Virus record (IMG/VR): IMGVR_UViG_3300034072_000758
Span: 310,001-374,000 of that record
From: a virus
Reading direction: 5' to 3' (one strand)
DNA: 64,000 nt
The notes beneath the pieces are model-generated. The model was not told the DNA's origin. It was given only the letters and a program-made list of their open reading frames with translations, and did no database searches. Position 1 is the stretch's first letter, and each line of letters begins with the position of its first letter. Below are positions 1 through 64,000 of the stretch, in pieces. The position numbers and the translations under genes were made by a program.

Positions 1-1201
1 CACGGCGATAGCGGTCAATTTCCGAAGGCTGACCGATGGCCTTTAAATAGTTGTCCGACAGCTTCACCGCGCTGCGGCCATTGACCGTCTTGAGTTTACA
101 AACGATACTCATGGCCTTCTTGCCAGCGGCACGGAAGTCGTTGGTGAAGTTGGTTCCCCAGCCGAAACCGAGGTTGACACGTTCCGCGAAATAGTCACGA
201 AGTTCAACCATATCCGTTCCGTTCAAAACGTAGGTGTCGTTGTTGTCCGAAACGTCCACGTCCAGCCCATCGGCGAAAATGACAGTCTTTTCCTGCGGAT
301 TGCGGTCATTTTCCAACCACCACTTAATTAATTCTTCGCCAGCCACATAGGCGTCCTTGGAGTCTGGACGAATTGATGGCCAATCCAGAAGATATTCTGG
401 CGCATCCTTGAGGAACTGGCTGGTTCCGTAAGTATCGGGAAGAATGGTACGGCGATCCGGGTACATTTCGCCCCAGAGTTCAGTAACCTTGTAAGGCGAA
501 TGTTTGAGGTCTTCGTCCGTTTCGGCTAATGCGGCTTGCGCCATCGGAAGCTCATGGGCGTTGGTGCCAACGGCTTTCAGGTTATATTTCATGGCAAAAT
601 AAACGTTCGATGTGCCGACGATGACGCCGTAATCCACCGCCATGCGGATCGCGCGGTCTTGCCAAGCGAACGAATGGCGGCGGCGGGTGCCCATATCAGC
701 AAAGACCACCTTGTTTTCTTGAAGGCGTTGAAGCTTCTGATGAAGAATGAACGCCGCGACTTCTTGATCATCATCTTCCTTCGATGGATCGGGATCGACC
801 GAGGCCATTTCATTGATGATAGCAAGAACGTAGATTTCCCAAAGGGTCGTCTGTTCGATAGGACCGGTGAACGTAATTTCGTACTGGCCTTCTTCGGTCT
901 TCGACGGGACAATGGCGAAGCTGACCTTATCAAAGTTGAAGGTCTTGAGCCATTTCAGAAAGTCCTTGTCGAAGTTGCCCTGCGAACCAATGTAGGCGAT
1001 TTCAGCCGGTGTGAACCGGAGATCGTAGAGTGAATTGATTTCGAGGCTCAAATGCTCTATATCGACCAGATCAGCCAGCTTGATTCCTTTGGAACGATTA
1101 GTAACCGCCCAAGTCGAAACCGTGCCACGAAGATGCTTCCAGTGATATTGGAGCATGGTGAACTTGTACAAATCATTGTCTGCGAGTGTCGTGATAATCA
1201 T
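1..1201 (-). CDS. pncB: Nicotinate phosphoribosyltransferase (PncB), C-terminus beyond window edge
   Basis: Reading the minus strand from the ATG at 1201 gives about 400 residues that run off the left edge. Recognisable PncB landmarks are the N-terminal DNDLYKFTMLQ, the FxDMGTRRRHS phosphate-site motif, VGTSNV and GTNAHE, and a late LSDN. The family converts nicotinate and PRPP to nicotinate mononucleotide in the cytoplasm. The start is supported by AGGGAC upstream and by a 4-base gap to the NMN adenylyltransferase gene, so the two are one operon making consecutive steps to NAD. The last C-terminal residues are not visible. Family assignment is strong. Preference for nicotinate over nicotinamide is inferred from resemblance to bacterial PncB. 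Confidence 0.9.
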   Translation of the reverse strand, partial: MIITTLADNDLYKFTMLQYHWKHLRGTVSTWAVTNRSKGIKLADLVDIEHLSLEINSLYDLRFTPAEIAYIGSQGNFDKDFLKWLKTFNFDKVSFAIVPSKTEEGQYEITFTGPIEQTTLWEIYVLAIINEMASVDPDPSKEDDDQEVAAFILHQKLQRLQENKVVFADMGTRRRHSFAWQDRAIRMAVDYGVIVGTSNVYFAMKYNLKAVGTNAHELPMAQAALAETDEDLKHSPYKVTELWGEMYPDRRTILPDTYGTSQFLKDAPEYLLDWPSIRPDSKDAYVAGEELIKWWLENDRNPQEKTVIFADGLDVDVSDNNDTYVLNGTDMVELRDYFAERVNLGFGWGTNFTNDFRAAGKKAMSIVCKLKTVNGRSAVKLSDNYLKAIGQPSEIDRYRR

Positions 1202-1205
1202 GGCC

Positions 1206-2318
1206 TTAGTCCCTCGCCAGATGCTTGTTTTTTTGGATCATCAGATAATGATCCTCGAACATGATGCGGGGATCGACTTCATCCAGAGGAACCCACTTTG
1301 CTTTTTTGGCGTCGTCAGCCGCCTTGATTTTCGGGAGACCGAACGCCTTAATAAGACGCTTGTTGAACGAAGCGTTACTTTCGCCGCGTTCGGGCTTGGG
1401 AGCCGTAGGAACGAGGTGATAGATCGTCGCTTGTGTGATGGTGCGCAGACGGGTAGAGCGATAAGGATTGTCTTCCAGAGACACGCCCTTGATCGCGCCA
1501 CGAAGAACAGCGGTCGGCACGTCGATCTTGGTTTCTTCGATCAGTTCACGCATAGAACCGTCAATGAACGTTTCATTGCGGTTCAAGTGGCCACCCGGAA
1601 GCGCCCACAAATTTTTGCCGGGAAACGATTTACGTTGAACCAGAAGGATATGGCCGGACTGAATGACGATGTTATCCACAGTCACGAAGTTTGGCGGATA
1701 CGGAGACGAATCCCATTGTGCCAGATAGTTCTTCATGAACACGAACTCTTCGTGTTGTTCCTTGTACGCAGCCGTGGACAAAAAGTCCGCCATGTACTGC
1801 GCCGCGCCATCACCGATATGCTCCGCATCGATAAAGCCCGTTTCCAGATACTTGTCGCGCAAGGGCGTGGCGCTCAGACCAATGTTGTTGAGTGGAGAGG
1901 TCCAGCATTCCGCATTGATGCTTTCCCATTGCGGGAACAGTTTCAGATAGAAACTGGTATTGTCCTTCGAGTGGCCGATCAAGGTCACACGCTCGGCGCT
2001 GAACTGGCGATCATCGTCCAGTTTCAGATTGCGCACAGCGGCATTGACATTCTTAGTCCAGTCGGTAAGGGTCGGCTGATCTTCGATATATTCGATGGAT
2101 ACGCGCGGGTCTTCGAAATGAGCCAGCGACTTGCGGATCATCGCAGCGCGTTCATTTTCAAAGAATGGATTGTAGGAATTTCGTGAGCGGTTGGCCGATC
2201 CAACCAGAATGAGAACATGGCGAGCATGTTGAAGTGCTTTGCGCACTACCGACAAATGGCCTTTATGGAAAGGCTGGAACCTGCCGATGAACACGGCAAG
2301 ATCATAATCGTAGTTCAT
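1206..2318 (-). CDS. nadM: Bifunctional NMN adenylyltransferase / Nudix hydrolase
   Basis: About 370 aa. The N-terminal half has the nucleotidyltransferase signature FIGRFQPFHKGH and a SRNSYNPF segment typical of NadM-type adenylyltransferases. The C-terminal half has a Nudix box, GGHLNRNETFIDGSMRELIEE. This is the known NadM-Nudix fusion, which adenylates NMN/NaMN and usually hydrolyses ADP-ribose-type nucleotides. The start is the ATG at 2318, preceded by GGAGGTCAAT; an in-frame TTG 12 bases upstream sits inside that ribosome-binding site and is unlikely. It is followed directly by pncB, which supplies its substrate. Confidence 0.93.
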   Translation of the reverse strand: MNYDYDLAVFIGRFQPFHKGHLSVVRKALQHARHVLILVGSANRSRNSYNPFFENERAAMIRKSLAHFEDPRVSIEYIEDQPTLTDWTKNVNAAVRNLKLDDDRQFSAERVTLIGHSKDNTSFYLKLFPQWESINAECWTSPLNNIGLSATPLRDKYLETGFIDAEHIGDGAAQYMADFLSTAAYKEQHEEFVFMKNYLAQWDSSPYPPNFVTVDNIVIQSGHILLVQRKSFPGKNLWALPGGHLNRNETFIDGSMRELIEETKIDVPTAVLRGAIKGVSLEDNPYRSTRLRTITQATIYHLVPTAPKPERGESNASFNKRLIKAFGLPKIKAADDAKKAKWVPLDEVDPRIMFEDHYLMIQKNKHLARD

Positions 2319-2402
2319 ATTGACCTCCAATATGATATGTGAACTGCGGGTCTATCCCGAATCTATTTATATTAGGATCGACTTTACCTGTCAATTTTTA
2401 TT

Positions 2403-2594
2403 TTAGACAAAATCAATTTCTAATGCAGCTTTACGAAGATCGCCATAATGAAGCTGAGATTTTTGAAGAGTTACCGGATCACGGCAAATGCGTTTACCAA
2501 TATCCAGCCGATGAAGAGAGGCTGATACACCTAAGTCTTTTATGACTTTGTAGGTCGCGTAACCGTTGTTGACGACATCACCTTTAGCATACAT
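2403..2594 (-). CDS. Small hypothetical protein (63 aa)
   Basis: Opens with MYAKGDVVNNGYATYKV and has GGAGAGATTACG just before the ATG, a good ribosome-binding site. It is basic and soluble-looking with no motif I recognise. It lies in the minus-strand run between thymidine kinase and the NAD genes, so it is probably co-transcribed with them. Confidence 0.65.
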   Translation of the reverse strand: MYAKGDVVNNGYATYKVIKDLGVSASLHRLDIGKRICRDPVTLQKSQLHYGDLRKAALEIDFV

Positions 2595-2655
2595 CGTAAT
2601 CTCTCCATTATTACTGAAAAAAATTAGGGATACGCTACTAGATTTACTTTCTACC

Positions 2656-2684
2656 CTATAGTGGTTAACGAAGGGTTACTATAG
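2656..2684. repeat. Inverted repeat CTATAGT/ACTATAG
   Basis: CTATAGT at 2656-2662 is repeated inverted as ACTATAG at 2678-2684, overlapping the stop codon of the upstream minus-strand gene. The spacer can extend the hairpin with GTTAA/TTAC-type pairs. A similar TATAGTT/AACTATA palindrome lies at 4049-4066 over the operon promoter. It may be an operator or an RNA hairpin; nothing decides between them. Confidence 0.35.
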
Positions 2685-3065
2685 ACCGACTTTCTCAAAA
2701 AATTCATCGACCGTAAAGACATCCGGGGTCAAGAACCCATAATCATACTGATATATGTCCGAGATCGAAATTTTGTTGACGCCGATGGTCAGCTTTTCGG
2801 TCTTATTCAGATCGTCCATCTGTTCCATCAATGGTTTGATTTCAGCCTTATGATAATCGCGTTGTTTATCGGGGCGATTGATAGAGGCAAACACCTTAGC
2901 ACGATCATTTATCTGCGCTTGAAGTTCGGAGCGGCGATCATTCCAATAATGAAACGCTATTTCGAGATCGGCCAGAAATTGCGCCTTGTCGGCATACTCA
3001 ATCGGAAACACGTTAGTGTATCCAAAATCGTAGTCCGATTTGTGAACTCTCATGATAAGGCGCAT
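2679..3065 (-). CDS. Hypothetical protein (128 aa)
   Basis: Starts MRLIMRVHKSDYDFGYTNVF. The ATG at 3065 follows CGGAGATTTTTT and is preferred over longer in-frame starts, which would overlap the thymidine kinase gene. The middle is helical and charged, and the C-terminus ends FFEKVGL. There is no recognisable domain. It sits downstream of tk in the same minus-strand operon. Confidence 0.65.
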   Translation of the reverse strand: MRLIMRVHKSDYDFGYTNVFPIEYADKAQFLADLEIAFHYWNDRRSELQAQINDRAKVFASINRPDKQRDYHKAEIKPLMEQMDDLNKTEKLTIGVNKISISDIYQYDYGFLTPDVFTVDEFFEKVGL

Positions 3066-3120
3066 AAAAAATCTCCGTACATTTTCATATACGGAGACTA
3101 TAACATAGTATTGATAGTCG

Positions 3121-3666
3121 TCAAGCTGACCAGTGTTTATTACATCTGGGTTCGTAAATGTCAGAATGACCAAGCTCGATCTCTTTATCGTCCTTGTATT
3201 TCTTAAACGTTTTGTGCGCAGGTTGGCCGCATACTGAACAAATAGCTTTCAATTTTACGACTTCATCAGCCATTGCCATAAGTGTTGCCGTCAGTTCGAA
3301 GGCTTCACCCTTCCAATTAGCATCCAAACCCGTGACTACGACTTCTTTCCCGGCCTTTAGTAGACTCGCTATAAAGTCGATAACGCTGATTTCCATATTG
3401 GAGAAAAATTGAATTTCATCCAAACACACCATTTCCGCATCTGGAACTAGATTTTCCACTTCGGAGAATGATGAAATTGACATCGAGTCAACGGAAAGAC
3501 CATCGTGGCTTGTGATTTTTGACTCGGAGTAGCGATTGTCGAAGGCGGTCTTGAGGACCAAAACCGCTTTTGATTCGCCGTTTCTCGCCCATAAAATGCG
3601 CTTTAGAAGCTCGGTAGTCTTTCCGGCGAACATAGGGCCACAGATTACAGTGAGTTTTCCGTACAT
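3121..3666 (-). CDS. tdk: Thymidine kinase
   Basis: 181 aa, a full-length type II thymidine kinase. The Walker A is GPMFAGKTTELL, the Walker B-like DE is in VCLDEIQFF, and a zinc-binding CSVCGQPAHKT is paired with a distal cysteine in YEPRCNKHW. It phosphorylates thymidine to dTMP in the salvage route and is common in T4-like phages. The ATG lies 4 bases after the stop of the upstream gene, so it is part of an operon. Confidence 0.95.
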   Translation of the reverse strand: MYGKLTVICGPMFAGKTTELLKRILWARNGESKAVLVLKTAFDNRYSESKITSHDGLSVDSMSISSFSEVENLVPDAEMVCLDEIQFFSNMEISVIDFIASLLKAGKEVVVTGLDANWKGEAFELTATLMAMADEVVKLKAICSVCGQPAHKTFKKYKDDKEIELGHSDIYEPRCNKHWSA

Positions 3667-3669
3667 GAT

Positions 3670-4038
3670 TTACACCGCCGTATAAGTAACGATGGTATCT
3701 TCGGCCTTCGTTTCTACTTGCGGGTTCAATCTGTTCCATTCTTGGAGCGTTTCTTCAATCTGTGTGGCATACTTCTTGAAGTAATGTTCCAGAACATCGG
3801 TATCGGAATTGGTCGAGAAGCCATTCTTCACAATCTTCTTGTTCAAAAGATCAATGATAATGTTGCTATTAAGCAGTTGCTTGTCATTGATGCGATCAAC
3901 CACGACCGGATTTTCAAGAACTTCCCAATTCGTGTCTTGTTTCGACCAACCTTTAACCTCAGTTTTGGCACCACTGCGGGGTGTTTGGATTAGGGTGATT
4001 GTCAAAAATGGACGATTTCTAAGATAATTTTGCGACAT
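3670..4038 (-). CDS. Hypothetical protein (122 aa), first gene of the tk operon
   Basis: Begins MSQNYLRNRPFLTITLIQTP with TATAGGAGCACATT before the ATG. It is directly downstream of a TTGAAT-17-TATAGT promoter (4061-4089) and immediately upstream of thymidine kinase. It contains no recognised motif. Confidence 0.7.
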   Translation of the reverse strand: MSQNYLRNRPFLTITLIQTPRSGAKTEVKGWSKQDTNWEVLENPVVVDRINDKQLLNSNIIIDLLNKKIVKNGFSTNSDTDVLEHYFKKYATQIEETLQEWNRLNPQVETKAEDTIVTYTAV

Positions 4039-4048
4039 AATGTGCTCC

Positions 4049-4066
4049 TATAGTTTATTAACTATA
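4049..4066. promoter_or_regulatory. Palindrome overlapping promoter, candidate operator
   Basis: TATAGTT-TATT-AACTATA is a perfect 7-bp palindrome that covers the -10 box of the minus-strand promoter and reaches its start site. That placement suits a repressor site. The adjacent MucR-family gene is one possible binder, by proximity only. Confidence 0.4.
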
Positions 4067-4089
4067 AAGTATTCTTTTCAAATATTCAA
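4061..4089 (-). promoter_or_regulatory. Sigma70-like promoter for the tk operon
   Basis: On the minus strand TTGAAT (4089-4084) and TATAGT (4066-4061) are separated by 17 bases, upstream of the gene starting at 4038. The rest of the 4039-4288 gap is very AT-rich, and I see no gene in it. Confidence 0.6.
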
Positions 4090-4288
4090 TTTTATTTTAA
4101 ATAAACGCTTCATTCTAATTGTATGATTTGCTTACAATTTTTTTATGACATTTACTATTTTATAACCTGTCTTTCTTATCAAAATATGTTATGTTGTGTT
4201 CAAGGACAAACCGCCCCATGACATTGGTTATGTCTTTCGAACTCAACTCAACATCTTCGTCCACTATACCAGATTAAGGTTACTCCAA

Positions 4289-4900
4289 ATGAACCAGTCT
4301 CAAGCTCAGGCCCCCGCGTTCCACGAATCCGATTTGAAAAATATCTCGGATATGATTTCCTCCTTTGTGGGAAATAACAAAGTTGCTGTTTCGGAACTTC
4401 CGAATACACTTTCTCACATCATCAACACGTACAACAATATCCGGCTGACCGGCGTGTCGATCAATGAGGCCGACTCTGCGGTATCAGCAACAGCCGTCAC
4501 AGATGAACCCCGCACTCCGGTCGTTCCGGTCAATAAGTCGGTCAAACAAGACTACATCATCTGTCTGCTGGATGGCGGTCGCTTCAAGTCCCTCAAGAAG
4601 CACCTCAAGACCAAGTATAATCTGACACCCCAGCAATACCGTGAAATGTTCGGCCTCAAGGCAGACTATCCGATGGTCGCCCCCAGCTACTCATTGGCTC
4701 GTTCGGCACTGGCTAAGGCAAGCGGTCTGGGGCGCACCACACACGAACGTCTCGGCAAGAACAGTGGACGCAAGGTAGCGGCTTCTGCGACTACCAAGCG
4801 GACCACGAAGGCAGCTTCCCCGGTTCAAGCCAAGACTACCTCTGCTAAGACTACGGCCAAGGCCGCTCCTGCTACCAAGCGTGGCAAAAAGGCGGCTTAA
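4289..4900 (+). CDS. MucR/Ros-family transcriptional regulator with a histone-H1-like basic tail
   Basis: 203 aa from ATG 4289 (MNQSQAQAP), preceded by AAGG. The N-terminal helix matches the MucR oligomerisation region. The centre, KQDYIICLLDGGRFKSLKK followed by HLKTKYNLTPQQYREMFGLKADYPMVAP, is a clear Ros/MucR DNA-binding domain. Of the usual zinc ligands only the first Cys and one His are obvious: the second Cys position is Asp and the last His is Lys, as in zinc-independent Ros homologues. After residue ~165 comes a low-complexity Lys/Ala/Thr tail (KRTTKAASPVQAKTTSAKTT) resembling histone H1 or bacterial H1-like proteins, which ordinary MucR lacks. MucR proteins are an alphaproteobacterial family, here probably acting on host or phage promoters. 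A terminator follows. Confidence 0.9.
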   Translation: MNQSQAQAPAFHESDLKNISDMISSFVGNNKVAVSELPNTLSHIINTYNNIRLTGVSINEADSAVSATAVTDEPRTPVVPVNKSVKQDYIICLLDGGRFKSLKKHLKTKYNLTPQQYREMFGLKADYPMVAPSYSLARSALAKASGLGRTTHERLGKNSGRKVAASATTKRTTKAASPVQAKTTSAKTTAKAAPATKRGKKAA

Positions 4901-4911
4901 GTCTGTCATGA

Positions 4912-4941
4912 AAAGCGGGGTTAACTACCCCGCTTTTTTAT
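4912..4941 (+). terminator. Intrinsic terminator after mucR
   Basis: GCGGGG-TTAACTA-CCCCGC followed by TTTTTTA. Confidence 0.9.
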
Positions 4942-4969
4942 TGACTATTTCTATAGCTTGATCTATTTT
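4941..4969 (+). promoter_or_regulatory. Sigma70-like promoter placing the start site on the next ATG
   Basis: TTGACT (4941-4946), a 17-base spacer and TATTTT (4964-4969). Seven bases after the -10 box is the A of the ATG at 4976, so the mRNA should be leaderless. Confidence 0.65.
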
Positions 4970-4975
4970 CGTTGA

Positions 4976-5629
4976 ATGTATTCTATCAGAGTTCGCACAC
5001 GCAAGCACGAGGCATATTTTACCACGCGCTATGTGTACAAAAAAATCTGCGGTGTATACTACTCGTTTCGCTCAAAGCCAGTCTTTAATAAAACCAAGTT
5101 CGAGATCGTCCGGCTGGAAGAAGCCCAAGAGATCATGAACCGGTATTATACGATGAAGTATCTAAGCCCATATACGACCGGGCGTAGCTTCGATTTTAAA
5201 ACCCCCACGTTCGATACCATAATCGTCACTAATTTCGAACACCAATATCCTGATTTGGACATCTATTGCGGCGACAGAAAAATTCCATACGAACCACAAA
5301 TCGTTCTCAATTTGGTCCTTGAGCGATGGGTGGAAACAGCGATCACCTATGATGGTAACTTTATGCGGTTTCTGAAAGAGTGCGACATAAAACCAAACGA
5401 ACGGTTTTTATGTTTCTCGGTATCGCGTAAAGCTAAACAGTTCGTGGGTAAACCAAACACTTGGGTCACCCCTGCGACAGAAGATGAATTAGCTCTTATT
5501 CGATTGGTAGATCGAAAGCTGACCTTCTTGGATTTCAAGGAAATCATCACAGAAATGAAGCCGGTTCGGCGAGGCAAATACCGAACAGTCACCAAAAAGA
5601 TACTCGGAAATTATACCAAAACAATTTGA
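4976..5629 (+). CDS. Hypothetical protein (217 aa), predicted leaderless mRNA
   Basis: Begins MYSIRVRTRKHEAYFTTRYVYKK; basic and rich in aromatic residues, with no recognised domain. No Shine-Dalgarno sequence precedes the ATG, which instead sits at the expected +1 of the promoter at 4941-4969. It lies between mucR and the 900-aa virion-type gene. Confidence 0.75.
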   Translation: MYSIRVRTRKHEAYFTTRYVYKKICGVYYSFRSKPVFNKTKFEIVRLEEAQEIMNRYYTMKYLSPYTTGRSFDFKTPTFDTIIVTNFEHQYPDLDIYCGDRKIPYEPQIVLNLVLERWVETAITYDGNFMRFLKECDIKPNERFLCFSVSRKAKQFVGKPNTWVTPATEDELALIRLVDRKLTFLDFKEIITEMKPVRRGKYRTVTKKILGNYTKTI

Positions 5630-5653
5630 TAAAACACCGAGTTTAATGCCGCC

Positions 5654-5659
5654 TAAATA
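5654..5659 (+). promoter_or_regulatory. Late-type promoter element TAAATA
   Basis: CCTAAATA ends 6 bases before the A of ATG 5665. In T4 late promoters the same spacing marks the +1 position, so the transcript should begin at the start codon. Confidence 0.6.
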
Positions 5660-5664
5660 CATAC

Positions 5665-8367
5665 ATGGCGGAAATATCTGATCAACAATTAGGTGACTTA
5701 ATTACGGGCTTGAACAGGCACACGGGTGCTATGAACAAGCTTACGACAAAGCTTGGCAACACAGAGGTTGAGTTCAAGTCGAAGAGTTCTGCCCTTAAGC
5801 ATATTCAAAGAGACCTGAAAGACACTAGCGAGAAGCAAGTTTCTGCGACCCGCAAAATGTACAACAGCATGAAAGACGTAAACTTCGGTCTCGAAGGGCT
5901 GTCTTCTATGTTGGTTAAAGCCGGTGGCTTCGGCCTCGTCTTGGGTGAATTGGTCAATTGGGGTAAGGAAGCCACACAATCGTTCCGCGAGCTTTCCGAT
6001 GTAGGTATGAACTTCGGCGGAAGTATGGCGGTTATGCAAACCGCCGCTGCTTCGGCTGGTCTTCCTCTTCAACAATTCTCCAAGCATTTGGTAGAAAATA
6101 ATAAGGTCATTGGTCGCATTGGCGTAAAAGGCTTCTCCGACATTCAAAAGCAATTCCGTGGACTGGCTGAAAAGTCCGGTATGTACGGTATGTCTCTTGA
6201 CCAGTTGATTTCGTTCCAAGGGGATTATCTGGAAACGATGCGTCTGTCTGGCGGTTTGGAGCGCGTGAACGCTCAACGTCAGGCTCAAAATATCAATGAG
6301 TTTGCTGCTTCGGTTTCGGCTATGGCTGGGATCACAAACAAGTCTCGTAAAGAGATTATGGAAGCTACCAATGCCGCCCTGCGTGACAGCACCGTAAATG
6401 CCGCTATGCGCCTGAACGCGGCTAAGGGGATGGGCGAGTATAACACTGCCATTAGAAGCGCTGTGGCCGATCTGGCGGCTCAACAAGGTGTAGCTGGTCA
6501 ACTTCTCTCCAAAGGGTTGGCGGACACATTCAGCCATTTCGGTCAGGCTCAATTGACCGAGTATGGTAAGATGATGGTCAATGCGGGTGTTGGTCCCGGC
6601 GTCGAGATCATGAATGAGGCTGCGCGTCGTATTGAAGCTGGGGCGGATGCTCATGATGTGGCTATGGATGTCACCAATCAGTTGAAGGACTTGCTTGATA
6701 ATCCGGCCTATCTCCAATCTCTTCAATTACAAGCGGCTGCGGGTAATGATGCGGCCAAGCAAGTGCTCGCCATGTCTGAGCAAATGCAAAAGTACACGGC
6801 GGCGGATCGTGCCAAGCAATTGAAGGAAAAGAAGCAAGCCGACATCATGACCGGTTTCTTCACAGCCTTTGAGTCCATCAAGAACACCATTTTCGGATCA
6901 TTTATCGAAGGCGTCCTTGCGCCGTGGATCGACAACATGGGTAAGTTCGATTCAGCTAAATTTATCGAGAGCTTCCAAGAAATCGCGCCGATGGTTGGAA
7001 AATTCGGGAAAAGTATCGGCGAACTGATCAAGAGCTTTATCGGAACTCCGGGGAAACTCGAAGCAACCGTGAATGTGGTTCTTGGGGCAATCAATGGCAT
7101 CATGGTCATGGCCAAGGGAATTGGGGCCATTGCTGGTGGGTTTATTAATGCCATTTCAGCGGTGAATAATACGCTTACCGCGATCACAGGTGATAATGGT
7201 TTGGGAGCTATCTTGACGACCATTTCAACCTTTGCTGCGCTCTGGGGCGGTAAGAAGCTCATAGATATGGCCGTAAACGGCGTCCAGAAATTCTTCGGCT
7301 TCGAGAAAAAAGATGTCACTATTATGGGTGGCGAAATCACCATCAACGGCGCGGACATGGTTGGTGATGCTATGGACGAAATCACCGGGGGTAGACGTGG
7401 GCGCAGAGGCCGTGGTGGGCGACGTGGGCGAGGGTTGGCCAATAGAGCCAAGCGTTTGTTCAACATGGGTGGAGGTGGTGCTAAAGCCGCCGCTGCGGCT
7501 GGTAAAGTCGGACAAATCAGAGAACTACTGAAAAGCGCTCCACATTTGGCCAACGATCCACGTTTCGCCAAAATTGCTCAATCTGTTGGTATGGGAATAG
7601 ACGATCTCGCTCCGACCGCCGCTAAGGCAACCGGTTTGATAGGAAAAATCATGCCCGTAATCAACGATAGTGGTATTGCGAAGTCTCTTTCAAAAAAGCT
7701 TCCATTCATCGGTACGGCCATTTCTACAGCAATGGCCGCTGGTAGCGCTATGGACATCTATAACCAGATGAAGGCTGGAAAGATCAGCCCTGAGCAAGCT
7801 AAGAAAGGTCTCACGAAGCTTGGTGGTAGCGTAGCTGGTACGGCGGCGGGTACGGCTATCGGGGCAGCTATTGGAACACTCATCCCTATCCCGGTCGTTG
7901 GAACCCTCTTGGGAGGGGCCGTGGGTGGTTGGCTGGGCGGTATGGCCGGGGAGGCTATTGCTGGTAAGGGCTTCGACATTGCCTCAAAAATGAAGATGCC
8001 GGGTGTTGGCGCTATGCTGGGTATGGGCGCGGGCGCTATGATACCGGGTGGAATGGCTATTGGTGGTATGGTTGGTGCGAAGTTCGATAGTGACCGTGCT
8101 AAAAAGGCTGCTATGGGGACCGCTGGTGGTGTTGCTGCTGCGGGTGCTGCTGGGGCGGCGGCTTCAAAGTTGACAGAAACGAAAGTCACTGAACCAGTCA
8201 AGAAAGAAGCTGCGGCCCCTCTACAATCGGCTAATAATGGCGATCTACGAGCGTTGACAGATGAAATGCGTCGTGTTGGTGATTTGCTAGAACAACTTAT
8301 CAGAACCGAAGGTATTATTGGTCGAGAACAAATTCAGGAATTGAAAAAACTCCGTCCGGCGCAGTAA
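5665..8367 (+). CDS. Large virion-type protein, possible tail tape measure
   Basis: 900 aa. Residues 1-80 are polar and helical (MAEISDQQLGDLITGLNRHT), and long helical stretches follow. Around 400-560 there are hydrophobic helices; around 575-600 an Arg/Gly-rich patch (GGRRGRRGRGGRRGRG). From ~700 to ~830 there are glycine-zipper hydrophobic segments such as GTAAGTAIGAAIGTLIP and GAVGGWLGGMAGEAIAG. A long helical protein with membrane-active glycine zippers fits a tape measure or ejected internal protein. It sits directly before portal gp20. There is no Shine-Dalgarno; a late-type element puts the start site at the ATG. The specific function is inferred. Confidence 0.55.
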   Translation: MAEISDQQLGDLITGLNRHTGAMNKLTTKLGNTEVEFKSKSSALKHIQRDLKDTSEKQVSATRKMYNSMKDVNFGLEGLSSMLVKAGGFGLVLGELVNWGKEATQSFRELSDVGMNFGGSMAVMQTAAASAGLPLQQFSKHLVENNKVIGRIGVKGFSDIQKQFRGLAEKSGMYGMSLDQLISFQGDYLETMRLSGGLERVNAQRQAQNINEFAASVSAMAGITNKSRKEIMEATNAALRDSTVNAAMRLNAAKGMGEYNTAIRSAVADLAAQQGVAGQLLSKGLADTFSHFGQAQLTEYGKMMVNAGVGPGVEIMNEAARRIEAGADAHDVAMDVTNQLKDLLDNPAYLQSLQLQAAAGNDAAKQVLAMSEQMQKYTAADRAKQLKEKKQADIMTGFFTAFESIKNTIFGSFIEGVLAPWIDNMGKFDSAKFIESFQEIAPMVGKFGKSIGELIKSFIGTPGKLEATVNVVLGAINGIMVMAKGIGAIAGGFINAISAVNNTLTAITGDNGLGAILTTISTFAALWGGKKLIDMAVNGVQKFFGFEKKDVTIMGGEITINGADMVGDAMDEITGGRRGRRGRGGRRGRGLANRAKRLFNMGGGGAKAAAAAGKVGQIRELLKSAPHLANDPRFAKIAQSVGMGIDDLAPTAAKATGLIGKIMPVINDSGIAKSLSKKLPFIGTAISTAMAAGSAMDIYNQMKAGKISPEQAKKGLTKLGGSVAGTAAGTAIGAAIGTLIPIPVVGTLLGGAVGGWLGGMAGEAIAGKGFDIASKMKMPGVGAMLGMGAGAMIPGGMAIGGMVGAKFDSDRAKKAAMGTAGGVAAAGAAGAAASKLTETKVTEPVKKEAAAPLQSANNGDLRALTDEMRRVGDLLEQLIRTEGIIGREQIQELKKLRPAQ

Positions 8368-8383
8368 AGCCCGCTTATAATGC

Positions 8384-8389
8384 TAAATA
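8384..8389 (+). promoter_or_regulatory. Late-type promoter element TAAATA upstream of gp20
   Basis: TGCTAAATATATAGC lies about 30 bases before the portal gene ATG at 8420. Here a leader with AGCAGGGAA intervenes. Confidence 0.5.
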
Positions 8390-8419
8390 TATAGCAAAAG
8401 CAGGGAATACATTACACAC

Positions 8420-10186
8420 ATGAGTTGGAAAAAATATTTCAAAACCACAAAACCTGTATACTCAAATGACTTCGATGCTTATAGTAGCGCGGGTGGTGTC
8501 TCTGTTGGCAAAAGAGATAGTCGCTTAAGTGAAGCTTATTCGGGGCACCCAAGCCGTATTCAAAGATACTATCAGTATTCGGATATGGACAAAGACTCGG
8601 ACATTTCGGCTATTCTGGACTTGATTGCGGATTTCTGTACACAATCTATCGATCAACATAACAACCCATTCCACATCAATTATATCGATGACGTGAATGA
8701 AACCGAAATGAAAATCCTCAACAATGCGATTAAGCGCTGGATCAACATGAACCAGTTCACGTCGAAACTTTGGTATATTTTCCGCCAAACACTTCTCAAT
8801 GGCGATCAGTTCTTCATTTCCGACAAGGAAACGGGCGAATGGATTTGGCTTGAGCATTACGCGGTTGAAATGGTGAAAATGGATGAAACCAAGAAGCCAC
8901 TCGAATATGTGTGTAAAGGTCTGGATATTAATCTAGCTGATAAGTATGCCATCGAAGCGTCCGGGGATAACAATTATCGGACAAAATATGGTATCCCGGT
9001 AAACAGCAATCGTCCGAATGAAAATTCTTATACTAGCTCAAGTTTCTCGCTGGCCGGTGATAATTTCGATCATAGAAACATCATTCGTAACACGACACAA
9101 AAATCCATCATCAATGCTGATGATATTGTTCACTTATCGCTATCTGTAGGGATGGATGTGAACTGGCCGTTCGGTAAGTCTATTCTCGATCCGATCTTCA
9201 AGACCTTCCGCCAAAAGCAATTGATGGAAGACTCCATCGTTTTGTATCGTATTCAGCGCGCGCCTGAGCGTCGTATCTTCTACATTGATACTGGTTCTAT
9301 GAACTTGGCTCAGGCCGAAGCTTATTTGGAAAAGGTCAAGGCTCAAATTCACCAAAGAAAAATTCCGTCCAAGAATAACCTTGGCCAATCAATGATCGAC
9401 GCAGTATATGATCCACTGTCAATCAACGACGATTATTTTTTCGCGCAAGGCCAAGAAGGTCGCGGCTCTAAGGTTGAGACCCTTCCGGGTGGTGACAATC
9501 TCGGTGAAATTGGCGACTTGTCCTATTTCGTAAAGAAGCTGGTTCGTGGTTTGTCGATCCCACCGGGATATATTTCATTCGGCGATGATTCTATTCAAAC
9601 CGTATTCAATGACGGTAAGGTAGGCACTGCGCTCATTCACGAATATCGTTTCAATAAGTTCTGTATGAGACTTCAAGCTCTCTTGGTCCCAGCTTTTGAT
9701 GCTGATTTCAAGAAATATTTAAAGAAGTCGGGCTTCAATATCGATGAAACGATATTCGAGCTTCAATTCCACCCACCACAAAACTTCACAGCGTACAAAG
9801 AACTCGATCTGGATTCGGCTCGTATCCAGAATTATTCGGCGGTCGCCGATAACAAGAAGATTTCGGAACGCTTTAAGCTCAAGAAATATCTGGGTTGGAC
9901 CGATGAAGAAATTCTTGAGAACGAAAAGATGTGGCGTGAGGAAAATCCAGAAGCCGTTAAGAATGCCATCGGAACAACCTCGGCGGAAACCGAAGATGAT
10001 ACCGGTCTGTCTTCTATCGGATCACGTGTTGACATGGGTGGTATGGACGATATGCCTGAACCAGAAGAAGACCTCGGTGACGAAGAAGATGTTGGCGGTG
10101 ACGATATAACATCGGACATTGGCGATATTCAAAATAGCTTAAATACAGGAGCGGGCGGTGGTGGAGCCGCGCCGACAGGTAATTAA
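8420..10186 (+). CDS. 20: Portal vertex protein of the head (gp20-like)
   Basis: 588 aa. The N-terminal MSWKKYF, the conserved DMDKDSDISAILDLIADF and the central FRQKQLMEDSIVLYRIQRAP followed by ERRIFYID are typical of T4 gp20. The ring-forming portal is the channel for DNA packaging and the nucleus for prohead assembly. The C-terminal ~60 residues are acidic and Gly-rich (DEEDVGGDDITSDIGD), less typical of T4. It is followed after 2 bases by a small acidic gene, as in the T4 20-67-68-21-22-23 order. Confidence 0.95.
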   Translation: MSWKKYFKTTKPVYSNDFDAYSSAGGVSVGKRDSRLSEAYSGHPSRIQRYYQYSDMDKDSDISAILDLIADFCTQSIDQHNNPFHINYIDDVNETEMKILNNAIKRWINMNQFTSKLWYIFRQTLLNGDQFFISDKETGEWIWLEHYAVEMVKMDETKKPLEYVCKGLDINLADKYAIEASGDNNYRTKYGIPVNSNRPNENSYTSSSFSLAGDNFDHRNIIRNTTQKSIINADDIVHLSLSVGMDVNWPFGKSILDPIFKTFRQKQLMEDSIVLYRIQRAPERRIFYIDTGSMNLAQAEAYLEKVKAQIHQRKIPSKNNLGQSMIDAVYDPLSINDDYFFAQGQEGRGSKVETLPGGDNLGEIGDLSYFVKKLVRGLSIPPGYISFGDDSIQTVFNDGKVGTALIHEYRFNKFCMRLQALLVPAFDADFKKYLKKSGFNIDETIFELQFHPPQNFTAYKELDLDSARIQNYSAVADNKKISERFKLKKYLGWTDEEILENEKMWREENPEAVKNAIGTTSAETEDDTGLSSIGSRVDMGGMDDMPEPEEDLGDEEDVGGDDITSDIGDIQNSLNTGAGGGGAAPTGN

Positions 10187-10188
10187 TT

Positions 10189-10434
10189 ATGAAGCTTTTT
10201 GAATTTGAAAAAGAAGATTTGGAAACAGCTTATTACGATCCAGAGAATGACGAAATCAATAAGCGTCACTTCGATGACACACGCAAGCCTAAATTGACCC
10301 TGCGTGATTTGAATAAGCTGAAAAAACTAAAGGCCGTCAAGAAGTTCGAAGCTCTTAAGCGTCAGGACTTGATCTCTGCTATGTATGGAAGCGCTGGTGG
10401 AGGCGATGATGGCGGTGGTGGAGCACCGTTCTAA
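10189..10434 (+). CDS. Small protein in the gp67 position, possible prohead core component
   Basis: 81 aa, starting MKLFEFEKEDLETAYYDPEN; lysine-rich middle and a Gly/Asp-rich end (SAGGGDDGGGGAPF). It lies between portal and prohead protease, the place of gp67/68 in T4. Sequence identity to those cannot be judged by eye, so the role is positional inference. Confidence 0.6.
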   Translation: MKLFEFEKEDLETAYYDPENDEINKRHFDDTRKPKLTLRDLNKLKKLKAVKKFEALKRQDLISAMYGSAGGGDDGGGGAPF

Positions 10435-11759
10435 TGACAATTCTTAATGAAGCCGTAAGTTTTTACTCTTCGTTGAAGGGTTCATTAGCATATGCTAAAT
10501 CGGGGAACAACTATCCGGTTGTAATGATCGCACGAGACAACGCGAAGATTGAAGATTCTAGTGATTTGGTGTTGGTAAAAATCGGTCCTAAAAAACTGAA
10601 TAGTTTATATGATCAATTTAATAGAAAGCAATTAAGCTGGAACTCAACTGAACCGAACGTGTTTGCTGGTTGGGATAACGACCGTCTGACGGAATTTTAT
10701 AACAATTTTATTAGATTTGCTCGTTATCCAACTTATTTACATAACATGACAGACGTAAAAGAATATCTTGACACTATTTCAAAGTATTCAGATACTATCG
10801 GCGACGTGGCCGAAGTAATCAAATTCTCGTCTCCAAAAGAACTTGCGAAGTATTTGATCCTCAAGCAAAAGAATTTCGATCCATATCATATAAAATTGAT
10901 TACCGGAGTTAGCCTTGAGAACGAAGATGACACCGATCTGAATTTCGTTACGGTGGGAAATACCCAAATTGTATTCCCAGATAACATGCGTGGCAAGAAG
11001 CAGAAAGAAATCATCGATCTCGTAAATGCGACCGATAAAGTTTTCGCACTTCATGGTATGTCATATTTGACAAATATCAAGATGTTCGTAAAGCCTATTC
11101 AAGAAAAGTGGTCCGGGTTATATTATTTGGATTCCAAGATAATTGCCATCAATACTTCGGCCCGTGCTTCGAAATCAGCGCTACACACTATGGTCCATGA
11201 GATCGGACACAAGTATTATTATGAGTTCATGTCTATGGAAAAGAAACGTGAGGTAGTTTTCAAATACATGAGCTTAATTAAGAGTTACAAAAAACCAGAG
11301 CCGAAAGAAAAAGATCACAGTGCTCTTTATCAATCCATTTGGGATCAATTTTCGGTTGGCGATGAACTTACTTTTGTCGGGGTGGGGAGAACTGGTAATT
11401 TTAACCCGTATGAGATCATATCCATTACCACGAATGAAATGAAGTTCGCATCGAAGGAGAAATCACCAAGAGGTAAACCTTGGGTCACCGGTCATTTTGA
11501 ACTGAAAAACATGGTATGGGTTGCTAGAAATTATTTGCTGAATGGAAAACAAATAGAGTACGAAGCCCCAAAGGCAGATGATCGACCAAGAACCGATGAT
11601 GGATTTGGTTTGAGGTATATCAATGACGGTTGGTTTCCAACCGCGTATTCGGCGACTTCACCGGAAGAATGGTTTGCTGAATGCTGGGCCTTTTACCTTC
11701 TGGGGCAGATCGAGTTCGAACCGCTCAAAGAGTTTTTCGAGGGTATCATCAAACAATAA
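10434..11759 (+). CDS. Putative zinc metallopeptidase inserted in the head cluster
   Basis: 441 aa. The ATG overlaps the previous stop codon (TAATG). Around residue 260 is a zincin motif, HTMVHEIGHKYYYEF (HExxH), and near the C-terminus SPEEWFAECWAFYL supplies a candidate third ligand region. The first ~200 residues have no recognised domain. T4 has no such gene between portal and protease. It could process a virion protein or act on the host envelope. Catalytic assignment rests on the HExxH motif. Confidence 0.6.
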   Translation: MTILNEAVSFYSSLKGSLAYAKSGNNYPVVMIARDNAKIEDSSDLVLVKIGPKKLNSLYDQFNRKQLSWNSTEPNVFAGWDNDRLTEFYNNFIRFARYPTYLHNMTDVKEYLDTISKYSDTIGDVAEVIKFSSPKELAKYLILKQKNFDPYHIKLITGVSLENEDDTDLNFVTVGNTQIVFPDNMRGKKQKEIIDLVNATDKVFALHGMSYLTNIKMFVKPIQEKWSGLYYLDSKIIAINTSARASKSALHTMVHEIGHKYYYEFMSMEKKREVVFKYMSLIKSYKKPEPKEKDHSALYQSIWDQFSVGDELTFVGVGRTGNFNPYEIISITTNEMKFASKEKSPRGKPWVTGHFELKNMVWVARNYLLNGKQIEYEAPKADDRPRTDDGFGLRYINDGWFPTAYSATSPEEWFAECWAFYLLGQIEFEPLKEFFEGIIKQ

Positions 11760-11793
11760 AAAAGACCGGTGCTTTCGCATCGGTCTTTTTTTA
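11758..11793. terminator. Bidirectional terminator capped by a GNRA loop on the minus strand
   Basis: GACCGGTGC-TTTC-GCATCGGTC (11764-11785) with T-tracts on both sides. On the plus strand it ends the metallopeptidase transcript. On the minus strand the loop reads GAAA and it ends the large structured RNA. Confidence 0.9.
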
Positions 11794-12629
11794 TGAAACC
11801 CTGAGACTAGAGGCTTCGTAACCGTCTTTCGCATGGATTATGATCCGCTTGCGGCGAACTTTCCCAGCTTATCCACGATACCCTTGCGGTATATCGTATC
11901 GGCTAATGTCGCAACTTATAGAGCGCTTGCTGCGGCGCTTACCCACGTGACTTACTCGGCACTTCCCAAATCGCCGAAACCCGCTAAGGTTCCATTTGGA
12001 CAGCATGACCCGTCCTACGACTCTTCCTTTACCAACACATCCGAGCTTTGCGGCCCATCAGTGACCCGATTCCTTGCGGTCAGGTGTTAGACATTTTGTA
12101 GTCACGCAGAGAGGTAGACTTTGCGTTTTTAATTCGAAGCAGGAATTGAACCTGCGACATATGGTATGGAAAACCATTGCTCTACCAAACTGAGCTATTC
12201 GCAACTTACGAAGACGTGCCACCTCTGTTGCTTCATGGCTTTCACCACAAAATACAACACGCCTAGTACCTTTCTCACCGCTAAGTGATACTCAATCTTG
12301 ATACAGGACCGAAACCCCACATCAATCCTAACCGCCCTTGGCCGCTAAACCTCGAACTAATTAGATACCCGTTAAATATCACGCGGGAATGGTTTGCGTG
12401 TTTGGCAGGGCTTGCGGACCCCTTTATGCTACTCCATGCTTTCACAGAGGAAGCAACACTACCACCTTTCGGTGACCAAACCCATTCATCGCGTTAGTTC
12501 CTATCGTTTGGCAATAGAAACGTCTCTCGACTATTTCGGGCTTGCTTGGTTATACTGTATTGCTACAGCGGGACTATGTAAGCTTCATCCCTTTCAGCTA
12601 GTTGCCTAGCTTTATCGTCCCAAGCGACA
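11760..12629 (-). ncRNA. Large (~870 nt) structured noncoding RNA, GOLLD/ROOL-like candidate
   Basis: No plausible gene occupies 11796-12870. On the minus strand a strong promoter (12664-12636) and a terminator (11785-11764) bound one ~870-nt transcript. It is dense in short hairpins with tetraloops that are GNRA only in the minus-strand reading: CACC-GAAA-GGTG at 12474-12463, TACC-GCAA-GG near 11890, and the GAAA terminator. A tRNA-like cloverleaf (12204-12131) lies inside it. Giant ornate RNAs of phages (GOLLD, ROOL) have this size, lie near tRNAs and sometimes contain one. Membership of a named family is not established here. Confidence 0.7.
12131..12204 (-). tRNA. tRNA-Gly(UCC)-like cloverleaf inside the large RNA
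   Basis: D-arm GCTC...GAGC, anticodon arm ATGGT-TTTCCAT-ACCAT (anticodon TCC) and T-arm GCAGG-TTCAATT-CCTGC are all intact. The acceptor stem TTGCGAA/TTCGAAT has two mismatches (positions 1 and 3) and no CCA is encoded. It may be a working tRNA-Gly, or a tRNA-like domain kept for RNA structure or processing. Confidence 0.7.
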
Positions 12630-12635
12630 AATGTG

Positions 12636-12664
12636 AATATATATAAGTTGGATTCTGTAGTCAA
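12636..12664 (-). promoter_or_regulatory. Sigma70 promoter of the large RNA
   Basis: Minus strand TTGACT (12664-12659), a 17-base spacer and TATATT (12641-12636). Confidence 0.75.
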
Positions 12665-12872
12665 CATAAAAAGAATTATTTTTGAACTTTTTTTGAAGTT
12701 ATCCACAGGTTCTCAAATTCCACAGTATTGATGTATAAATCGCATTTTTACGGATTTTTATATAGTATTCGGTCATTTTTTCAGAAAAATAACAGTTTAA
12801 ATCATAAAAACCATTCTAAATGCTAAATAATATCGATACGCTTTACCCTAAATTATCAAAGGAGATTTTTTG
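12665..12872 (+). promoter_or_regulatory. AT-rich intergenic region with a DnaA-box match and a late-type promoter
   Basis: TTATCCACA at 12699-12707 equals the bacterial DnaA-box consensus, in a strongly AT-rich stretch between divergent transcripts. TGCTAAATAA (TAAATA at 12824-12829) is a late-type promoter for the acidic head gene, and AAAGGAGATTTTTT is that gene's ribosome-binding site. One box is weak evidence for an origin. Confidence 0.45.
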
Positions 12873-13823
12873 ATGCGTTCGATTCTTGAAGAAGCTCTCG
12901 CAGCTATTATTGAAAACGACGACGAAAGAGCCGCGCAACTCTTGCACAAATTCATTGTTGCTCGCTCTCGTCAAATCCACGAGTCGTTTAGACAAGGCGA
13001 TGACTTCGCTTTGGAAGAAAACGACATGTCCGACGACATGTACTCGGAAATCGATCTGGCCAGCCTGTCGGAAGATGATGAAGACACACTAGATGGTGCT
13101 GCTGATGACGTAGCTGCTGATCTGGGTGGTGAAGAAGAAGTTGATGATGCCGATGATTTCGGTGGCGATGATGCTGCTGGTCTGGGTGGTGAAGAAGAAG
13201 TTGATGGCGATCTTGACGCCGATATGGATGCTGACACCGGAGAAACAACACTGGACGACATCGCTGATCGTCTGGACGCCATCGAAGACCGTGAAGACGA
13301 TCTTGATGCGCAGATCGCCAAGCTGATCGCTTCGCTGGATGACGGCGAGGAAGAAGCCGGTGAAGAAGAAGAAGTCGCCGACGACACCGAGTTCGATGCC
13401 GACGAAGCTGGTCTGGATGACGCTGGTGAAGAAGAAGATTCCTTGGAAATCAAGGACGATATGGCTGACGACGAAGAAATGAAAGAAAGCGTCTTGGACG
13501 AAGACTTTGATGACCTCGCCGAATCCATCGTTGACGAACTCAAGAAGGTAATGGTTGACAACACCGAAGGCCGCACAACAGACGGCAAGAAGGTAGCTGT
13601 AAACGTAAAATCGCCGGGTAAGGTTGGTTACGACTTGTCGAAGGGTCAAGCTAAGGCCGAAGGTACTGAGCAAGGTGGTAAGAAGACATCCACCAACACA
13701 AAGTCCACACTGCCTCAGAAGGACGTAAAGGCTCGTCAAGGTGGCGCACCTACAAAGGTTGACACCAAGAAGAAGACCGATTTCGCAAAAGAAAAGGCCC
13801 CAGAAGTCAAGAAGCAGAAGTAA
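12873..13823 (+). CDS. Highly acidic prohead core/scaffold protein (gp68 position)
   Basis: 316 aa from ATG 12873 (MRSILEEALAAI), preceded by GGAGATTTTTTG. Residues ~60-200 are extremely Asp/Glu-rich with an internal repeat (LGGEEEVDDADDFGGDDAAG, then LGGEEEVDGDL); the C-terminal ~100 residues are Lys-rich (KGQAKAEGTEQGGKKTSTNT). The position before the prohead protease, and the acidic, helical composition, suggest a scaffold or core protein processed by gp21. There is no recognised domain. Confidence 0.65.
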   Translation: MRSILEEALAAIIENDDERAAQLLHKFIVARSRQIHESFRQGDDFALEENDMSDDMYSEIDLASLSEDDEDTLDGAADDVAADLGGEEEVDDADDFGGDDAAGLGGEEEVDGDLDADMDADTGETTLDDIADRLDAIEDREDDLDAQIAKLIASLDDGEEEAGEEEEVADDTEFDADEAGLDDAGEEEDSLEIKDDMADDEEMKESVLDEDFDDLAESIVDELKKVMVDNTEGRTTDGKKVAVNVKSPGKVGYDLSKGQAKAEGTEQGGKKTSTNTKSTLPQKDVKARQGGAPTKVDTKKKTDFAKEKAPEVKKQK

Positions 13824-13838
13824 TAGGAAAAACCAGTC

Positions 13839-14474
13839 ATGTCATTGTTGCTGAGAGAAAATCTTTCGTTCGATGACGCTAATATGCGTCTCGATTATCT
13901 CACCGAAGGTGAGGGCGAAAATGCTAAGAAGAAGCTTTACATGACTGGTACTTTCATTCAGGGCGGTGTCCGTAACCTGAATAGAAGAGTCTATCCAGTC
14001 AATGAAATCCGTAATGCTGTCCACAGCATCCAAGAATCCATCGACAAAGGCGATTCCATCCTTGGTGAACTTGATCACCCAGAAGAATTGACCGTAAACC
14101 TCGACCGAGTGACACACGTTATTCGTAAGATGTGGTTCGATGATAGTATTGGGTACGGAAAGCTTGAAATTCTGCCTACCCCTATGGGTAATATCGCTAA
14201 GACACTCTTGGACTCAGGCGTTAAGCTAGGAGTTTCCAGCCGTGGTTCGGGCAACGTCGATAGCAATGGTTATGTTTCAGATTTTGAAATCATCACAGTT
14301 GACATCGTAGCGAAACCATCGGCTCAAGGTGCTTATCCGAAAGCTATTTACGAAGCGCGAAATATGAAGCGTGGAGCGGTCATTGAAGATTTGGCAACCG
14401 CCGTTTCTCATGATCCAAAAGCGCAGAAGTATCTCACGGAAGAACTGAAAAAGTTCATTGAATCTTTGAAATAA
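13839..14474 (+). CDS. 21: Prohead core protein protease (gp21-like)
   Basis: 211 aa. GTFIQGGVRNLNRRVYP, ILGELDHPEE (putative catalytic His) and VKLGVSSRGSG (catalytic Ser region) are the hallmarks of T4-type gp21 serine proteases. It cleaves scaffold and capsid proteins during head maturation. It is followed by a terminator, and scaffold gp22 and capsid gp23 lie downstream. Confidence 0.93.
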   Translation: MSLLLRENLSFDDANMRLDYLTEGEGENAKKKLYMTGTFIQGGVRNLNRRVYPVNEIRNAVHSIQESIDKGDSILGELDHPEELTVNLDRVTHVIRKMWFDDSIGYGKLEILPTPMGNIAKTLLDSGVKLGVSSRGSGNVDSNGYVSDFEIITVDIVAKPSAQGAYPKAIYEARNMKRGAVIEDLATAVSHDPKAQKYLTEELKKFIESLK

Positions 14475-14479
14475 GATTA

Positions 14480-14506
14480 GGCCCACTTCGGTGGGCCTTT
14501 TTTTAT
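14480..14506 (+). terminator. Intrinsic terminator after gp21
   Basis: AGGCCCAC-TTCG-GTGGGCCT followed by seven Ts. Confidence 0.92.
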
Positions 14507-14892
14507 GCCAGTAGCAACAATCTGAAAAGGTATGCTTCTACTCGTTCTTCATCCCAAGTTTTACGCATGTTATCGGTTCGAATAAAAGCGAGATTGGCTA
14601 TATTATCTTCCCAATGTTTTCTACCAACAAACACTAAATCTACATGGAAGATTCTTTTAGCTACGAAAGATATTTTCGTTTCATCATACATCCCACGCAG
14701 TTCTATTGCGATCCGATTATCGTTAGCAACCAGCTTCTTTTTAACGGAATAATACGCATCAGATTTAGGTTTATTAGCCGGGTATATGAACCGGTCGGCC
14801 CTATACCCGGTAGTTTCTTCCGGCGTCAAAAGTACAGCGCGCTGATAAACCTTGAGCCAAATTTCCGGGTCTTCAAGAAGGCTACGAGTCAT
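14503..14892 (-). CDS. Hypothetical protein (129 aa)
   Basis: Begins MTRSLLEDPEIWLKVYQRAV. Start and upstream stop overlap as TAATG, making it the last gene of a three-gene minus-strand cassette inserted between gp21 and gp22. It has no recognised domain. Confidence 0.7.
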   Translation of the reverse strand: MTRSLLEDPEIWLKVYQRAVLLTPEETTGYRADRFIYPANKPKSDAYYSVKKKLVANDNRIAIELRGMYDETKISFVAKRIFHVDLVFVGRKHWEDNIANLAFIRTDNMRKTWDEERVEAYLFRLLLLA

Positions 14893-15071
14893 TAATCAAG
14901 GTCCGGGGTTTTTGATCGGGTTAGCACAATATTTTCAATGGTTCCAGCTTTTTGCTGGCACTGTTTATATTTCACCGAGTTTAGGCGTTTGATCTTCCGC
15001 GCCATGTTATAAAAAAACACAGAGGGTATCAACATTAAAGCATATACGGCGAAGATCAGGGCTAGTTTCAT
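14892..15071 (-). CDS. Small membrane protein (59 aa)
   Basis: MKLALIFAVYALMLIPSVFF is one N-terminal transmembrane segment or uncleaved signal, followed by a basic cytoplasmic-type tail. The ATG overlaps the previous TGA (ATGA), so translational coupling is likely. Confidence 0.65.
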   Translation of the reverse strand: MKLALIFAVYALMLIPSVFFYNMARKIKRLNSVKYKQCQQKAGTIENIVLTRSKTPDLD

Positions 15072-15373
15072 TTCAGCTTGATGGCGGTCGGCATCCAGCC
15101 ACCGGAGCACCCAACCCCTTTAAACTTTTGGCCACCCTTCGTGGCTGTCCAATCGAATACCGCCCGCGCACCTTTTTTATCCAGAGCACATTCGAATGGG
15201 TTTTGAATCCAAGGACGAGTGACTTGGATATTGACGAAGCCTTGTTTGACTAGCGCGTCCTTTACAAAACCACCGGACCAAGAATGAAAAGAGAACCAAC
15301 CAAAACCAAGCAGAGCGACGACTATCAGTACGACACCCACGACTAGCGCGAGGTTTTTAGTGAACGTTTTCAT
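15068..15373 (-). CDS. Membrane-anchored small protein (101 aa)
   Basis: N-terminal MKTFTKNLALVVGVVLIVVA is a transmembrane anchor; the remaining ~70 residues contain two cysteines (FECALDKKGA, GVGCSGGW) that suit an extracytoplasmic disulfide. It is first in the cassette, with GGGGAAATTTTTT upstream. Function unknown. Confidence 0.7.
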   Translation of the reverse strand: MKTFTKNLALVVGVVLIVVALLGFGWFSFHSWSGGFVKDALVKQGFVNIQVTRPWIQNPFECALDKKGARAVFDWTATKGGQKFKGVGCSGGWMPTAIKLK

Positions 15374-15428
15374 AAAAAATTTCCCCGAATATGAATGAAT
15401 TTAGCCAACACATATCACATAATTAGAA

Positions 15429-15434
15429 TAAATA
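15429..15434 (+). promoter_or_regulatory. Late-type promoter element TAAATA, leaderless spacing
   Basis: GAATAAATA ends exactly 6 bases before the A of ATG 15440. Confidence 0.6.
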
Positions 15435-15439
15435 CAAAT

Positions 15440-15805
15440 ATGATATACTCCGATTTTGCCAAAAAAATGAAGAAGCTTTTTGAGGAACATAGCGTCACCG
15501 AAGATTGGGGCAGCTTGTTTAAAAAAACATATACGGGCGACAAAACCCCGAATACAATTACTCCGAAGAAAGAAGATACTGGCGAAGAACAAGGACAAAT
15601 CTACGTCAAGTTTCAAGTAATGAGGCAACAAAATAAGATTAGAATTGTGTACCGTCATTACAGCGATCCGTCCAAATGGTCTGCTTACGGATATATAACT
15701 ATGAATAACCCGAATGAATACAAGAAGTATATCGGGTTATGGCAACAAGAACGTTTAAAGAAAAACGTTCGAGTATTGGGTGGAAAATGTGAATTTATAG
15801 ACTAA
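15440..15805 (+). CDS. Hypothetical protein (121 aa), predicted leaderless mRNA
   Basis: MIYSDFAKKMKKLFEEHSV. The ATG at 15440 is chosen because it is exactly at the predicted start of a late transcript; a longer in-frame start at 15395 would overlap the promoter. No domain recognised. A terminator follows. Confidence 0.7.
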   Translation: MIYSDFAKKMKKLFEEHSVTEDWGSLFKKTYTGDKTPNTITPKKEDTGEEQGQIYVKFQVMRQQNKIRIVYRHYSDPSKWSAYGYITMNNPNEYKKYIGLWQQERLKKNVRVLGGKCEFID

Positions 15806-15831
15806 GGCGAGAGTAATTCTCGCCTTTTTTC
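15806..15831 (+). terminator. Intrinsic terminator
   Basis: GGCGAGAGTAATTCTCGCC followed by TTTTTT. Confidence 0.88.
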
Positions 15832-15903
15832 TTACCTGAAATAAAACTTGAATAAAAAAGTTAAAAAAACACCATTAAATCGGGGTTTTTTGAATCAGCC
15901 CTA

Positions 15904-15909
15904 TAAATA
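15904..15909 (+). promoter_or_regulatory. Late-type promoter element TATAAATA upstream of gp22
   Basis: CTATAAATATTATTG matches the T4 late consensus TATAAATA, ~55 bases before the gp22 ATG. Confidence 0.55.
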
Positions 15910-15963
15910 TTATTGTTCAATATGATCATTGAATATTCAAAATCGACCAAGGAGAAAAATCCT

Positions 15964-17181
15964 ATGGATAAAGACATTTCTAAAATTCTTGAGCAAACTG
16001 GACTGCCAGATGAATTGGTTGTTCAGCTTCAAGAAGCATTCGAAGAGAAGGTTAAGAATGCGCGTTTAGAGATTGAAGATTCCGTTCGTGCCGATTTGTC
16101 TGAACAATATGAAAATGACAAGTCTCAACTCTTGGAAGCAATGGACAACATCATCACCGATGCGCTCAAAGTTTCCGAACAAGAAAAAGCCGAAGAAATC
16201 AACAAGCTGGCAGAAGCGAGAACAAAACTCGAAGCTGCTATCTCTGAAAGCAAAGCCGAATACCAGCGTAAACTAAAGGAAGGTCTTTCCAAAGCTGCCG
16301 AAGTAGTTGCTACTAAAGTAGATGCGGAAATCACTTCTCTGAAAGAAGCTAAGGCTTCGCTCAACGCCTCAAAGACTAAAATCTTGTCCGAGTCTAAAGC
16401 ACTCATGGAGCAAGAAAAATCGGATTTCAGTGGCAAGCTCGCGCAAATCGATGCGTTCGTTGTAGAGCAAGTTACTAGAGAATTGCGCGAGTTGCATGAA
16501 GACCATCAGGCTCTCATTCAAACACGTGCGAAGCTGATCCAAGAAAACGAAGAACGTTTCAAAGCCGCTCGTGCTGCTTTCATCAAAGAAGCTGCTGCCA
16601 AGGTTGATACAGTTATCACCGAAGGTTTGAAGTCGGAAATGAAGCAACTTCATGAGGAAGTAGAGAACTATCGTCAGAACTCGTTTGGGCGTAAGATTTT
16701 CGAGTCATTCGTGGCCGAATACATGTCCAGCTACTTTGCCGAAGGTTCCGAAACCAAGAAGCTTACCGCCATGCTGGAATCGGTTCAGGCAGAACTCGTT
16801 GCTACGAAGTCTCAACTGACCGAAGCCACAAACACTATCGAAGCCGCCAATCGCAAAGCGAAAATCGTTGAAGCAAAGTCGGTACGCGATAACACGCTGA
16901 ACAAGCTCCTGAATACTTTGTCGGGTTCTACCAAGAGCACAATGAAGGGTCTGCTGGAAACAGTAAAGACCGAAAAGCTTGAAGAAGCATTCCACAATTA
17001 CCTCCCTATTCTGACCGAAAGCAAGAAGACGGAAGTTAAAACCAAGCCAGCCACTTCAACAACTGTAACAGGTGACGGTCGTAGCAAGCTTACAGAGACC
17101 GCATCGAATGATGCTGTTGAAACCACAGAACAAAATTCTGAGATCGCCGAAATCGTAAAGCTGGCGGGAATCAGAAAATAA
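15964..17181 (+). CDS. 22: Prohead core scaffold protein (gp22-like)
   Basis: 405 aa from ATG 15964 (MDKDISKILEQTGLP), preceded by CCAAGGAGAAAAATCCT. It is almost entirely helical and charged (long Glu/Lys/Ala heptads, e.g. QEKAEEINKLAEARTKLEAA), typical of T4 gp22, which forms the prohead core and is degraded by gp21. The KIFESFVAEYMSSYFAEGSE segment and a Ser/Thr linker precede the C-terminus. It is directly upstream of the capsid gene. Confidence 0.9.
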   Translation: MDKDISKILEQTGLPDELVVQLQEAFEEKVKNARLEIEDSVRADLSEQYENDKSQLLEAMDNIITDALKVSEQEKAEEINKLAEARTKLEAAISESKAEYQRKLKEGLSKAAEVVATKVDAEITSLKEAKASLNASKTKILSESKALMEQEKSDFSGKLAQIDAFVVEQVTRELRELHEDHQALIQTRAKLIQENEERFKAARAAFIKEAAAKVDTVITEGLKSEMKQLHEEVENYRQNSFGRKIFESFVAEYMSSYFAEGSETKKLTAMLESVQAELVATKSQLTEATNTIEAANRKAKIVEAKSVRDNTLNKLLNTLSGSTKSTMKGLLETVKTEKLEEAFHNYLPILTESKKTEVKTKPATSTTVTGDGRSKLTETASNDAVETTEQNSEIAEIVKLAGIRK

Positions 17182-17197
17182 TTTGGAGTCGTAAAAA

Positions 17198-18409
17198 ATG
17201 AACAAACTGTTTGAATCTCGTTGGAGCGCAACTAAAGCCGCTCTGTTGGAAGGTGAAGACCTTCGCCGCAACGCTGACGGTTCTAAGAACACAACAAAGC
17301 AACAAGTCTTGGAAACTGTTCTGGAAAACACACGTCAGCACATGAAAGTGATGGAATCTGCTACCGCTGGTGCTACTTCCGCTGCTAACATCGCTACCCT
17401 GAACAAGGTCATTCTGCCAGTTATCCGTCGCGTTATGCCGACCGTAATTGCGAATGAAATCATCGGCGTTCAGCCAATGGTTGCTCCGGTTGCTCAAATC
17501 CACACTCTGCGCGTTCGTTATGCTGAAACTGTTCCAGCATCGGGTGGCGTAACTGCTGGTGATGAAGCACTGTCGCCTTACAACATCGCTCGTTACTACT
17601 CTGGTAACGAAAACGTCGCTACTCCAAAGGGTGCTGATACAGCTACTCTCGAAGGTACAGGCGGACACAAGCTGTCGATCCAAGTCCTGCGTGAAACCGT
17701 TACGGCTAAGTCCCGTAAGCTGGGTGCTCGTTGGACCTTTGAAGCTGCTCAAGACGCAATGTCGCAGCAAGGTATCGACATCGAGGCTGAAATCATGGCC
17801 GCTCTGGCTCAAGAAATCACAGCCGAAATCGACCAAGAAATCCTGATGTCGCTCCGCGCTCTGCCGGGTGCTCCAACAGCGATCTTCGACCAAGCTGCTG
17901 TTTCGGGTACACCAAACTTCGTTGGTGACGTTCACGCCGCTCTGTCGATCTTGATCAACCGTCAAGCTAACCTGATCGCTTCCCGCACACGTCGCGGCGC
18001 TGGTAATTGGGTTGTTGTTTCGCCAACCGCTCTGACCATCCTGCAATCGGCTACAGCTTCGGCTTTCGCCCGCACCACAGAAGGTCAGTTCGAAGCTCCA
18101 ACAAACACCAAGTTCGTTGGTACGCTGAACAACTCGCTGCGCGTTTACGTTGACCAATACGCCCAAGATAACACACCAGTTCTGGTTGGTTACAAGGGTA
18201 ACGAAACAGACGCCGCCGCGTTCTACTGCCCTTATATCCCACTGACATCTTCGGGTGTTGTGATCGATCCAACAACCTTCGAACCAGCCGTTTCGTTCAT
18301 GACACGTTACGGTTATCTGGAACTCACCAACGTTGCTTCCTCGCTGGGTAACGCTGCTGACTACCTCGGTCTCGTAGGTATCAACACTGCCAACCTGACC
18401 TTCCTGTAA
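17198..18409 (+). CDS. 23: Major capsid protein (gp23-like)
   Basis: 403 aa. The conserved start of mature gp23 is visible (LENTRQHMKVMESATAGATS), followed by VLPVIRRVMPTVIANEIIGVQPM and the fold-typical DQEILMSLRALPG and ASRTRRGAGNWVVVSP. The first residues (MNKLFESRWS) are the propeptide removed by gp21; the cleavage point is not determined. It has the HK97/T4 capsid fold by family. GGAG precedes the ATG. Codon use is visibly optimised (CTG, GCT, CGT), as expected for the most abundant virion protein. Confidence 0.96.
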   Translation: MNKLFESRWSATKAALLEGEDLRRNADGSKNTTKQQVLETVLENTRQHMKVMESATAGATSAANIATLNKVILPVIRRVMPTVIANEIIGVQPMVAPVAQIHTLRVRYAETVPASGGVTAGDEALSPYNIARYYSGNENVATPKGADTATLEGTGGHKLSIQVLRETVTAKSRKLGARWTFEAAQDAMSQQGIDIEAEIMAALAQEITAEIDQEILMSLRALPGAPTAIFDQAAVSGTPNFVGDVHAALSILINRQANLIASRTRRGAGNWVVVSPTALTILQSATASAFARTTEGQFEAPTNTKFVGTLNNSLRVYVDQYAQDNTPVLVGYKGNETDAAAFYCPYIPLTSSGVVIDPTTFEPAVSFMTRYGYLELTNVASSLGNAADYLGLVGINTANLTFL

Positions 18410-18427
18410 GCGTTAGGAAAGACTATC

Positions 18428-18457
18428 GAATAGGCGGCTTCGGTCGCCTATTCTTCT
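18428..18457 (+). terminator. Terminator after gp23
   Basis: GAATAGGCG-GCTTCGGT-CGCCTATTC followed by TTCTTTT. Confidence 0.88.
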
Positions 18458-18496
18458 TTTATATAGAATACCTTCTTCATATTATATTCTACCTCA

Positions 18497-18525
18497 AAGC
18501 CCGCTCATTTAGCGGGCTTTTTTCT
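18497..18525. terminator. Terminator-type hairpin at the 3' end of the endonuclease gene
   Basis: AAAGCCCGCT-CATTT-AGCGGGCTTTTTT overlaps the last codons of the minus-strand gene. T/A tracts on both sides allow bidirectional use. Confidence 0.75.
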
Positions 18526-19240
18526 TTGTCTTTTGTGTAATGTGCGGGGGTGCTTCTAGCAAAATTTCTTTGGTCTGATAGAATTTCATTAAGTTTTCCA
18601 TCTTAACCCTGAAAGCGGTTCCTCGATCATGAATGCAACCCTTCGACATGCTGTATCCAATTCGGAAATCCACCCTAACAGTATTCAATATTTCTTCCCA
18701 GAATTGATCAACGTTGAAGTCTGTATATAGTGTAATTTTGGTAAAAATAAAATATTTCTTTCCATCTATTTTCTTTCGAATCGCCTCAATTACAACCAAA
18801 TTAGTGAGTTTGTTTATAAGTTTAATCGACAAATCTGAGTAATTCCATTCACCGAAAAACGTCTCTCCATCTTTCAAGATTAGTTTGCTATCTGTTTTGA
18901 TGAATGAAAACGGCAAATTCATAGAAGAATCTTTAAAGAACACTTTTCGATTTTTCTTGTCTTCGTAAGAAAAATTTTCATATATGTATCTAGTTGATCC
19001 CGGTGGTGTTGAAGTAAGACAAGTTATTAACGTCGAGAGACTAACTTTTACTTTAAGCTCATACCCTTTGAAATCGGCAAATTTATTATTGTTTTCGGGG
19101 ACACCAATCAAAGTTTCAAATGTGTGTCCAGCATCACCATCACAACCGTTTTCTTCTTTAGAAGCCGGAATTAATTTAAAATTCATGAGCATTTCATTTT
19201 GATGTATTGCTTCAAGAAGGTAGTTTTTATTACTGGACAT
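18509..19240 (-). CDS. MvaI/BcnI-family restriction-type endonuclease
   Basis: 243 aa from ATG 19240 (MSSNKNYLLEAIHQNEMLM), preceded by GGAG. The signature GHTFETLIGVPENN followed by FADFKGYELKV is that of the MvaI/BcnI family: E in TFETL, then the PD-(D/E)xK-type D...ELK catalytic triad. MvaI and BcnI cut short CC(W/S)GG-type sites, either monomerically or by nicking. No methyltransferase is visible nearby. It sits alone on the opposite strand next to the capsid gene, a place where T-even-like phages often carry free-standing homing endonucleases. Restriction, host-DNA degradation and homing are all possible. Confidence 0.75.
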   Translation of the reverse strand: MSSNKNYLLEAIHQNEMLMNFKLIPASKEENGCDGDAGHTFETLIGVPENNNKFADFKGYELKVKVSLSTLITCLTSTPPGSTRYIYENFSYEDKKNRKVFFKDSSMNLPFSFIKTDSKLILKDGETFFGEWNYSDLSIKLINKLTNLVVIEAIRKKIDGKKYFIFTKITLYTDFNVDQFWEEILNTVRVDFRIGYSMSKGCIHDRGTAFRVKMENLMKFYQTKEILLEAPPHITQKTKKKAR

Positions 19241-19305
19241 TATACGCTTTACTCCACTAAGCTCCCACCTTAGCAAAAAGTATTTGCGCATTACAATTTA
19301 AATCA

Positions 19306-19336
19306 CAAAAAAGACCCGCCGATTACTCGACGGGTC
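19306..19336 (-). terminator. Terminator of the minus-strand fibre genes
   Basis: On the minus strand GACCCG-(12)-CGGGTC is followed by TTTTTT. Confidence 0.85.
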
Positions 19337-19361
19337 CAGTTTGATACGCTTGTGAAGGAGA

Positions 19362-20435
19362 TTAGGCGTAAGTGATGATCACGTTAGCCGAACCTTGGGT
19401 AGCTGTTCCGGTAATGTATACGAAAACTTCTGTTTCCGTGTTAGCCGGGAACTGATAGATTGGTGTTGAAACAAAGGCATCTTCGGTTTGGAGATCGTTT
19501 TGATTAGAACCCATCAGACGGTCATTGTCACCAGCATCACCTACAGAGATTTCGAAATCCCCGTCGAATGCGTCTGTTACTTCAACCGACACCTCAACAA
19601 CACGAGCGCCGTTGCCAACTTTACCCAAAGAGATAGAGCCAGTATCGCTCGATGTGATAACCAGCTTGGTCGTCAGCGAGTCGCTTCTTGCCGAGTCTTG
19701 CGTAGAGGTTAGTGTCCAACCACCGTCTGTATAGATGTAGTTAGCCCATTCACCAGCACCAGCATCGGTAGTGATCGCGCTCGCGTCTTTAACGTGAACA
19801 GTGTCGCCTTCACCCGCATCTATAGCGTCACGAGCCGCAATATCAGCAACTACATAAGACTTAGTAGCTGTTGCACCTGTAGCACCAATATACTGATAAA
19901 TTTCAATATAGATACCGTGTGTCGAAACCGAAACTGTCCCCGTTCCAATAGTAGCGGTCTTTCCCGATGGGATGGTGTTGAAGAAGGTTACAACGCCAGC
20001 CATATAGTCAACATAGTATTCTTCGTTTGTTGTATCAGGGAAGATACGAACCGCTGGACCGCCATTAGGGTCGCCGATGTAAACCTTGGCCAGATAGCCC
20101 GAACCAAAAGTAGTTGGAATAAACTTACCTTGGTGTGTAGCTAAGTTTCCAAAGGTTGTTGTAGCGAACCATGTTTGGTTTGAAGGAGCCGTTGGGTCTT
20201 GAGTACAACGGATTCTGTTAGCTCCGGTATAGAGTTTCACCGTCGTTGTATCAGAAACCGGAGGGGTTGCTGAAACTGCCGAAGATTCCGCCCAAAAGCT
20301 GTCGGCGAGAACTGGCATAGCGGAAGCTACTGTTTCGTTCGAACCAGCCTTGTTGGCGGCGGAAGCAGTCTTGGATGTACCATAACCGATTTTCTTCCAA
20401 AGGAGGTCAAGTTTTTCTGCGTCTGAAATAGCCAT
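19362..20435 (-). CDS. Tail-fibre/virion protein, short paralogue
   Basis: 357 aa, starting MAISDAEKLDLLWKKIGYGTSKTA. Residues 1-190 align along their length with residues 1-190 of the 940-aa protein at 58776-61598, sharing GANRIR, SPSNQTW/APSNQTW, VYIGDPN and RIFPDTTNEEYY. The C-terminal ~170 residues (YVVADIAARDAIDAGEGDTV and onward) resemble the C-terminus of the 654-aa protein at 61614-63578. It is therefore a head-to-tail mosaic of two fibre genes of this phage. A ribosome-binding site (AAAGGAGAAAGTAAAA) is present. Exact virion location unknown. Confidence 0.75.
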   Translation of the reverse strand: MAISDAEKLDLLWKKIGYGTSKTASAANKAGSNETVASAMPVLADSFWAESSAVSATPPVSDTTTVKLYTGANRIRCTQDPTAPSNQTWFATTTFGNLATHQGKFIPTTFGSGYLAKVYIGDPNGGPAVRIFPDTTNEEYYVDYMAGVVTFFNTIPSGKTATIGTGTVSVSTHGIYIEIYQYIGATGATATKSYVVADIAARDAIDAGEGDTVHVKDASAITTDAGAGEWANYIYTDGGWTLTSTQDSARSDSLTTKLVITSSDTGSISLGKVGNGARVVEVSVEVTDAFDGDFEISVGDAGDNDRLMGSNQNDLQTEDAFVSTPIYQFPANTETEVFVYITGTATQGSANVIITYA

Positions 20436-20454
20436 TTTTTACTTTCTCCTTTCC

Positions 20455-22260
20455 TTAGTTTGTGAAGCTCAAAGCGGTGATTTGCTGACCAGCGGTAAGT
20501 CTGAAACGAACCAAGATCATGTTGCTTGTAGCGTTTGTGGATGACTGCGTACCGAAGGTAACTGTATAAGTTCCCGACGCGCCTGCCATGACCGTACCGG
20601 AAGCACAACCTGCGTTCGTGTCACCAGTTTCACCCGGAACACCAGCGCCATCGTAAGATTGGAAAGCATTCCACCAACCGCCAGCGGCGTTTGGTGAGAT
20701 TGTTCCGTTGTCGGAAACACCCGGAAGCTTAATCCAGCAACCGTTATACGAACCTGTTACGTTGATTTTGAACTGCGACAGAGCGGTTCTTGCGAAAGCA
20801 AATGTTACGTATTGAGCACCCGAACGACCAGTCGAATAGTTTGGACCGACTGGTAGATAACCAGTCGAATAGTTTGTTTGGTCATGCTTCAAGACACCGC
20901 CAACAACAGTAGCTTCATAAGTTGGAAGCGCTGCTGTGTTCGACCAAGCTGTATAAGCTGCGGACGGCGTGTCACCCGAACCTGTGTTGACGCGAATAGC
21001 GTTGTTCGAGTTAGGAGAAGAACCCAGACCGGTAACAGTTACCGACAGTTCATCAATACGCACACCAGCCGAACCAATCTTCACGAGAATGTTGTTGGAC
21101 GACAGATCGGTTGTTGTCGAAGAACCGTTTACGTTCTTAGCAACACCTTGGAGACGACCTACGTTGTGAACATTCGAACCGTCGATATTTACGTTTACTG
21201 CGGAAAATGCTGTGGCGGCGGTCGTGTTGGCAGCGAATGGTGTTGAAAGACCCAGACCAGAATAGGTCAGAGTGTCCGAAGAAATGATGGAGTTTGTACC
21301 CGAAATTACGAATGGATCAGACCCACCGTAATAGGTTTGGCCAGCCAAATTCGAGATAGAAGCGTTTGCGGTCAGAACCGAACCAGTTGTGTAGTGCGGG
21401 ATATTCGAGGAATACGCCAGAGTGGCCGACGACTGATTGACCGACGCCAATGTGATCGAAGGAACTGCTGTCAGTTGGTCTCTTACGAAATAAACTTCAC
21501 CGGTGTTACCAGCACCGGAGTGGGTGATCTGAAACTTGTTAACACCCAAAGAAGCCGCTGCGAGCGTAACTTGTGTGCTGATCGATTTCCAAAAACCCGG
21601 TGTTGATACAGGGAAATCGTTTTGGTTAGAGAGAACCAAACCAGAATAGTTGCCAGTATCACCCGAACCGGTCAGGGTCTTCGATCCCAACGAAGTGCCG
21701 TTCATCAACAGGGAGATTGTACCCGAAGACGCTGGACCCATATTGGCGAAAAGGTTAGACGATACACCCGACGCCGTAATACGAGTTACAGCCGACCCAG
21801 CCGTAATAGTAGAAGTACCCGAATTGTCAGCAACACCCGAAGCCAAGAACGGTGTGTTACCGGCGGTGTTTGTTACTGTCAGGGCGTTAGCGTTAGGGAA
21901 AGCTGGTGGCGCAGATGGTGCCAACAGACCCAAAATAGTATTAAGCTGATCAACAGCGTTAGAAAGAGAAGTGTTGCTTGTTAAAGGAACCGCGCCAGCG
22001 TAGGAACCGTCGCCCTTCGAAGCATCACCCATAAGAACGTCATATCCATCAGATACGGCGTTAGCCAGCGCGGCATTAAGCTGAGACAAGACAACAACGT
22101 CAGTATTCGCAACGGCGGGAGCCGCGCGGAAATTGACTAATGTTGACTCATCGGCGCTGCGGGCTTCGAGCGTAGTTGAGTTTGTTTTAAGGCGGGGACC
22201 AGCCTTACCAAACTGAACATTGGCTCCAATACCACTGAGTCCAAATTGTTTGCTTTCCAT
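20455..22260 (-). CDS. Tail-fibre/virion protein, paralogue of the 56873-58765 protein
   Basis: 601 aa from ATG 22260 (MESKQFGLSGIGANVQFGKA), after TTTTTAGGAGAAAATTG. From residue ~90 it aligns throughout with the protein at 56873-58765: VDQLNTILGLLAPSAPPAFPN, YYGGSDP, INVTGSYNGCWIKLPGVSDN, LTAGQQITALSFTN. The first 60 residues resemble instead the start of the partial gene at 63700. The beta-rich, Ser/Thr/Asn/Gly composition suits a fibre or whisker. It is co-transcribed with the 357-aa protein. Confidence 0.75.
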   Translation of the reverse strand: MESKQFGLSGIGANVQFGKAGPRLKTNSTTLEARSADESTLVNFRAAPAVANTDVVVLSQLNAALANAVSDGYDVLMGDASKGDGSYAGAVPLTSNTSLSNAVDQLNTILGLLAPSAPPAFPNANALTVTNTAGNTPFLASGVADNSGTSTITAGSAVTRITASGVSSNLFANMGPASSGTISLLMNGTSLGSKTLTGSGDTGNYSGLVLSNQNDFPVSTPGFWKSISTQVTLAAASLGVNKFQITHSGAGNTGEVYFVRDQLTAVPSITLASVNQSSATLAYSSNIPHYTTGSVLTANASISNLAGQTYYGGSDPFVISGTNSIISSDTLTYSGLGLSTPFAANTTAATAFSAVNVNIDGSNVHNVGRLQGVAKNVNGSSTTTDLSSNNILVKIGSAGVRIDELSVTVTGLGSSPNSNNAIRVNTGSGDTPSAAYTAWSNTAALPTYEATVVGGVLKHDQTNYSTGYLPVGPNYSTGRSGAQYVTFAFARTALSQFKINVTGSYNGCWIKLPGVSDNGTISPNAAGGWWNAFQSYDGAGVPGETGDTNAGCASGTVMAGASGTYTVTFGTQSSTNATSNMILVRFRLTAGQQITALSFTN

Positions 22261-22299
22261 CAATTTTCTCCTAAAAAGAATCGGGATGTTACCGATATG

Positions 22300-22305
22300 T
22301 ATTTA
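22300..22305 (-). promoter_or_regulatory. Late-type promoter element TAAATA
   Basis: Minus strand CGACTAAATACATATC, about 40 bases before ATG 22260. This leader carries a Shine-Dalgarno sequence. Confidence 0.5.
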
Positions 22306-22426
22306 GTCGATGCCCTTGATAATTAAGGCCGTAGTTACTGTAAAAAATGATTTTGATCGGTTTTAACTTGACGAATATTTTTTATCCTATAGATTGACTA
22401 TGAATATTCAATTTGAGGTTTAGAAA

Positions 22427-22921
22427 ATGGTTGAAGAGGTTCGTAACGAATATGCGCCAGCGCAAAAAACTGTAGTTGAACGGGTGTTATTGGTTGGTCT
22501 AGGTATAGCTATTACACTGTTCTTCATGTGGGTGGTTTGGGTAGTCAACAGTATTCCGAACTCTAGTAATGTTCGCCTAGAATTATCGGAACTGCGCGAC
22601 TACGAAACCACGGGTGGTGAATTAGACGTGGCTGTTTCTAGCCTCAGTGATGCCTTTGTGGACAAACGATCTGAAAGTGACATCAATAAGGCTCGTATTA
22701 AAGCGGTTGTCGCTGTTGAGCGCCATCGGCTCGAAGCCAACGATGTCGTACCCATGATGACTTCCCAAGAGGCTTGGATATACGCAGCCACCCTCAGCCG
22801 CCTCGATCATCAGATAGAAACTGTGGACGATCTTCCATCTATGGTGAAAACAGCCAATACTCTGTTCGCTCTGGTGAAAGAACGCCAAGATAATTTAAAA
22901 AGGATCAGAAAAAAATATTAA
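22427..22921 (+). CDS. Single-pass membrane protein (164 aa)
   Basis: MVEEVRNEYAPAQKTVVERV is followed by a hydrophobic segment (LLVGLGIAITLFFMWVVWVV) and a ~115-residue helical, probably periplasmic domain with few cysteines. GAGG precedes the ATG. Function not recognised. Confidence 0.75.
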   Translation: MVEEVRNEYAPAQKTVVERVLLVGLGIAITLFFMWVVWVVNSIPNSSNVRLELSELRDYETTGGELDVAVSSLSDAFVDKRSESDINKARIKAVVAVERHRLEANDVVPMMTSQEAWIYAATLSRLDHQIETVDDLPSMVKTANTLFALVKERQDNLKRIRKKY

Positions 22922-22925
22922 GCTA

Positions 22926-22955
22926 TTGACATTGGGTATAGAGGTAGCTTATAAA
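22926..22955 (+). promoter_or_regulatory. tmRNA promoter, sigma70 and late-type elements superimposed
   Basis: TTGACA (22926-22931) lies 17-18 bases before TTATAAA; the same stretch contains TATAAATA. Both readings predict initiation near 22962. Confidence 0.7.
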
Positions 22956-22961
22956 TACATC

Positions 22962-23400
22962 ATCACTGTTTGACGACTGTGTAATAGGCTTGGTAAGACG
23001 GGAGTTCGACTCTCCCCGCCTCCACCATTGAATACATTAGTTGCTAGGTAGCCCCTAGTACGGAATATAGGATTGATCATCCTTAGCAGGTTCGAATCCT
23101 GCCCGAATGTGTTCTATTATGGGGGCGTTTTGGTTTCGATTATCGGCTGACGGACAGGAATAGGTGACGGTAAGAAACGACCGACCAATCAGTTCAAATT
23201 CATACTTGCCAACGACAACGTTGACATGAAGGACATGGCGCTCGCCGCCTAATCCATTCGGGGCTTGAGAGAGCCTAGCAACAGAATCTCTCGTTCTATC
23301 TACAGAGTCCGGCCCCACAAGGGAAAGGCGTACAGACGGTTATATTGTTAGATACAGAACTTCACTTCGGTGCCTTCTGTGTGGCCATGTAACCTAGAAA
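22962..23400 (+). ncRNA. ssrA: Circularly permuted two-piece tmRNA
   Basis: The acceptor piece comes first: T-arm GGGAG-TTCGACT-CTCCC (23000-23016), acceptor strand CGCCTCC and encoded ACCA ending at 23027. The coding piece starts at 23121 with GGGGGCGTTTTGGTTTCGA. GGGGGCG pairs fully with CGCCTCC (one G-U). The tag frame at 23208-23252 encodes ANDNVDMKDMALAA then TAA. tmRNA rescues stalled ribosomes and tags nascent chains for Clp proteolysis. Permuted two-piece genes are typical of alphaproteobacteria. The outer 5' end follows the promoter; the 3' end of the coding piece is uncertain (23300-23400). A phage ClpA gene lies at 52113. Confidence 0.93.
23031..23113 (+). ncRNA. tRNA-like element in the tmRNA intervening segment
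   Basis: Between the two tmRNA pieces, AATACATT (23031-23038) pairs with AATGTGTT (23106-23113), enclosing a CTAG/CTAG hairpin (23044-23058), AGGA-TTGATCA-TCCT (23069-23083, anticodon-like GAT) and a perfect T-arm GCAGG-TTCGAAT-CCTGC (23086-23102). The 10 bases between the first two hairpins are too many for a normal tRNA, so it is tRNA-like rather than a clear tRNA-Ile. It would be excised when the precursor is cut into two pieces. Confidence 0.5.
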
Positions 23401-23415
23401 TCTGTTTGATCAATT

Positions 23416-23440
23416 AGGCTCGCTTCGGCGGGCCTTTTTG
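23416..23440 (+). terminator. tmRNA terminator
   Basis: AGGCTCGC-TTCG-GCGGGCCT then TTTTTG. Confidence 0.88.
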
Positions 23441-23448
23441 CGTTTGAC

Positions 23449-23476
23449 TTGACATTTGAGTATTTCGTGATACGAT
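23449..23476 (+). promoter_or_regulatory. Sigma70-like promoter
   Basis: TTGACA (23449-23454), a 16-base spacer, TACGAT (23471-23476), upstream of the gene at 23507. Confidence 0.6.
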
Positions 23477-23506
23477 ATACTTAGGTCAATATCGGAGGTA
23501 TAAAAT

Positions 23507-23773
23507 ATGATCAGCCAAGAAAGACAAAATTTCTTCAAAAGCCTCAAGATACATCAAATTCGCGGGAAAGGAACCATCGGTTTCGGTCAGGTGGTCAATC
23601 TGACTTCCAGCGACAACGACTATATCAAGTACCCTTGTAAGGGTGTTCTGGACATCATCGAACAAGGTATGGACCTCAGCATCATCGTTGCGGTCTTTCA
23701 CCAGATGAAAGACGATGGCTCGCTCGGCCCGCCGCAACGTGTCGGTAAAGTCAAGTTCAATAACGAGGTTTAG
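23507..23773 (+). CDS. Hypothetical protein (88 aa)
   Basis: MISQERQNFFKSLKIHQIRGKGTI..., preceded by CGGAGG. It has its own promoter just after the tmRNA terminator. No domain recognised. Confidence 0.75.
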   Translation: MISQERQNFFKSLKIHQIRGKGTIGFGQVVNLTSSDNDYIKYPCKGVLDIIEQGMDLSIIVAVFHQMKDDGSLGPPQRVGKVKFNNEV

Positions 23774-23775
23774 CT

Positions 23776-24000
23776 ATGTGTCAGACTCTCGTTCTCCCTC
23801 TCAAAGGAACTCCACGGTATCTCGGCTGTTCGGATGATGGTCGAACAGGCCGGTGGCAACTTCGTTGTCTGTCCTGCGGGAAGCACTACGAACCGATAAC
23901 CACTCTGTTCGCTACCCAGATCACGACGCATGATCAATGTGGAGCGCAGCACTTCGCCGATTATAACAAGGGAACTTACGAACTGTTCGAGTTCACCTAA
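23776..24000 (+). CDS. Small zinc-ribbon-like protein (74 aa)
   Basis: Cysteines at YLGCSDD, LRCLSCGKHYEP and HDQCGAQH form a CxxC-based zinc-ribbon pattern. It lies 2 bases after the previous gene, and GAGG precedes the ATG. Function unknown. Confidence 0.65.
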   Translation: MCQTLVLPLKGTPRYLGCSDDGRTGRWQLRCLSCGKHYEPITTLFATQITTHDQCGAQHFADYNKGTYELFEFT

Positions 24001-24003
24001 AAA

Positions 24004-24033
24004 GAAAGCCGCCTCGAAGGGCGGCTTTTTTAT
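24004..24033 (+). terminator. Intrinsic terminator
   Basis: AAAGCCGCC-TCGAAG-GGCGGCTTTTTT. Confidence 0.9.
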
Positions 24034-24037
24034 TTGA

Positions 24038-25105
24038 TCATGGTGTCCGGTCGTTGATGATCTCGTAGAACGGAGTGTCATCATCTGAAATAGGCGTGTT
24101 TCCGTCCTCGTCCGGCAAGTCCGACCCAAGCTTATCCAAGGTAGCTTGATAGCGTTCAACCGCCAATTCCTTCACGTCTCCGGTTGCTGCCGTCCTGATC
24201 GAGTACAAGCCATGACCCGTATTCATAAAGTTTAGCAAGGTAGCCGCGTCAGTGGTATCTTTTAATTCCGAAATCAACATATCGAAATTGGAAGCTTCAT
24301 TTTGGCCAGCAAGAGTTGCGATCATACCAGCAACATCTTTTATTTCTTCGTAAATTACAGTTTCCCAAATCGGATCACCGGGATAAATTTCTCCCGTTTG
24401 AATACGTTCCAATCTCTCGGTCATGACATCCACGACCGCATTAGTCAGCGTGAACGATCCAAAGAAATCATTATACCGAAATACAGCGTCCCCAGCCCAA
24501 GTTCTTCCTAGATCACTCGCCACATCTAACCAAGTATGATAAGCTTCTGCGTTTCTATAAAACATAGCATTGCTTTCGTTGTTAGCCATGTCAAAATGGA
24601 ACTCTTGATTAGTATCAACATTACCACTCGCATTACCTAATATAAGAGCAAGGTTACTGAGAGTTACGTTGGCAAAGCTCGCGTATATAGCATTAGCGGT
24701 CGTTACACTGTTATTTTTACAATACAATGTAACCCCAGCGAGGGGAATGAGACCATATTCAAAAGTATTTACAGTATTAGCATCGGTGATAGAAAAGGTA
24801 CGAGTATCGTCTACTTCCATATTAAACGTGGAAGTTACACTGCCGGACAAACCAATACCAATACTGAACACATGATTGGTGTTATTATAGTTAATACTAG
24901 GACCACCAATAGTAACGTTGGTTAAAGTTACATTACTGACAGCCACATTACTGTTAGTGTTGGCTATCTCGTTGACAACTGCTTGAATAGCCGCCACACC
25001 GGGGGCGACTGATGTTGGAGCAAATGCTCGACCGTCCCGAACGGCCACAAATGTCTTCGAAAGAGTTTCAACATCTGCTGGATTTTTAATAAATTTTTCA
25101 GTCAT
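24038..25105 (-). CDS. Probable virion protein (355 aa)
   Basis: MTEKFIKNPADVETLSKTFV; residues 50-170 are Asn/Thr/Val-rich (SNVTLTNVTIGGPSINYNN), beta-type and repetitive as in fibres. The C-terminal part is helical and acidic. The start overlaps the stop of the M15 peptidase gene (TAATG). Last gene of a three-gene operon. Confidence 0.6.
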   Translation of the reverse strand: MTEKFIKNPADVETLSKTFVAVRDGRAFAPTSVAPGVAAIQAVVNEIANTNSNVAVSNVTLTNVTIGGPSINYNNTNHVFSIGIGLSGSVTSTFNMEVDDTRTFSITDANTVNTFEYGLIPLAGVTLYCKNNSVTTANAIYASFANVTLSNLALILGNASGNVDTNQEFHFDMANNESNAMFYRNAEAYHTWLDVASDLGRTWAGDAVFRYNDFFGSFTLTNAVVDVMTERLERIQTGEIYPGDPIWETVIYEEIKDVAGMIATLAGQNEASNFDMLISELKDTTDAATLLNFMNTGHGLYSIRTAATGDVKELAVERYQATLDKLGSDLPDEDGNTPISDDDTPFYEIINDRTP

Positions 25106-25902
25106 TATCGCATCTTCTTCAATCCGGGTGGATATTTTGTTCCATAAGACGCTTGAAACGACTTATGGTAGGTGTTGACCTTCTTTCGATTACCTTTTCG
25201 GTTGAAGCTCAGATGGAACCAGCAATTTGGACGGTTATCACTATATTCCAAAATGAATTGGTCATAGTTCACGTTATCCCGAACCCATAAAGCTCGCGCC
25301 CAGATTTCATCTTGGGTGAGACCATCCCACTGGAAATCAGCCGCTTGACCGCGTTCGTGTTGACTCTTACCAGAACCGTGACGGAACCCGCTATTAACGT
25401 TTACTCGACCGTATTTTTCCAAAAGTTTTTCGGCGCAATTTACGGACAGCGCTCTCAAATTACATACCAGTTGGGGAACAGTAAAACCGGCCTGTTCCTT
25501 AAGCTGATAACCATTCATACGAACATTGGTCGTGAAATCTTTTAGCTTGAAATGCGGAGACAATTGAAGATTACCAGTCACTTCGCCAGTTAAACCATCA
25601 CAATCAACGCTAATTGGTGATGTGTTATTATTGTTACCGTTTTCACTGGCTAATACTCCATCGGCTGTTCCTTCTCGAATAGCCTTATCCAAGATAGCTT
25701 TGTCCTCCGGGGACATGCTGTCATAATCGATGTCATCATTATGGGTCTCAGAAGCTTCCTCAGCGGTATAAGCGAATATATTTCCCTTATACACATTCAC
25801 GTTGACTCCCCCACCACCCATGTCCGTAAACAGCGTGGCCGAACCCGTTATGATCTTCCCACCACTTTCGGTGAAGTTACCAACACGAGCGACTTTGAAC
25901 AT
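25105..25902 (-). CDS. M15-family peptidoglycan peptidase with PAAR-like N-terminus
   Basis: 265 aa. Residues ~150-250 carry the zinc signatures of D-Ala-D-Ala carboxypeptidase/endolysin M15: SGFRHGSGKSQHERGQAADF (His and Asp ligands) and PNCWFHLSF (final His). The N-terminal GKIITGSATLFTDMGGGGVN resembles the repetitive tip of PAAR proteins, suggesting a baseplate-spike position rather than a soluble endolysin. It would cleave peptide cross-links during infection. No signal peptide. Coupled to its neighbours by TAATG overlaps. Confidence 0.75.
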   Translation of the reverse strand: MFKVARVGNFTESGGKIITGSATLFTDMGGGGVNVNVYKGNIFAYTAEEASETHNDDIDYDSMSPEDKAILDKAIREGTADGVLASENGNNNNTSPISVDCDGLTGEVTGNLQLSPHFKLKDFTTNVRMNGYQLKEQAGFTVPQLVCNLRALSVNCAEKLLEKYGRVNVNSGFRHGSGKSQHERGQAADFQWDGLTQDEIWARALWVRDNVNYDQFILEYSDNRPNCWFHLSFNRKGNRKKVNTYHKSFQASYGTKYPPGLKKMR

Positions 25903-26240
25903 TATACGATCAGACCTTTGTTAGGAATTTCAATTGGAGAGACCGCATTGCTATACGACTTCTTCAAATTGTCATTGACCTTGAGTGTTGGAAGAATGGT
26001 GATAGTCGAGAGGTTGAAGGAAAATTCCTCTGTATCGTGAATTACTGACAACGGGATGAACTGAATAGCCATACCGCCGCCCTTACCAGACGGGTCATTG
26101 ACCAGATGGACGATCAATGGGCGAGTAACCGTGAGTACAGTATCAGTTTGCGATCCAAACTTAGCAATAATGTCTGTACCGTCAACAAGTCTAAATAATA
26201 CGACATCAAATTCTTTTATTTTATTACTTGTGATAAGCAT
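25902..26240 (-). CDS. Small beta-rich protein, Sm/Hfq-like fold possible (112 aa)
   Basis: MLITSNKIKEFDVVLFRLVD, with alternating strands and a Gly-rich turn (DPSGKGGGMAIQFIPL). AGGAG precedes the ATG. The pattern resembles small LSm-like proteins annotated in T4-like marine phages; that recollection is not verifiable here. It heads the operon with the M15 peptidase. Confidence 0.55.
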   Translation of the reverse strand: MLITSNKIKEFDVVLFRLVDGTDIIAKFGSQTDTVLTVTRPLIVHLVNDPSGKGGGMAIQFIPLSVIHDTEEFSFNLSTITILPTLKVNDNLKKSYSNAVSPIEIPNKGLIV

Positions 26241-26314
26241 AAATATCTACTCCTACATAGAAAGTTAATAGTAGGTGTTAACCCCTGAAAAGTCAATTTT
26301 TTTGTGGTTTAAAA

Positions 26315-26320
26315 TAAATA
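26315..26320 (+). promoter_or_regulatory. Late-type promoter element TAAATA upstream of the sheath gene
   Basis: AAATAAATAAAAG, about 30 bases before the gp18 ATG, which has its own AGGAG. Confidence 0.5.
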
Positions 26321-26351
26321 AAAGAAAGCATTTATCAGGAGATATACTTTC

Positions 26352-29237
26352 ATGGCGACATTAAGTTCACCGGGCGTTAGTGTAACGATTTCAGCCGATC
26401 CGATTACAAGTTCGGGTCAGGAAGGAACTGTACCACTGGTCATCTTAGCAACAGCTTCCAACAAGACGATCTCTGGCACGGTAGCCGCCTATACAGCCCC
26501 ATCAAAGGCTGGTGCGTTGTTCCTCGCCACGTCACAAAGAGAATTGATTCAAAATTTCGGCGTTCCAACATTTAAAGTTCTGAACGGCACTCCTGTTCAC
26601 GGTAGTGAATTGAACGAGTATGGCCTTCATACGGCTTACGAGTTCTTGGGCGTATCCAATAGATGCTATATCCTACGCGCTGACATCGATCTGGACCAAT
26701 TGGAACCATCGTCTTCTGAGCCTACTGGTGACCCAATCGTCGGTACATACTGGTTCGATACATCGGCCACGTCATTTGGTGTATTCCAATCGAACGGTGA
26801 TGCTCTCGCCGGGTCCGCTTGGAAAGTACAACCAGTAACCGTTCTGGACGAAAACAACACCGTTGACGTAAACGGCTCATTTGTTCCAGCCGCGAACTAT
26901 GGTGAAGATGGTGATTTCGCCATCGTGATCATCCAATCCGATAATCTGCTTTATGAAAAGATCGGCGGCACATGGTATCATGTTGGATCGGCTGATTGGA
27001 AGGGCGCTCGCCCTACAACCGTTGTTGGTAGCGCATCGCCAGCGAATTTGCTGACAACTGATACACTTGTAATCAATGGTTCGACTGTTGACTTCCTGAC
27101 ACTTGACTCGTCGTTCGACGGTACTTTGGCAAAGGTTGTTGCCGGTATTAACGCCGCTGCTATCGCCAACATCACCGCAACTATCTCCGGTGCTGGTGCT
27201 CTGGTTATCACAAACAGCACAGGCGGTGACATCACGCTGGCTAACGGTGACGGCACAGGCTTGGCTACTCTGGGTCTCACTGCTGGCACCGTAACCGGCG
27301 TTCAGTTCTCAATGACCAATAACGCTCAATACCCAACCACCACCACAGCCGGTTCGGTTTGGGTTAAGGGTTCGCCATCAAACAATGGTGCTAAGTGGAC
27401 GGTGAAGTATTACGCTTCCAGCACTGGTTGGACCGTTGTAAGCGCTCCATTCTACCCATTCAACTCTCTGCTGGCTGATGGTAGCCCATCGAAGGACTTG
27501 GCCGCTACAAACGCTCTACAGCCTGTTTCCGGCACTCTATATGTTGGTTATGACGCTGGTAACGGCACTCAGCAACTCCGCCGCTTCAATGGCTTCACAT
27601 GGGAAAACCTCACATATGAAGCTGGCTCGATTGCCCCAACAACCAACCCAGAAACCGGAACACTTTGGTACAATGCCGACTTCAAGGTTGACATCATGTA
27701 TGGAACGGGTTCGCAGTGGATTGGTTATCAGCGCAAATATCCGGCGACAAACCCGGAAGGCGTATTCCTGACAGCTACCCAACCAACACAACAGTCGGAT
27801 GGTACAGCACTGGTTGACTACGATCTGTGGATCGATACTTCCGATCTGGAAAACTATCCAAAGCTGTATCGTTATAACGAAACTTCGAGAAAGTGGACTT
27901 TGGTTGACAACACCGACAATAGCTCGCCATTCGGTATCGTATTCGCCGATGCTCGTGCCACATCAGGTGCGAACTATTCTGGTAACACTGGTTCGTATAA
28001 CTACAACTCGGTCGCAATTGCCGACCTGTTGAAGTCGAACTGCGTTGATCCAGACGCGCCAGACCCAAGAACCTACCCAGATGGCGTTCTGTTGTTCAAC
28101 ACACGTTTCTCTACATACAACGTGAAGCAATATCAGGACAACTACTTCGCAGATGGTGGTTACAACGATACTGACTATACAATGACAACCTACACTGTGG
28201 GTAACTCGCCAGCATTCTCGGCTCTGCCTACAGTAGCTCGTTGGGTTTCAACATCGGGTAATAAGACAAATGGCGCTCCTTACATGGGTCGCAAGGCTCA
28301 ACGCGCTATGATCGTTCGTGCCATGTCTGCTGCTGTTGCTGCCAATGACGACATCCGTTCGGAACTGGTTTATTACAATCTGATCGCCGCTCCGGGTTAC
28401 GCTGAACTGATCGATGAAATGGTCAACCTGAATACTGACCAAAAGGAAATCTCTTTCATCGTTGGTGATACTCCTGCGCGTCTCGACCCATCGGGAACAT
28501 CTATCAATAATTGGGCCGGTAACGCCAATAATGCCGCTTCGAACGGCGAAGATGGTCTGGTTTCCGCTTCCAGCTATGTTGGTATCTACTATCCTTGGGG
28601 TCTCTCAACCGATCTGTACGGCAACGAAGTCATGGTCCCACCATCGTCTATCGCTCTGAACGTTATCGCGTATAACGATCAGATCGCTTATCCTTGGTAT
28701 GCTCCTGCTGGTTCCCGTCGCGGACTCGTAAACAACGCTTCTTCGGTTGGTTACCTGAACGCAGAAGGCGAGTACACACCGGTTATCCTGAACCAAGGTC
28801 AAAGAGATACGCTGTATCTCAAGAACATCAACCCAATCGCTTATATTCCGGGTCGTGGTTTGACTGTATACGGTCAAAAGACACTGGATAACGCAACTGA
28901 GTTGAACCGAGTTAATACGGCTCGTCTGGCCAACTATGTAAAGTACAACCTCGACAAGCTCACAAAGTCCTTCCTGTTCGAGCAAAACGACGCTCAAACC
29001 CGCGCTTCTGCCGGTAATGCTGTCGCCAGCTTCCTGAACGGTCTGGTTGGTCTGCGTGGCCTCGAAGACTACGTAGTTGTCTGTGACGAAACAAACAACA
29101 CCTCGGAACGCCGTGACGCAAACGAACTGTGGATCGACGTAGCTATCAAGCCAATTGATGCTATCGAATTTATCTACATCCCGGTTCGAATTGTAAACGG
29201 AACAACAGACCTCACCACCAGCGTAACAGTTGGATAA
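26352..29237 (+). CDS. 18: Contractile tail sheath protein (gp18-like)
   Basis: 961 aa, much longer than T4 gp18 (659). The start MATLSSPGVSVTISADPIT is the standard sheath N-terminus. The C-terminal third (DNATELNRVNTARLANYVKY, VASFLNGLVGLRGLEDYVVV) is the conserved sheath domain. The extra length is in the middle (residues ~110-520), a surface insertion with repeated WYxD/LYxW-type strands. Tail contraction drives DNA delivery. Followed by a strong terminator. Confidence 0.95.
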   Translation: MATLSSPGVSVTISADPITSSGQEGTVPLVILATASNKTISGTVAAYTAPSKAGALFLATSQRELIQNFGVPTFKVLNGTPVHGSELNEYGLHTAYEFLGVSNRCYILRADIDLDQLEPSSSEPTGDPIVGTYWFDTSATSFGVFQSNGDALAGSAWKVQPVTVLDENNTVDVNGSFVPAANYGEDGDFAIVIIQSDNLLYEKIGGTWYHVGSADWKGARPTTVVGSASPANLLTTDTLVINGSTVDFLTLDSSFDGTLAKVVAGINAAAIANITATISGAGALVITNSTGGDITLANGDGTGLATLGLTAGTVTGVQFSMTNNAQYPTTTTAGSVWVKGSPSNNGAKWTVKYYASSTGWTVVSAPFYPFNSLLADGSPSKDLAATNALQPVSGTLYVGYDAGNGTQQLRRFNGFTWENLTYEAGSIAPTTNPETGTLWYNADFKVDIMYGTGSQWIGYQRKYPATNPEGVFLTATQPTQQSDGTALVDYDLWIDTSDLENYPKLYRYNETSRKWTLVDNTDNSSPFGIVFADARATSGANYSGNTGSYNYNSVAIADLLKSNCVDPDAPDPRTYPDGVLLFNTRFSTYNVKQYQDNYFADGGYNDTDYTMTTYTVGNSPAFSALPTVARWVSTSGNKTNGAPYMGRKAQRAMIVRAMSAAVAANDDIRSELVYYNLIAAPGYAELIDEMVNLNTDQKEISFIVGDTPARLDPSGTSINNWAGNANNAASNGEDGLVSASSYVGIYYPWGLSTDLYGNEVMVPPSSIALNVIAYNDQIAYPWYAPAGSRRGLVNNASSVGYLNAEGEYTPVILNQGQRDTLYLKNINPIAYIPGRGLTVYGQKTLDNATELNRVNTARLANYVKYNLDKLTKSFLFEQNDAQTRASAGNAVASFLNGLVGLRGLEDYVVVCDETNNTSERRDANELWIDVAIKPIDAIEFIYIPVRIVNGTTDLTTSVTVG

Positions 29238-29242
29238 TAAAA

Positions 29243-29275
29243 GAAAAGGCGCTCTACGGAGCGCCTTTTTTCTGT
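29243..29275 (+). terminator. Terminator after the sheath gene
   Basis: AAGGCGCT-CTACGG-AGCGCCTTTTTT. Confidence 0.92.
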
Positions 29276-29313
29276 TCTTTTGATCCATAAAAACCGACTA
29301 TTTCGATATTGCC

Positions 29314-29319
29314 TAAATA
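29314..29319 (+). promoter_or_regulatory. Late-type promoter element TAAATA upstream of the tube gene
   Basis: GCCTAAATATTAATAAG, 33 bases before ATG 29352, with TTTGAGGG as ribosome-binding site. Confidence 0.5.
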
Positions 29320-29351
29320 TTAATAAGAACTTTTTTTGAGGGTCTATCTAA

Positions 29352-29939
29352 ATGGTTTCCACTATTAATACCTTTGGTGTTCCACTCGGCGGCGGTGCTG
29401 GTCGTGGTGGTATCATCCAGCCAAAGACAAAACATAAATTCCGCGTCCGTGTTATCGGCTTCGGCCCACTGAACGGTGGTCTGGAATTGACACAACAAGT
29501 CATGAGCGTTGGTCGTCCACAAGTTGATTTCAACCCTGTTGAAGTTCATTCTTACAACTCAACTACTTATTATGCCGGTAAAGCTCAGTGGCAAACACTG
29601 GAACTGACTGTACGTGATGACATTACGAACTCGGTTTCGGCTCTTGTTGGTCACCAGCTTCAAAAGCAAATGAACTTCTTCCAGCAAACATCTGCTGCTG
29701 CTGGCTCGAACTACAAGTTCCAAATGTATATCGAGACACTGAATGGCGGTGATGATGCTGTTATCGAACAGTGGTACATTGAAGGATGCTTCTTGTCTGC
29801 CGTCAACTATGATCAGTTCAGTTATGACGCTGCTGATCCAGTAACGATCCAAATGACAATTCGTTTCGACAACGCCACACAGCAAGACAATCTGATGCCG
29901 GTCAATCCAGAACTCGGCGTAGGATCGATGATCGGGTAA
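29352..29939 (+). CDS. 19: Tail tube protein (gp19-like)
   Basis: 195 aa, close to the T4 gp19 length. Features include KHKFRVRVIGF, LTQQVMSVGRPQVDFNPVEV (strand pair of the tube fold) and a C-terminal DPVTIQMTIRFDNA. It forms the inner tube inside the sheath. Confidence 0.95.
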   Translation: MVSTINTFGVPLGGGAGRGGIIQPKTKHKFRVRVIGFGPLNGGLELTQQVMSVGRPQVDFNPVEVHSYNSTTYYAGKAQWQTLELTVRDDITNSVSALVGHQLQKQMNFFQQTSAAAGSNYKFQMYIETLNGGDDAVIEQWYIEGCFLSAVNYDQFSYDAADPVTIQMTIRFDNATQQDNLMPVNPELGVGSMIG

Positions 29940-29948
29940 TAATACCTA

Positions 29949-31271
29949 ATGAGTGACGTTATTCGTTCACCAAGACAGGCTTCTACTATCTATGGGATGG
30001 ATGGAAACAACATCCCAAGAAAGAAAAGCCTGTTTTACGCTCGTTTCAGACGAACGGACAATGGACAGGCCACCGTGGGTGGTGGCTGGCAGGATAACTT
30101 TAGCTTCATTCTAAAATCTATTGATAGACCTTCTGAAAATCCAAAGATCGAAGAACTCAATCAGTACAACAAAAAGAGACAGATCATCACCGGTATCGAA
30201 TATGAGCCGATGAATATGGTTTTGTATGATGTTGTTGACAACATTGTTTTCAAGATGTGGGATGAATACTCTCGTTATTACTATGGTGATTACAACCAAC
30301 AAGACGAGAGACAATTTGATTACGACCAAACCCTCCCTGTTACTTATGATAACGGGGCGGGTTACGGTTATGTTCCTCGCAAGTTTAATTCTAGTGTTCC
30401 TATAAAGGATCAAACTGCGCTCGATTTGAACTCTCAAAATTTCTTCGACGCAATTGAAATATACCAAGTTTTTGGTGGATATTATACACAGTTCGATTTG
30501 ATAAATCCTAAGATCAAGACGTTCAACCCGGACGAACTTGACTATGAACAAACCACCATTTCCACAGTCAACATCACCGTAACTTACGAGGCTATTCTTC
30601 GTCAGAACAGCGGAAAACCTATGCTTATTTCCGAAAACGAATTTGTGTCTCAGGTTTTTAGAGATCAATTCAACGGGGATACGATTGAAACCGAAAGCTT
30701 GAGTAGACCTGATTTCTCGTCAGCCTTACAGACAACAGAGACTTGGGACAAGACTGGCGATTTCTACGCTGATGTGATCTCGCGGGCGATGTCTAACACC
30801 AGTGTGACGTTGAGTGGCATCCAGTCTAGTCCAGCCAAAATCAATTACGGCCAGTACGATTTTGGCTCGGCCTCTTCGACCACCAATCGTCAAAGCGACG
30901 GTACGTATCTCCTAAGCGGTAGTGAGACATTAAAAGCCGCATTGTCTGGCGGCGCTAAAACCATGAGTGATGCCCTAATTCAAACAGCCGGGGCCAAGAT
31001 TGGTGGAACGGCTAAGAACTCGGCTGGAACCAACTATCTCAAGAACACCATTGTCAGTGGTATGATTGGTGCCGGGGCATTGAACAAGGTCGATCCATTG
31101 ACGGGCGCTGTAGTGCGCCAGATCGCCCGTGGGGCCACACCGACGCAAGCGGTCGTGAATGGCGTCAAACAGACCTCTACAGGGCGCGCAGCCCTATCCC
31201 TACAGTCCAGCGTCTATGCGGTCATAAACGCCTCCAAGAACCTTCGTTCGCGCATTGGTAAGAAACTGTAA
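29949..31271 (+). CDS. 54: Second tube-related structural protein (baseplate-tube/gp54-like candidate)
   Basis: 440 aa. The first ~230 residues have tube-type features (FYARFRRTDNGQ, SIDRPSENPKIEELNQYNKK, MNMVLYDVVDNIVFKMWDEY, TVNITVTYEAILRQ), an expanded version of the gp19 fold. The remainder is Ser/Thr/Ala-rich and flexible. In T4-like phages gp54, the tube initiator, is the gp19 relative of this kind. The assignment to gp54 rather than another tube paralogue is inference. Confidence 0.65.
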   Translation: MSDVIRSPRQASTIYGMDGNNIPRKKSLFYARFRRTDNGQATVGGGWQDNFSFILKSIDRPSENPKIEELNQYNKKRQIITGIEYEPMNMVLYDVVDNIVFKMWDEYSRYYYGDYNQQDERQFDYDQTLPVTYDNGAGYGYVPRKFNSSVPIKDQTALDLNSQNFFDAIEIYQVFGGYYTQFDLINPKIKTFNPDELDYEQTTISTVNITVTYEAILRQNSGKPMLISENEFVSQVFRDQFNGDTIETESLSRPDFSSALQTTETWDKTGDFYADVISRAMSNTSVTLSGIQSSPAKINYGQYDFGSASSTTNRQSDGTYLLSGSETLKAALSGGAKTMSDALIQTAGAKIGGTAKNSAGTNYLKNTIVSGMIGAGALNKVDPLTGAVVRQIARGATPTQAVVNGVKQTSTGRAALSLQSSVYAVINASKNLRSRIGKKL

Positions 31272-31285
31272 GGAGTAATCATTCG

Positions 31286-31726
31286 ATGGCTCGAAATTAC
31301 AGACAGGGTGAATACGTCCTCAAGAATCCTGAGAAGTATGTAGGGAAGCTTCCCGTCATATATCGTAGCTCATGGGAGTTCGCTCTTATGCGCGTATTGG
31401 ATAATCACCCAGCCGTGACGCAATGGGCCAGTGAAAGCATTCAAATCCCATATAAAAATCCATTTACTAACAGATGGACCGTTTATATACCAGACTTCTT
31501 CATAGTATATGTTGATAAAAATGGCAAACATCACGCAGAACTGGTAGAAGTAAAGCCTGAGAAAGAAACCCCGGAATACGGGAAGCGAGTATCACAGAAG
31601 ACAAAAGCTATCCAACAACTCAATCTTGTTAAATGGACAGCGGCAAGAGTGTTCTGTTCCAAAAATGGTATACGCTTTAGAGTAGCAACAGAGAAAGATT
31701 TATTTGGAAGGACATCGAGAAAATGA
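31286..31726 (+). CDS. 4: Head completion protein (gp4/gp50-like)
   Basis: 146 aa. YRSSWEFALMRVLDNHPAV, PYKNPFTNRWTVYIPDFFI and ELVEVKPEKE give the TnsA/PD-(D/E)xK pattern of T4 gp4, which completes DNA-filled heads. AAGGAG is upstream. The stop overlaps the next ATG (ATGA). Confidence 0.88.
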   Translation: MARNYRQGEYVLKNPEKYVGKLPVIYRSSWEFALMRVLDNHPAVTQWASESIQIPYKNPFTNRWTVYIPDFFIVYVDKNGKHHAELVEVKPEKETPEYGKRVSQKTKAIQQLNLVKWTAARVFCSKNGIRFRVATEKDLFGRTSRK

Positions 31727-32232
31727 GTAAAAAGATCGAAGAACTTTTCGACTTACCAGACATCGACTCCATGAATGAAAATGAGGTCGAAGAGGATATG
31801 TCTATCGATATTCCGGCCACGAACTCGGCCCCGGCTATCATGGATGAAGTTTTGGTATTCCCAGACGATCACGCGGAAGCTATGGACAAGATTTATGAAG
31901 AGACGGTTCAACACGCGGCTGATCTCATGGATTTTGGCTATTCTGCCGAAGAACGCTCCAAGGCAACTATCTTTGAAAAAGCCAACATGCTTTACAATAC
32001 CGCCATCAGTGCGAAGAAAGCAAAACGCGATGCTCAACACAAGGAAATGGACCTTGAACTGAAAAGACGCCGATTGGTCCTTGACGAGAAGAAATTTGCT
32101 ATGCAAAGCATGGACGGCGAAGTCATCGAAACTAAAGTTAATAATGGCGTTGGTTTCTTCGACCGCAACGAAATCGTCAAACAAGCAATTCAAGATAGAA
32201 AGAGCGACCGTAATGACAACAACGACATCTAG
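31723..32232 (+). CDS. 16: Probable terminase small subunit (gp16-like)
   Basis: 169 aa, acidic N-terminus, then a long helical hairpin (residues ~60-135: RSKATIFEKANMLYNTAISA and KKAKRDAQHKEMDLELKRRR) and a short C-terminal tail (RNEIVKQAIQ). Size and helical-hairpin layout match T4-type gp16, the recognition subunit of the packaging motor. No gp17 is in the window. Identification is by pattern. Confidence 0.55.
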   Translation: MSKKIEELFDLPDIDSMNENEVEEDMSIDIPATNSAPAIMDEVLVFPDDHAEAMDKIYEETVQHAADLMDFGYSAEERSKATIFEKANMLYNTAISAKKAKRDAQHKEMDLELKRRRLVLDEKKFAMQSMDGEVIETKVNNGVGFFDRNEIVKQAIQDRKSDRNDNNDI

Positions 32233-32374
32233 CGAAGATTGCTTCTGTGAAAAATACGATAATGCTGAGGCAGAAATTGACGCAAAAGACGAAGGTTCGA
32301 CTTGCCCCAAATGCGCTATGGTCTTCGAAGATTTTATGAAGACGCTGAAAGAATCTTCCGATCCTCAGCAATAG
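32213..32374 (+). CDS. Small zinc-ribbon-like protein (53 aa)
   Basis: MTTTTSSEDCFCEKYDNAEA... with CFC and CPKC pairs forming a possible zinc site. It overlaps the end of the preceding gene by 20 bases, in another frame. AGAG is the only ribosome-binding hint, so translational coupling is likely. Confidence 0.5.
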   Translation: MTTTTSSEDCFCEKYDNAEAEIDAKDEGSTCPKCAMVFEDFMKTLKESSDPQQ

Positions 32375-32600
32375 CCCGAATAAACAACTCAGCGGGTTCA
32401 AGAGCCGCCCATGTCACGGCCTCATATAACCGATCTTCGGTCGAAACCATATATCCATTAGCCGAAATCATCAAATTGGCAATATAGCCTATTTTGAAAT
32501 GGCTATATTGATACTGAACATAAACCACCGATCCATCATCATTGTGGGCTTGATGGACGATGGCTTTATCTAATGTCATGAGCGGATCGACTGGATTCAT
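32334..32600 (-). CDS. Hypothetical protein (88 aa)
   Basis: MNPVDPLMTLDKAIVHQAHN. AAGGAGAT abuts the ATG unusually closely; MTLDKA, 7 codons in, is an alternative start. The 3' end overlaps the convergent small zinc-ribbon gene by ~40 bases. Confidence 0.55.
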   Translation of the reverse strand: MNPVDPLMTLDKAIVHQAHNDDGSVVYVQYQYSHFKIGYIANLMISANGYMVSTEDRLYEAVTWAALEPAELFIRAIAEDRKILSASS

Positions 32601-32639
32601 ATCTCCTTATAACACCGACTATTTTTCACGGCAACAGGA

Positions 32640-32645
32640 TAAATA
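32640..32645 (+). promoter_or_regulatory. Late-type promoter element TAAATA
   Basis: GGATAAATATAAG, 28 bases before ATG 32673. Confidence 0.5.
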
Positions 32646-32672
32646 TAAGAAACTCCCATTGAGGTTATTGAT

Positions 32673-33200
32673 ATGAATTTCAAAGATTATTATTTGAAGG
32701 CACAGAAAGTTCATAAGTTCCGTTTGAAGACTATTGTTTGCCTTGATGACGCCGCTATGGATAGCGTTGAGCGTATCTTGAGAAAATATAATCCGACATC
32801 CGTTTCTCGTCCAAAGAAAACCATCATGCAAAAGAACCCGCTCGACTTCATTGGTGTCGAGTATGCTGAGGTTTATATTGTAGATTTCGAAACCCACATG
32901 CCAGTATCTCCTTGGATGCTGCGTCGTGAATTGGAAGTGGGTCTCGGCGTACCTGAGAAATACATTGTCATTCGTTCGAAAGATGATCCATTGGAGGATG
33001 AAGCAACCAAGGCCGCTGGTGAAGAACCAGAAAAAGAAACCGATACGGATGTTCCATTGGCAGGTAATGATCGCGTCAATAAGCTGCTTCAATACGTCGA
33101 AGAACTTGAAAAGAAGCGCAAGGACGAAATTGCTGCTGAAACCAAAAAGAAAATCGATTTTTCTCTCCTGAATACATTGGATAAGAAGGAAACGAAATGA
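32673..33200 (+). CDS. Hypothetical protein (175 aa)
   Basis: MNFKDYYLKAQKVHKFRLKT. A ferredoxin-like alternation of strands and helices covers residues 15-110 (ending in YIVIRSKDDPLEDEA); the C-terminal half is charged and helical. GAGG is upstream. I recall similar proteins from T4-like marine phages, without a known role. The stop overlaps the next start (ATGA). Confidence 0.7.
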   Translation: MNFKDYYLKAQKVHKFRLKTIVCLDDAAMDSVERILRKYNPTSVSRPKKTIMQKNPLDFIGVEYAEVYIVDFETHMPVSPWMLRRELEVGLGVPEKYIVIRSKDDPLEDEATKAAGEEPEKETDTDVPLAGNDRVNKLLQYVEELEKKRKDEIAAETKKKIDFSLLNTLDKKETK

Positions 33201-33688
33201 TTAGGTTCGGTAATTTATTTGAAGACAAAAACATCGACAAGCTGCGTAAGTATTTGAATGATTCGGGTATATCAGATCGTGAAATATCCGGGGGCTTGGA
33301 CCTCAAGAAGATCGGTTACGCCAAGATCGCAGCGGCTATGGATGTCTCAGAAGAGGATGCTGAAAATCTTCTGGACGATCTGAGTGACTTCTTGAAAAAG
33401 AAAGCCAGCCTCGAAGAGTCGTATGCGGCGCTAGTTGAGAAGGATGATGATACAGAAGACGATGATGATGATGATTTCCATGCCGAAATTCACGCCAAAT
33501 ATAATACGTTCAATTTCCTCTGGATATACGACGATATGAACGGCTCTGGAACGGCGCGCTTCTCAGACAAGGGCGTAAAAGTCATGTCGATCCGTGATAG
33601 CGAAGGAAAGGTAATTCTCAAGTTCCCTTCTAAAGACTTCGTAGATTCAATCCAGCGTCAGGCCATAGACTTCATTCACGAGGCATAA
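33197..33688 (+). CDS. Hypothetical acidic protein (163 aa)
   Basis: MIRFGNLFEDKNIDKLRKYL; helical first half, an Asp run (DDDTEDDDDDDF) at ~88-100, then a beta-rich end. Coupled to its upstream neighbour and followed 2 bases later by the Nudix gene. Confidence 0.7.
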   Translation: MIRFGNLFEDKNIDKLRKYLNDSGISDREISGGLDLKKIGYAKIAAAMDVSEEDAENLLDDLSDFLKKKASLEESYAALVEKDDDTEDDDDDDFHAEIHAKYNTFNFLWIYDDMNGSGTARFSDKGVKVMSIRDSEGKVILKFPSKDFVDSIQRQAIDFIHEA

Positions 33689-33690
33689 CG

Positions 33691-34173
33691 ATGAAGCTAC
33701 ACGATTTCTTTGAGGATGATAGCGCACATACCGCCGCTGCCGCTGAGACGGGCTTCTGGGGCCGTCAAGGCGCAGGGTGTATCGTGTTTGCTAAATCCAC
33801 GAAGAGGTTCCTGCTGGCTTACAGATCGGAATACGTGATGGAGGGGAATACTTGGGGCACTTGGGGCGGGGCTATCGACTCCAACGAAGACCCGCGTACA
33901 GCCGTTGTTCGTGAACTCAAAGAAGAAACCGAGTTTCATTCCCCAATATCAAAAATCATCCCTCTTTATATTTTCAAAAAGAGCGATTTCCAATATTTCA
34001 ATTTTGTCGTGATTATCGAAGACGAATACGAGCCAGACTTGAATTGGGAAAATTCGGGCTTCAAATGGTGTGCTTTGGGAGAGTTCCCATCACCATTACA
34101 CTTTGGTCTCCAATCCTTGTTGAAGGATGGAGCCAGCATGAGCACGTTAAAGAAGCTTTCAGACATCCAATAA
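33691..34173 (+). CDS. Nudix hydrolase
   Basis: 160 aa with Nudix box GGAIDSNEDPRTAVVRELKE followed by ETEF; the usual Gly after EE is replaced by Glu, a tolerated variation. Nudix enzymes cut nucleoside diphosphates linked to another moiety; the substrate is unknown. It is the third of three tightly linked genes. Confidence 0.85.
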   Translation: MKLHDFFEDDSAHTAAAAETGFWGRQGAGCIVFAKSTKRFLLAYRSEYVMEGNTWGTWGGAIDSNEDPRTAVVRELKEETEFHSPISKIIPLYIFKKSDFQYFNFVVIIEDEYEPDLNWENSGFKWCALGEFPSPLHFGLQSLLKDGASMSTLKKLSDIQ

Positions 34174-34197
34174 TGGTTGTCTCAGCACAAACAACCG

Positions 34198-34368
34198 TTA
34201 TCGGTTGTCTAGGACATCTACTTCAACAACATAGTCTGGGAAGAGTTCTTCCGCAACTGCGCCGACCGCCGCTACTTGATCTGCCGGAATATTGATTTCT
34301 TCGTCGGAGCCTTCCTTGATCAGCTTGGACAGGATGATAGTGATTTCTTGTTGAATAACGCGAGCCAT
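34198..34368 (-). CDS. Small acidic protein (56 aa)
   Basis: MARVIQQEITIILSKLIKEG..., ending VLDNR, with AGAGGATTAGTATC before the ATG. Amphipathic helix-rich. Its end overlaps a strong hairpin (ATAA/GGTTGT paired with ACAACC/TTAT at 34170-34205). Confidence 0.6.
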   Translation of the reverse strand: MARVIQQEITIILSKLIKEGSDEEINIPADQVAAVGAVAEELFPDYVVEVDVLDNR

Positions 34369-34419
34369 GATACTAATCCTCTTTTCCTAAAAATATCATG
34401 TTCGCAAGTCTAATTACAA

Positions 34420-34827
34420 TTATTTTCTATTAAGAATTGCTTTATTGTTTTCGCGGATCAGAGAATCGTGAGGACGTTCAATCGCATTCTTTTTGCGAGC
34501 AAATATTTTTCCACGTTCCTCCGACACTTTTTTGTACAAATTATCGCGGTACGCTCGCGCGGATTTTACCGCAGAGAATTTATACGGATTACAAAGAGCA
34601 AGCTTCACTTGATCTTCTTCATCCATTTTATAAAAATCAGACAAAAGTTGATCGTAATACGAAAGCGATGCAGCCGGTAATGTCAATGGAGACATCCAGC
34701 TTTTATTCGATGGTAGCTTCAACTCCACAAGTTGAGGCGGAATCCACACTATACCATCTGGATAAAAGCCCAAAAATTTCACAGACAGGTGAGACGTACT
34801 CTTAAGTTCAACAATGCGCCCGGTCAT
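34420..34827 (-). CDS. Hypothetical protein (135 aa)
   Basis: MTGRIVELKSTSHLSVKFLG; a beta-rich start and basic helical C-terminus. ATGA overlap with the upstream gene. Third of a three-gene minus operon. Confidence 0.65.
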   Translation of the reverse strand: MTGRIVELKSTSHLSVKFLGFYPDGIVWIPPQLVELKLPSNKSWMSPLTLPAASLSYYDQLLSDFYKMDEEDQVKLALCNPYKFSAVKSARAYRDNLYKKVSEERGKIFARKKNAIERPHDSLIRENNKAILNRK

Positions 34828-35201
34828 TGTGAATTATATTCTTTCGGGAATCGACCGCAGAGTATTGCCGCAACGAAATGATCAGCAACCTCTTGTTCAG
34901 TCACGTCACTATATACTTCAACACATGAGGTGGCGAGCAATTCCCCGGTATCATCGCGCGTATCTACGCAATAATCGTATGAAAAAATATCACCTATCAC
35001 GTTATGCTCAGGATCATAGTCCAAGATTGTGTAGGCTTGAGACGTATAATTGAAATCCTCATTGCGATTTTTCAACAGCAAGGGATCATGCTTATAGATG
35101 CGGAAATACAAATTCATATTCAAATGTGCGTATTCGTATACCGACTTACGAATGTTTTCCGGTAACTCAACACTTTGGAAGAATTTGATAATGATGTCCA
35201 T
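34824..35201 (-). CDS. Hypothetical protein (125 aa)
   Basis: MDIIIKFFQSVELPENIRKS; no recognised domain. Its start overlaps the previous stop (TGATG). Confidence 0.65.
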   Translation of the reverse strand: MDIIIKFFQSVELPENIRKSVYEYAHLNMNLYFRIYKHDPLLLKNRNEDFNYTSQAYTILDYDPEHNVIGDIFSYDYCVDTRDDTGELLATSCVEVYSDVTEQEVADHFVAAILCGRFPKEYNSQ

Positions 35202-35473
35202 CAGGAGATCGTAGAACGATTGTGAACGATGTAATTGTACACCGCCGTTGGCGTGATTGAAGGACCGCTCAGATAGTCAAGATCGTCTTCGGGGCCGGGT
35301 TCTTTGTAGTCGAACACATCGCTACACTTGTTGACGTTTGTTCGCTTACCGTTGGGAGACAGGATGCTCACCACGGTCTTCCCGACCTTCCAGAACCAAA
35401 TCTCGGAGCCGATCTGAATCTCGCGCTCACCCTTACCTTTGACGTGAGGCTTTTTGGGTTTCTTGCGTTCCAT
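35201..35473 (-). CDS. Hypothetical basic protein (90 aa)
   Basis: MERKKPKKPHVKGKGEREIQ; a Lys-rich N-terminus could bind nucleic acid. First of the three-gene operon below tRNA-Thr; CCCCCGAAAGATACGATC is upstream, with no clear Shine-Dalgarno. Confidence 0.6.
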   Translation of the reverse strand: MERKKPKKPHVKGKGEREIQIGSEIWFWKVGKTVVSILSPNGKRTNVNKCSDVFDYKEPGPEDDLDYLSGPSITPTAVYNYIVHNRSTIS

Positions 35474-35496
35474 GATCGTATCTTTCGGGGGAATTA

Positions 35497-35578
35497 AGTC
35501 TGGGGGACAAGTCTGACAGCTTTGTCATCATCCAATTGAAATTTTTAGAAGGAAGCGCACCAATGCGTCCCCCAGACT
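35497..35578. repeat. Perfect 12-bp inverted repeat next to tRNA-Thr
   Basis: AGTCTGGGGGAC (35497-35508) and GTCCCCCAGACT (35567-35578) enclose 58 bases. The enclosed sequence is half of an imperfect direct repeat: 35515-35568 and 35671-35724 share ACAGCTTTnTCAT, TTTTAGAAGGAAGC and AATGCGT, flanking the tRNA on both sides. Confidence 0.6.
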
Positions 35579-35579
35579 G

Positions 35580-35652
35580 TGCCGGTTGCAGGAATCGAAC
35601 CCGCGACATCTTGTTTACAAAACAAGTGCTCTACCAACTGAGCTAAACCGGC
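35580..35652 (-). tRNA. tRNA-Thr(UGU)
   Basis: Acceptor GCCGGTT pairs fully, anticodon arm CTTGT-TTTGTAA-ACAAG (anticodon TGT), T-arm GCGGG-TTCGATT-CCTGC (one G-U). No encoded CCA. Confidence 0.93.
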
Positions 35653-35796
35653 GTGTAAGTAGCAAACTAATCTAACAGCTTTATCATGCAAGGGTTGGTT
35701 TTAGAAGGAAGCACGTTAATGCGTTTGCGTGATTATATTTATCAAAAAGAAAATGTAGCGTCAATTAAAATCGACTTTTATCCACATTTTCTTAGA

Positions 35797-36183
35797 TCAA
35801 CGGTAAACCAGTTCCTTTTGGTCACGTTCGAGGATGACCGTAGTACGACATGGCATACGCACACCGTCTTGATTTTCGTCGGTCAAAAGGAACATTCGGT
35901 GAAGTTTCACTCCGATACCAGCCATGTAGGTGGTGACCGATTCCAAATAAGAACCTTCGACCCCACCAAAAGTGATCTTATAGTCCCTGAGACGATCAAG
36001 ACCCTTGGGGAGAAAAACTTCGTGATTGAAAACCCCCAGATCATATCCGAGAACATGAAGGGCGAAATTCTTCTTGGTTTCCATTTCGGAAATCACAGCT
36101 TCAATCGCTTTGAGGTTCATGTCCTCAAAGTTTTCATGGCGACGTGATGTAGAAATGTCGATGGCGAGTAGATAATGCTTCAT
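35797..36183 (-). CDS. Possible VWA-like protein (128 aa)
   Basis: MKHYLLAIDISTSRRHENFE: strand followed by DxSxS, the shape of a MIDAS metal site, and FLLTDENQDG later. The fragment is short for a full von Willebrand A domain. A GGCCGTGG/CCACGGCC hairpin separates it from the ligase gene, and no good Shine-Dalgarno is present. A plus-strand frame over the same stretch seems a shadow. Confidence 0.5.
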   Translation of the reverse strand: MKHYLLAIDISTSRRHENFEDMNLKAIEAVISEMETKKNFALHVLGYDLGVFNHEVFLPKGLDRLRDYKITFGGVEGSYLESVTTYMAGIGVKLHRMFLLTDENQDGVRMPCRTTVILERDQKELVYR

Positions 36184-36223
36184 TATATTGAAGGCCGTGG
36201 AAATTAATCCACGGCCATATCCC

Positions 36224-37387
36224 TTAGTTGAACTCGGTGGCGTTTTTACGCAGGATGTAGTCTGGGGAGACCCACTTCCCGATTTTCCGGCCACGCAGGA
36301 GCGACCGGCCTTCGGTCACCGTCTTGATAACGATGCCTTCCCGAACGTGGATGCCTGACAGCGTATCCTTGCCGTCGCGCACGGCTTCCAGTGCCGCCAG
36401 ATCGTATTGGCCACGATACAGGACCGGGGCGACCGGAATACCCAGCTTCGCCGCCAGAGCTTCGAAAACCTCATAAGATACGAACTCGTACCCGATTTGG
36501 ATGTCGAAGATGTAGAGCGTGGGCTTCTTGAAGCCGTAGGTCAGGTCTTGGATACCTTCGCCGAAGATTTCACCGAAGACACGCACCGGCTGACCGTACT
36601 CGTCCGAGATAGCCTTGATCAGTTCACCGAAGCCGTTTTCGACCAGCGGCTTGAGCATCCGAACATAGACGTTCTTGAGCGCGTTGGCTTCGTTATCCTT
36701 GAAGACCAGCCCTTGTGCCGCCATACCCTTCGAGCCGACATACAGATTGCCGTCGAAGAACAGTTCGTCGTTATTCAGGCCGGGGACATAACCGATCTGA
36801 ACGTGAGTACCGTGAAGCTTTTCAGTCGCCACGACTTCATCCGACGAATCGAAAGTATCCGGGTAATTCTGAACGCTTTCGAAATCGTACTTGTGGGTAT
36901 TGCCCGAAATATTACAAACATCGCCCGCAAAGTTCGTAGGGACGGGTGGTTCGTACTTGGTGATACCAAGGAACTCGGCCACGTTGTCGCCTTCCAGAAC
37001 GGTCAGAATATGTTCGCCGTTCGGGCTTTCGATCACGTCCGAAACTTCGCCGCATCCCATATCGTATTTCGAAATGGGATACAGGACGCCTTGCGAGAAG
37101 ATGCCACGCAGACGCTTGGCCTTGACACGATCACCCTTCTTACCGGCGAGGAAGCCGACATTCTTTTCATGGTCCCAGAAGTCCATGAAGCGCAGAACAT
37201 CTTCGGGAAGAACGGCGGCTTCGGGAATGTAGGCTACGAGATCGCCCGCCTGATAGCGGTGAGAGCCATCTTCCAGCTTACCAGAAATACACAGAAAGCC
37301 CTTGATTTGGATGATCGACAGACGATCCGCATCCGGGTGATGATCGACAGAGAGAATCTTGGTCACTTCGACCGCAAAACTTGACAT
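36224..37387 (-). CDS. RNA ligase with N-terminal OB domain (Rnl5-like)
   Basis: 387 aa. Residues 1-150 form an OB-type domain (PDADRLSIIQIKGFL, YQAGDLVAYIPEAAVLP, RLRGIFSQGVLYPIS). The nucleotidyltransferase domain follows with motif I EVVATEKLHGTHVQI (active Lys in KLHGT), a motif IIIa-like VRVFGEIFGEG, motif IV EGIVIKT and a motif V-like RKIGKW. This domain order is that of the Deinococcus-type Rnl5 family. It joins RNA 3'-OH and 5'-phosphate ends. Placed by the tRNA array, a role in mending cut tRNAs is plausible but inferred. Confidence 0.88.
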   Translation of the reverse strand: MSSFAVEVTKILSVDHHPDADRLSIIQIKGFLCISGKLEDGSHRYQAGDLVAYIPEAAVLPEDVLRFMDFWDHEKNVGFLAGKKGDRVKAKRLRGIFSQGVLYPISKYDMGCGEVSDVIESPNGEHILTVLEGDNVAEFLGITKYEPPVPTNFAGDVCNISGNTHKYDFESVQNYPDTFDSSDEVVATEKLHGTHVQIGYVPGLNNDELFFDGNLYVGSKGMAAQGLVFKDNEANALKNVYVRMLKPLVENGFGELIKAISDEYGQPVRVFGEIFGEGIQDLTYGFKKPTLYIFDIQIGYEFVSYEVFEALAAKLGIPVAPVLYRGQYDLAALEAVRDGKDTLSGIHVREGIVIKTVTEGRSLLRGRKIGKWVSPDYILRKNATEFN

Positions 37388-37418
37388 ATTTTATATCCTT
37401 TCTCATTACGTATATTCT

Positions 37419-37446
37419 CTTATAGCATCAAACTAAGTATTGTCAA
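37419..37446 (-). promoter_or_regulatory. Sigma70 promoter of the RNA ligase gene
   Basis: Minus strand TTGACA (37446-37441), 16-base spacer, TATAAG (37424-37419); then AAAGGAT and the ATG at 37387. Confidence 0.75.
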
Positions 37447-37450
37447 CACA

Positions 37451-37732
37451 TCACTGCGTAATTTCGTATAACTTTAGTTGAACATTCTCCAACTCGGATT
37501 TAGAACAACCGAGGTTTTTACAGGCATGTTTTATACAAGATTCGGCGATTTCGTCCGCAGTCCGAATACGACCAAAATCTTTACGATAGGTCGAAATAGA
37601 TAATTCGGAACTATCTACGTACTTTCGTCCTTTATATTCACAAGTGAAGTGAAATTGCTTGGTCGAACTTTTGGGCGGAATCTTGGGTGCTGATTTTTCG
37701 CCCCTCACATATTTCATAAGCTGTTGTATCAT
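37451..37732 (-). CDS. Hypothetical protein (93 aa)
   Basis: MIQQLMKYVRGEKSAPKIPP with AAGGTGATTTAAA upstream; a beta-rich core containing KGRKYVDSSELS. No domain recognised. Confidence 0.65.
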   Translation of the reverse strand: MIQQLMKYVRGEKSAPKIPPKSSTKQFHFTCEYKGRKYVDSSELSISTYRKDFGRIRTADEIAESCIKHACKNLGCSKSELENVQLKLYEITQ

Positions 37733-37811
37733 TTTAAATCACCTTCTGTTCCTTTGATTATTGCGGTGCAAAAGGTATTCCATCTGTGAAAAATATATGA
37801 TAGGAAATCGT

Positions 37812-38147
37812 ATGCTCACCATAGTCAATGATATGAAAGATAACGAGGAAGTTGCCGGGGCATTGGACCGGATGTACGATACCATATGGAATAAGTATAC
37901 CGAAACTTCGTGCTCAAATCGATGTCATGCTAGATTATTAGTTCCTTACAGCTTAGGTGATTATTCTATAGTCTTTTACGGCCCCACGTCAGACATCGGT
38001 AAAATATTATGGAGAGATTTGGGAATTGAAGTCGTCATGACACAACCAAAACATTCGGTTTCGCACGTAATTTTAAGGACATATATGGAAAAAAGTAAAG
38101 AAGACTTGGAAGAGGATTTCATAGTATTTCTTTTGTCTTTAACGTAA
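37812..38147 (+). CDS. Hypothetical protein (111 aa)
   Basis: MLTIVNDMKDNEEVAGALDR. The ATG at 37812 is chosen for AGGAAATCGT just upstream; an ATG at 37797 is the alternative. No domain recognised. Confidence 0.55.
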   Translation: MLTIVNDMKDNEEVAGALDRMYDTIWNKYTETSCSNRCHARLLVPYSLGDYSIVFYGPTSDIGKILWRDLGIEVVMTQPKHSVSHVILRTYMEKSKEDLEEDFIVFLLSLT

Positions 38148-38148
38148 C

Positions 38149-38176
38149 TTGACAAATATCAAACATATTATATGAT
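38149..38176 (+). promoter_or_regulatory. Sigma70 promoter
   Basis: TTGACA (38149-38154), 16-base spacer, TATGAT (38171-38176), upstream of the gene at 38202. Confidence 0.7.
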
Positions 38177-38201
38177 GATCTTGAACTGAGGGAGACAAAA
38201 T

Positions 38202-38447
38202 ATGCGAATCACGATAAACAATATCAACAAAGCTCTTGCTGATGCTGGGATCAACGCCGAACTCATCAAGGGTAAGGGTTATTTCTATTTCTTCGGCGAT
38301 GATGTTGATACCTGTAACACCACCTCAGTCTACGTATATCGCCTGACTTCATTCACTATCGATCAGTGGGTCAGGGAAGCTACTAATCTGAAAGCCGAAC
38401 ACGAGCGTAGCCGTTCATTCTTACTGGATGATGCGGCGATACTGTAA
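38202..38447 (+). CDS. Hypothetical protein (81 aa)
   Basis: MRITINNINKALADAGINAE, preceded by GAGGGAG. It has its own promoter. No domain recognised. Confidence 0.75.
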   Translation: MRITINNINKALADAGINAELIKGKGYFYFFGDDVDTCNTTSVYVYRLTSFTIDQWVREATNLKAEHERSRSFLLDDAAIL

Positions 38448-38451
38448 AAGA

Positions 38452-38613
38452 TTAAGTCTGGATGCGCCACTTTCCATTCGGATCGCGGACCACTTTTCCT
38501 TTTCCACCGGCTTGCTCAAGCTCTTGAGATAACCGAACCAGTTCAGCATAGCCGCCTACTTTACGGGCGGCTGATGCGACAGCTTGCTGTTCCTGTTTGG
38601 TGGTGACGATCAT
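38452..38613 (-). CDS. Small hypothetical protein (53 aa)
   Basis: MIVTTKQEQQAVASAARKVG..., ending KWRIQT. It runs convergently to the previous gene and just below tRNA-Gly, so it probably shares the tRNA transcript. Only AAGAA lies upstream. Confidence 0.5.
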   Translation of the reverse strand: MIVTTKQEQQAVASAARKVGGYAELVRLSQELEQAGGKGKVVRDPNGKWRIQT

Positions 38614-38632
38614 CGGATTTCTTGGAAATTGG

Positions 38633-38703
38633 AGCGGGTAGCGAGAATCGAACTCGCACGATCAGCATGGCAAGCTGACAGGCTACCACTACATCATACC
38701 CGC
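38633..38703 (-). tRNA. tRNA-Gly(GCC)
   Basis: Acceptor GCGGGTA/TACCCGC, anticodon loop TTGCCAT (GCC), T-arm GCGAG-TTCGATT-CTCGC. Last tRNA of the minus-strand array. Confidence 0.93.
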
Positions 38704-38759
38704 GTAGCGGGGAATGCTTCTGTTGCCAAGTGCATCCCCAAAACTCCGGTTAGCGACAA

Positions 38760-38798
38760 TTAAGCCGCCAGAGCCAAGACTACGTTATCGTTGTCAGT
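38760..38798 (-). other. Start-codon-less frame resembling a tmRNA tag
   Basis: Reading minus from 38795 the codons give DNDNVVLALAA then TAA, preceded by ACT and, two codons before that, by an in-frame stop; no ATG exists. The form NDN...ALAA-stop is that of an ssrA degradation tag. A TAAATA late element at 38810-38805 predicts transcription from 38799, one base upstream of ACT. No second tRNA-like half is visible beside it. Confidence 0.45.
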
Positions 38799-38804
38799 TG
38801 ATTA

Positions 38805-38810
38805 TATTTA
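38805..38810 (-). promoter_or_regulatory. Late-type promoter element TAAATA before the tag-like frame and tRNA-Gly
   Basis: Minus strand GATAAATATAATC; expected start 38799. Confidence 0.45.
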
Positions 38811-38842
38811 TCATAGACAAATATCAAACGCAACTAAAAAGT

Positions 38843-39214
38843 CTAATTTCTTTGACCACCATCAAGAATCAGATGAAAGAAAAAATCCTCCAACTCTTCT
38901 TCGGATTTCCAATTACGAATCTTATAACTAACGATGTCCCAATTATCCCAATCTTCGCTGGTTCGGTACAGCTTACCGTAACTTTGCCATTCTCCGCCCT
39001 TATGAGGCCCATAGGTGATGCTGATCACAAAGAACTCGTGGACAGTAAAAGTAAACCGGGTAAGACTGTGAATGTGCTCGTATATAGGTTTCTTGGAAGT
39101 CTTATGGTATCGGGCCATAATACGATATTCTTTATCGTCTACTGACAATAGATACCCATTTGGATACACATTCGTTTCCAATAGAATACCAGCAATGGCC
39201 TTGGTAATAATCAT
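38843..39214 (-). CDS. Hypothetical protein (123 aa)
   Basis: MIITKAIAGILLETNVYPNG; aromatic, beta-rich, with an acidic C-terminus (SEEELEDFFF). ATGA overlap with the upstream gene. Confidence 0.65.
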   Translation of the reverse strand: MIITKAIAGILLETNVYPNGYLLSVDDKEYRIMARYHKTSKKPIYEHIHSLTRFTFTVHEFFVISITYGPHKGGEWQSYGKLYRTSEDWDNWDIVSYKIRNWKSEEELEDFFFHLILDGGQRN

Positions 39215-39633
39215 ACCAACATTCTAGCAGTAACTAGAAAATCGTCAAGACCTTCATAGCTCTTGGTAGTTGTGATCATACAAATTCTTCTAACGAGTTC
39301 ACGATGATCCGTAAGAATAATGTATAGGGCGTCTTTTCCGAGGTTCGCCCACTCCATGTGTAAATGGATTGAGAATTTGAATTTACCCGGAGAACTAATA
39401 TCCAATCGCCCGGTATATTTGTGATTATATGGTTTGATGTAATTCATCACCAAATCACCATTTGGCGTCTTTAAGACCCGGCGTCTGGAATCACGATCTC
39501 GAATTACATTACCGTATGGAGAGACGGGTAGTAAATCATTGTACAATTTGATCATGGCGCGGGCCAAATCAATATCACCGGGGTTCAACTCGAATAACTC
39601 ATCACCATCTTTATCCAGTTGATTGATACTCAT
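39211..39633 (-). CDS. Hypothetical protein (140 aa)
   Basis: MSINQLDKDGDELFELNPGD. Lies between tRNA-Ser(GCU) and the previous gene, in the tRNA operon. No domain recognised. Confidence 0.65.
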   Translation of the reverse strand: MSINQLDKDGDELFELNPGDIDLARAMIKLYNDLLPVSPYGNVIRDRDSRRRVLKTPNGDLVMNYIKPYNHKYTGRLDISSPGKFKFSIHLHMEWANLGKDALYIILTDHRELVRRICMITTTKSYEGLDDFLVTARMLV

Positions 39634-39648
39634 AGTAAACCCCTCTGG

Positions 39649-39735
39649 CGGAAGCGGTGGGATTCGAACCCACGGAGGACTTTCACCCTCGCAGCTTTAG
39701 CAAAGCTGTGCTATCGACCACTCAGCCACGCTTCC
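39649..39735 (-). tRNA. tRNA-Ser(GCU)
   Basis: Acceptor GGAAGCG/CGCTTCC, anticodon arm CAGCT-TTGCTAA-AGCTG (GCT), long variable arm, T-arm GTGGG-TTCGAAT-CCCAC, discriminator G. Confidence 0.95.
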
Positions 39736-39737
39736 AT

Positions 39738-39926
39738 TTAAAAGTCGTTATTCAACGACTTCTGTTCTGTTGTCTCATACTTGTAGTTCTTTTTCAACCA
39801 GTCCCGACATATTTTCATATGCCAGTCCCGTTGATTATACGCCTTATCACTACTCAGTTCCACATAATCACTTGCGATATATTGGATAAGCTGTTCGGCA
39901 GTCAATTGATCTGTGTACTCACTCAT
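39738..39926 (-). CDS. Small hypothetical protein (62 aa), predicted leaderless mRNA
   Basis: MSEYTDQLTAEQLIQYIASD. No Shine-Dalgarno; the A of the ATG is exactly 7 bases after the -10 box of the promoter at 39933-39961. It lies between two tRNA genes of the array. Confidence 0.6.
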   Translation of the reverse strand: MSEYTDQLTAEQLIQYIASDYVELSSDKAYNQRDWHMKICRDWLKKNYKYETTEQKSLNNDF

Positions 39927-39932
39927 GGACGT

Positions 39933-39961
39933 ATCGTATCATGTTAAGTCAGATTTTTCAA
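39933..39961 (-). promoter_or_regulatory. Sigma70-like promoter with leaderless spacing
   Basis: Minus strand TTGAAA (39961-39956), 17-base spacer, TACGAT (39938-39933). Confidence 0.55.
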
Positions 39962-40160
39962 TTTTTAATATAAGCAGTATTTTTTCATCATCGGTTAAGC
40001 TCTCAGCCATACTAATTTCCTCATATACTGCTGGACAACCGATACGAAGGGACGTTACTTCATCAAGCATAAGTTCGAACGTAAGTGTACCTCGCTCAAT
40101 TCCACTTACGTAGACTTGAATTAACATACACCAAGCTTTGAATATTTGCTCATTAGTCAT
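39939..40160 (-). CDS. Hypothetical protein (73 aa) starting 2 bases from a tRNA 3' end
   Basis: MTNEQIFKAWCMLIQVYVSG. The ATG at 40160 is separated from the tRNA-Cys discriminator only by CC, and there is no Shine-Dalgarno. Processing of the tRNA 3' end would leave an mRNA of nearly leaderless form. Confidence 0.55.
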   Translation of the reverse strand: MTNEQIFKAWCMLIQVYVSGIERGTLTFELMLDEVTSLRIGCPAVYEEISMAESLTDDEKILLILKIEKSDLT

Positions 40161-40162
40161 GG

Positions 40163-40234
40163 AGTTCCCGATAGGATTCGAACCTACATAAGACGGGGTT
40201 GCAATCCGCCGCATAGCCTTTCTGCCACAGGAAC
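40163..40234 (-). tRNA. tRNA-Cys(GCA)
   Basis: Acceptor GTTCCTG/CGGGAAC, anticodon loop TTGCAAC (GCA), T-arm GTAGG-TTCGAAT-CCTAT. The anticodon stem has one weak pair. Confidence 0.88.
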
Positions 40235-40253
40235 ATAACCGGATTATACCGGG

Positions 40254-40342
40254 CGGACAATGGGGGATTCGAACCCCCGGAGGACATTACTGCCCTCACT
40301 CGCTTTCCAAGCGAGCGCGATAGACCGCTCTGCCAACTGTCC
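40254..40342 (-). tRNA. tRNA-Ser(GGA)
   Basis: Acceptor GGACAGT/ATTGTCC, anticodon arm CTCGC-TTGGAAA-GCGAG (GGA), long variable arm, T-arm GGGGG-TTCGAAT-CCCCC, discriminator G. Confidence 0.95.
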
Positions 40343-40600
40343 TTACTTTTGCCATATATGAGACTGTTCATCAACCTTTACCGGAAAGGTATGAACAGTC
40401 GTGCGAAAAAGAAAGTCCGATCCCATCTGACCAACAAGTCGATCAGTAAATGCTTCTGGGGTATAGTGATCGTTTACCCCAGCTAGGATCGCCGTCTTCA
40501 ATATGGCTTCGCATTCGTTGCTATCATCAAACTTATCCATATCGACAAACCATAAACGGCTATTCCGATCATTATAAGTTTCAACAACAGCATATATCAT
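40343..40600 (-). CDS. Hypothetical protein (85 aa)
   Basis: MIYAVVETYNDRNSRLWFVD; beta-rich start. ATGA overlap with the upstream Nudix gene; its stop abuts tRNA-Ser(GGA). Unknown function. Confidence 0.7.
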   Translation of the reverse strand: MIYAVVETYNDRNSRLWFVDMDKFDDSNECEAILKTAILAGVNDHYTPEAFTDRLVGQMGSDFLFRTTVHTFPVKVDEQSHIWQK

Positions 40601-41097
40601 TTTTGCCTTTCGAACCAGCTTTTAACCACATCGGTATGAGACCCGAAGCAAAGTTCTTCCGGTTCCAAAATGGCTCGGATTGCTGGCACTTCATTGGTTG
40701 GAACGAAGTCTTTCAAAACTTGTGCCATCGGAATAGGCGTCTTAGCTTCGCAAAAGGCCATCATATTACGACCGTTGTTGTATGAACTTATCAGACGAAC
40801 ATCAACCGGGTCAATAACCAGTCCAGTTTCTTCCACAAGCTCACGTACCGCAGCATGTTCGATAGAAGCGTCAGAAAGCTCTTGGAAGCCACCTACGAGC
40901 GCCCAGCCGTCCTTACAAGGTTGAATGCCTCGTTGGGCTACCAGAAGGCCCACAGAGCCTAATGGGAACGATACCGGTAAGAGAAGTACAGCAACCCCGA
41001 TTGGGTTGATGAATGTGATGTTGCCGCAGCTTGAACAAGCCTTGGGGTACTCAGTCGCGGTATGCTCGGTGCCGCAGAATTTACAGAACTTGTCCAT
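40597..41097 (-). CDS. Zinc-ribbon Nudix hydrolase (NudC-like)
   Basis: 166 aa. The N-terminal CKFCGTEH...CSSCGN zinc ribbon precedes a Nudix domain with box GGFQELSDASIEHAAVRELV followed by EETGL. The order resembles NudC-type NAD(H) pyrophosphatases, although the N-terminal NudC domain is absent. Substrates could be ADP-ribose, NAD(H) or NAD caps on RNA. It sits inside the tRNA operon between two tRNA-Ser genes. Confidence 0.8.
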   Translation of the reverse strand: MDKFCKFCGTEHTATEYPKACSSCGNITFINPIGVAVLLLPVSFPLGSVGLLVAQRGIQPCKDGWALVGGFQELSDASIEHAAVRELVEETGLVIDPVDVRLISSYNNGRNMMAFCEAKTPIPMAQVLKDFVPTNEVPAIRAILEPEELCFGSHTDVVKSWFERQK

Positions 41098-41122
41098 TTA
41101 TATCGCCAGAATTTTTACGGAG

Positions 41123-41207
41123 CGGAAGCGGTGGGATTCGAACCCACGGAACCTTACGGTTCGGAAGTTTTCAAGACTTCTGGGATAAACCTCTCCCCCA
41201 CGCTTCC
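41123..41207 (-). tRNA. tRNA-Ser(UGA)
   Basis: Acceptor GGAAGCG/CGCTTCC, anticodon arm GAAGT-CTTGAAA-ACTTC (TGA), long variable arm CGAACCGTAAGGTTC, T-arm GTGGG-TTCGAAT-CCCAC. Confidence 0.95.
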
Positions 41208-41214
41208 TTAAATA

Positions 41215-41421
41215 TTAGAAATGTCGTCTTCTGACTTTTCTTACTATAGAATCAACCGCTTTTTCCTCAGTCGGTTGGCCATTCACTATTATAACTACGG
41301 TGTCAGCCTGTCCACCTAAGTCAGTGACCGCCTCTTCCGCTTCGTATAATGCTTCTTTTGATGTTTCGGCGTTAATTTTAGATTTCGAACGAAAGACGTA
41401 TTCTACTTCAAATTCAGCCAT
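41215..41421 (-). CDS. Small hypothetical protein (68 aa)
   Basis: MAEFEVEYVFRSKSKINAET, preceded by GAAGGTCTACGTGTT. The beta-alpha-beta pattern and basic C-terminus (VRKVRRRHF) suggest a small nucleic-acid-binding fold. Lies between tRNA-Ser genes. Confidence 0.65.
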   Translation of the reverse strand: MAEFEVEYVFRSKSKINAETSKEALYEAEEAVTDLGGQADTVVIIVNGQPTEEKAVDSIVRKVRRRHF

Positions 41422-41499
41422 AACACGTAGACCTTCAACACGATTATTACTCTTTTTACGTCTAACACGATGGTAAAGACTGGTCAATTTATTTTGTGG

Positions 41500-41586
41500 C
41501 GGATGGTGAGGGATTTGAACCCCCGGTTCCTTTCGGAACGCCAGTTTTCGAAACTGGTGCAATCAGCCGGACTCTGCCAACCATCC
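41500..41586 (-). tRNA. tRNA-Ser(CGA)
   Basis: Acceptor GGATGGT/ACCATCC, anticodon arm CCAGT-TTCGAAA-ACTGG (CGA), long variable arm CGTTCCGAAAGGAAC. Confidence 0.93.
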
Positions 41587-41587
41587 G

Positions 41588-41662
41588 TGGACTATGATGG
41601 AATCGAACCATCGCTATCGTTGAGTTACAACGACGACCTATCCTTTACAGGTCTGATAGCCC
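41588..41662 (-). tRNA. tRNA with apparent anticodon AAC (Val), identity uncertain
   Basis: Acceptor GGGCTAT/ATAGTCC (one G-U), D-stem GACC/GGTC, anticodon arm TCGTT-GTAACTC-AACGA, variable TAGC, T-arm GATGG-TTCGATT-CCATC. The loop reads AAC at 34-36. G32 could pair with C38, which would shrink the loop. Only 1 base separates it from tRNA-Ser(CGA). Confidence 0.7.
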
Positions 41663-41676
41663 TTAATTTTAATTGG

Positions 41677-41762
41677 GGGACGGGTGGGATTCGAACCCAC
41701 GGAACCTTCTACAAGACCCTCCCGCGTCAATCGGGACACCTTAAGCCACTCAGTCACCGTCC
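41677..41762 (-). tRNA. Second Ser-type tRNA, anticodon read as UGA
   Basis: Long variable arm and T-arm GTGGG-TTCGAAT-CCCAC. Anticodon arm TCCCG-ATTGACG-CGGGA, loop with TGA at 34-36 but C37 and G38, which is unusual. The acceptor GGACGG/CCGTCC pairs 6 bases and the seventh is mismatched. Discriminator reads C rather than the Ser-typical G. Confidence 0.65.
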
Positions 41763-41767
41763 ATCAA

Positions 41768-41977
41768 TTAAACCGTCTGTTCTTCGATCAAAGACATATG
41801 CTTCCTGATCCAACGCATAAAGAACAATCCTTTATCCTTGGTCAAGAAGCGGGCAGTCCCGCAATCGGAGATCGGAACCGGAAACTCAAACCCATCTTCG
41901 CAGCGATAGATCAAGTTGCCGTCCTGATAGTGAACGAAGTTTACTTCGCCTTTTACTCTTGTTTTAATGTCAGCCAT
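41768..41977 (-). CDS. Small hypothetical protein (69 aa)
   Basis: MADIKTRVKGEVNFVHYQDG, with AAGGGTAAAGTG before ATG 41977. A beta-rich small protein between two tRNA genes. Confidence 0.7.
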   Translation of the reverse strand: MADIKTRVKGEVNFVHYQDGNLIYRCEDGFEFPVPISDCGTARFLTKDKGLFFMRWIRKHMSLIEEQTV

Positions 41978-42003
41978 CACTTTACCCTTTCATTCAGTGA
42001 TGG

Positions 42004-42084
42004 TGTGTCGTGATGGATTCGAACCACCGTGCCTTTCGGATGGGGGTTACAACCCCACGCAATCAACCGCTCTGCCAACGACAC
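42004..42084 (-). tRNA. tRNA-Tyr(GUA), copy 1
   Basis: Acceptor GTGTCGT/ACGACAC, anticodon loop TTGTAAC (GTA) on a GTGGGG/CCCCAT-type stem, type II variable arm ATCCGAAAGGCAC, discriminator A. Confidence 0.92.
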
Positions 42085-42085
42085 A

Positions 42086-42230
42086 TAAAGGATTAATCGA
42101 CCCCTCGCCTTCGGGCTTTTACCGCTGGTCATTAGGCTACCGGAGAGGAGTTTCCGTAGCCTCAGCTTACTATGTGCTCACCCCGTTTGGAGGCATACCC
42201 CTACTAGGTTAAAGTAAGCACTTCATTTGG
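42086..42230 (-). ncRNA. Structured spacer between the two tRNA-Tyr genes
   Basis: No gene. On the minus strand GCTTACT pairs at distance with AGTAAGC, AGGCTAC/CGGA is followed by its complement around GGAG, and GCC-CGAA-GGC forms a tight hairpin. It is longer than the other tRNA spacers and could be a processing or regulatory element. Confidence 0.4.
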
Positions 42231-42312
42231 TGTATGGTGCTGGATTCGAACCAGCGCGCCTTTCGGAACAGATTTACAGTCTGTCGGTATCGACCAACTC
42301 ACCCAACCATAC
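42231..42312 (-). tRNA. tRNA-Tyr(GUA), copy 2
   Basis: Acceptor GTATGGT/ACCATAC, anticodon arm ACAGA-CTGTAAA-TCTGT (GTA), type II variable arm TCCGAAAGGCGC, T-arm GCTGG-TTCGAAT-CCAGC. It differs in stems from copy 1. Confidence 0.93.
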
Positions 42313-42313
42313 G

Positions 42314-42385
42314 TACTCGGTAATGGAATCGAACCATTATCTTCGGAGCCACAATCCGACGCTCTTACCGTTGAGCTAACCAAGC
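42314..42385 (-). tRNA. tRNA with anticodon GUG (His), lacking G-1 and C73
   Basis: Anticodon arm TCGGA-TTGTGGC-TCCGA (GTG), T-arm AATGG-TTCGATT-CCATT, acceptor GCTTGGT/ACCGAGT with two G-U pairs. The discriminator is A and no G-1 is encoded, so it lacks the usual His identity elements and may be charged poorly or differently. Confidence 0.75.
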
Positions 42386-42467
42386 ATAGTTATAAGATTC
42401 ACAATGTAAAAGAACATGTCTCATACACGATACAAGAAGAGGCTTCTTGCTTCATTAATGAGACATT
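42386..42467 (-). other. Hairpin between the two GUG tRNAs
   Basis: ATGTCTCAT pairs with ATGAGACAT and encloses CAAGAAG-AGG-CTTCTTG (42417-42466), a strong two-part hairpin with no T-tract. Probably a processing or stability structure. Confidence 0.5.
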
Positions 42468-42544
42468 TGGGGTGACCAACGGGATTCGAACCCGCGCTTG
42501 GAGATTCACAGTCTCTCGTGCTAACCGCTAACACTATGGCCACC
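42468..42544 (-). tRNA. tRNA-His(GUG) with encoded CCA
   Basis: Acceptor GTGGCCA/TGGTCAC, preceded by an encoded G at -1, with discriminator C followed by CCA, the full set of His identity features. Anticodon loop CTGTGAA (GTG). It starts 10 bases downstream of the histidyl-tRNA synthetase-like gene, in the same transcript. Confidence 0.93.
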
Positions 42545-42554
42545 ATAAAGATCG

Positions 42555-43167
42555 CTACAGAGCTAACATCAGTCGATCAACTCCAATCGCCCAACCAATA
42601 CCTTCTGAGTATCGGCCACCACCGGCAATCTGTTTTTGTGCTCCAAGTTTGGAACACTCTGCTTCGAAACCTTCTTCAACATAATAGGTCAAACCGCGCT
42701 TAACCGAGTCCGTGAATGAGTATTCGACGCCAAGCTTGTCTAAACACAACTTCAAAAGCCTCTTGGCCTCTTCTGTCGAATTGTCAACTTCACCGAGGAT
42801 TTCCACACCAAATTGGGTGAACTCTCGATAACGACCAGCTTGAGGTCGTTCGTAGCGATAGCACCGGGAGACGTAGAAAATCCTCTTGGACTTACTTGTC
42901 TTTGACCAGTTATCCCGCCAAAGTTCTTGGACTAAGCCGGTGACTTCGGGGATCAAACATACCGGACGGTTTGCCTTATCCTCGAAAGCCCACATTTGAT
43001 TGATGATCTCAGACCCCGCCTTGTCGATGAACGTTTGTTGTTCCCACAAGGCTGGAAGAATCACTTCCTCAAATCCAGCTTCAATGAAGAGACCCCCTAA
43101 GAGCCTCGATTACACGGACGTAGGACTTAGCTTCGTCCCCTTCCAAAATTCTCGTACCTCGTAACAT
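42555..43167 (-). CDS. Minimal histidyl-tRNA synthetase-like protein, needs +1 frameshift
   Basis: Frame 0 from ATG 43167 (after TTTGGAGAATGGA) gives MLRGTRILEGDEAKSYVRVI then ...EALRGSLH and a TGA at 43083-43081. Shifting +1 at CTT-AGG-G (43101-43095) continues as LFIEAGFEEVILPALWEQQT to 42555, ~203 residues. Class II HisRS features: RGTR start, motif 2 CYRYERPQAGRYREFTQFG, the histidine motif RGLTYY (usually RGLDYY), and motif 3 GWAIGVDRLMLAL. The insertion domain and C-terminal anticodon-binding domain are absent, so it is half normal length. It is adjacent to tRNA-His. Alternatives: a HisZ-like regulator, a sequencing indel in the G5 run, or a recent pseudogene. Confidence 0.78.
43095..43101 (-). 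promoter_or_regulatory. Candidate +1 frameshift site CTT AGG G
   Basis: In the HisRS gene the frame must change between ...GAG GCT CTT and GGG GGT CTC. CTT can re-pair as TTA one base on, as at the yeast Ty1 site CUU-AGG-C. AGG is normally a rare codon, which would favour pausing. Confidence 0.5.
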
Positions 43168-43184
43168 TCCATTCTCCAAAAACA

Positions 43185-43207
43185 AAAAACCCGCCAAGAC
43201 TGGCGGG
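43185..43207 (-). terminator. Attenuator terminator T2
   Basis: Minus strand CCCGCCA-GTCT-TGGCGGG (43207-43190... read 43207 to 43190) then TTTTTTG. It lies 18 bases upstream of the HisRS start. Its 5' arm can pair with the 3' arm of T1. Confidence 0.9.
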
Positions 43208-43211
43208 CATT

Positions 43212-43239
43212 AAAAAACCCGCCTAATCGGAGCGGGTTT
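43212..43239 (-). terminator. Attenuator terminator T1
   Basis: Minus strand AAACCCGC-(9)-GCGGGTTT, 8 perfect pairs (43239-43232 with 43222-43215), then Ts. Its 5' arm AAACCCGC can alternatively pair with GTGGGTTT in the last codons of the leader peptide. Confidence 0.9.
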
Positions 43240-43277
43240 AGAAGCTTCTATGATTTTCAGTTAATCATATAGTCGCG

Positions 43278-43340
43278 TCAAAACCCACCCTTGCTAGAGT
43301 GCGAATAAGAGCAGCTATGTGAATACGACATGAAAGTCAT
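43278..43340 (-). CDS. Leader peptide rich in Ser, Tyr, His and Cys (20 aa)
   Basis: MTFMSYSHSCSYSHSSKGGF, with AAGGAACTGCTACA before the ATG. Codons 5-16 are TCG TAT TCA CAT AGC TGC / TCT TAT TCG CAC TCT AGC: all four kinds of Ser codon box, both His codons, Tyr and Cys, and nothing else. The downstream array supplies Ser (CGA, UGA, GCU, GGA), Tyr (GUA twice), His (GUG) and Cys (GCA) tRNAs that read every one of them. The last codons (GGT GGG TTT) overlap an antiterminator arm. This is the layout of an amino-acid operon attenuator, with stalling predicted when any of these charged tRNAs is scarce. Confidence 0.82.
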   Translation of the reverse strand: MTFMSYSHSCSYSHSSKGGF

Positions 43341-43420
43341 TGTAGCAGTTCCTTTGTTACCAGCGGGGGTGTGATAGGGCGCACCCTATAACGACGACTT
43401 TTTCCCTCGCCATCTTTTTC

Positions 43421-43450
43421 TATTTAGCATCTTTCGCAAAAACGTGTCAA
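43421..43450 (-). promoter_or_regulatory. Promoter of the leader-HisRS-tRNA operon
   Basis: Minus strand TTGACA (43450-43445), 18-base spacer, TAAATA (43426-43421). Predicted start near 43414, giving a ~75-base lead before the peptide. Confidence 0.75.
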
Positions 43451-43463
43451 TTTATTTTTTAAA

Positions 43464-43766
43464 TTAATTTTTGCGGGCGTTGTAGACGAATCTCCCAACC
43501 TCTTTATTATTATGAGAAGCGATAACAATGGTCGTCGCAAACGTGTCAATATCGGAGTTATCATCAACCGGTGGCTGAGACATTGTTAACTTATATCCAT
43601 ATTTTTTAGATAAATCGACAAACTCTTTCAATTGCTGACTAGAATTTCGTCCAGCAATACCACCAAAATCAAGACGCAGATAATTATTACTTGGGTTGAT
43701 GTCTTGAACCGAAGCCTCATTCAACACCATCTTGTTTTGAATTTCTCTATACCATTCGTTGTCCAT
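43464..43766 (-). CDS. Hypothetical protein (100 aa), predicted leaderless mRNA
   Basis: MDNEWYREIQNKMVLNEASV. No Shine-Dalgarno; TAAATA (43777-43772) ends exactly 6 bases before the A of the ATG. The promoter is divergent from that of the secreted nuclease. No domain recognised. Confidence 0.65.
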   Translation of the reverse strand: MDNEWYREIQNKMVLNEASVQDINPSNNYLRLDFGGIAGRNSSQQLKEFVDLSKKYGYKLTMSQPPVDDNSDIDTFATTIVIASHNNKEVGRFVYNARKN

Positions 43767-43771
43767 GCTTG

Positions 43772-43777
43772 TATTTA
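43772..43777 (-). promoter_or_regulatory. Late-type promoter element TAAATA, leaderless spacing
   Basis: Minus strand AAATAAATACAAGC then ATG; predicted +1 is the A at 43766. Confidence 0.6.
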
Positions 43778-43778
43778 T

Positions 43779-43807
43779 TTGACTTTTAGTAAAGTTGTAT
43801 GTATAAC
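43779..43807 (+). promoter_or_regulatory. Sigma70 promoter of the secreted nuclease
   Basis: TTGACT (43779-43784), 17-base spacer, TATAAC (43802-43807). The ATG at 43815 is 8 bases beyond, so the leader is 0-1 base. Confidence 0.65.
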
Positions 43808-43814
43808 AATATAC

Positions 43815-44570
43815 ATGAAAAGATTACTGATCCTCAGCCTTGTGCTGGCCTCCTTCTCTACACCTTCCTATGCGGCTCAAAAGAAGCCGTTGCCTAATGC
43901 TGTCTGTGCGCCACTAATCAAACATGTCAGCGTCATTCCGGGGCAAATGATTTGTCGTGCTGGGTACGTGGCGATCTATGACGCTCGCAACCGTATTCCA
44001 GAAATGGTGATATACAATAATGACCGAGCAAAGCTGTCAGCTTGTGGGAAACGTACTGATCGGTTCCAGCGAGACGAGAGTGTCAGTGATGGTGCTCTCC
44101 CAGCAGACTACACCGGGACAGGATATGATCGCGGTCACATGGCTCCGAACAATGACATGATTTACGATCCAGTCATTGAAGAAGAGAGCTTCATCATGAC
44201 CAACATTGTTCCCCAAAAGCCAACCCTCAATCGTGGCATCTGGAAGGAACTGGAAACTCATGCTCGTGAAAAATCATACGCGGTGGGTAATCTAACAATT
44301 ATCACCGGGGTCATCTATCGCCCGAATAATGCTCGCCTCAAGGGGCGGGTTCTGATCCCAGATGGCTTCTATAAAATATTGGTCGATCATAAAGCTAAGA
44401 CGACCGAGACATATATCATGTATCAGAACGACAAGACCGGGCCTATTTCATCCTATCTGAGCACTCGAAAAGAAGTCCAGCGCTTGACCGGCCATCGTTT
44501 TAACTTGGACGGTTATCAAGACGCCAAGTGGACAATCAGTTATCGAAACATCCACAAGGAGTGTAAATAA
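43815..44570 (+). CDS. Secreted DNA/RNA non-specific endonuclease (NUC1 family)
   Basis: 251 aa. A signal peptide (MKRLLILSLVLASFSTPSYA, cut after AYA/AQ) precedes a beta-beta-alpha-metal nuclease: the DRGH motif in GTGYDRGHMAPNNDM, then NIVPQKPTLNRGIWKELE with the metal-binding Asn. The enzyme should act in the periplasm or outside the cell. A phage use could be destroying DNA of superinfecting phage during entry, or breaking down released host DNA. The ATG at 43815 is chosen by promoter and signal peptide. Confidence 0.88.
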   Translation: MKRLLILSLVLASFSTPSYAAQKKPLPNAVCAPLIKHVSVIPGQMICRAGYVAIYDARNRIPEMVIYNNDRAKLSACGKRTDRFQRDESVSDGALPADYTGTGYDRGHMAPNNDMIYDPVIEEESFIMTNIVPQKPTLNRGIWKELETHAREKSYAVGNLTIITGVIYRPNNARLKGRVLIPDGFYKILVDHKAKTTETYIMYQNDKTGPISSYLSTRKEVQRLTGHRFNLDGYQDAKWTISYRNIHKECK

Positions 44571-44572
44571 AG

Positions 44573-44600
44573 AAAAACCCGCCAACTCGGCGGGTTTTTT
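44573..44600. terminator. Bidirectional terminator
   Basis: AAACCCGCC-AACT-CGGCGGGTTTTTT-type hairpin with A and T tracts on both sides, shared by the nuclease gene and the small membrane protein gene. Confidence 0.88.
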
Positions 44601-44601
44601 A

Positions 44602-44739
44602 TTAGTCTTTCTTCACGAAAGGAGCCAAGAACGGAAACTTAGCCAAGAGCTTTGCGAGAAGGGCTTTAGCCCAAGCCGGTGTAGGCAAGAAGAACCAACC
44701 AAGAAACAGGCCAACGAGCAAGTACAGGATATTCATCAT
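44602..44739 (-). CDS. Small membrane protein (45 aa)
   Basis: MMNILYLLVGLFLGWFFLPT is followed by an amphipathic, basic segment (KALLAKLLAKFPFLAPFVKK). GAGGTGGTAATT precedes the ATG pair and a late-type element lies at 44772-44767. One transmembrane helix plus a cationic amphipathic helix resembles small pore-forming or holin-like peptides; that role is speculation. Confidence 0.65.
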   Translation of the reverse strand: MMNILYLLVGLFLGWFFLPTPAWAKALLAKLLAKFPFLAPFVKKD

Positions 44740-44766
44740 AATTACCACCTCATAAACTGGTATAGA

Positions 44767-44772
44767 TATTTA
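44767..44772 (-). promoter_or_regulatory. Late-type promoter element TAAATA
   Basis: Minus strand CTGATAAATATCTATACC, upstream of the 45-aa membrane protein. Confidence 0.45.
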
Positions 44773-45006
44773 TCAGTGTGCGATGATTTCGTCTGTATTG
44801 AAAACCACGGGTAGGTCTTCAAATGTTTCGGGAAAATTGCTGGCGACCAGTGATTTATTAAAGATCACAATGGCTGGTGGATTGAACCACATAGTAACAC
44901 CTAATACTTTGTATTGTTCGACAAAACGATCCACGACCTCCCGAATTTCATCAGGAGATAGGTGTGGTGTTTCTACCGGGATCAGGTCTTCATATTGAGT
45001 ACGCAT
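44773..45006 (-). CDS. Hypothetical protein (77 aa)
   Basis: MRTQYEDLIPVETPHLSPDE, preceded by CCAAGGAGAATAAACT. No domain recognised. Divergent from the SWIM-like gene. Confidence 0.7.
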   Translation of the reverse strand: MRTQYEDLIPVETPHLSPDEIREVVDRFVEQYKVLGVTMWFNPPAIVIFNKSLVASNFPETFEDLPVVFNTDEIIAH

Positions 45007-45031
45007 AGTTTATTCTCCTTGGTCGTCTGTA

Positions 45032-45037
45032 TAAATA
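45032..45037 (+). promoter_or_regulatory. Late-type promoter element TATAAATA, leaderless spacing
   Basis: GTATAAATA ends exactly 6 bases before the A of ATG 45043. Confidence 0.62.
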
Positions 45038-45042
45038 AATGT

Positions 45043-45600
45043 ATGAAATGTTGCAACGAAAATCATCAGCACACTTTTAAGTGCCTGACCGAAGGGTATT
45101 TAGACGACGATAATACTCCTTACCGTCTGGATGAAATGTATTACAAAGATTTCATGAAGGAGATCAACCCAAACAATCTCCCTCACCGCGATTACGCACC
45201 TTTAATCAAGTATGTTCGATACGTTGCGACCAAAAAAGATACCATGAAATATTTTGTTCCGAACCATCTAAATGGCTGGAATACATTCATTCAATTCACA
45301 GAATGGGATGAACAAGTCAAGGACTTATCGATTACGCCACAAGAAGCCGCTCGTCTTCTATTATGGGGTGGTAACCTGAAACTTCACTGTCAATGTCCCG
45401 CCTACAAGTTTTGGGGATCGCAATACATCTTATCCCAGCTTGATTCGGCTATTGTACCGGAAGCTCGTTTCCCACACATGAGAAACCCCAATCTGAAAGG
45501 TGTGGTCTGTAAGCATCTGAACAGAACGCTTAAAGTTCTCCCATTCCATCTTGGGGATATGGCTACGCAAATCAAGAAACAGCGCCTTACTTTGAAATAA
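45043..45600 (+). CDS. SWIM-zinc-finger-like protein (185 aa), predicted leaderless mRNA
   Basis: MKCCNENHQHTFKCLTEGYL. The C-terminal half has LKLHCQCPAYKFWG and GVVCKHLNRTLKVLPFH, a CxCx(n)CxH SWIM zinc finger. SWIM modules bind DNA or protein partners. The ATG at 45043 matches the promoter spacing; a longer in-frame start would begin upstream of the promoter. Confidence 0.72.
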   Translation: MKCCNENHQHTFKCLTEGYLDDDNTPYRLDEMYYKDFMKEINPNNLPHRDYAPLIKYVRYVATKKDTMKYFVPNHLNGWNTFIQFTEWDEQVKDLSITPQEAARLLLWGGNLKLHCQCPAYKFWGSQYILSQLDSAIVPEARFPHMRNPNLKGVVCKHLNRTLKVLPFHLGDMATQIKKQRLTLK

Positions 45601-46207
45601 CCTCAAGGCACTCCGGTAACAGGTGGTAATATATGGGTTCATCACCCATGTAACCCAAATCTTTCGCTTTGATTTTGACAGTGACCGCGCCCCAAGGGGG
45701 AGTCATGACTTCGTGCGCGCGTCTGTGAGCCACCACGCATTTGATCCCAATCTCCGGGTAAGCGCTGGTGTGCCGGGGCCAGTTCGGGTGATCGCCGATG
45801 ATGCGGACCTTAGTACCATGAGGAAGTGGCTGAACGTAACCTTCCAGATGATCGCGGGGAATAATAAATTGCTCGAAATCGCGCTTGAACTGATCTTCTC
45901 TAAGTTCGCGCAAAATTTCATCCACTTCTTTGTTGGATGCGATTCTTTCGGCGAGGTCATCGGTAGATAAAGACGAATAATCGCGGCCAGCGCGGATTGA
46001 CATATAACGATGACCAAGCTCGTATTTCGACAATTTCACCACGAGAGTTTTTGTATCGCTCGCTTTTTGTCCTTGCTCGTTAGTGTAATGATAAAACCCG
46101 ATACGACCAATGAGGCCAGTCGGGTCTTCACATGTTTCATAAAACCAATTGGACGGTTTTTTGATGATCTTGACCGATTGATCCCAGACCAACTTAGATT
46201 TAGGCAT
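45587..46207 (-). CDS. Hypothetical protein (206 aa), tandem paralogue of 46545-47066
   Basis: MPKSKLVWDQSVKIIKKPSN, preceded by GAGTAGTTCG. It shares with the gene at 46545-47066 the pattern DPTGxxGxI, VKLSKYELxRHxxY, PxGTKVRIIGxHxxWPxHxxAYPxxGI and WGxVxVKxxxKxLGY. Repeated beta modules suggest a KOW/SH3-like fold. Confidence 0.65.
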   Translation of the reverse strand: MPKSKLVWDQSVKIIKKPSNWFYETCEDPTGLIGRIGFYHYTNEQGQKASDTKTLVVKLSKYELGHRYMSIRAGRDYSSLSTDDLAERIASNKEVDEILRELREDQFKRDFEQFIIPRDHLEGYVQPLPHGTKVRIIGDHPNWPRHTSAYPEIGIKCVVAHRRAHEVMTPPWGAVTVKIKAKDLGYMGDEPIYYHLLPECLEVISK

Positions 46208-46211
46208 CGAA

Positions 46212-46532
46212 CTACTCTTCACGAAACGCGGTTGGTAGACCGAACTTGGCCAGCGCGTCATCCAAAACAATTACCGCGTCGGATGCGCTGATGATTTTCC
46301 AAATAGCGCGGTTTGCGGGTAGCGTGATCTTGGACGCTGTATCGGGCAGAAGCTTTTCTGGATACCGAATACCATAGGAATCGATATTGTATTCGATCTG
46401 AACCTCGATGTTGGGCCAAGGATGACCGAAGGACGGTCCCTTATTGTCCCAAATCGCTGTCACGAACGACGATTCGTAAGTGTCCGCGATTTTCTTCATG
46501 TGATCGAAAAGGTCTTTGCCGGTCTTAGGCAT
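46212..46532 (-). CDS. Hypothetical protein (106 aa)
   Basis: MPKTGKDLFDHMKKIADTYE; lies between the two paralogues with spacings of 4 and 12 bases. No domain recognised. Confidence 0.65.
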   Translation of the reverse strand: MPKTGKDLFDHMKKIADTYESSFVTAIWDNKGPSFGHPWPNIEVQIEYNIDSYGIRYPEKLLPDTASKITLPANRAIWKIISASDAVIVLDDALAKFGLPTAFREE

Positions 46533-46544
46533 GGATTTATCCTG

Positions 46545-47066
46545 TTACGGGTTAATAACTTCCAGTTTATCTACATCGAGAAAATAGTAAAGTGGTGAAC
46601 CAGCACCATAACCCAGAACCTTGGGTCTAAATTTCACGACGACTTGTCCCCAAGCGGGGGCCATAGATGATGACCGGGCGACGATCATGCCCTCGATACC
46701 CACTTTAGGATAAGCGCACACATGCGTCGGCCAGCGTTCATGCTCACCAATTACACGAACCTTCGTGTTCGGCTTGATGGGGTATTCGTATGTTTCCAGA
46801 AGCTCGACCGGAACCACGATGTCCATGTCATCTTTATAACGACCGAGCGCTTCGTCTTTGAGGTAATATTCATCAAGACCACGATAATATTCTTGATCCG
46901 CCGCAGAAGTATACGGAACGTGGCGATTTACGTCATATTTCAGGACGGTAATCGTGGCCATCCCACCATTCACTTGTTTCACGATTCCGGTAGCCCCGGT
47001 CGGATCAGTGCTATATTCCCATTCGGGTGGCTGGGAGAGAATTTTTACAGCGTCTCCCTTAAGCAT
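46545..47066 (-). CDS. Hypothetical protein (173 aa), tandem paralogue of 45587-46207
   Basis: MLKGDAVKILSQPPEWEYST; shares the WPTHVCAYPKVGI and WGQVVVKFRPKVLGY segments with its paralogue. Its start overlaps the end of the upstream gene. Confidence 0.68.
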   Translation of the reverse strand: MLKGDAVKILSQPPEWEYSTDPTGATGIVKQVNGGMATITVLKYDVNRHVPYTSAADQEYYRGLDEYYLKDEALGRYKDDMDIVVPVELLETYEYPIKPNTKVRVIGEHERWPTHVCAYPKVGIEGMIVARSSSMAPAWGQVVVKFRPKVLGYGAGSPLYYFLDVDKLEVINP

Positions 47067-47325
47067 CGGTCGGCACTTTGCCGTTGATGATCGCTTCGAG
47101 ATCGCGGAATTGAACGTAGGTGATGTTGGGGTTCTGGATGACCGGCACGAATTTACCTTGGTCGGTGTTCCAGATTTCGGTCAGGATCGAATGCGTCCAC
47201 GTACCACCCAGCTTTTTCGTGCGCTTGATGAAAGCGCCGTTGGCGGAGACATTCACGCGGTAGATATAGTTGCCTTCGATGACTTTGTAGACAGTTTCGA
47301 TGGTGACGAGATCGCGCATTTTCAT
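47059..47325 (-). CDS. Hypothetical protein (88 aa)
   Basis: MKMRDLVTIETVYKVIEGNY with AGGAGACACATCAT before the ATG. The same leader layout (AGGAGAC, then TCATATGAAAATG) occurs at 54851. First gene of a four-gene minus operon. Confidence 0.7.
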   Translation of the reverse strand: MKMRDLVTIETVYKVIEGNYIYRVNVSANGAFIKRTKKLGGTWTHSILTEIWNTDQGKFVPVIQNPNITYVQFRDLEAIINGKVPTDA

Positions 47326-47400
47326 ATGATGTGTCTCCTGATATAATATGTCGATAGACTGACAATATCACAAATCGGTATTCTGTAAAGGCATAATCAC

Positions 47401-47406
47401 TAAATA
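47401..47406 (+). promoter_or_regulatory. Late-type promoter element TAAATA
   Basis: CACTAAATATTTTTC, 24 bases before ATG 47430, with CAGGAG in between. Confidence 0.5.
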
Positions 47407-47429
47407 TTTTTCTCAGGAGAATATAAAAT

Positions 47430-48089
47430 ATGGCTACTTTTGAAGAAGTAAAAGAAAAAGCAATAGCAGGAAACGTCAAAGCACAGATCGCTTTGGGTGA
47501 ATATCACCTTAATAATGAGGAATATCATTTTGCTAAACACTGGTTTATCCAAGCATCCGAAAATGACGCACGTGGTCTTTTAGGGTTAGCGACGACTTAT
47601 GAAATGATGAAAGACCCGGCTGAGGCCGTGAAGGTATATCAACAGATGTATGAAAAATATCAGGATAAGAAAGCCCTCGATATGATCATCCTTCATGAAG
47701 AAACTGCCAAGCAATATCTAAATGCGTTAACATGGCTCATGAAGGGCGGTATTAAAGATTATTCCGATGAACACAAGGCCACTAAATTATCATTCATGTC
47801 TGTATGGGATTCTGGATCGTATAACGAACAAAAATTTGTATCCGTTCTGATCTTACTAGGTCTCACATCGATTATGGGGCTATTCGAGTTCAAGGAAATG
47901 GATGAACAGGAGTTCTATCAGTTGCTTGCTGATTTAATTGGAAATGTATACGGCATTAAGGACAAGAACAAAGCACCAGAATACATCAGTGATCATATAA
48001 TTAAGAATAACCATATGCCCGTGTATGGCTACTATCTTAAAGGAGAAATGGGTGACTATACTAGGATGATGATAAAATTGATCAATTAA
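47430..48089 (+). CDS. Sel1/TPR-like repeat protein (219 aa)
   Basis: MATFEEVKEKAIAGNVKAQI; helical repeats such as GNVKAQIALGEYHLNNEEYH and DARGLLGLATTYEMMKDPAE have the A-x-G spacing of Sel1-like repeats in the N-terminal half. It probably serves protein-protein contacts. Confidence 0.65.
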   Translation: MATFEEVKEKAIAGNVKAQIALGEYHLNNEEYHFAKHWFIQASENDARGLLGLATTYEMMKDPAEAVKVYQQMYEKYQDKKALDMIILHEETAKQYLNALTWLMKGGIKDYSDEHKATKLSFMSVWDSGSYNEQKFVSVLILLGLTSIMGLFEFKEMDEQEFYQLLADLIGNVYGIKDKNKAPEYISDHIIKNNHMPVYGYYLKGEMGDYTRMMIKLIN

Positions 48090-48099
48090 TGAATCATCT

Positions 48100-48733
48100 A
48101 ATTCAGTTACACCTATGTGGTCTTTATCCCCCTGTCCCTCAGAATAATATTTCGGAAGTCCGAAATCTCAGAATCAAAATAGATTCCGAGTCCCTTCTGA
48201 GGGACAGAGGATGGAAACACTATGGTCACACCACAGGGGTAACATTCGCGCGCTAATGGTGTTTGCCGCACCGCGACTCAGGAGGATGCCATTTCCCCAA
48301 GTCTTCACTACGCCCATCCCTTGACATTCTACTTGGTTTGTCCGAACTCGATGTTTCGGGCCATAAGGAACAATACAGTGAGTTTGAGAATCAGTGACTA
48401 TGTATCTATATTACTATATGGCTGGTCCCTTGTAGAAGCAGACATCGGTTAAAGATAAAAGGGTTTTTTCCTTTCATCTTAGCATACGCATACATGTGTT
48501 ACTCATGTCCTACGTATTGGCCAGAGGCGGAATAACTTCACCGCATAACCTCTTTTGGTTTTATCCGTTTTCATGAACCGAAGTTCAAAGGGTTAACCGG
48601 ATTATTAGTCCGATCTCCTTACGGCTGACCTTACCTCAAGCTTAGGGTCATTCGTCCCCTCTTGCGTTTTCGCCCGATGAAAGGCGAAGTAATCATCTGG
48701 TCATATATGGCCACGGAAGCAAAACTCCGTGTT
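48100..48733 (-). ncRNA. Second large (~630 nt) structured noncoding RNA
   Basis: No convincing gene lies in 48090-48938. The stretch is full of strong hairpins: GTCCCTCAGAA/TTCTGAGGGAC (11 bp) enclosing ATTTCGG/CCGAAAT and CTC-GAATC/GATTC-GAG as a three-way junction, closed further out by GTTAC...TGTGG/CCACA...GTAAC. Minus-strand reading gives stable loops: TGAAC-TTCG-GTTCA, CC-GTAA-GG and TGACC...GGTCA. A TTGACT-18-TACCAT promoter precedes it on that strand. I see no clean terminator, so the 3' end is approximate. Plus-strand orientation is not excluded. Confidence 0.6.
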
Positions 48734-48739
48734 AACGTC

Positions 48740-48769
48740 ATGGTAAGTGATTCAAAAACAAAGAGTCAA
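48740..48769 (-). promoter_or_regulatory. Candidate promoter of the second large RNA
   Basis: Minus strand TTGACT (48769-48764), 18-base spacer, TACCAT (48745-48740). Confidence 0.45.
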
Positions 48770-48938
48770 ATTATTTTTTATTTTACTCAGAGGAATCTTG
48801 GACCAGTATTTATAATTGCTAATACTATATTCGATCTTTACAATACTCATAAACGATACTTCGAGAAATCATGTAGAAAATTATTGATTTCTGTGCGAAA
48901 ATATACGAAAATGGTTGCGTCTATGACCAAGGTGGAAG

Positions 48939-49184
48939 ATGATTATCTACAGAGTGCTATGTAAGGAAGACCCTTCCAAGGTTGATCGATACATATATAG
49001 CAAGAAAGACGCATTCGATGCCGCTAAAAAAGCGGCAAAGATTTTCGGCTGCGCGGTCGAAGTCACGAGATATAGCGTTACCGAAACACTTACCCCCAAG
49101 CGTTTGAATATCTGCCTTCTAAATAGATTTGGCTGGTGGGATGGTGAGCCGGAAGTTGTTCTTCAAATCTCAGCCAAAAAATAA
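48939..49184 (+). CDS. Hypothetical protein (81 aa)
   Basis: MIIYRVLCKEDPSKVDRYIY with AAGGTGGAAG before the ATG. Basic, with no domain recognised. Directly upstream of the clamp-loader gene. Confidence 0.68.
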   Translation: MIIYRVLCKEDPSKVDRYIYSKKDAFDAAKKAAKIFGCAVEVTRYSVTETLTPKRLNICLLNRFGWWDGEPEVVLQISAKK

Positions 49185-49243
49185 TTTTTAAATTGCTTTC
49201 TCCGTATGGTTAATATAGCTTTTAATCAAATTTGGAGAGTAGC

Positions 49244-50170
49244 GTGTTTGATAACCAGTTGTGGGTTGAGAAGTATCGACCCAAGAGTTTCGATGAGTAT
49301 GTTTGGAGTGATCCAGCCCAGCGCCAAAAGGCCGAAGAATGGGTAAAGAAGGGTTATACTCCAAACTTGCTGCTGTGTGGTAAACCCGGCTGCGGCAAAA
49401 CATCGCTCGCTAAGATGCTCCTTGATCAACTGGACGTTCCAAGCGCCGACATCTTGTATATCAAGGCGTCGAATGAGCGCAGGATCGATGAACTCCAAGA
49501 TCGTATCAATCAATTCACTGAAACCTATGCGTTCTCCGAGACGGGCATCAAGTACGTCATTCTGGATGAAGCTGATAGTCTATCGCAACTTTCGCAAAAG
49601 TTTCTGCGTTCGGAAATGGAATTAGATTCAGTTCGCTTCATTCTCACATGTAACTATGAGAACAAGATTATTGAGCCGCTTCACTCTCGTCTTCAAACAG
49701 TTCGGTTTTCGTCTCTGAACAAAGATGATTTCATTGTTCGGTGCGGCGAAGTCCTCGCGCTCGAAAGTGTTGACTTCGAAATTGAGAACCTGATGAAGTA
49801 CGTGGATGCGTCCTATCCAGACCTTCGCAAATGTATCGGGACGCTGGAACAAGAGACATTGAATGGCTCTCTTAAGCCATATAGCGATCTGGCTTCCAAG
49901 GGAACCGCCCAAGACTATCTTCTGGAAGCCTTTGCTTTGTTCAAGACGGGTAATTATCGCGCGGGTCGTGAGATCGTGATCGCCAATGCTTCGTTGGAAG
50001 AATACGTCGATATTTTCCGATGGTTCTATTCGAACCTCGATTTGTGGGAAACCCCACAGGAACAGGATCAAGCCCTCCTGATTATTCGTAAGGCGTTGGT
50101 CTACCACTCAAGCGTTGCCGATCCAGAAATCAATCTGGCGGCAATGCTGGTGGAGTTGTCCGCGATTTAA
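49244..50170 (+). CDS. 44: Sliding-clamp loader large subunit (gp44-like)
   Basis: 308 aa. WVEKYRPKSFDEYVWSD is the RFC/gp44 start, followed by Walker A CGKPGCGKTSLAK, Walker B VILDEADSLS, and the sensor/Arg-finger region FILTCNYENKIIEPLHSRLQ. It forms the ATPase ring that opens the gp45 clamp. GTG at 49244 is preferred, with GGAGAG just upstream; an in-frame TTG at 49232 overlaps that site. No gp62 or gp45 is visible in the window. Confidence 0.94.
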   Translation: MFDNQLWVEKYRPKSFDEYVWSDPAQRQKAEEWVKKGYTPNLLLCGKPGCGKTSLAKMLLDQLDVPSADILYIKASNERRIDELQDRINQFTETYAFSETGIKYVILDEADSLSQLSQKFLRSEMELDSVRFILTCNYENKIIEPLHSRLQTVRFSSLNKDDFIVRCGEVLALESVDFEIENLMKYVDASYPDLRKCIGTLEQETLNGSLKPYSDLASKGTAQDYLLEAFALFKTGNYRAGREIVIANASLEEYVDIFRWFYSNLDLWETPQEQDQALLIIRKALVYHSSVADPEINLAAMLVELSAI

Positions 50171-50182
50171 GGAGGGACACAG

Positions 50183-50638
50183 ATGTTTGGACTATTAAGT
50201 GTTTTAGGTTTCGCCAAGGATGCGTGGGCCTACGTAACCCAACACTGGAAGATGCTTCTTCTGGTGGGCGGGTTAATTGCCGTTCTGGTTGGAGTGACGG
50301 TCGGAGCCTACAATCTAGCCAAGGCTATGAGTAAGCAACAAATCGAAGCTATCAAGGAAGTATCGGAGAAGGCCGGACGAACCGAAGCCAATCTGAACAC
50401 CATGAAGGAAGCTCAAGCTCGTATGGAACAACAGATGACGGAGATCAATCGTCGTCTGGACGAGACTAACCAGCGCTTCGATGAAGTGCGTGTTGAGAAC
50501 CAAAAGGCTCAAAAGACCATCAATTCTTATGACGCCAAAGGTGTTGCTAAGACGCAAGGCCCGAAGGTGGTAGAAGATTGGGCCAACAAGACCAATAACG
50601 ATTTGTTCAAGGACGTTCAGAAGGAAGCAAATCAATGA
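50183..50638 (+). CDS. Inner-membrane spanin-like protein
   Basis: 151 aa. An N-terminal transmembrane helix (MLLLVGGLIAVLVGVTVGAY, residues ~25-45) is followed by ~70 residues of coiled coil (MEQQMTEINRRLDETNQRFD) and a polar tail, the layout of an i-spanin. GGAGG is upstream and the stop overlaps the start of a lipoprotein gene (ATGA), as for Rz/Rz1-type pairs. Confidence 0.75.
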   Translation: MFGLLSVLGFAKDAWAYVTQHWKMLLLVGGLIAVLVGVTVGAYNLAKAMSKQQIEAIKEVSEKAGRTEANLNTMKEAQARMEQQMTEINRRLDETNQRFDEVRVENQKAQKTINSYDAKGVAKTQGPKVVEDWANKTNNDLFKDVQKEANQ

Positions 50639-50985
50639 GACGAGTTCTTTTAGGATTGGCGGCTCTCACTCTGACCGCCTGTACATCGACTCCGCCAAAG
50701 GAAATCATCGTGGTCGATGATAAGCCCAAGGTAAAAGCACCATCACCTGATACGATTACCATGCGCGAAGTGACGTGGAAGGTTTATGATCGGGCGTCTC
50801 TGGAAGCATATCTAGCTGAGGCCAAGAAAGAAAACCGGGATGTCCTGATCTTCGTCCTCGAAGAAGATGGTTTCAAGGCTCTAAACTCCAATATTGCGGA
50901 TATATTGGCATATATGAAACAACGCAACGCCGGGGTGAAGTTCTACGAACAAACTTACGTCGAAGATAACACAACGAAGAAGTAA
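50635..50985 (+). CDS. Outer-membrane lipoprotein, o-spanin-like
   Basis: 116 aa. A lipobox LTLTAC at residues ~12-17 predicts lipidation of Cys17. It is longer than typical Rz1, with a globular alpha/beta tail (RDVLIFVLEEDGFKALNSNI). Overlap with the i-spanin gene supports a spanin pair that fuses the two membranes at lysis; a separate virion or exclusion role remains possible. Confidence 0.7.
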   Translation: MRRVLLGLAALTLTACTSTPPKEIIVVDDKPKVKAPSPDTITMREVTWKVYDRASLEAYLAEAKKENRDVLIFVLEEDGFKALNSNIADILAYMKQRNAGVKFYEQTYVEDNTTKK

Positions 50986-50986
50986 A

Positions 50987-51229
50987 ATGACCGAAGAAGA
51001 AAATAAAATGCTGGCCAAATCAATAGGTCAGTTTAAGGAATTACTAGAAGCTGGGGTGGACAACGCGGAAATTGATAAAATAGCATCGATTCATCCTTTA
51101 TATGAAACAGCTTTGAATTTGGCTCGCGCTTCAAAATCTATTGAAGATGGAACAGCCATTTTGATTGATGCCGATGATTTTTTCAAAGAATTGGGTATCG
51201 ATCTGTCTGAGATAAAAGAAGAGGAATAA
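50987..51229 (+). CDS. Small acidic protein (80 aa)
   Basis: MTEEENKMLAKSIGQFKELL; helical and acidic. The ATG follows the previous stop by 1 base, so coupling is likely. No domain recognised. Confidence 0.7.
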   Translation: MTEEENKMLAKSIGQFKELLEAGVDNAEIDKIASIHPLYETALNLARASKSIEDGTAILIDADDFFKELGIDLSEIKEEE

Positions 51230-51256
51230 AAAAGCCGCGTAACGCGGCTTTTTCTT
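51229..51256. terminator. Bidirectional terminator
   Basis: AAAAGCCGCGT-AA-CGCGGCTTTTT between convergent genes. Confidence 0.88.
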
Positions 51257-51468
51257 TATTTGATGCTGGTCCAGTTACACCATGCGTCATCATCGGACAA
51301 ATGATCGAAAGCCATAAGCTTATCTATATAGTTCTGAGCCTCGATATAGGTCTTGAACCGCATGATCTCATAATTACACATGATCATATCGGCCCAGAAG
51401 AACCAGAACATGTGTTGCTGAACGTAAAACATCGATTTACGACGCTTGATGCGATATTTGATTTCCAT
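51256..51468 (-). CDS. Small hypothetical protein (70 aa)
   Basis: MEIKYRIKRRKSMFYVQQHM with AAAGAGGAAACCCA upstream. Aromatic and basic; FKTYIEAQNYIDKLMA looks like an amphipathic helix. Confidence 0.68.
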   Translation of the reverse strand: MEIKYRIKRRKSMFYVQQHMFWFFWADMIMCNYEIMRFKTYIEAQNYIDKLMAFDHLSDDDAWCNWTSIK

Positions 51469-51545
51469 TGGGTTTCCTCTTTTTATATGTCGTTTATATG
51501 ACGCTACGCCGGTTCTGAGTATTCGTCAATATCTTTATTGACGCC

Positions 51546-51573
51546 TTGACAGATTAAGTATTCGTGGTATGTT
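51546..51573 (+). promoter_or_regulatory. Sigma70 promoter
   Basis: TTGACA (51546-51551), 16-base spacer, TATGTT (51568-51573). Confidence 0.6.
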
Positions 51574-51607
51574 AGAATATATTCTATATTAGACGGAGCT
51601 ATAAAAT

Positions 51608-52048
51608 ATGAAAAATCTGATCATCGCCGCCGCAATCATCATGGCTCCGCAAGCTTCATACGCGGCGGTTAGTAATCCTGTACTTACGACCGAAGATATT
51701 TCGTCTGCTGTTGACCAGCGTTGCCAGTCAGAACTTTGCGAACAGGTTGTTCGTGAGATCATGATGGGTAAGATGGGTCGCGCCGCTGCGGTTCGTGGTA
51801 ATGGAGTAGCTTCCTGTGTCAAAGCCAATTCGACGCTGGGTGGGCTTATTTCTCAAGCCTCTTTTAATGTACGCCAAGGGCGGTCGCATGAAGAGGGAAG
51901 CGACATCGCCAACCTGATCTATACCGATACATATTTCGTCCGTCTGACTTTGCGGGACATCATCGCTATCGGTGACGCGAAACAATGCGACAAACTCATG
52001 CGCGTCGGAAACTACATTATCGGCGAGATAACAAAAAAATATAATTAA
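51608..52048 (+). CDS. Secreted cysteine-containing protein (146 aa)
   Basis: Signal peptide MKNLIIAAAIIMAPQASYAA, then a helical domain with Cys at RCQSELCEQ, ASCVKA and KQCDKL, a spacing that suits two disulfides. Periplasmic location predicted. It is somewhat like small Rap1a/Tai-type immunity proteins, but that is only a resemblance in size and cysteines. Confidence 0.72.
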   Translation: MKNLIIAAAIIMAPQASYAAVSNPVLTTEDISSAVDQRCQSELCEQVVREIMMGKMGRAAAVRGNGVASCVKANSTLGGLISQASFNVRQGRSHEEGSDIANLIYTDTYFVRLTLRDIIAIGDAKQCDKLMRVGNYIIGEITKKYN

Positions 52049-52051
52049 TAA

Positions 52052-52080
52052 TTGCGTTAAGAAAACATAAACCCTAATAT
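52052..52080 (+). promoter_or_regulatory. Sigma70-like promoter of clpA
   Basis: TTGCGT (52052-52057), 17-base spacer, TAATAT (52075-52080). Confidence 0.6.
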
Positions 52081-52112
52081 AGGTTCCAGTGATCTTTATC
52101 AAGGAACCATTT

Positions 52113-54362
52113 ATGTCCATTTCTATTTTTAATGACGCAAAATCCAAAGCAATCGAGTTCGGCCACGAGTATATCACGCCTGAGCATGTGTTCGCCGCGT
52201 TGTTGAACAAAGAAGAAATCCAAAAGATGATTTCTTCGTTTGATATAGAACCACAACAAATCCAAGATGAACTGGAAGAATACCTCAAAGAGGCTTCGGT
52301 CCAGAACATTATCCCGGCCCTTCAATCGGATGGCCACTTGAAAGTTACTCGCGCTGTTGATAGATTACAGCGATTCGAAATCCTCATTTCCACGATTACG
52401 AATGGACAGTTGGACGACAACTTCTATCTGTTTTCCGCGATGTTCACCGACAACGACAGTTTCGTTTATTACCTTCTCAGCAAGTTCGGCGTGGAGAAGG
52501 CTCAGGTCGAGACCTACGTGAAGCGCTATTATGCCGTGAAGTTCTTCGATCATGACGAAAAGACTGGCGCTCCCGCGACCAAGGGTAAGAAAGAAGATAC
52601 CCCAAGCGAACTGGAAAAGTATGCGGTCAACCTCAACGAAAAAGCCAAAGAACTCAAAATCGATCCTCTGATCGGTCGAGAAAGCGAAGTCTATTCCATC
52701 ACGCAAATCATGGCGCGTTATAAGAAGAATAACGCCATGCTGATCGGTGAAGCTGGCGTCGGTAAGACAGCTATCGTGGAAGGTCTGGCTCTGAATATCG
52801 TCAATGGCAACGTGCCAGAATCCCTTCGTGATGCCACGATCTATGCTTTGGATATTGCCTCTCTGTTGGCTGGTACTCGTTTCCGTGGTGAATTTGAAGA
52901 ACGTGTCAAGCTGGTTCTGGAAGAACTCAAGCTCGATCCGAATGCGATCCTCTTCATTGACGAAATTCACATGATCCTTAGCGCCGGGGCATCGGGCGAC
53001 AACAACGTCAACGCGGCTAACCTGTTGAAGCCCGCCCTTGCCCGTGGTGATTTGCGTTGTATCGGTTCTACGACATATGAGGAATATCGTAAGTTTGTGG
53101 AAAAGGACAAGGCACTCGCGCGCCGCTTCAAGAAGCTGGATGTCAACGAACCTACGGTCGAAGACGCTAAGGCGATTTTGAAAGGCTCCAAGAGCTATTA
53201 CGAGACCTTCCACGGTCTGTACTTCGATGACGAAGCTCTGGATGCCGCTGTGGACCTCTCACATCGTTATGTGAAGGGTTTCCTGCCCGACAAGGCATTC
53301 GATCTGATTGATGACGCTGCGGCTCATATTAAGCTCTCTGGTAACCTTCGTAATCTGAATGTCGATGACATCGAGGCCGAAGTTTCCAAGACAGCCCGTA
53401 TTCCCCCGGCGACGGTATCGGAATCGGAAAATCAAAAGCTCGAAAATCTTGAAGGTGATCTTTTGGGCGAAATTTTCGGCCAAGATGCTGCGATCACCGA
53501 ATTGACCGATTCTATCATCATTTCCAGATCGGGATTGCGTGAACCCAATAAACCCGCTGCTGCCTATCTGTTTGCTGGACCAACCGGTGTCGGTAAGACC
53601 GAAGTAGCAAAGCAACTGGCTCGAACCCTTGGTATCGAACTAGTGCGTATGGACATGTCGGAATATATGGAAAAGCACTCGGTCTCTAAGTTGATCGGTG
53701 CTGGCCCCGGTTATGTCGGGTATGGTGAAGGCGGGAATGGATCGGGTAAACTGATCAACGCCATCGACACCACGCCACATTGCGTCCTTTTGATTGATGA
53801 AATCGAAAAGGCTCATGCTGATGTACAGAACATTTTCCTTCAAGTCATGGACAACGCTTCGTTGGAATCGTCTTCCGGTAAGAAAGTTGATTTCCAAAAT
53901 GTCATTATCATTATGACGACAAATGCCGGATCGGCCATCAGTGAGAAAAGCTCAATCGGCTTCGGGAACAGCACCAATACGGATAACTCCGGGGAACAAG
54001 ATAAGGCCATCAAGGCTATGTTCTCTCCTGAGTTCCGTAATCGTCTGGATGCGATCATTCGGTTCTCCGCTTTGGATGAACGCAACATGGTCAGCATTGC
54101 TAACAAATTCGTTGGTGAAATGATCTCTCAAGCCAAGGTTTCAAAGGGTGTGACGATTACGGTTGCTGATGAAGTGGTATCGTTCTTGGCTGTCAAGGGT
54201 TACGACCGCGCATATGGTGCTCGTCCTATGAAGCGCGCGATCACCGATTACATCAAGAAGCCTCTGGCGCGTCTTTTGTTGAAGGCAAAGGCTGGGGATC
54301 ATCTTCGTATCGAATTAAACGAAGTACCGGTAGTCAAGATTATCGAACAAATTGAGGCATAA
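52113..54362 (+). CDS. clpA: ATP-dependent Clp protease ATPase subunit ClpA
   Basis: 749 aa from ATG 52113 ([20 protein letters not shown]), after AAGGA. The N-terminal Clp repeat domain (~1-145) is present. AAA-1 has Walker A GEAGVGKT and Walker [12 protein letters not shown]-2 has GPTGVGKT and [12 protein letters not shown], followed by the arginine finger region [11 protein letters not shown]. There is no ClpB-type middle domain. The loop SSIGFGNS carries the IGF tripeptide that docks ClpA into ClpP, so it should work with host ClpP. ClpA recognises ssrA-tagged proteins, which links it to the phage tmRNA. A terminator follows. Confidence 0.95.
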
Positions 54363-54365
54363 GAA

Positions 54366-54390
54366 AGGGGAGCATTGCTCCCCTTTTTTT
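54366..54390 (+). terminator. Terminator after clpA
   Basis: AAGGGGAGC-ATT-GCTCCCCTTTTTTT. Confidence 0.92.
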
Positions 54391-54392
54391 GT

Positions 54393-54851
54393 TTAACCTA
54401 CGCACCAACCAAGATTGCGACAAAAGGCGTATCGCGGAACAGCGCGCGTCATGGCCTCTTCGGCTTCCTTGATTGTATAGTAGGGGTCGGAGTAGTTGTC
54501 TGCAATTTCGCCGTCTACACTTTGAAGTTCGACAACGTGTGAGGCGCGTTTGATGGTGTTGATGCGGAACTCGAAGACCGTTTTGTCTTCGCGGGTCAGA
54601 AAGTAATGACCTTCACCGAATGGATAATTCTTATTGCGATCAACAACGTATTGACCAGCAGCGGTTGGGCGATAGGCGCGTGAGTTAGCCGGGGTCCACA
54701 CACCCTGAACGCGGACGATTTCTTCGACCAAACCCATTTCTACCAGCTTCTTACGAGAAGCAACTTTCCAGTTGTGGGGATAACCACCCGAAATGGCCGT
54801 TTGCTTGGCGATGTCCAATAGAGCGATGCGCAGGGTTTCGGTCATTTTCAT
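54393..54851 (-). CDS. Hypothetical protein (152 aa), winged-helix-like start
   Basis: MKMTETLRIALLDIAKQTAI; the first ~65 residues (NWKVASRKKLVEMGLVEEIV, then TAAGQYVV) look like a winged helix. The rest is beta-rich. A promoter lies at 54881-54908 and AGGAGACCACTCAT precedes the start. Binding targets unknown. Confidence 0.65.
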   Translation of the reverse strand: MKMTETLRIALLDIAKQTAISGGYPHNWKVASRKKLVEMGLVEEIVRVQGVWTPANSRAYRPTAAGQYVVDRNKNYPFGEGHYFLTREDKTVFEFRINTIKRASHVVELQSVDGEIADNYSDPYYTIKEAEEAMTRAVPRYAFCRNLGWCVG

Positions 54852-54880
54852 ATGAGTGGTCTCCTATATAATATGAAACC

Positions 54881-54908
54881 ACTATAGCATATGTTGTTAG
54901 GATGTCAA
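54881..54908 (-). promoter_or_regulatory. Sigma70 promoter
   Basis: Minus strand TTGACA (54908-54903), 16-base spacer, TATAGT (54886-54881). Confidence 0.75.
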
Positions 54909-55154
54909 GTTACGTAAGAAAGAAAATGCTTCTTCCTTGGTATTAAACCTACGATTTACTGGTGGATTGTAGAGAGATACGTGTATTAAATTGTCGGAAA
55001 ACAATCTAACCATACCTCTTCCGGGGAATCGACCATTGCCAGCTTGTCTATTGTTCCATCTGGTCTTGTATGGGTACGGAAACTTTCTATAGAAGGTTTC
55101 GGTTTGGAGTATTTGCGAGACGGTCTCGTAAAATTCTTTTTCATCTGTTTTCAT
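54897..55154 (-). CDS. Hypothetical protein (85 aa)
   Basis: MKTDEKEFYETVSQILQTET; basic middle (RWNNRQAGNGRFPGRGMVRL). No good Shine-Dalgarno. TTGACA at 55192-55187 with GACAAT 17 bases on is a likely promoter with a very short leader, divergent from the adhesin gene. Its end overlaps the next gene's promoter. Confidence 0.6.
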   Translation of the reverse strand: MKTDEKEFYETVSQILQTETFYRKFPYPYKTRWNNRQAGNGRFPGRGMVRLFSDNLIHVSLYNPPVNRRFNTKEEAFSFLRNLTS

Positions 55155-55196
55155 ATTGTTATATATTGTCGCTTAGAAAAATCGTTTTGTCAACAG

Positions 55197-55202
55197 CTAA
55201 AT
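55197..55202 (+). promoter_or_regulatory. Late-type promoter element TAAATA, leaderless spacing
   Basis: AGCTAAATA ends exactly 6 bases before the A of ATG 55208. Confidence 0.62.
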
Positions 55203-55207
55203 AATCA

Positions 55208-56045
55208 TATGGCTATTGAAACGTATGGTTTTTCCAATGGGTCTTGGCGAAAGGCCAAGCAAATCTTTGTCAAATCCGGTGGTAATTGGGTTGACTGTAA
55301 GGAAGTGTGGACAAAATCTGGCGGTGTGTGGAGACAAGTCTTCAAGAAGAACTACCAGTTTATCTACAACATTGGGACTCAATATGATTTCAATTTGCGT
55401 AATGCTGCGCTGGCAAACGGTTGGGATGGTAATACCCCACTCGAAGCCATTCTGACAGTTACGGGAGTTCTGGGGGCGTCCTCTACATCATCTGTGGCAT
55501 TTAATACCGACAATATTCCTGCCGAATCAGTCATTTCTCTGACAATTAATTCCGGTTGCTATATTGTAGGCGCTGGTGGTAAAGGCTCAAGTGCCACACA
55601 AAGTGGTAATGCGCAGTCTGCTATTACTGCTACACCGGGCCAAAATGGCGGGCCAGCTATGCGTTTATCGTATCCAGTGTCGATCATTAATAATGGAACC
55701 ATCGGTGGCGGAGGCGGCGGTGGCGGAGGCTATAGAGAACTTTTTGGTAAAGCTTTTCAAAGGTACTATCCCGGAGGCGGAGGCGCAGGATCGGTCGGCG
55801 GCGCTGGCGGTACATATTCGGGTGGTGGCGGGTCTGCGACCGGCCAACAAGGGTCAACGACTTCGGGTGGTCAAGGCGGAACCATTGCTGGAACTGGTGG
55901 TCGCGGCGGCGATCTGGGCCAACAAGGGGCTATGCCAAGTGGCGCATCGGCGACATATTTCCCCGGCTCACCCGGCAATGCCATAGAAGGTGGTAGTTAT
56001 GCCAATTTCTTGGTATACGGAAGCGTGTTGGGCGCTATAGTTTAA
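55208..56045 (+). CDS. Glycine-rich adhesin/tail protein (gp38-like architecture)
   Basis: 278 aa starting MAIETYGFSNGSWRKAKQIF. An N-terminal domain of Trp/Gly repeats (KSGGNWVDCKEVW, KSGGVWRQV) leads to a beta region and then a C-terminal half made of polyglycine blocks (GTIGGGGGGGGGYREL, GGGGAGSVGGAGGTYSGGGG). Polyglycine-sandwich adhesins such as T-even gp38 bind host receptors at the fibre tip. It is therefore a good receptor-binding candidate. Predicted leaderless late mRNA. Confidence 0.72.
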
Positions 56046-56871
56046 TAAACTCTTGTCCCAGAAACTCGTTTACCTCTACCTTGATGCGTTCTATTTGCTC
56101 GTCAGAAAAATTAATACCTTGTAGAATAGACTGGTTGTGTTGAGTAATAGTTTCGCCTCGATCTCCCGAATATCGGTCCTCTCGCTTCATATCTGAAATG
56201 AAATAAAGAAGTTCGGATAAGCTCATAGTTTTTCCATGAACGTGTGCCTGTAAATATCCTTCATCGCTTCGAGAATAATATACGCGCTTGTCATCCAACT
56301 TGGCCGTGATCATGATGTCATCGTGTGAGCCTAGTTGATTTAAAGTCGTAGGGACAAACCCATAACGTAAATATTTGGCAACACGAAACATTTGTGTCGG
56401 GCGGGTTGGCCGCAATACTTTGTTCCAGAGATCACTCAACGACTCAGGATCGATGTAATATATTCCATCGTTATCCATAGCAAATTGACACACTGATAAA
56501 TCGAAGTCTTGTAGCAGGGCTACGATAGATTCAAATTCTTTGTGAACAACATTTACCGGAATGTTTTGTCCGTCGATTTGAATTTTAAACATTGTGCCAT
56601 TTGAAGTCTTATAGTCGGCTTGCCCTTTATGGTCGTAAATATACTTCATGACAAAATCAAATGTCTCTTTGTTTCGACAAAATATATCTATGTCACCGTT
56701 AGTAAGCTCGACATATTCCTTTCCAATTAATTTTCGAACAAAGCCCCCGGCAACCCAAGGACCATGTTCTATACTTAAGAACGGGAAGTATTTGCTGATT
56801 TTTTTCAGCAACTCGAAGTTTAGGTCCAAAGACGAATATTTGTATAAATATGTATGATTTTGGAGGTTCAT
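56035..56871 (-). CDS. Nucleotidyltransferase-like protein (278 aa)
   Basis: MNLQNHTYLYKYSSLDLNFE. WVAGGFVRKLIGKEY and NGDIDIFCRNKET give the GG...DxD pattern of the polymerase-beta/CCA-adding superfamily; a third acidic residue is probably in PVNVVHKEFES. The rest resembles T4-like phage nucleotidyltransferases of unknown target. It converges on the adhesin gene. Its ATG (56871) overlaps on the opposite strand the start codons of the next gene. No Shine-Dalgarno is seen. tRNA 3'-end repair is an attractive but unproven role. Confidence 0.65.
   Translation of the reverse strand: MNLQNHTYLYKYSSLDLNFELLKKISKYFPFLSIEHGPWVAGGFVRKLIGKEYVELTNGDIDIFCRNKETFDFVMKYIYDHKGQADYKTSNGTMFKIQIDGQNIPVNVVHKEFESIVALLQDFDLSVCQFAMDNDGIYYIDPESLSDLWNKVLRPTRPTQMFRVAKYLRYGFVPTTLNQLGSHDDIMITAKLDDKRVYYSRSDEGYLQAHVHGKTMSLSELLYFISDMKREDRYSGDRGETITQHNQSILQGINFSDEQIERIKVEVNEFLGQEFIKL
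56845..56850 (+). promoter_or_regulatory. Late-type promoter element TATAAATA
   Basis: TGTATAAATATGTATG, 23 bases before ATG 56873, with TTGGAGG between. Confidence 0.55.
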
Positions 56872-56872
56872 G

Positions 56873-58765
56873 ATGCCGAGCGTAAATAAGAGTCGTGTGA
56901 AGACCACGGGGAAAGGTGAAATATACTATGCCGACGAAGATACACTGTCAACGTCGAATGTAGCAACCCCAACGGAAGAAGGGGACACACAAACGTATTT
57001 CCTGAGCGGGGATAACATCGGCTATGGTCATGGTATTTTTGCTGGCGTCAATGGCGATGAATCTAATACTATCATGGAGTTCAAGTCTCTCGTAGCAGGG
57101 ACCGGTATTTTCCTGACTTCGACCGATTCGGTTATTACGATCTCCACAACGTCAAATACGATTGGAAATGGATCATCTATCGCAAATGGTCTTATGCTTC
57201 CCCTCGGAAACACAAATTTTGCTGGCGGCGCGGTCAATCTTACCGAGAATATGGACACCACATCGGCCATAAACGATATTAATAAGCTTCTGGGTCTTCT
57301 TGTTCCACCAGCACCTACCGCATTCCCTAACGCCGCGCTGACTATTGCTAACCTGAACGGTAATCAACCTCTTTTGGCTGCTGCGGTTCCAAACAACACA
57401 GACTCCGGTGCTCCTGCTGCCGGTAACGCAGTCAACCGCGTGTCTGGTCTGGTTGTTAGTTCGAATAATTTCAACGACATTGGCCCGGTATCCAACGGTA
57501 CATTGAGCCTGATGTTGAACGATTCCCCGGCCTCGATCATTACTCTGGACGGCAACGCTCATTCGGTTACAGGTCTGGTCGTAAGTGATCTTAAGAATTT
57601 CCCAGCGAACGTGGCTGGTTTCTGGAAATCGATGGATGTTGCGGTAGTGAACCGTTCGGTATCTGCTGGTGTTAACAAAATGAAAATTGTTCACTCTGCT
57701 GCTGGTAACACCAATAACGTTTATTTCGTTACGGATACAATGACTTCTACTCCAAATCTGGTTTCGACCGGTTTGGCTCAAGCATCGGCTGGTACGTTTG
57801 CTTATTCTTCGGGTGTTCCACATTACGGAACTGGCGGGCAACTGATCGTTCAAGGTTCGATTACTAACCTTGCTGGTAATACTTACTATGGTGGCTCTGA
57901 TCCCCTGTCGGTTTCGGGTACAAATAGTATTATAAATGCTCAATCATTTACATATTCGAATTTAGGTATCAATACACCTATCGCAAAAGATACAACCGCC
58001 GCTACACCAATTACTTCGATTTTGGTGAACGTGGATGGTTCTGTCCATGATGTTGGTTTGGTCCAAGGCATCGTTAAAAATGTTAACGGTCAATCGAGTG
58101 CTACGAACTTAGCTAACACAAAGATTTTGGTTAAGCGTGGATCAGCTTCGTCAACTCGTATTGATGAAATGGCTGTGCCGGTTACAGGTCTCGGTAATAA
58201 TCCAAACGCCAATTCGGCGGTTCGTGTTTCGATCCTCAGCAACTCCGATACCCCAGCGGCCTCTCATGGTACATGGGCCTCGAACGCGACTCTGGTTAAT
58301 TACGAAGCTGCTGTTGTTGGTGGTATTCTGGCTCATGACCAAACCGATTATTCAGTTGGTTTCTTACCCGTTGGACCGAACTTGTCTTCGGGAAGAAACG
58401 GAACACAGTATGCCACATTTGCGTTCAACAGAGCCGTAGTATCGCAGTTCAAGATCAACGTAATTGGCACATATTCGGGATGCTGGGTGAAACTGCCGGG
58501 TGTTTCGGATAGTGGCTCTATTTCACCAAACTCCGCAAATGGTTGGTGGAATGCTTTCCTCCCATACAACGGTGCTGGTGTACCGGGCAACATTTCTGAC
58601 TCGTCGGCTGGTATCGCAGTCGGTTCAGTGATGAGCGGCGCGTCGGGTTCCTACAATGTGACCTTCGGCCCACAATCGTCAACAAATTCTATCGGTAATA
58701 TTATTCTGGTCCGTTTTAAACTGACAGCCGGTCAAAAAATAACAGCTTTGAGCTTCACAAACTAA
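56873..58765 (+). CDS. Tail-fibre/virion protein (630 aa), paralogue of 20455-22260
   Basis: MPSVNKSRVKTTGKGEIYYA from ATG 56873; an ATG 3 bases earlier is closer to GGAGG than usual. From residue ~110 to the end it aligns with the minus-strand protein at 20455-22260 (INDINKLLGLLVPPAPTAFP, YYGGSDPLSVSGTNSII, INVIGTYSGCWVKLPGVSDS, LTAGQKITALSFTN). N-termini differ, suggesting different attachment points with a shared distal domain. Confidence 0.78.
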   Translation: MPSVNKSRVKTTGKGEIYYADEDTLSTSNVATPTEEGDTQTYFLSGDNIGYGHGIFAGVNGDESNTIMEFKSLVAGTGIFLTSTDSVITISTTSNTIGNGSSIANGLMLPLGNTNFAGGAVNLTENMDTTSAINDINKLLGLLVPPAPTAFPNAALTIANLNGNQPLLAAAVPNNTDSGAPAAGNAVNRVSGLVVSSNNFNDIGPVSNGTLSLMLNDSPASIITLDGNAHSVTGLVVSDLKNFPANVAGFWKSMDVAVVNRSVSAGVNKMKIVHSAAGNTNNVYFVTDTMTSTPNLVSTGLAQASAGTFAYSSGVPHYGTGGQLIVQGSITNLAGNTYYGGSDPLSVSGTNSIINAQSFTYSNLGINTPIAKDTTAATPITSILVNVDGSVHDVGLVQGIVKNVNGQSSATNLANTKILVKRGSASSTRIDEMAVPVTGLGNNPNANSAVRVSILSNSDTPAASHGTWASNATLVNYEAAVVGGILAHDQTDYSVGFLPVGPNLSSGRNGTQYATFAFNRAVVSQFKINVIGTYSGCWVKLPGVSDSGSISPNSANGWWNAFLPYNGAGVPGNISDSSAGIAVGSVMSGASGSYNVTFGPQSSTNSIGNIILVRFKLTAGQKITALSFTN

Positions 58766-58775
58766 GGGAATATAA

Positions 58776-61598
58776 ATGCCAATAAACGATTCTGAAAAAT
58801 TAGACTATCTCTGGAAGAAGATTGGTTATGGAGCCGCGAAGACCGCTAACTCAGCATTGAAATATGCGACCAACGAACGTCTTTCTTCCCCATTGACCGT
58901 TTTCTCGAATAATATCTGGTCAGATGCGCAATCACTCCCAGAAGTTCCAAGCACATCGGAGACTGCTTATAGCAAGCCGTATATTGGCGCTAATCGCATC
59001 CGTATGTCCCCGGATACAACATCGCCTTCAAACCAAACATGGATTGCTGCCTCCACGTTCGGAAACATCGATACTCGTTTGACAGACTTCATCCCGCCAA
59101 CAGTATTTGGTGACGGTTATTTGGTTCAAGTCTACATAGGTGATCCTAATGTCGGTCCAGCGGCTCGTATCTTCCCAGATACTACAAATGAAGAATATTA
59201 CTTCGATTATGATGCTGGTGTATTAATTTTCTTAACTACTATTCCGGGTTCGAAGGCGGCGACTATTGGTTCCGGTAACGTATCCATTTCTACACACGGT
59301 ATCTATATCAATGCTCACCAATACATTGGTAACAAAGGCGTAGGTTCGGGCGGTGGCGGAAATTACGTATATCGTACTGGCGACACTATGAATGGTGCTC
59401 TGGCATTTGACGATTCTAGTTTCGATACTGTCAAGTTCCGCCAAGCCAATGTCGGAAATTATGAATTTGGTATGGGTCTGGAAAATGGCAATCTCGTCAT
59501 TTATGGTCCAAAGAACGTATCAAATGGTAAGGTTTCCATTGGTCACCGAGATCAAAACGATGTTCTCACCACTGATCTGAGTATTGACTCGAATGGTGTT
59601 GTTACTATCGGTGGTACAGATGACGCTTATGTTCTTACTCAACACGGCAAGAGACTTGTTCTCGGTCATGAGGACAATGGTGTTACTTATGAGCGCGTAA
59701 CCGTTGATGCTAATGGTGTTCTCTTTGTTGGAAGCAACATAGTATATCACACCGGCAACTTGAATATGAGCAACGGTGGTAGTAGCAATGGTGCGGGTAT
59801 TCAATCGGCTGTAGTCGATGGTAACGGCGACCTGATCATTACCCTGACCGATCTCACAACAATCAATGCGGGCCACGTAGTTGGTGCCAATGGTGCTCAA
59901 GGTCCACAGGGACCAATTGGTAACACCGGCCTCCAAGGACCAATCGGCAACACCGGTCTTCAAGGGCTTCCGGGTATCGCAGGTACGAATGGAACTTCGA
60001 TTAATAGCACTTTGGTCAACGGTAACGGTGACCTGATCATCACCTATTCTAATGGCGCTACAGCCAATGCCGGACATGTGGTAGGGGCTGCTGGTGCCAA
60101 CGGGGCTGCTGGTGTTAATGGCGCAAATGGTATCTCTATCGTGAATGCTACGCTGACATTGGGTAGCTTGTTCCTGACATATTCGAACGGACTCACATCA
60201 AATGTTGGTTATGTTCAAGGTCCAGCCGGGGCGAATGGTGCTACTGGCGCAAACGGATCGACTGGCGCAGCAGGAGCGAATGGTATCTCGGTGGTTTCTG
60301 CGAATATTTCATCGGGCTATCTGAATCTGACATATTCTAACGGCGTCATTTCAAACGTGGGGTATGTTGTTGGCCCACAAGGTCTTCAAGGTCCAGCCGG
60401 GGCGAATGGCGTTGCGGGTGCTAACGGGGTAGCTGGCGCTAATGGTGTAAACGGTACAGATGGTATCGACGGTATCTCTATCAGCAACGCAGTCGTTAAC
60501 GGCTCTGGCGATCTTATCATCACTTATTCGAATGGGACTACGGCCAATGCTGGACACGTAGTTGGTTCAGGCAGCGGTGGAAACGCGGTTTCGATTAGCA
60601 ACGCGGTTGTAAATGGCTCTGGTGACCTGATCATCACCTATTCCAACGGTGCTACCGCCAATGCTGGTCACGTAGTTGGTGCTGCTGGCGCTAATGGCGC
60701 GGCGGGTGCTAACGGCGTAAATGGCGCAAACGGAGTGAACGGAGCTAATGGTGTAGACGGAGTAGGTATTGTATCTGCGAATGTTCTATCTGGTTATCTG
60801 ACCTTTACTCTCTCAAACGGTGCTACCGCCAATGCTGGGTACGTCATGGGTGCCAACGGCGTGAACGGAGCTAATGGTGCCGCTGGGGCTAACGGTGTGG
60901 CAGGTGCTAATGGCGTTGCTGGGGCTAATGGTATATCTATCACTAATGCTGTTGTGAATGGCTCCGGTGACCTGATTATCACCTATTCTAATGGAACAAT
61001 TGCTAATGCTGGTCACGTAGTTGGTTCCGGGGGTGGCAACGGTGGTACAATTGCTACCAGCTATAACGGAAACACGGTCGTTGCTTCGACCACAACTATC
61101 AATTTGATCAGTGCTGGTATTCAAGGAGCCGCCGCATCGTTGACAGACGGTGGAAGCGGTATTGCGAACCTGAGTGTTCCTAACAGAACAGAATATGTTG
61201 TTCTCAAGTATTCTGGCGGTAACAGCGGCACATTGAATTTGGCCGATGCTGTTTATGCTAATACTTCTGGCGTAACTGCGATTATTGATGTTGGTAACTC
61301 TTCCTCGGTTGTCGGTTTTGTATTTGGTAGTCAGTATACACACCCTCCATCAAGCATCACGATCTACGGTCAATCGTCATTTGCCAATAACAATTGGGTA
61401 GTCAAGTCTCTGGCCACCGAAATTGCTACAAGGTCGTTTGCCAACGTTGCGGGTACAAGCACGGCTCCGCTGTTGTTTGGTGCTTTTGGTGGTGGAAACA
61501 CAACGCTCAGATTACAATTGTCGAAAACTGACACAGGAACGGACTCCGCGCCGGGTATCGGTAATCGTCCGTTCTGTGGAATTGTGTTCCGTTTCTAA
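58776..61598 (+). CDS. Tail fibre with collagen-like repeats (940 aa)
   Basis: MPINDSEKLDYLWKKIGYGA. Residues 1-190 are paralogous to the 357-aa protein at 19362-20435. Residues ~370-765 alternate collagen-like Gly-X-Y runs (GPQGPIGNTGLQGPIGNTGL, GANGVNGANGV) with a repeated beta module (SNAVVNGSGDLIITYSNG, TANAGHVVG). The C-terminal ~180 residues form a distinct tip domain ending FCGIVFRF. Collagen-like runs trimerise fibre shafts. AGGGAATATAA precedes the ATG. Confidence 0.8.
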   Translation: MPINDSEKLDYLWKKIGYGAAKTANSALKYATNERLSSPLTVFSNNIWSDAQSLPEVPSTSETAYSKPYIGANRIRMSPDTTSPSNQTWIAASTFGNIDTRLTDFIPPTVFGDGYLVQVYIGDPNVGPAARIFPDTTNEEYYFDYDAGVLIFLTTIPGSKAATIGSGNVSISTHGIYINAHQYIGNKGVGSGGGGNYVYRTGDTMNGALAFDDSSFDTVKFRQANVGNYEFGMGLENGNLVIYGPKNVSNGKVSIGHRDQNDVLTTDLSIDSNGVVTIGGTDDAYVLTQHGKRLVLGHEDNGVTYERVTVDANGVLFVGSNIVYHTGNLNMSNGGSSNGAGIQSAVVDGNGDLIITLTDLTTINAGHVVGANGAQGPQGPIGNTGLQGPIGNTGLQGLPGIAGTNGTSINSTLVNGNGDLIITYSNGATANAGHVVGAAGANGAAGVNGANGISIVNATLTLGSLFLTYSNGLTSNVGYVQGPAGANGATGANGSTGAAGANGISVVSANISSGYLNLTYSNGVISNVGYVVGPQGLQGPAGANGVAGANGVAGANGVNGTDGIDGISISNAVVNGSGDLIITYSNGTTANAGHVVGSGSGGNAVSISNAVVNGSGDLIITYSNGATANAGHVVGAAGANGAAGANGVNGANGVNGANGVDGVGIVSANVLSGYLTFTLSNGATANAGYVMGANGVNGANGAAGANGVAGANGVAGANGISITNAVVNGSGDLIITYSNGTIANAGHVVGSGGGNGGTIATSYNGNTVVASTTTINLISAGIQGAAASLTDGGSGIANLSVPNRTEYVVLKYSGGNSGTLNLADAVYANTSGVTAIIDVGNSSSVVGFVFGSQYTHPPSSITIYGQSSFANNNWVVKSLATEIATRSFANVAGTSTAPLLFGAFGGGNTTLRLQLSKTDTGTDSAPGIGNRPFCGIVFRF
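59880..61030 (+). repeat. Coding repeats of the collagen-like fibre
   Basis: Near-identical DNA units encode SNAVVNGSGDLIITYSNG...ANAGHVVG at least five times, separated by GGTGCTAATGGC-type Gly-Ala-Asn-Gly runs. Repeat-unit gain or loss by recombination would change shaft length. Confidence 0.8.
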
Positions 61599-61602
61599 GG
61601 CA

Positions 61603-61608
61603 TAAATA
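61603..61608 (+). promoter_or_regulatory. Late-type promoter element TAAATA, leaderless spacing
   Basis: GGCATAAATA ends exactly 6 bases before the A of ATG 61614. Confidence 0.62.
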
Positions 61609-61613
61609 TACTA

Positions 61614-63578
61614 ATGAACAAGAACAAAGTAAACATTCCATCCAAAGTCCTTTCGGGGAAATTGCTTACTTCCGTTGGTAAAGACCTTTGGAATTTTAAT
61701 GACGGTGATGAGTATTGGAGCGGGGGTTCGCAACCTCGCTTCTATACGTGGAATGTTACTTTGTCGGTTTCTTCTCAGAGACATTCATCGTCTCAAACTC
61801 GCAAGCCATATTTTTATGATGGTTTGGATATAAACACAAATATGTGGATTGCTGAACAGTCAACCGGTATTGCGCTTAAAATAACCTCCATAACATCTAA
61901 GACTGAGACCACAATTGATTGTGTGGTAGAAGATTATCTGCGTTATAATACATTGCGATTCTCTGGCGGAACAGGAAATGGTATCTTCGGCGAAGATACT
62001 CCGATTGTTATATTTCAATTAAATGAAGATAATCTTCCTTTGATTGATCCGGTTCCTACTACTACTTCGAGTAGTTTCTATCCAAATTTGATGTCTCGTT
62101 TTTCGTTCACCGCGAAAAATTATTATTTTGAACTGTACAAAATCAATCATGATTTCAAAATTGGTGATCTTATTTCTGCTGATCCAGCCGGGTCGTCTTT
62201 TCAAAAAACCAGCCCCGATTATCCGCATATTATCGGAGAGGTGACTTACACCTCCAACGGATCGAGTGTTTTTTTGGTCGATCCGTTTCAACAGATCAAT
62301 GAAGATTTCGATTCGTTAATTGGTGATGTGGGCCAAGTCATTTATGCTAATGCTTCGGACGCTGGTGGAATGTCCCTTATGGGTAACCTTCCGGTCATGA
62401 TTAAGCTTAGAAATAACACTAATTCTTTCGTGATTGGAAGTGGTTCCTCAACTGATGCCGGTGGTATCGTTAAACTAAATGGTATTTCGACTTCGGTTGG
62501 TGATGGTTCGGCATCCGATTTTGTTTCGTATGTCAATGCTAATACGAATTTACATGGATGTGTGGCTTCTCTTCTCGCATCCCCTACAGTTATTTCCTCT
62601 GATCCTTCGCAGTTGGGATATGGTGAACCAGCTTTTTACATCACGGGTGGGAATTATCCGGTCGCATCTATCAATGGTGTAAATGTTACATTTACTACCA
62701 CAACTGTTGGCGAAGCGTCATACGGGGATACTTATGCGCTGGAAGAAGATTTGGCGACCGACATCAATGCCGCTAATATTCCGTTTATTGTGGCTTCCAC
62801 GGAAATGAATAAATTGAAAATCAGTAATACTGATGGTGGTCCAATTGATATTGTAAACATCACTCCCGATTCTAGTGGCTACCATTTTGCTGGTACAGCT
62901 TCGGCATCTGGTCTTCCGCTTTCTACCCCAGCGAATACAAGTAGCGGGATGATTCGCTTGGATGCGGTCGATGCTCGCGCTATCAACGTGTATGACGAAA
63001 TTGGTACAGCAGTAGATGATTTCGGATTGTATAGTTCTGAAAACGGTATCAAAGCTGCTGGTATTGTTATCGAGCAAGGTCTTCGCACTTCATCTAGCTA
63101 TGTTGTGACGAACATTCCGGCCCGCGATTCTTTGAATGCGGTTTTTGGTGACATATGTTTCGTAACAGATAAAGGTAACTCGGAGTGGGGCTACTATATC
63201 TATACTCTTGCGTCAGAGTGGGTGAAATTCGCAGATAAGGATTCCGCCGCAACAGATGCGCAATCTCTCGAAATCGAGATCGACGCTGAGAGTGATTTAG
63301 AGGGTCTGATCGCCGTGGTTTCAAACGGAAGCGGTATCAATATGGTCACGGTCAAAGTAATAGAAGCTTTTGACGCACCAGCAACCGTATCGGTAGGAGA
63401 CGACATAAACAACGTGAGATTAATGGATGTATCTCTCAATGATCTGACCGTTATTTCTGAATATTCATACACGCCATCATATCATTATACAACTGGTGGT
63501 GACACCAATATCAACTATTACTTGAACTTAAATGGTGCGACTACTGGTCGCGCAAAAATATCGATTTCTTACTCATAA
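61614..63578 (+). CDS. Virion fibre/baseplate-type protein (654 aa), predicted leaderless mRNA
   Basis: MNKNKVNIPSKVLSGKLLTS. The C-terminal ~170 residues (YVVTNIPARDSLNAVFGDIC, then SVGDDINNVRLMDVSLNDLT) are paralogous to the C-terminus of the protein at 19362-20435. The middle is beta-rich with Ser/Thr/Asn. No Shine-Dalgarno. It lies between two fibre genes, so it is probably part of the same fibre or its attachment. Confidence 0.72.
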   Translation: MNKNKVNIPSKVLSGKLLTSVGKDLWNFNDGDEYWSGGSQPRFYTWNVTLSVSSQRHSSSQTRKPYFYDGLDINTNMWIAEQSTGIALKITSITSKTETTIDCVVEDYLRYNTLRFSGGTGNGIFGEDTPIVIFQLNEDNLPLIDPVPTTTSSSFYPNLMSRFSFTAKNYYFELYKINHDFKIGDLISADPAGSSFQKTSPDYPHIIGEVTYTSNGSSVFLVDPFQQINEDFDSLIGDVGQVIYANASDAGGMSLMGNLPVMIKLRNNTNSFVIGSGSSTDAGGIVKLNGISTSVGDGSASDFVSYVNANTNLHGCVASLLASPTVISSDPSQLGYGEPAFYITGGNYPVASINGVNVTFTTTTVGEASYGDTYALEEDLATDINAANIPFIVASTEMNKLKISNTDGGPIDIVNITPDSSGYHFAGTASASGLPLSTPANTSSGMIRLDAVDARAINVYDEIGTAVDDFGLYSSENGIKAAGIVIEQGLRTSSSYVVTNIPARDSLNAVFGDICFVTDKGNSEWGYYIYTLASEWVKFADKDSAATDAQSLEIEIDAESDLEGLIAVVSNGSGINMVTVKVIEAFDAPATVSVGDDINNVRLMDVSLNDLTVISEYSYTPSYHYTTGGDTNINYYLNLNGATTGRAKISISYS

Positions 63579-63626
63579 GAATACGATTTTTTCTAAGTCT
63601 GTAGTTAATAAAAACGACTTTCTCCA

Positions 63627-63632
63627 TAAATA
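63627..63632 (+). promoter_or_regulatory. Late-type promoter element TAAATA
   Basis: TCCATAAATACTGG, ~68 bases before ATG 63700. Confidence 0.5.
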
Positions 63633-63699
63633 CTGGTGCCTGAATTTTGGTTAATAGTTAACCAACACTTTAGTTTCAAACACCCTATAGGAGATACGT

Positions 63700-64000
63700 A
63701 TGTCTAATTTTAAAAATTTTGGACTTACAGGTGTCAGCAACGATGTTCAGTTTGGTAAAGGCGGCGCGCGCCTTACACAAATCAACGGGACATTTGCGGC
63801 AAAGAACGCTCAAGGTAACGCATTCGTAAGATTGCAAGTTGCCGAAGGTAATGCCGCTGAGGATGCTGTAACCGTAAGCCAACTGTCGAACGCAATTGCG
63901 AACGTCACAAGCCTCAATGATGGTCTTCAAGCCGAAATCGATGCTATTGAACTTGGCGCTGGTCTGAACACAGACGGCACATATTCGGCCCCGGTTTCGT
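63700..64000 (+). CDS. Fibre protein, N-terminus only (runs off the window)
   Basis: MSNFKNFGLTGVSNDVQFGK, preceded by TAGGAGATACGT. The first ~100 residues parallel the start of the protein at 20455-22260 (FGLSGIGANVQFGKAGPRL; AVTVSQLSNAIANV versus VVVLSQLNAALANA). A third member of that fibre family; the rest is outside the window. Confidence 0.8.
   Translation, partial: MSNFKNFGLTGVSNDVQFGKGGARLTQINGTFAAKNAQGNAFVRLQVAEGNAAEDAVTVSQLSNAIANVTSLNDGLQAEIDAIELGAGLNTDGTYSAPVS

Follow-up and report, generated by a model that had tools for sequence, protein, structure and literature searches.

The window analysed here is a stretch of 64,000 nucleotides (positions 310,001 to 374,000 of IMG/VR virus record IMGVR_UViG_3300034072_000758) from a phage of 517 kb, which has four tRNA operons, each with a leader of its own. 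One of these operons lies within the window, with the following features:

43421..43450, minus strand: promoter, TTGACA (43450-43445), an 18-nt spacer and TAAATA (43426-43421) (sequence)
43350..43355, minus strand: Shine-Dalgarno AAAGGA, 9 nt 5' of the leader ATG (sequence)
43278..43340, minus strand: leader peptide ORF MTFMSYSHSCSYSHSSKGGF, test codons 5-16 at 43328-43293 (sequence; matching leaders at other tRNA groups)
43280..43289, minus strand: segment 2 (antiterminator half) GGTGGGTTTT, the last leader codons, complement of AAACCCGC in terminator 1
43212..43239, minus strand: terminator 1, AAACCCGC-loop-GCGGGTTT, then a T run (sequence, folding)
43184..43209, minus strand: terminator 2, GCCCGCCAGTCTTGGCGGGT, then TTTTTG (sequence)
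42555..43167, minus strand: HisRS-like class II synthetase core, about 203 aa after the frameshift (Pfam PF13393)
42468..42543, minus strand: tRNA-His (GTG) (ARAGORN)
42313..42385, minus strand: tRNA-His (GTG) (ARAGORN)
42228..42312, minus strand: tRNA-Tyr (GTA) (ARAGORN)
42001..42084, minus strand: tRNA-Tyr (GTA) (ARAGORN)
41675..41763, minus strand: tRNA-Ser (TGA) (ARAGORN; slightly under the Rfam cutoff)
41587..41662, minus strand: tRNA-Val (AAC), weak match (ARAGORN; E = 8.5e-6 in the Rfam search)
41497..41586, minus strand: tRNA-Ser (CGA) (ARAGORN)
41122..41207, minus strand: tRNA-Ser (TGA) (ARAGORN)
40252..40342, minus strand: tRNA-Ser (GGA) (ARAGORN)
40160..40234, minus strand: tRNA-Cys (GCA) (ARAGORN)
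39646..39735, minus strand: tRNA-Ser (GCT) (ARAGORN)
38630..38703, minus strand: tRNA-Gly (GCC), possible operon end (ARAGORN)

The leader ORF (43340-43278, minus strand) reads ATG ACT TTC ATG TCG TAT TCA CAT AGC TGC TCT TAT TCG CAC TCT AGC AAG GGT GGG TTT TGA; it has 20 codons in all, and codons 5-16 specify Ser, Tyr, His and Cys and nothing else, just as an initial annotation of this DNA had described. The promoter and the two intrinsic terminators that it had claimed were confirmed at 43450-43421, 43239-43212 and 43209-43184, and every test codon is indeed readable by the array (12/12 in a codon-anticodon check). The tRNAs that it had listed, for Ser (CGA, UGA, GCU, GGA), Tyr (twice), His and Cys, are all present on the leader's strand; a second tRNA-His, a second tRNA-Ser (UGA), tRNA-Val and tRNA-Gly had been omitted. 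Val and Gly thus have tRNAs in the operon, yet are missing from the test codons of the leader.

The HisRS-like gene had also been claimed, and it is real (Pfam PF13393, E = 6e-14; the match to NCBIfam hisS is under cutoff only), but it is split by a +1 frameshift: frame 0 spans 43167-43081 and is followed by the +1 frame down to 42555. The shift site is AGGGGG-TCT-CTT-CAT-TGA (43098-43081), which places a His codon in the A site. A sequencing error was ruled out, as the split site is conserved in 94 of the 105 homologues examined. The arrangement resembles the programmed +1 frameshift of prfB (RF2), which likewise has a Shine-Dalgarno-like element, a 3-nt spacer and a CTT slip codon; however, the A-site codon is a stop in prfB and His (CAT or CAC) here, and the frameshifted phage gene is HisRS-like. 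No leader was found directly 5' of the HisRS gene in relatives, where the leader stands 5' of the tRNA block. Phosso, the sole isolate with a close HisRS, has 59 tRNAs, mostly in one large array, and a leader is absent from the parts read.

The other three leaders of the window's phage, in which the regions read were those surrounding its tRNAs, list Leu/Arg/Lys/Trp, Glu, and Phe/Ala/Val/Thr/Met/Ile/Asn/Gln/Asp/Pro. Matching leaders were found in the phages G001-G004, G011 and G012, in the huge phages LR745206 and LR756502, and in two cultured phages, Bacillus phage G (where the leader is annotated as gp86) and Agrobacterium phage Atu_ph07, for a total of 38 leaders in 12 phages; common ancestry means that G000-G003 are not four independent replicates. 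Where other phages group their tRNAs differently, the leaders differ correspondingly: in one phage, MFNALYPMPCYP precedes Tyr-Pro-Leu-Met-Cys tRNAs, and in another, MNKNVTTTVVIITTV precedes Ile-Thr-Val tRNAs. All 20 amino acids are covered by leaders in at least one relative. The median leader length is 30 codons and the median distance from its stop to the first tRNA is 118 nt (38 leaders). A TTGAC-N17/18-[AT]AAATA promoter layout lies 5' of nearly all leaders in the G000-G004 group, and the AT-rich leaders of G012, LR745206 and LR756502 are without a Shine-Dalgarno sequence. Some operons contain a few tRNAs that their leader does not list, and leaderless operons exist (Gly/Met/Ala in G004; Ile/Thr/Gln in G011). 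Leaders were not found in the regions read of T4, T5, KVP40, CBB, XacN1 and Phosso, nor in the mixed-array phages that served as negative controls. Searches for the closest relatives, by major capsid protein and by pattern, gave no new leaders: the phages that they returned were either among those already included or had their tRNAs in one big mixed array.

The initial annotation had offered co-variation between leader amino acids and tRNA content as a check, and the outcome is clearly positive, with four leaders for four tRNA groups in the window's own phage and matching leaders elsewhere. In 37 of 38 regions, no other ATG ORF of 10-60 aa within 1 kb 5' of the operon matches its tRNA set as well as the leader does. 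Among all within-genome permutations, the true pairing of leaders with operons ranked 1/24, 1/24, 2/24, 1/24, 1/720, 2/120, 1/6 and 2/24, and all-versus-all matching of leaders and operons gave an observed value of 136 (mean 66, sd 7). By these permutation tests, the regulatory codons are cognate to the operon tRNAs. Of 490 codons specifying listed amino acids, the operon anticodons can read 462, against 433 +/- 6 with random synonyms.

A terminator lies between leader and tRNAs for 24 of the 29 leaders first tested and for all nine added later; a hairpin with a trailing T run is absent from the Glu/Asp/Gly leaders G000c, G001c, G002c and G003c, and G011e yielded no terminator. Across 28 leaders, the codons right after the test codons complement the 5' terminator arm (Fisher p about 4.7e-16), and when terminators were swapped among leaders, none of 50,000 swaps equalled the true complementarity. 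Perfect antiterminator helices of 9-11 bp occur in Atu_ph07 and LR756502. Taken singly, 13 of the 28 leaders did not reach p < 0.05 (phage G 0.41, L003 0.69, G001b 0.58), and a convincing antiterminator helix was not found for G004f and LR745c. In the window, the duplex of segment 2 with the terminator 1 arm has -11.3 kcal/mol (p = 0.03 against dinucleotide shuffles); RNA starting at 43292 adopts the antiterminator fold (-24.5), and RNA 3' of the leader stop codon adopts the terminator 1 fold (-18.7). The two alternative folds thus behave as attenuation requires. Segment 2 of some leaders is located over 20 nt 5' of the stop codon, too far for direct cover by a ribosome that has reached the stop. 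The antiterminator half is the part of the attenuator that was missing from the initial description of the locus.

Judged from sequence, then, the make-up of the leaders tracks the tRNAs of their operons, there are terminators, and segment 2 complements the terminator arm; a placed leader ORF, cognate codons, an intrinsic terminator and a competing antiterminator, the parts of a ribosome-mediated transcription attenuator, were all found. The translational attenuation originally proposed for the window operon is strongly supported by this replication across 12 phages, by the permutation tests and by the antiterminator, and the system extends well past that operon. Leader peptides of amino-acid operons stall at scarce charged tRNAs, which prevents termination. 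Each such phage tRNA operon is, we think, very probably under ribosome-mediated transcription attenuation of this kind, sensing its own tRNA products. We infer that the leaders are translated, as well as the direction of the response and its trigger. Transcription would start from the operon promoter, and a ribosome would enter the short leader ORF behind RNA polymerase. With all listed charged tRNAs at hand, the ribosome would reach the leader end and cover or pass segment 2, and the terminator hairpin would then halt transcription 5' of the tRNAs. Were any one listed tRNA short, the ribosome would stall at the test codons, leaving segment 2 to pair with the 5' terminator arm, and transcription would read on into the tRNA genes. 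As a stall on any listed tRNA would suffice, the leader would be an OR gate for one amino-acid group, and with the operon's own tRNAs as the signal, each operon would form a negative feedback loop.

The most likely trigger would be tRNA loss or shortage in infection, caused by host anticodon nucleases, host tRNA decay or high phage demand. The same attenuators could instead answer amino-acid starvation or low charging, the phage then raising tRNA and, in the window, HisRS. Leader-peptide attenuators sense charged tRNA, so that an uncharged tRNA is to them a missing one, and a HisRS-like gene does sit in the window operon; however, more tRNA is no cure for a missing amino acid, for which reason we favour loss or shortage, nearly all operons have tRNAs without a biosynthesis gene, and the groups combine unrelated amino-acid pathways, hardly a sensible design for starvation control. 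We regard a starvation signal as rather unlikely. That the leaders report the general translation state or infection stage, their composition being secondary, seems quite improbable: a leader ORF overlapping an antiterminator, as found here, responds to any translation, but a general sensor would not need a composition that tracks the tRNA group, even through the differing partitions between phages.

It is an even call whether in the Glu/Asp/Gly group, and perhaps in others, the leader switches Rho-dependent termination or tRNA-precursor processing rather than intrinsic termination. In G001c, G002c and G003c the distal leader pairs in long helices with a segment just 5' of the first tRNA, without a T run; the matter concerns four of the 38 leaders, and most others have a clear terminator. 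Short ORFs are common and the leaders were initially selected by eye or score, so low-complexity ORFs chosen post hoc had to be considered. We give such a chance origin practically no credence, since the true assignments are recovered even when each region is allowed the ORF that suits any given tRNA set best, the control phages were negative, and the antiterminator test makes no use of composition matching.

Ribosome-mediated attenuation of the tRNA operons has close counterparts in the trp, his, thr, leu, ilv, pheA and pheST attenuators, which also combine a short leader ORF with regulatory codon runs, alternative antiterminator and terminator, and genes 3'. The controlled phage genes, however, are the tRNA genes themselves; whereas an amino-acid operon attenuator covers one pathway, a phage leader lists a whole amino-acid group, several leaders per genome split the amino acids, and the host of the system is a bacteriophage. 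The Rfam models Trp_leader (21.6 bits, gathering 41) and Phe_leader (19.9, gathering 55) matched under threshold, a resemblance only. T-box leaders, often 5' of synthetase genes, also answer tRNA state by transcription attenuation, but they do so without translation, their RNA itself binding the uncharged tRNA; a T-box riboswitch was ruled out here (no match at E up to 1 in 42900-43500).

The reason why large phages have dozens of tRNAs is a matter of decades-long debate. T4 RNA repair acts against PrrC, and the tRNAs described here resemble anti-nuclease and anti-retron phage tRNAs in that phage tRNAs would stand in for host tRNAs lost to defence. The T5 tRNA-Tyr counters retron-Eco7, and T5 tRNAs are reported to be under a strong promoter (PMC11555353); mycobacteriophage tRNAs act against anticodon nucleases (PMC10264068); neither paper mentions attenuation. 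We found no description of leader-controlled phage tRNA operons in the open-access literature, as far as which shows these would be the first tRNA operons under leader-peptide control. If feedback by their own tRNAs is true, the phage would be measuring tRNA shortage in infection and responding to it, and the amino acids covered by each sensor could be read from its leader. We are evenly divided on a broader picture, in which huge phages would run a genome-wide tRNA supply network and an inducible counter-defence against anticodon nucleases, with the +1 frameshift of the HisRS-like gene at a hungry His codon as a second sensor. Since phage G and Atu_ph07 are cultured, attenuation is testable at the bench now, and the leaders themselves could be put to use as off-the-shelf reporters of the loss of selected tRNA groups.

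The initial annotation had described a 20-codon Ser/Tyr/His/Cys leader ORF with a promoter upstream, two terminators downstream and an operon of Ser, Tyr, His and Cys tRNAs; these elements, as well as a Shine-Dalgarno sequence, were confirmed on the minus strand of the window, at the positions assigned to them. The operon also holds a second tRNA-His, a second tRNA-Ser(UGA), a tRNA-Gly and a weak tRNA-Val. The record (516,805 bases, of which the window is bases 310001-374000) derives from a T4-type jumbo myovirus, as judged from its portal, gp23-like capsid and sheath sequences, and its whole genome gave 59 tRNA matches. Three other features were found in or near the operon:

36224-37387, minus strand: RNA ligase (Pfam PF09414, PHROG 968), downstream of the tRNA operon on the same strand
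40597-41097, minus strand: Nudix hydrolase gene, located within the operon's tRNA array
35579-35652, minus strand: tRNA-Thr(TGT), with its own promoter (TTGACG-N17-GATAAAT) at about 35770-35740

The ligase gene is consistent with RNA repair, possibly of tRNA, but is not proof of it. No obvious leader ORF was seen upstream of the tRNA-Thr(TGT) gene.

The proposal that leader amino acids vary with tRNA content was borne out, both in the same genome and in other phages. Three more tRNA operons of the source genome each have a leader: MFALRLKLLRKWLRRPKGGTV precedes 14 tRNAs for Arg, Leu, Lys and Trp, MFAIREEREER precedes three tRNA-Glu, and MFAAVATMINIANQVDTDFDMAIAMPATQQPF... precedes tRNAs for Phe, Ile, Met, Gln, Asn, Pro, Asp, Thr, Val and Ala; combined, the four leaders include all amino acids but Gly. 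The same tRNA grouping occurs in three related phages, with diverged leaders, and the leaders of phage G001 cover all 20 amino acids. In the 608 kb genome of G004 the tRNAs are partitioned differently, and the leaders match that partition.

Leaders of G004 and the tRNAs that they precede
FSHQHSHH: His
MFNALYPMPCYP: Tyr, Pro, Leu, Met, Cys
MSSLFNKRFWRRVR: Phe, Leu, Trp, Arg, Lys
MNKNVTTTVVIITTV: Ile, Thr, Val
MFKNLLQQLQL: Gln, Leu
DEREED: Asp, Glu

The groups with leaders in G011 are Ser; Val/Gly/Ala/Asp/Cys/Glu; Tyr/Leu/Phe; Pro/Gln/Met/Phe; and Trp/His/Arg/Asn/Gln/Lys. Further leaders came from G012, an AT-rich contig, and from two huge phages, LR745206 and LR756502, among them MTTMNLNMTMNLTLNVVNITLCNIR, which precedes Asn, Arg, Leu, Val, Ile, Thr and Met tRNAs. 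Cultured phages are also represented. Gene 86 of Bacillus phage G, which has no annotated function, encodes MMKCSWFEFDTDFTDVFYCEYTFYSLYTFLD... and lies directly upstream of tRNAs for Cys, Asp, Phe, Tyr, Glu, Thr, Ser and Trp. The Atu_ph07 leader ...EIIAIERNVFVRAEAAMFWYPI... precedes tRNAs for Ala, Arg, Phe, Pro, Ile, Tyr, Trp, Met and Glu; the Atu_ph07 paper lists 33 tRNAs, with no mention of leaders or attenuation. A tiny ORF of this phage, MSIYNGQPFVEE (sequence L280, 5195-5233), just upstream of tRNAs Val, Pro, Gln and Phe, may be a further leader or belong to the end of an upstream gene. No matching leader was present in the examined regions of T4, T5, KVP40, CBB, XacN1 and Phosso, or in those of jumbo phages with one mixed tRNA array; the presumed leader control is used by only some phages.

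Because leaders were originally picked by eye or by score, the matching test was repeated so that each upstream region could select, for every tRNA set, whichever ORF fitted it best. Even so, the true tRNA set won, and the leader was the best ORF in 37 of the 38 regions. Within-genome leader-operon assignments ranked first or second in all eight multi-leader genomes, G000-G003 being related and not independent, and G004, G011 and LR745206/LR756502 having separate groupings. Codon usage in the leaders also favours codons readable by the operon's own tRNAs (462 of 490, versus 433 +/- 6 with random synonyms).

In most leaders, the codons that immediately follow the test codons show complementarity to the terminator's 5′ arm, through sequences that differ between phages.

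Leader-terminator pairing
Window: GGTGGGTTT x AAACCCGC
Atu_ph07: CCGGTTCCG x CGGAACCGG
LR756502: GAGGGTTTTGA x TCAAAACCCTC

Pairing exceeded that of shuffles (n = 28 leaders; Fisher p about 4.7e-16), with 13 of the 28 individually non-significant, and swapped terminator partners matched or beat the leaders' own in 0 of 50,000 swaps. For the window, the RNA that remains free when a ribosome stalls at the test codons is predicted to fold as an antiterminator (-24.5 kcal/mol), and that past the stop codon as the terminator (-18.7 kcal/mol). Two results run counter to this: the 13 leaders without individual significance, and the absence of a T-run terminator from the Glu/Asp/Gly leaders, whose structure is of another kind, perhaps a different switch. 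The Glu/Asp/Gly leaders of G001, G002 and G003 (L111, L117 and L130) share a long helix that pairs the distal leader with the segment before the first tRNA, together with a CCAG...CTGG hairpin adjoining the tRNA.

This anatomy fits ribosome-mediated attenuation, in which a short supply of any listed tRNA would be the limiting signal and would lead to more tRNA being made. As the trigger, a loss of tRNA molecules would make more sense than amino-acid starvation, which additional tRNA could not relieve; phage tRNAs are known to counter tRNA-cutting defences (PMC11555353, PMC10264068). Attenuation by a leader peptide is itself already known; a search of the open-access literature for leader attenuation of phage tRNA operons, with group-listing leaders that split the amino acids among operons, found no report.

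The short HisRS-like gene of the window operon consists of two frames linked by a +1 shift (43098-43081, minus strand). The split is common to 94 of 105 homologues from phages and bacteria, and the site has the layout GGAG(G)/GGGGG - 3 nt - [CG]TT - CA[TC], like that of the RF2 frameshift, but here a His codon occupies the A site. It is a candidate programmed frameshift, by which the protein could be made when charged tRNA-His is scarce; a sensor role of the His codon is only hypothetical, because the Phe-Ile/Thr residues encoded in the +1 frame partly dictate this codon.

Suppressor-like tRNAs with a CTA anticodon (called Pyl by ARAGORN) occur in several phages, at L108 4792-4865, L001 10355-10511 and L265 17043-17195; phage G has a suppressor-like tRNA with a TTA anticodon (L287 9933-10006).
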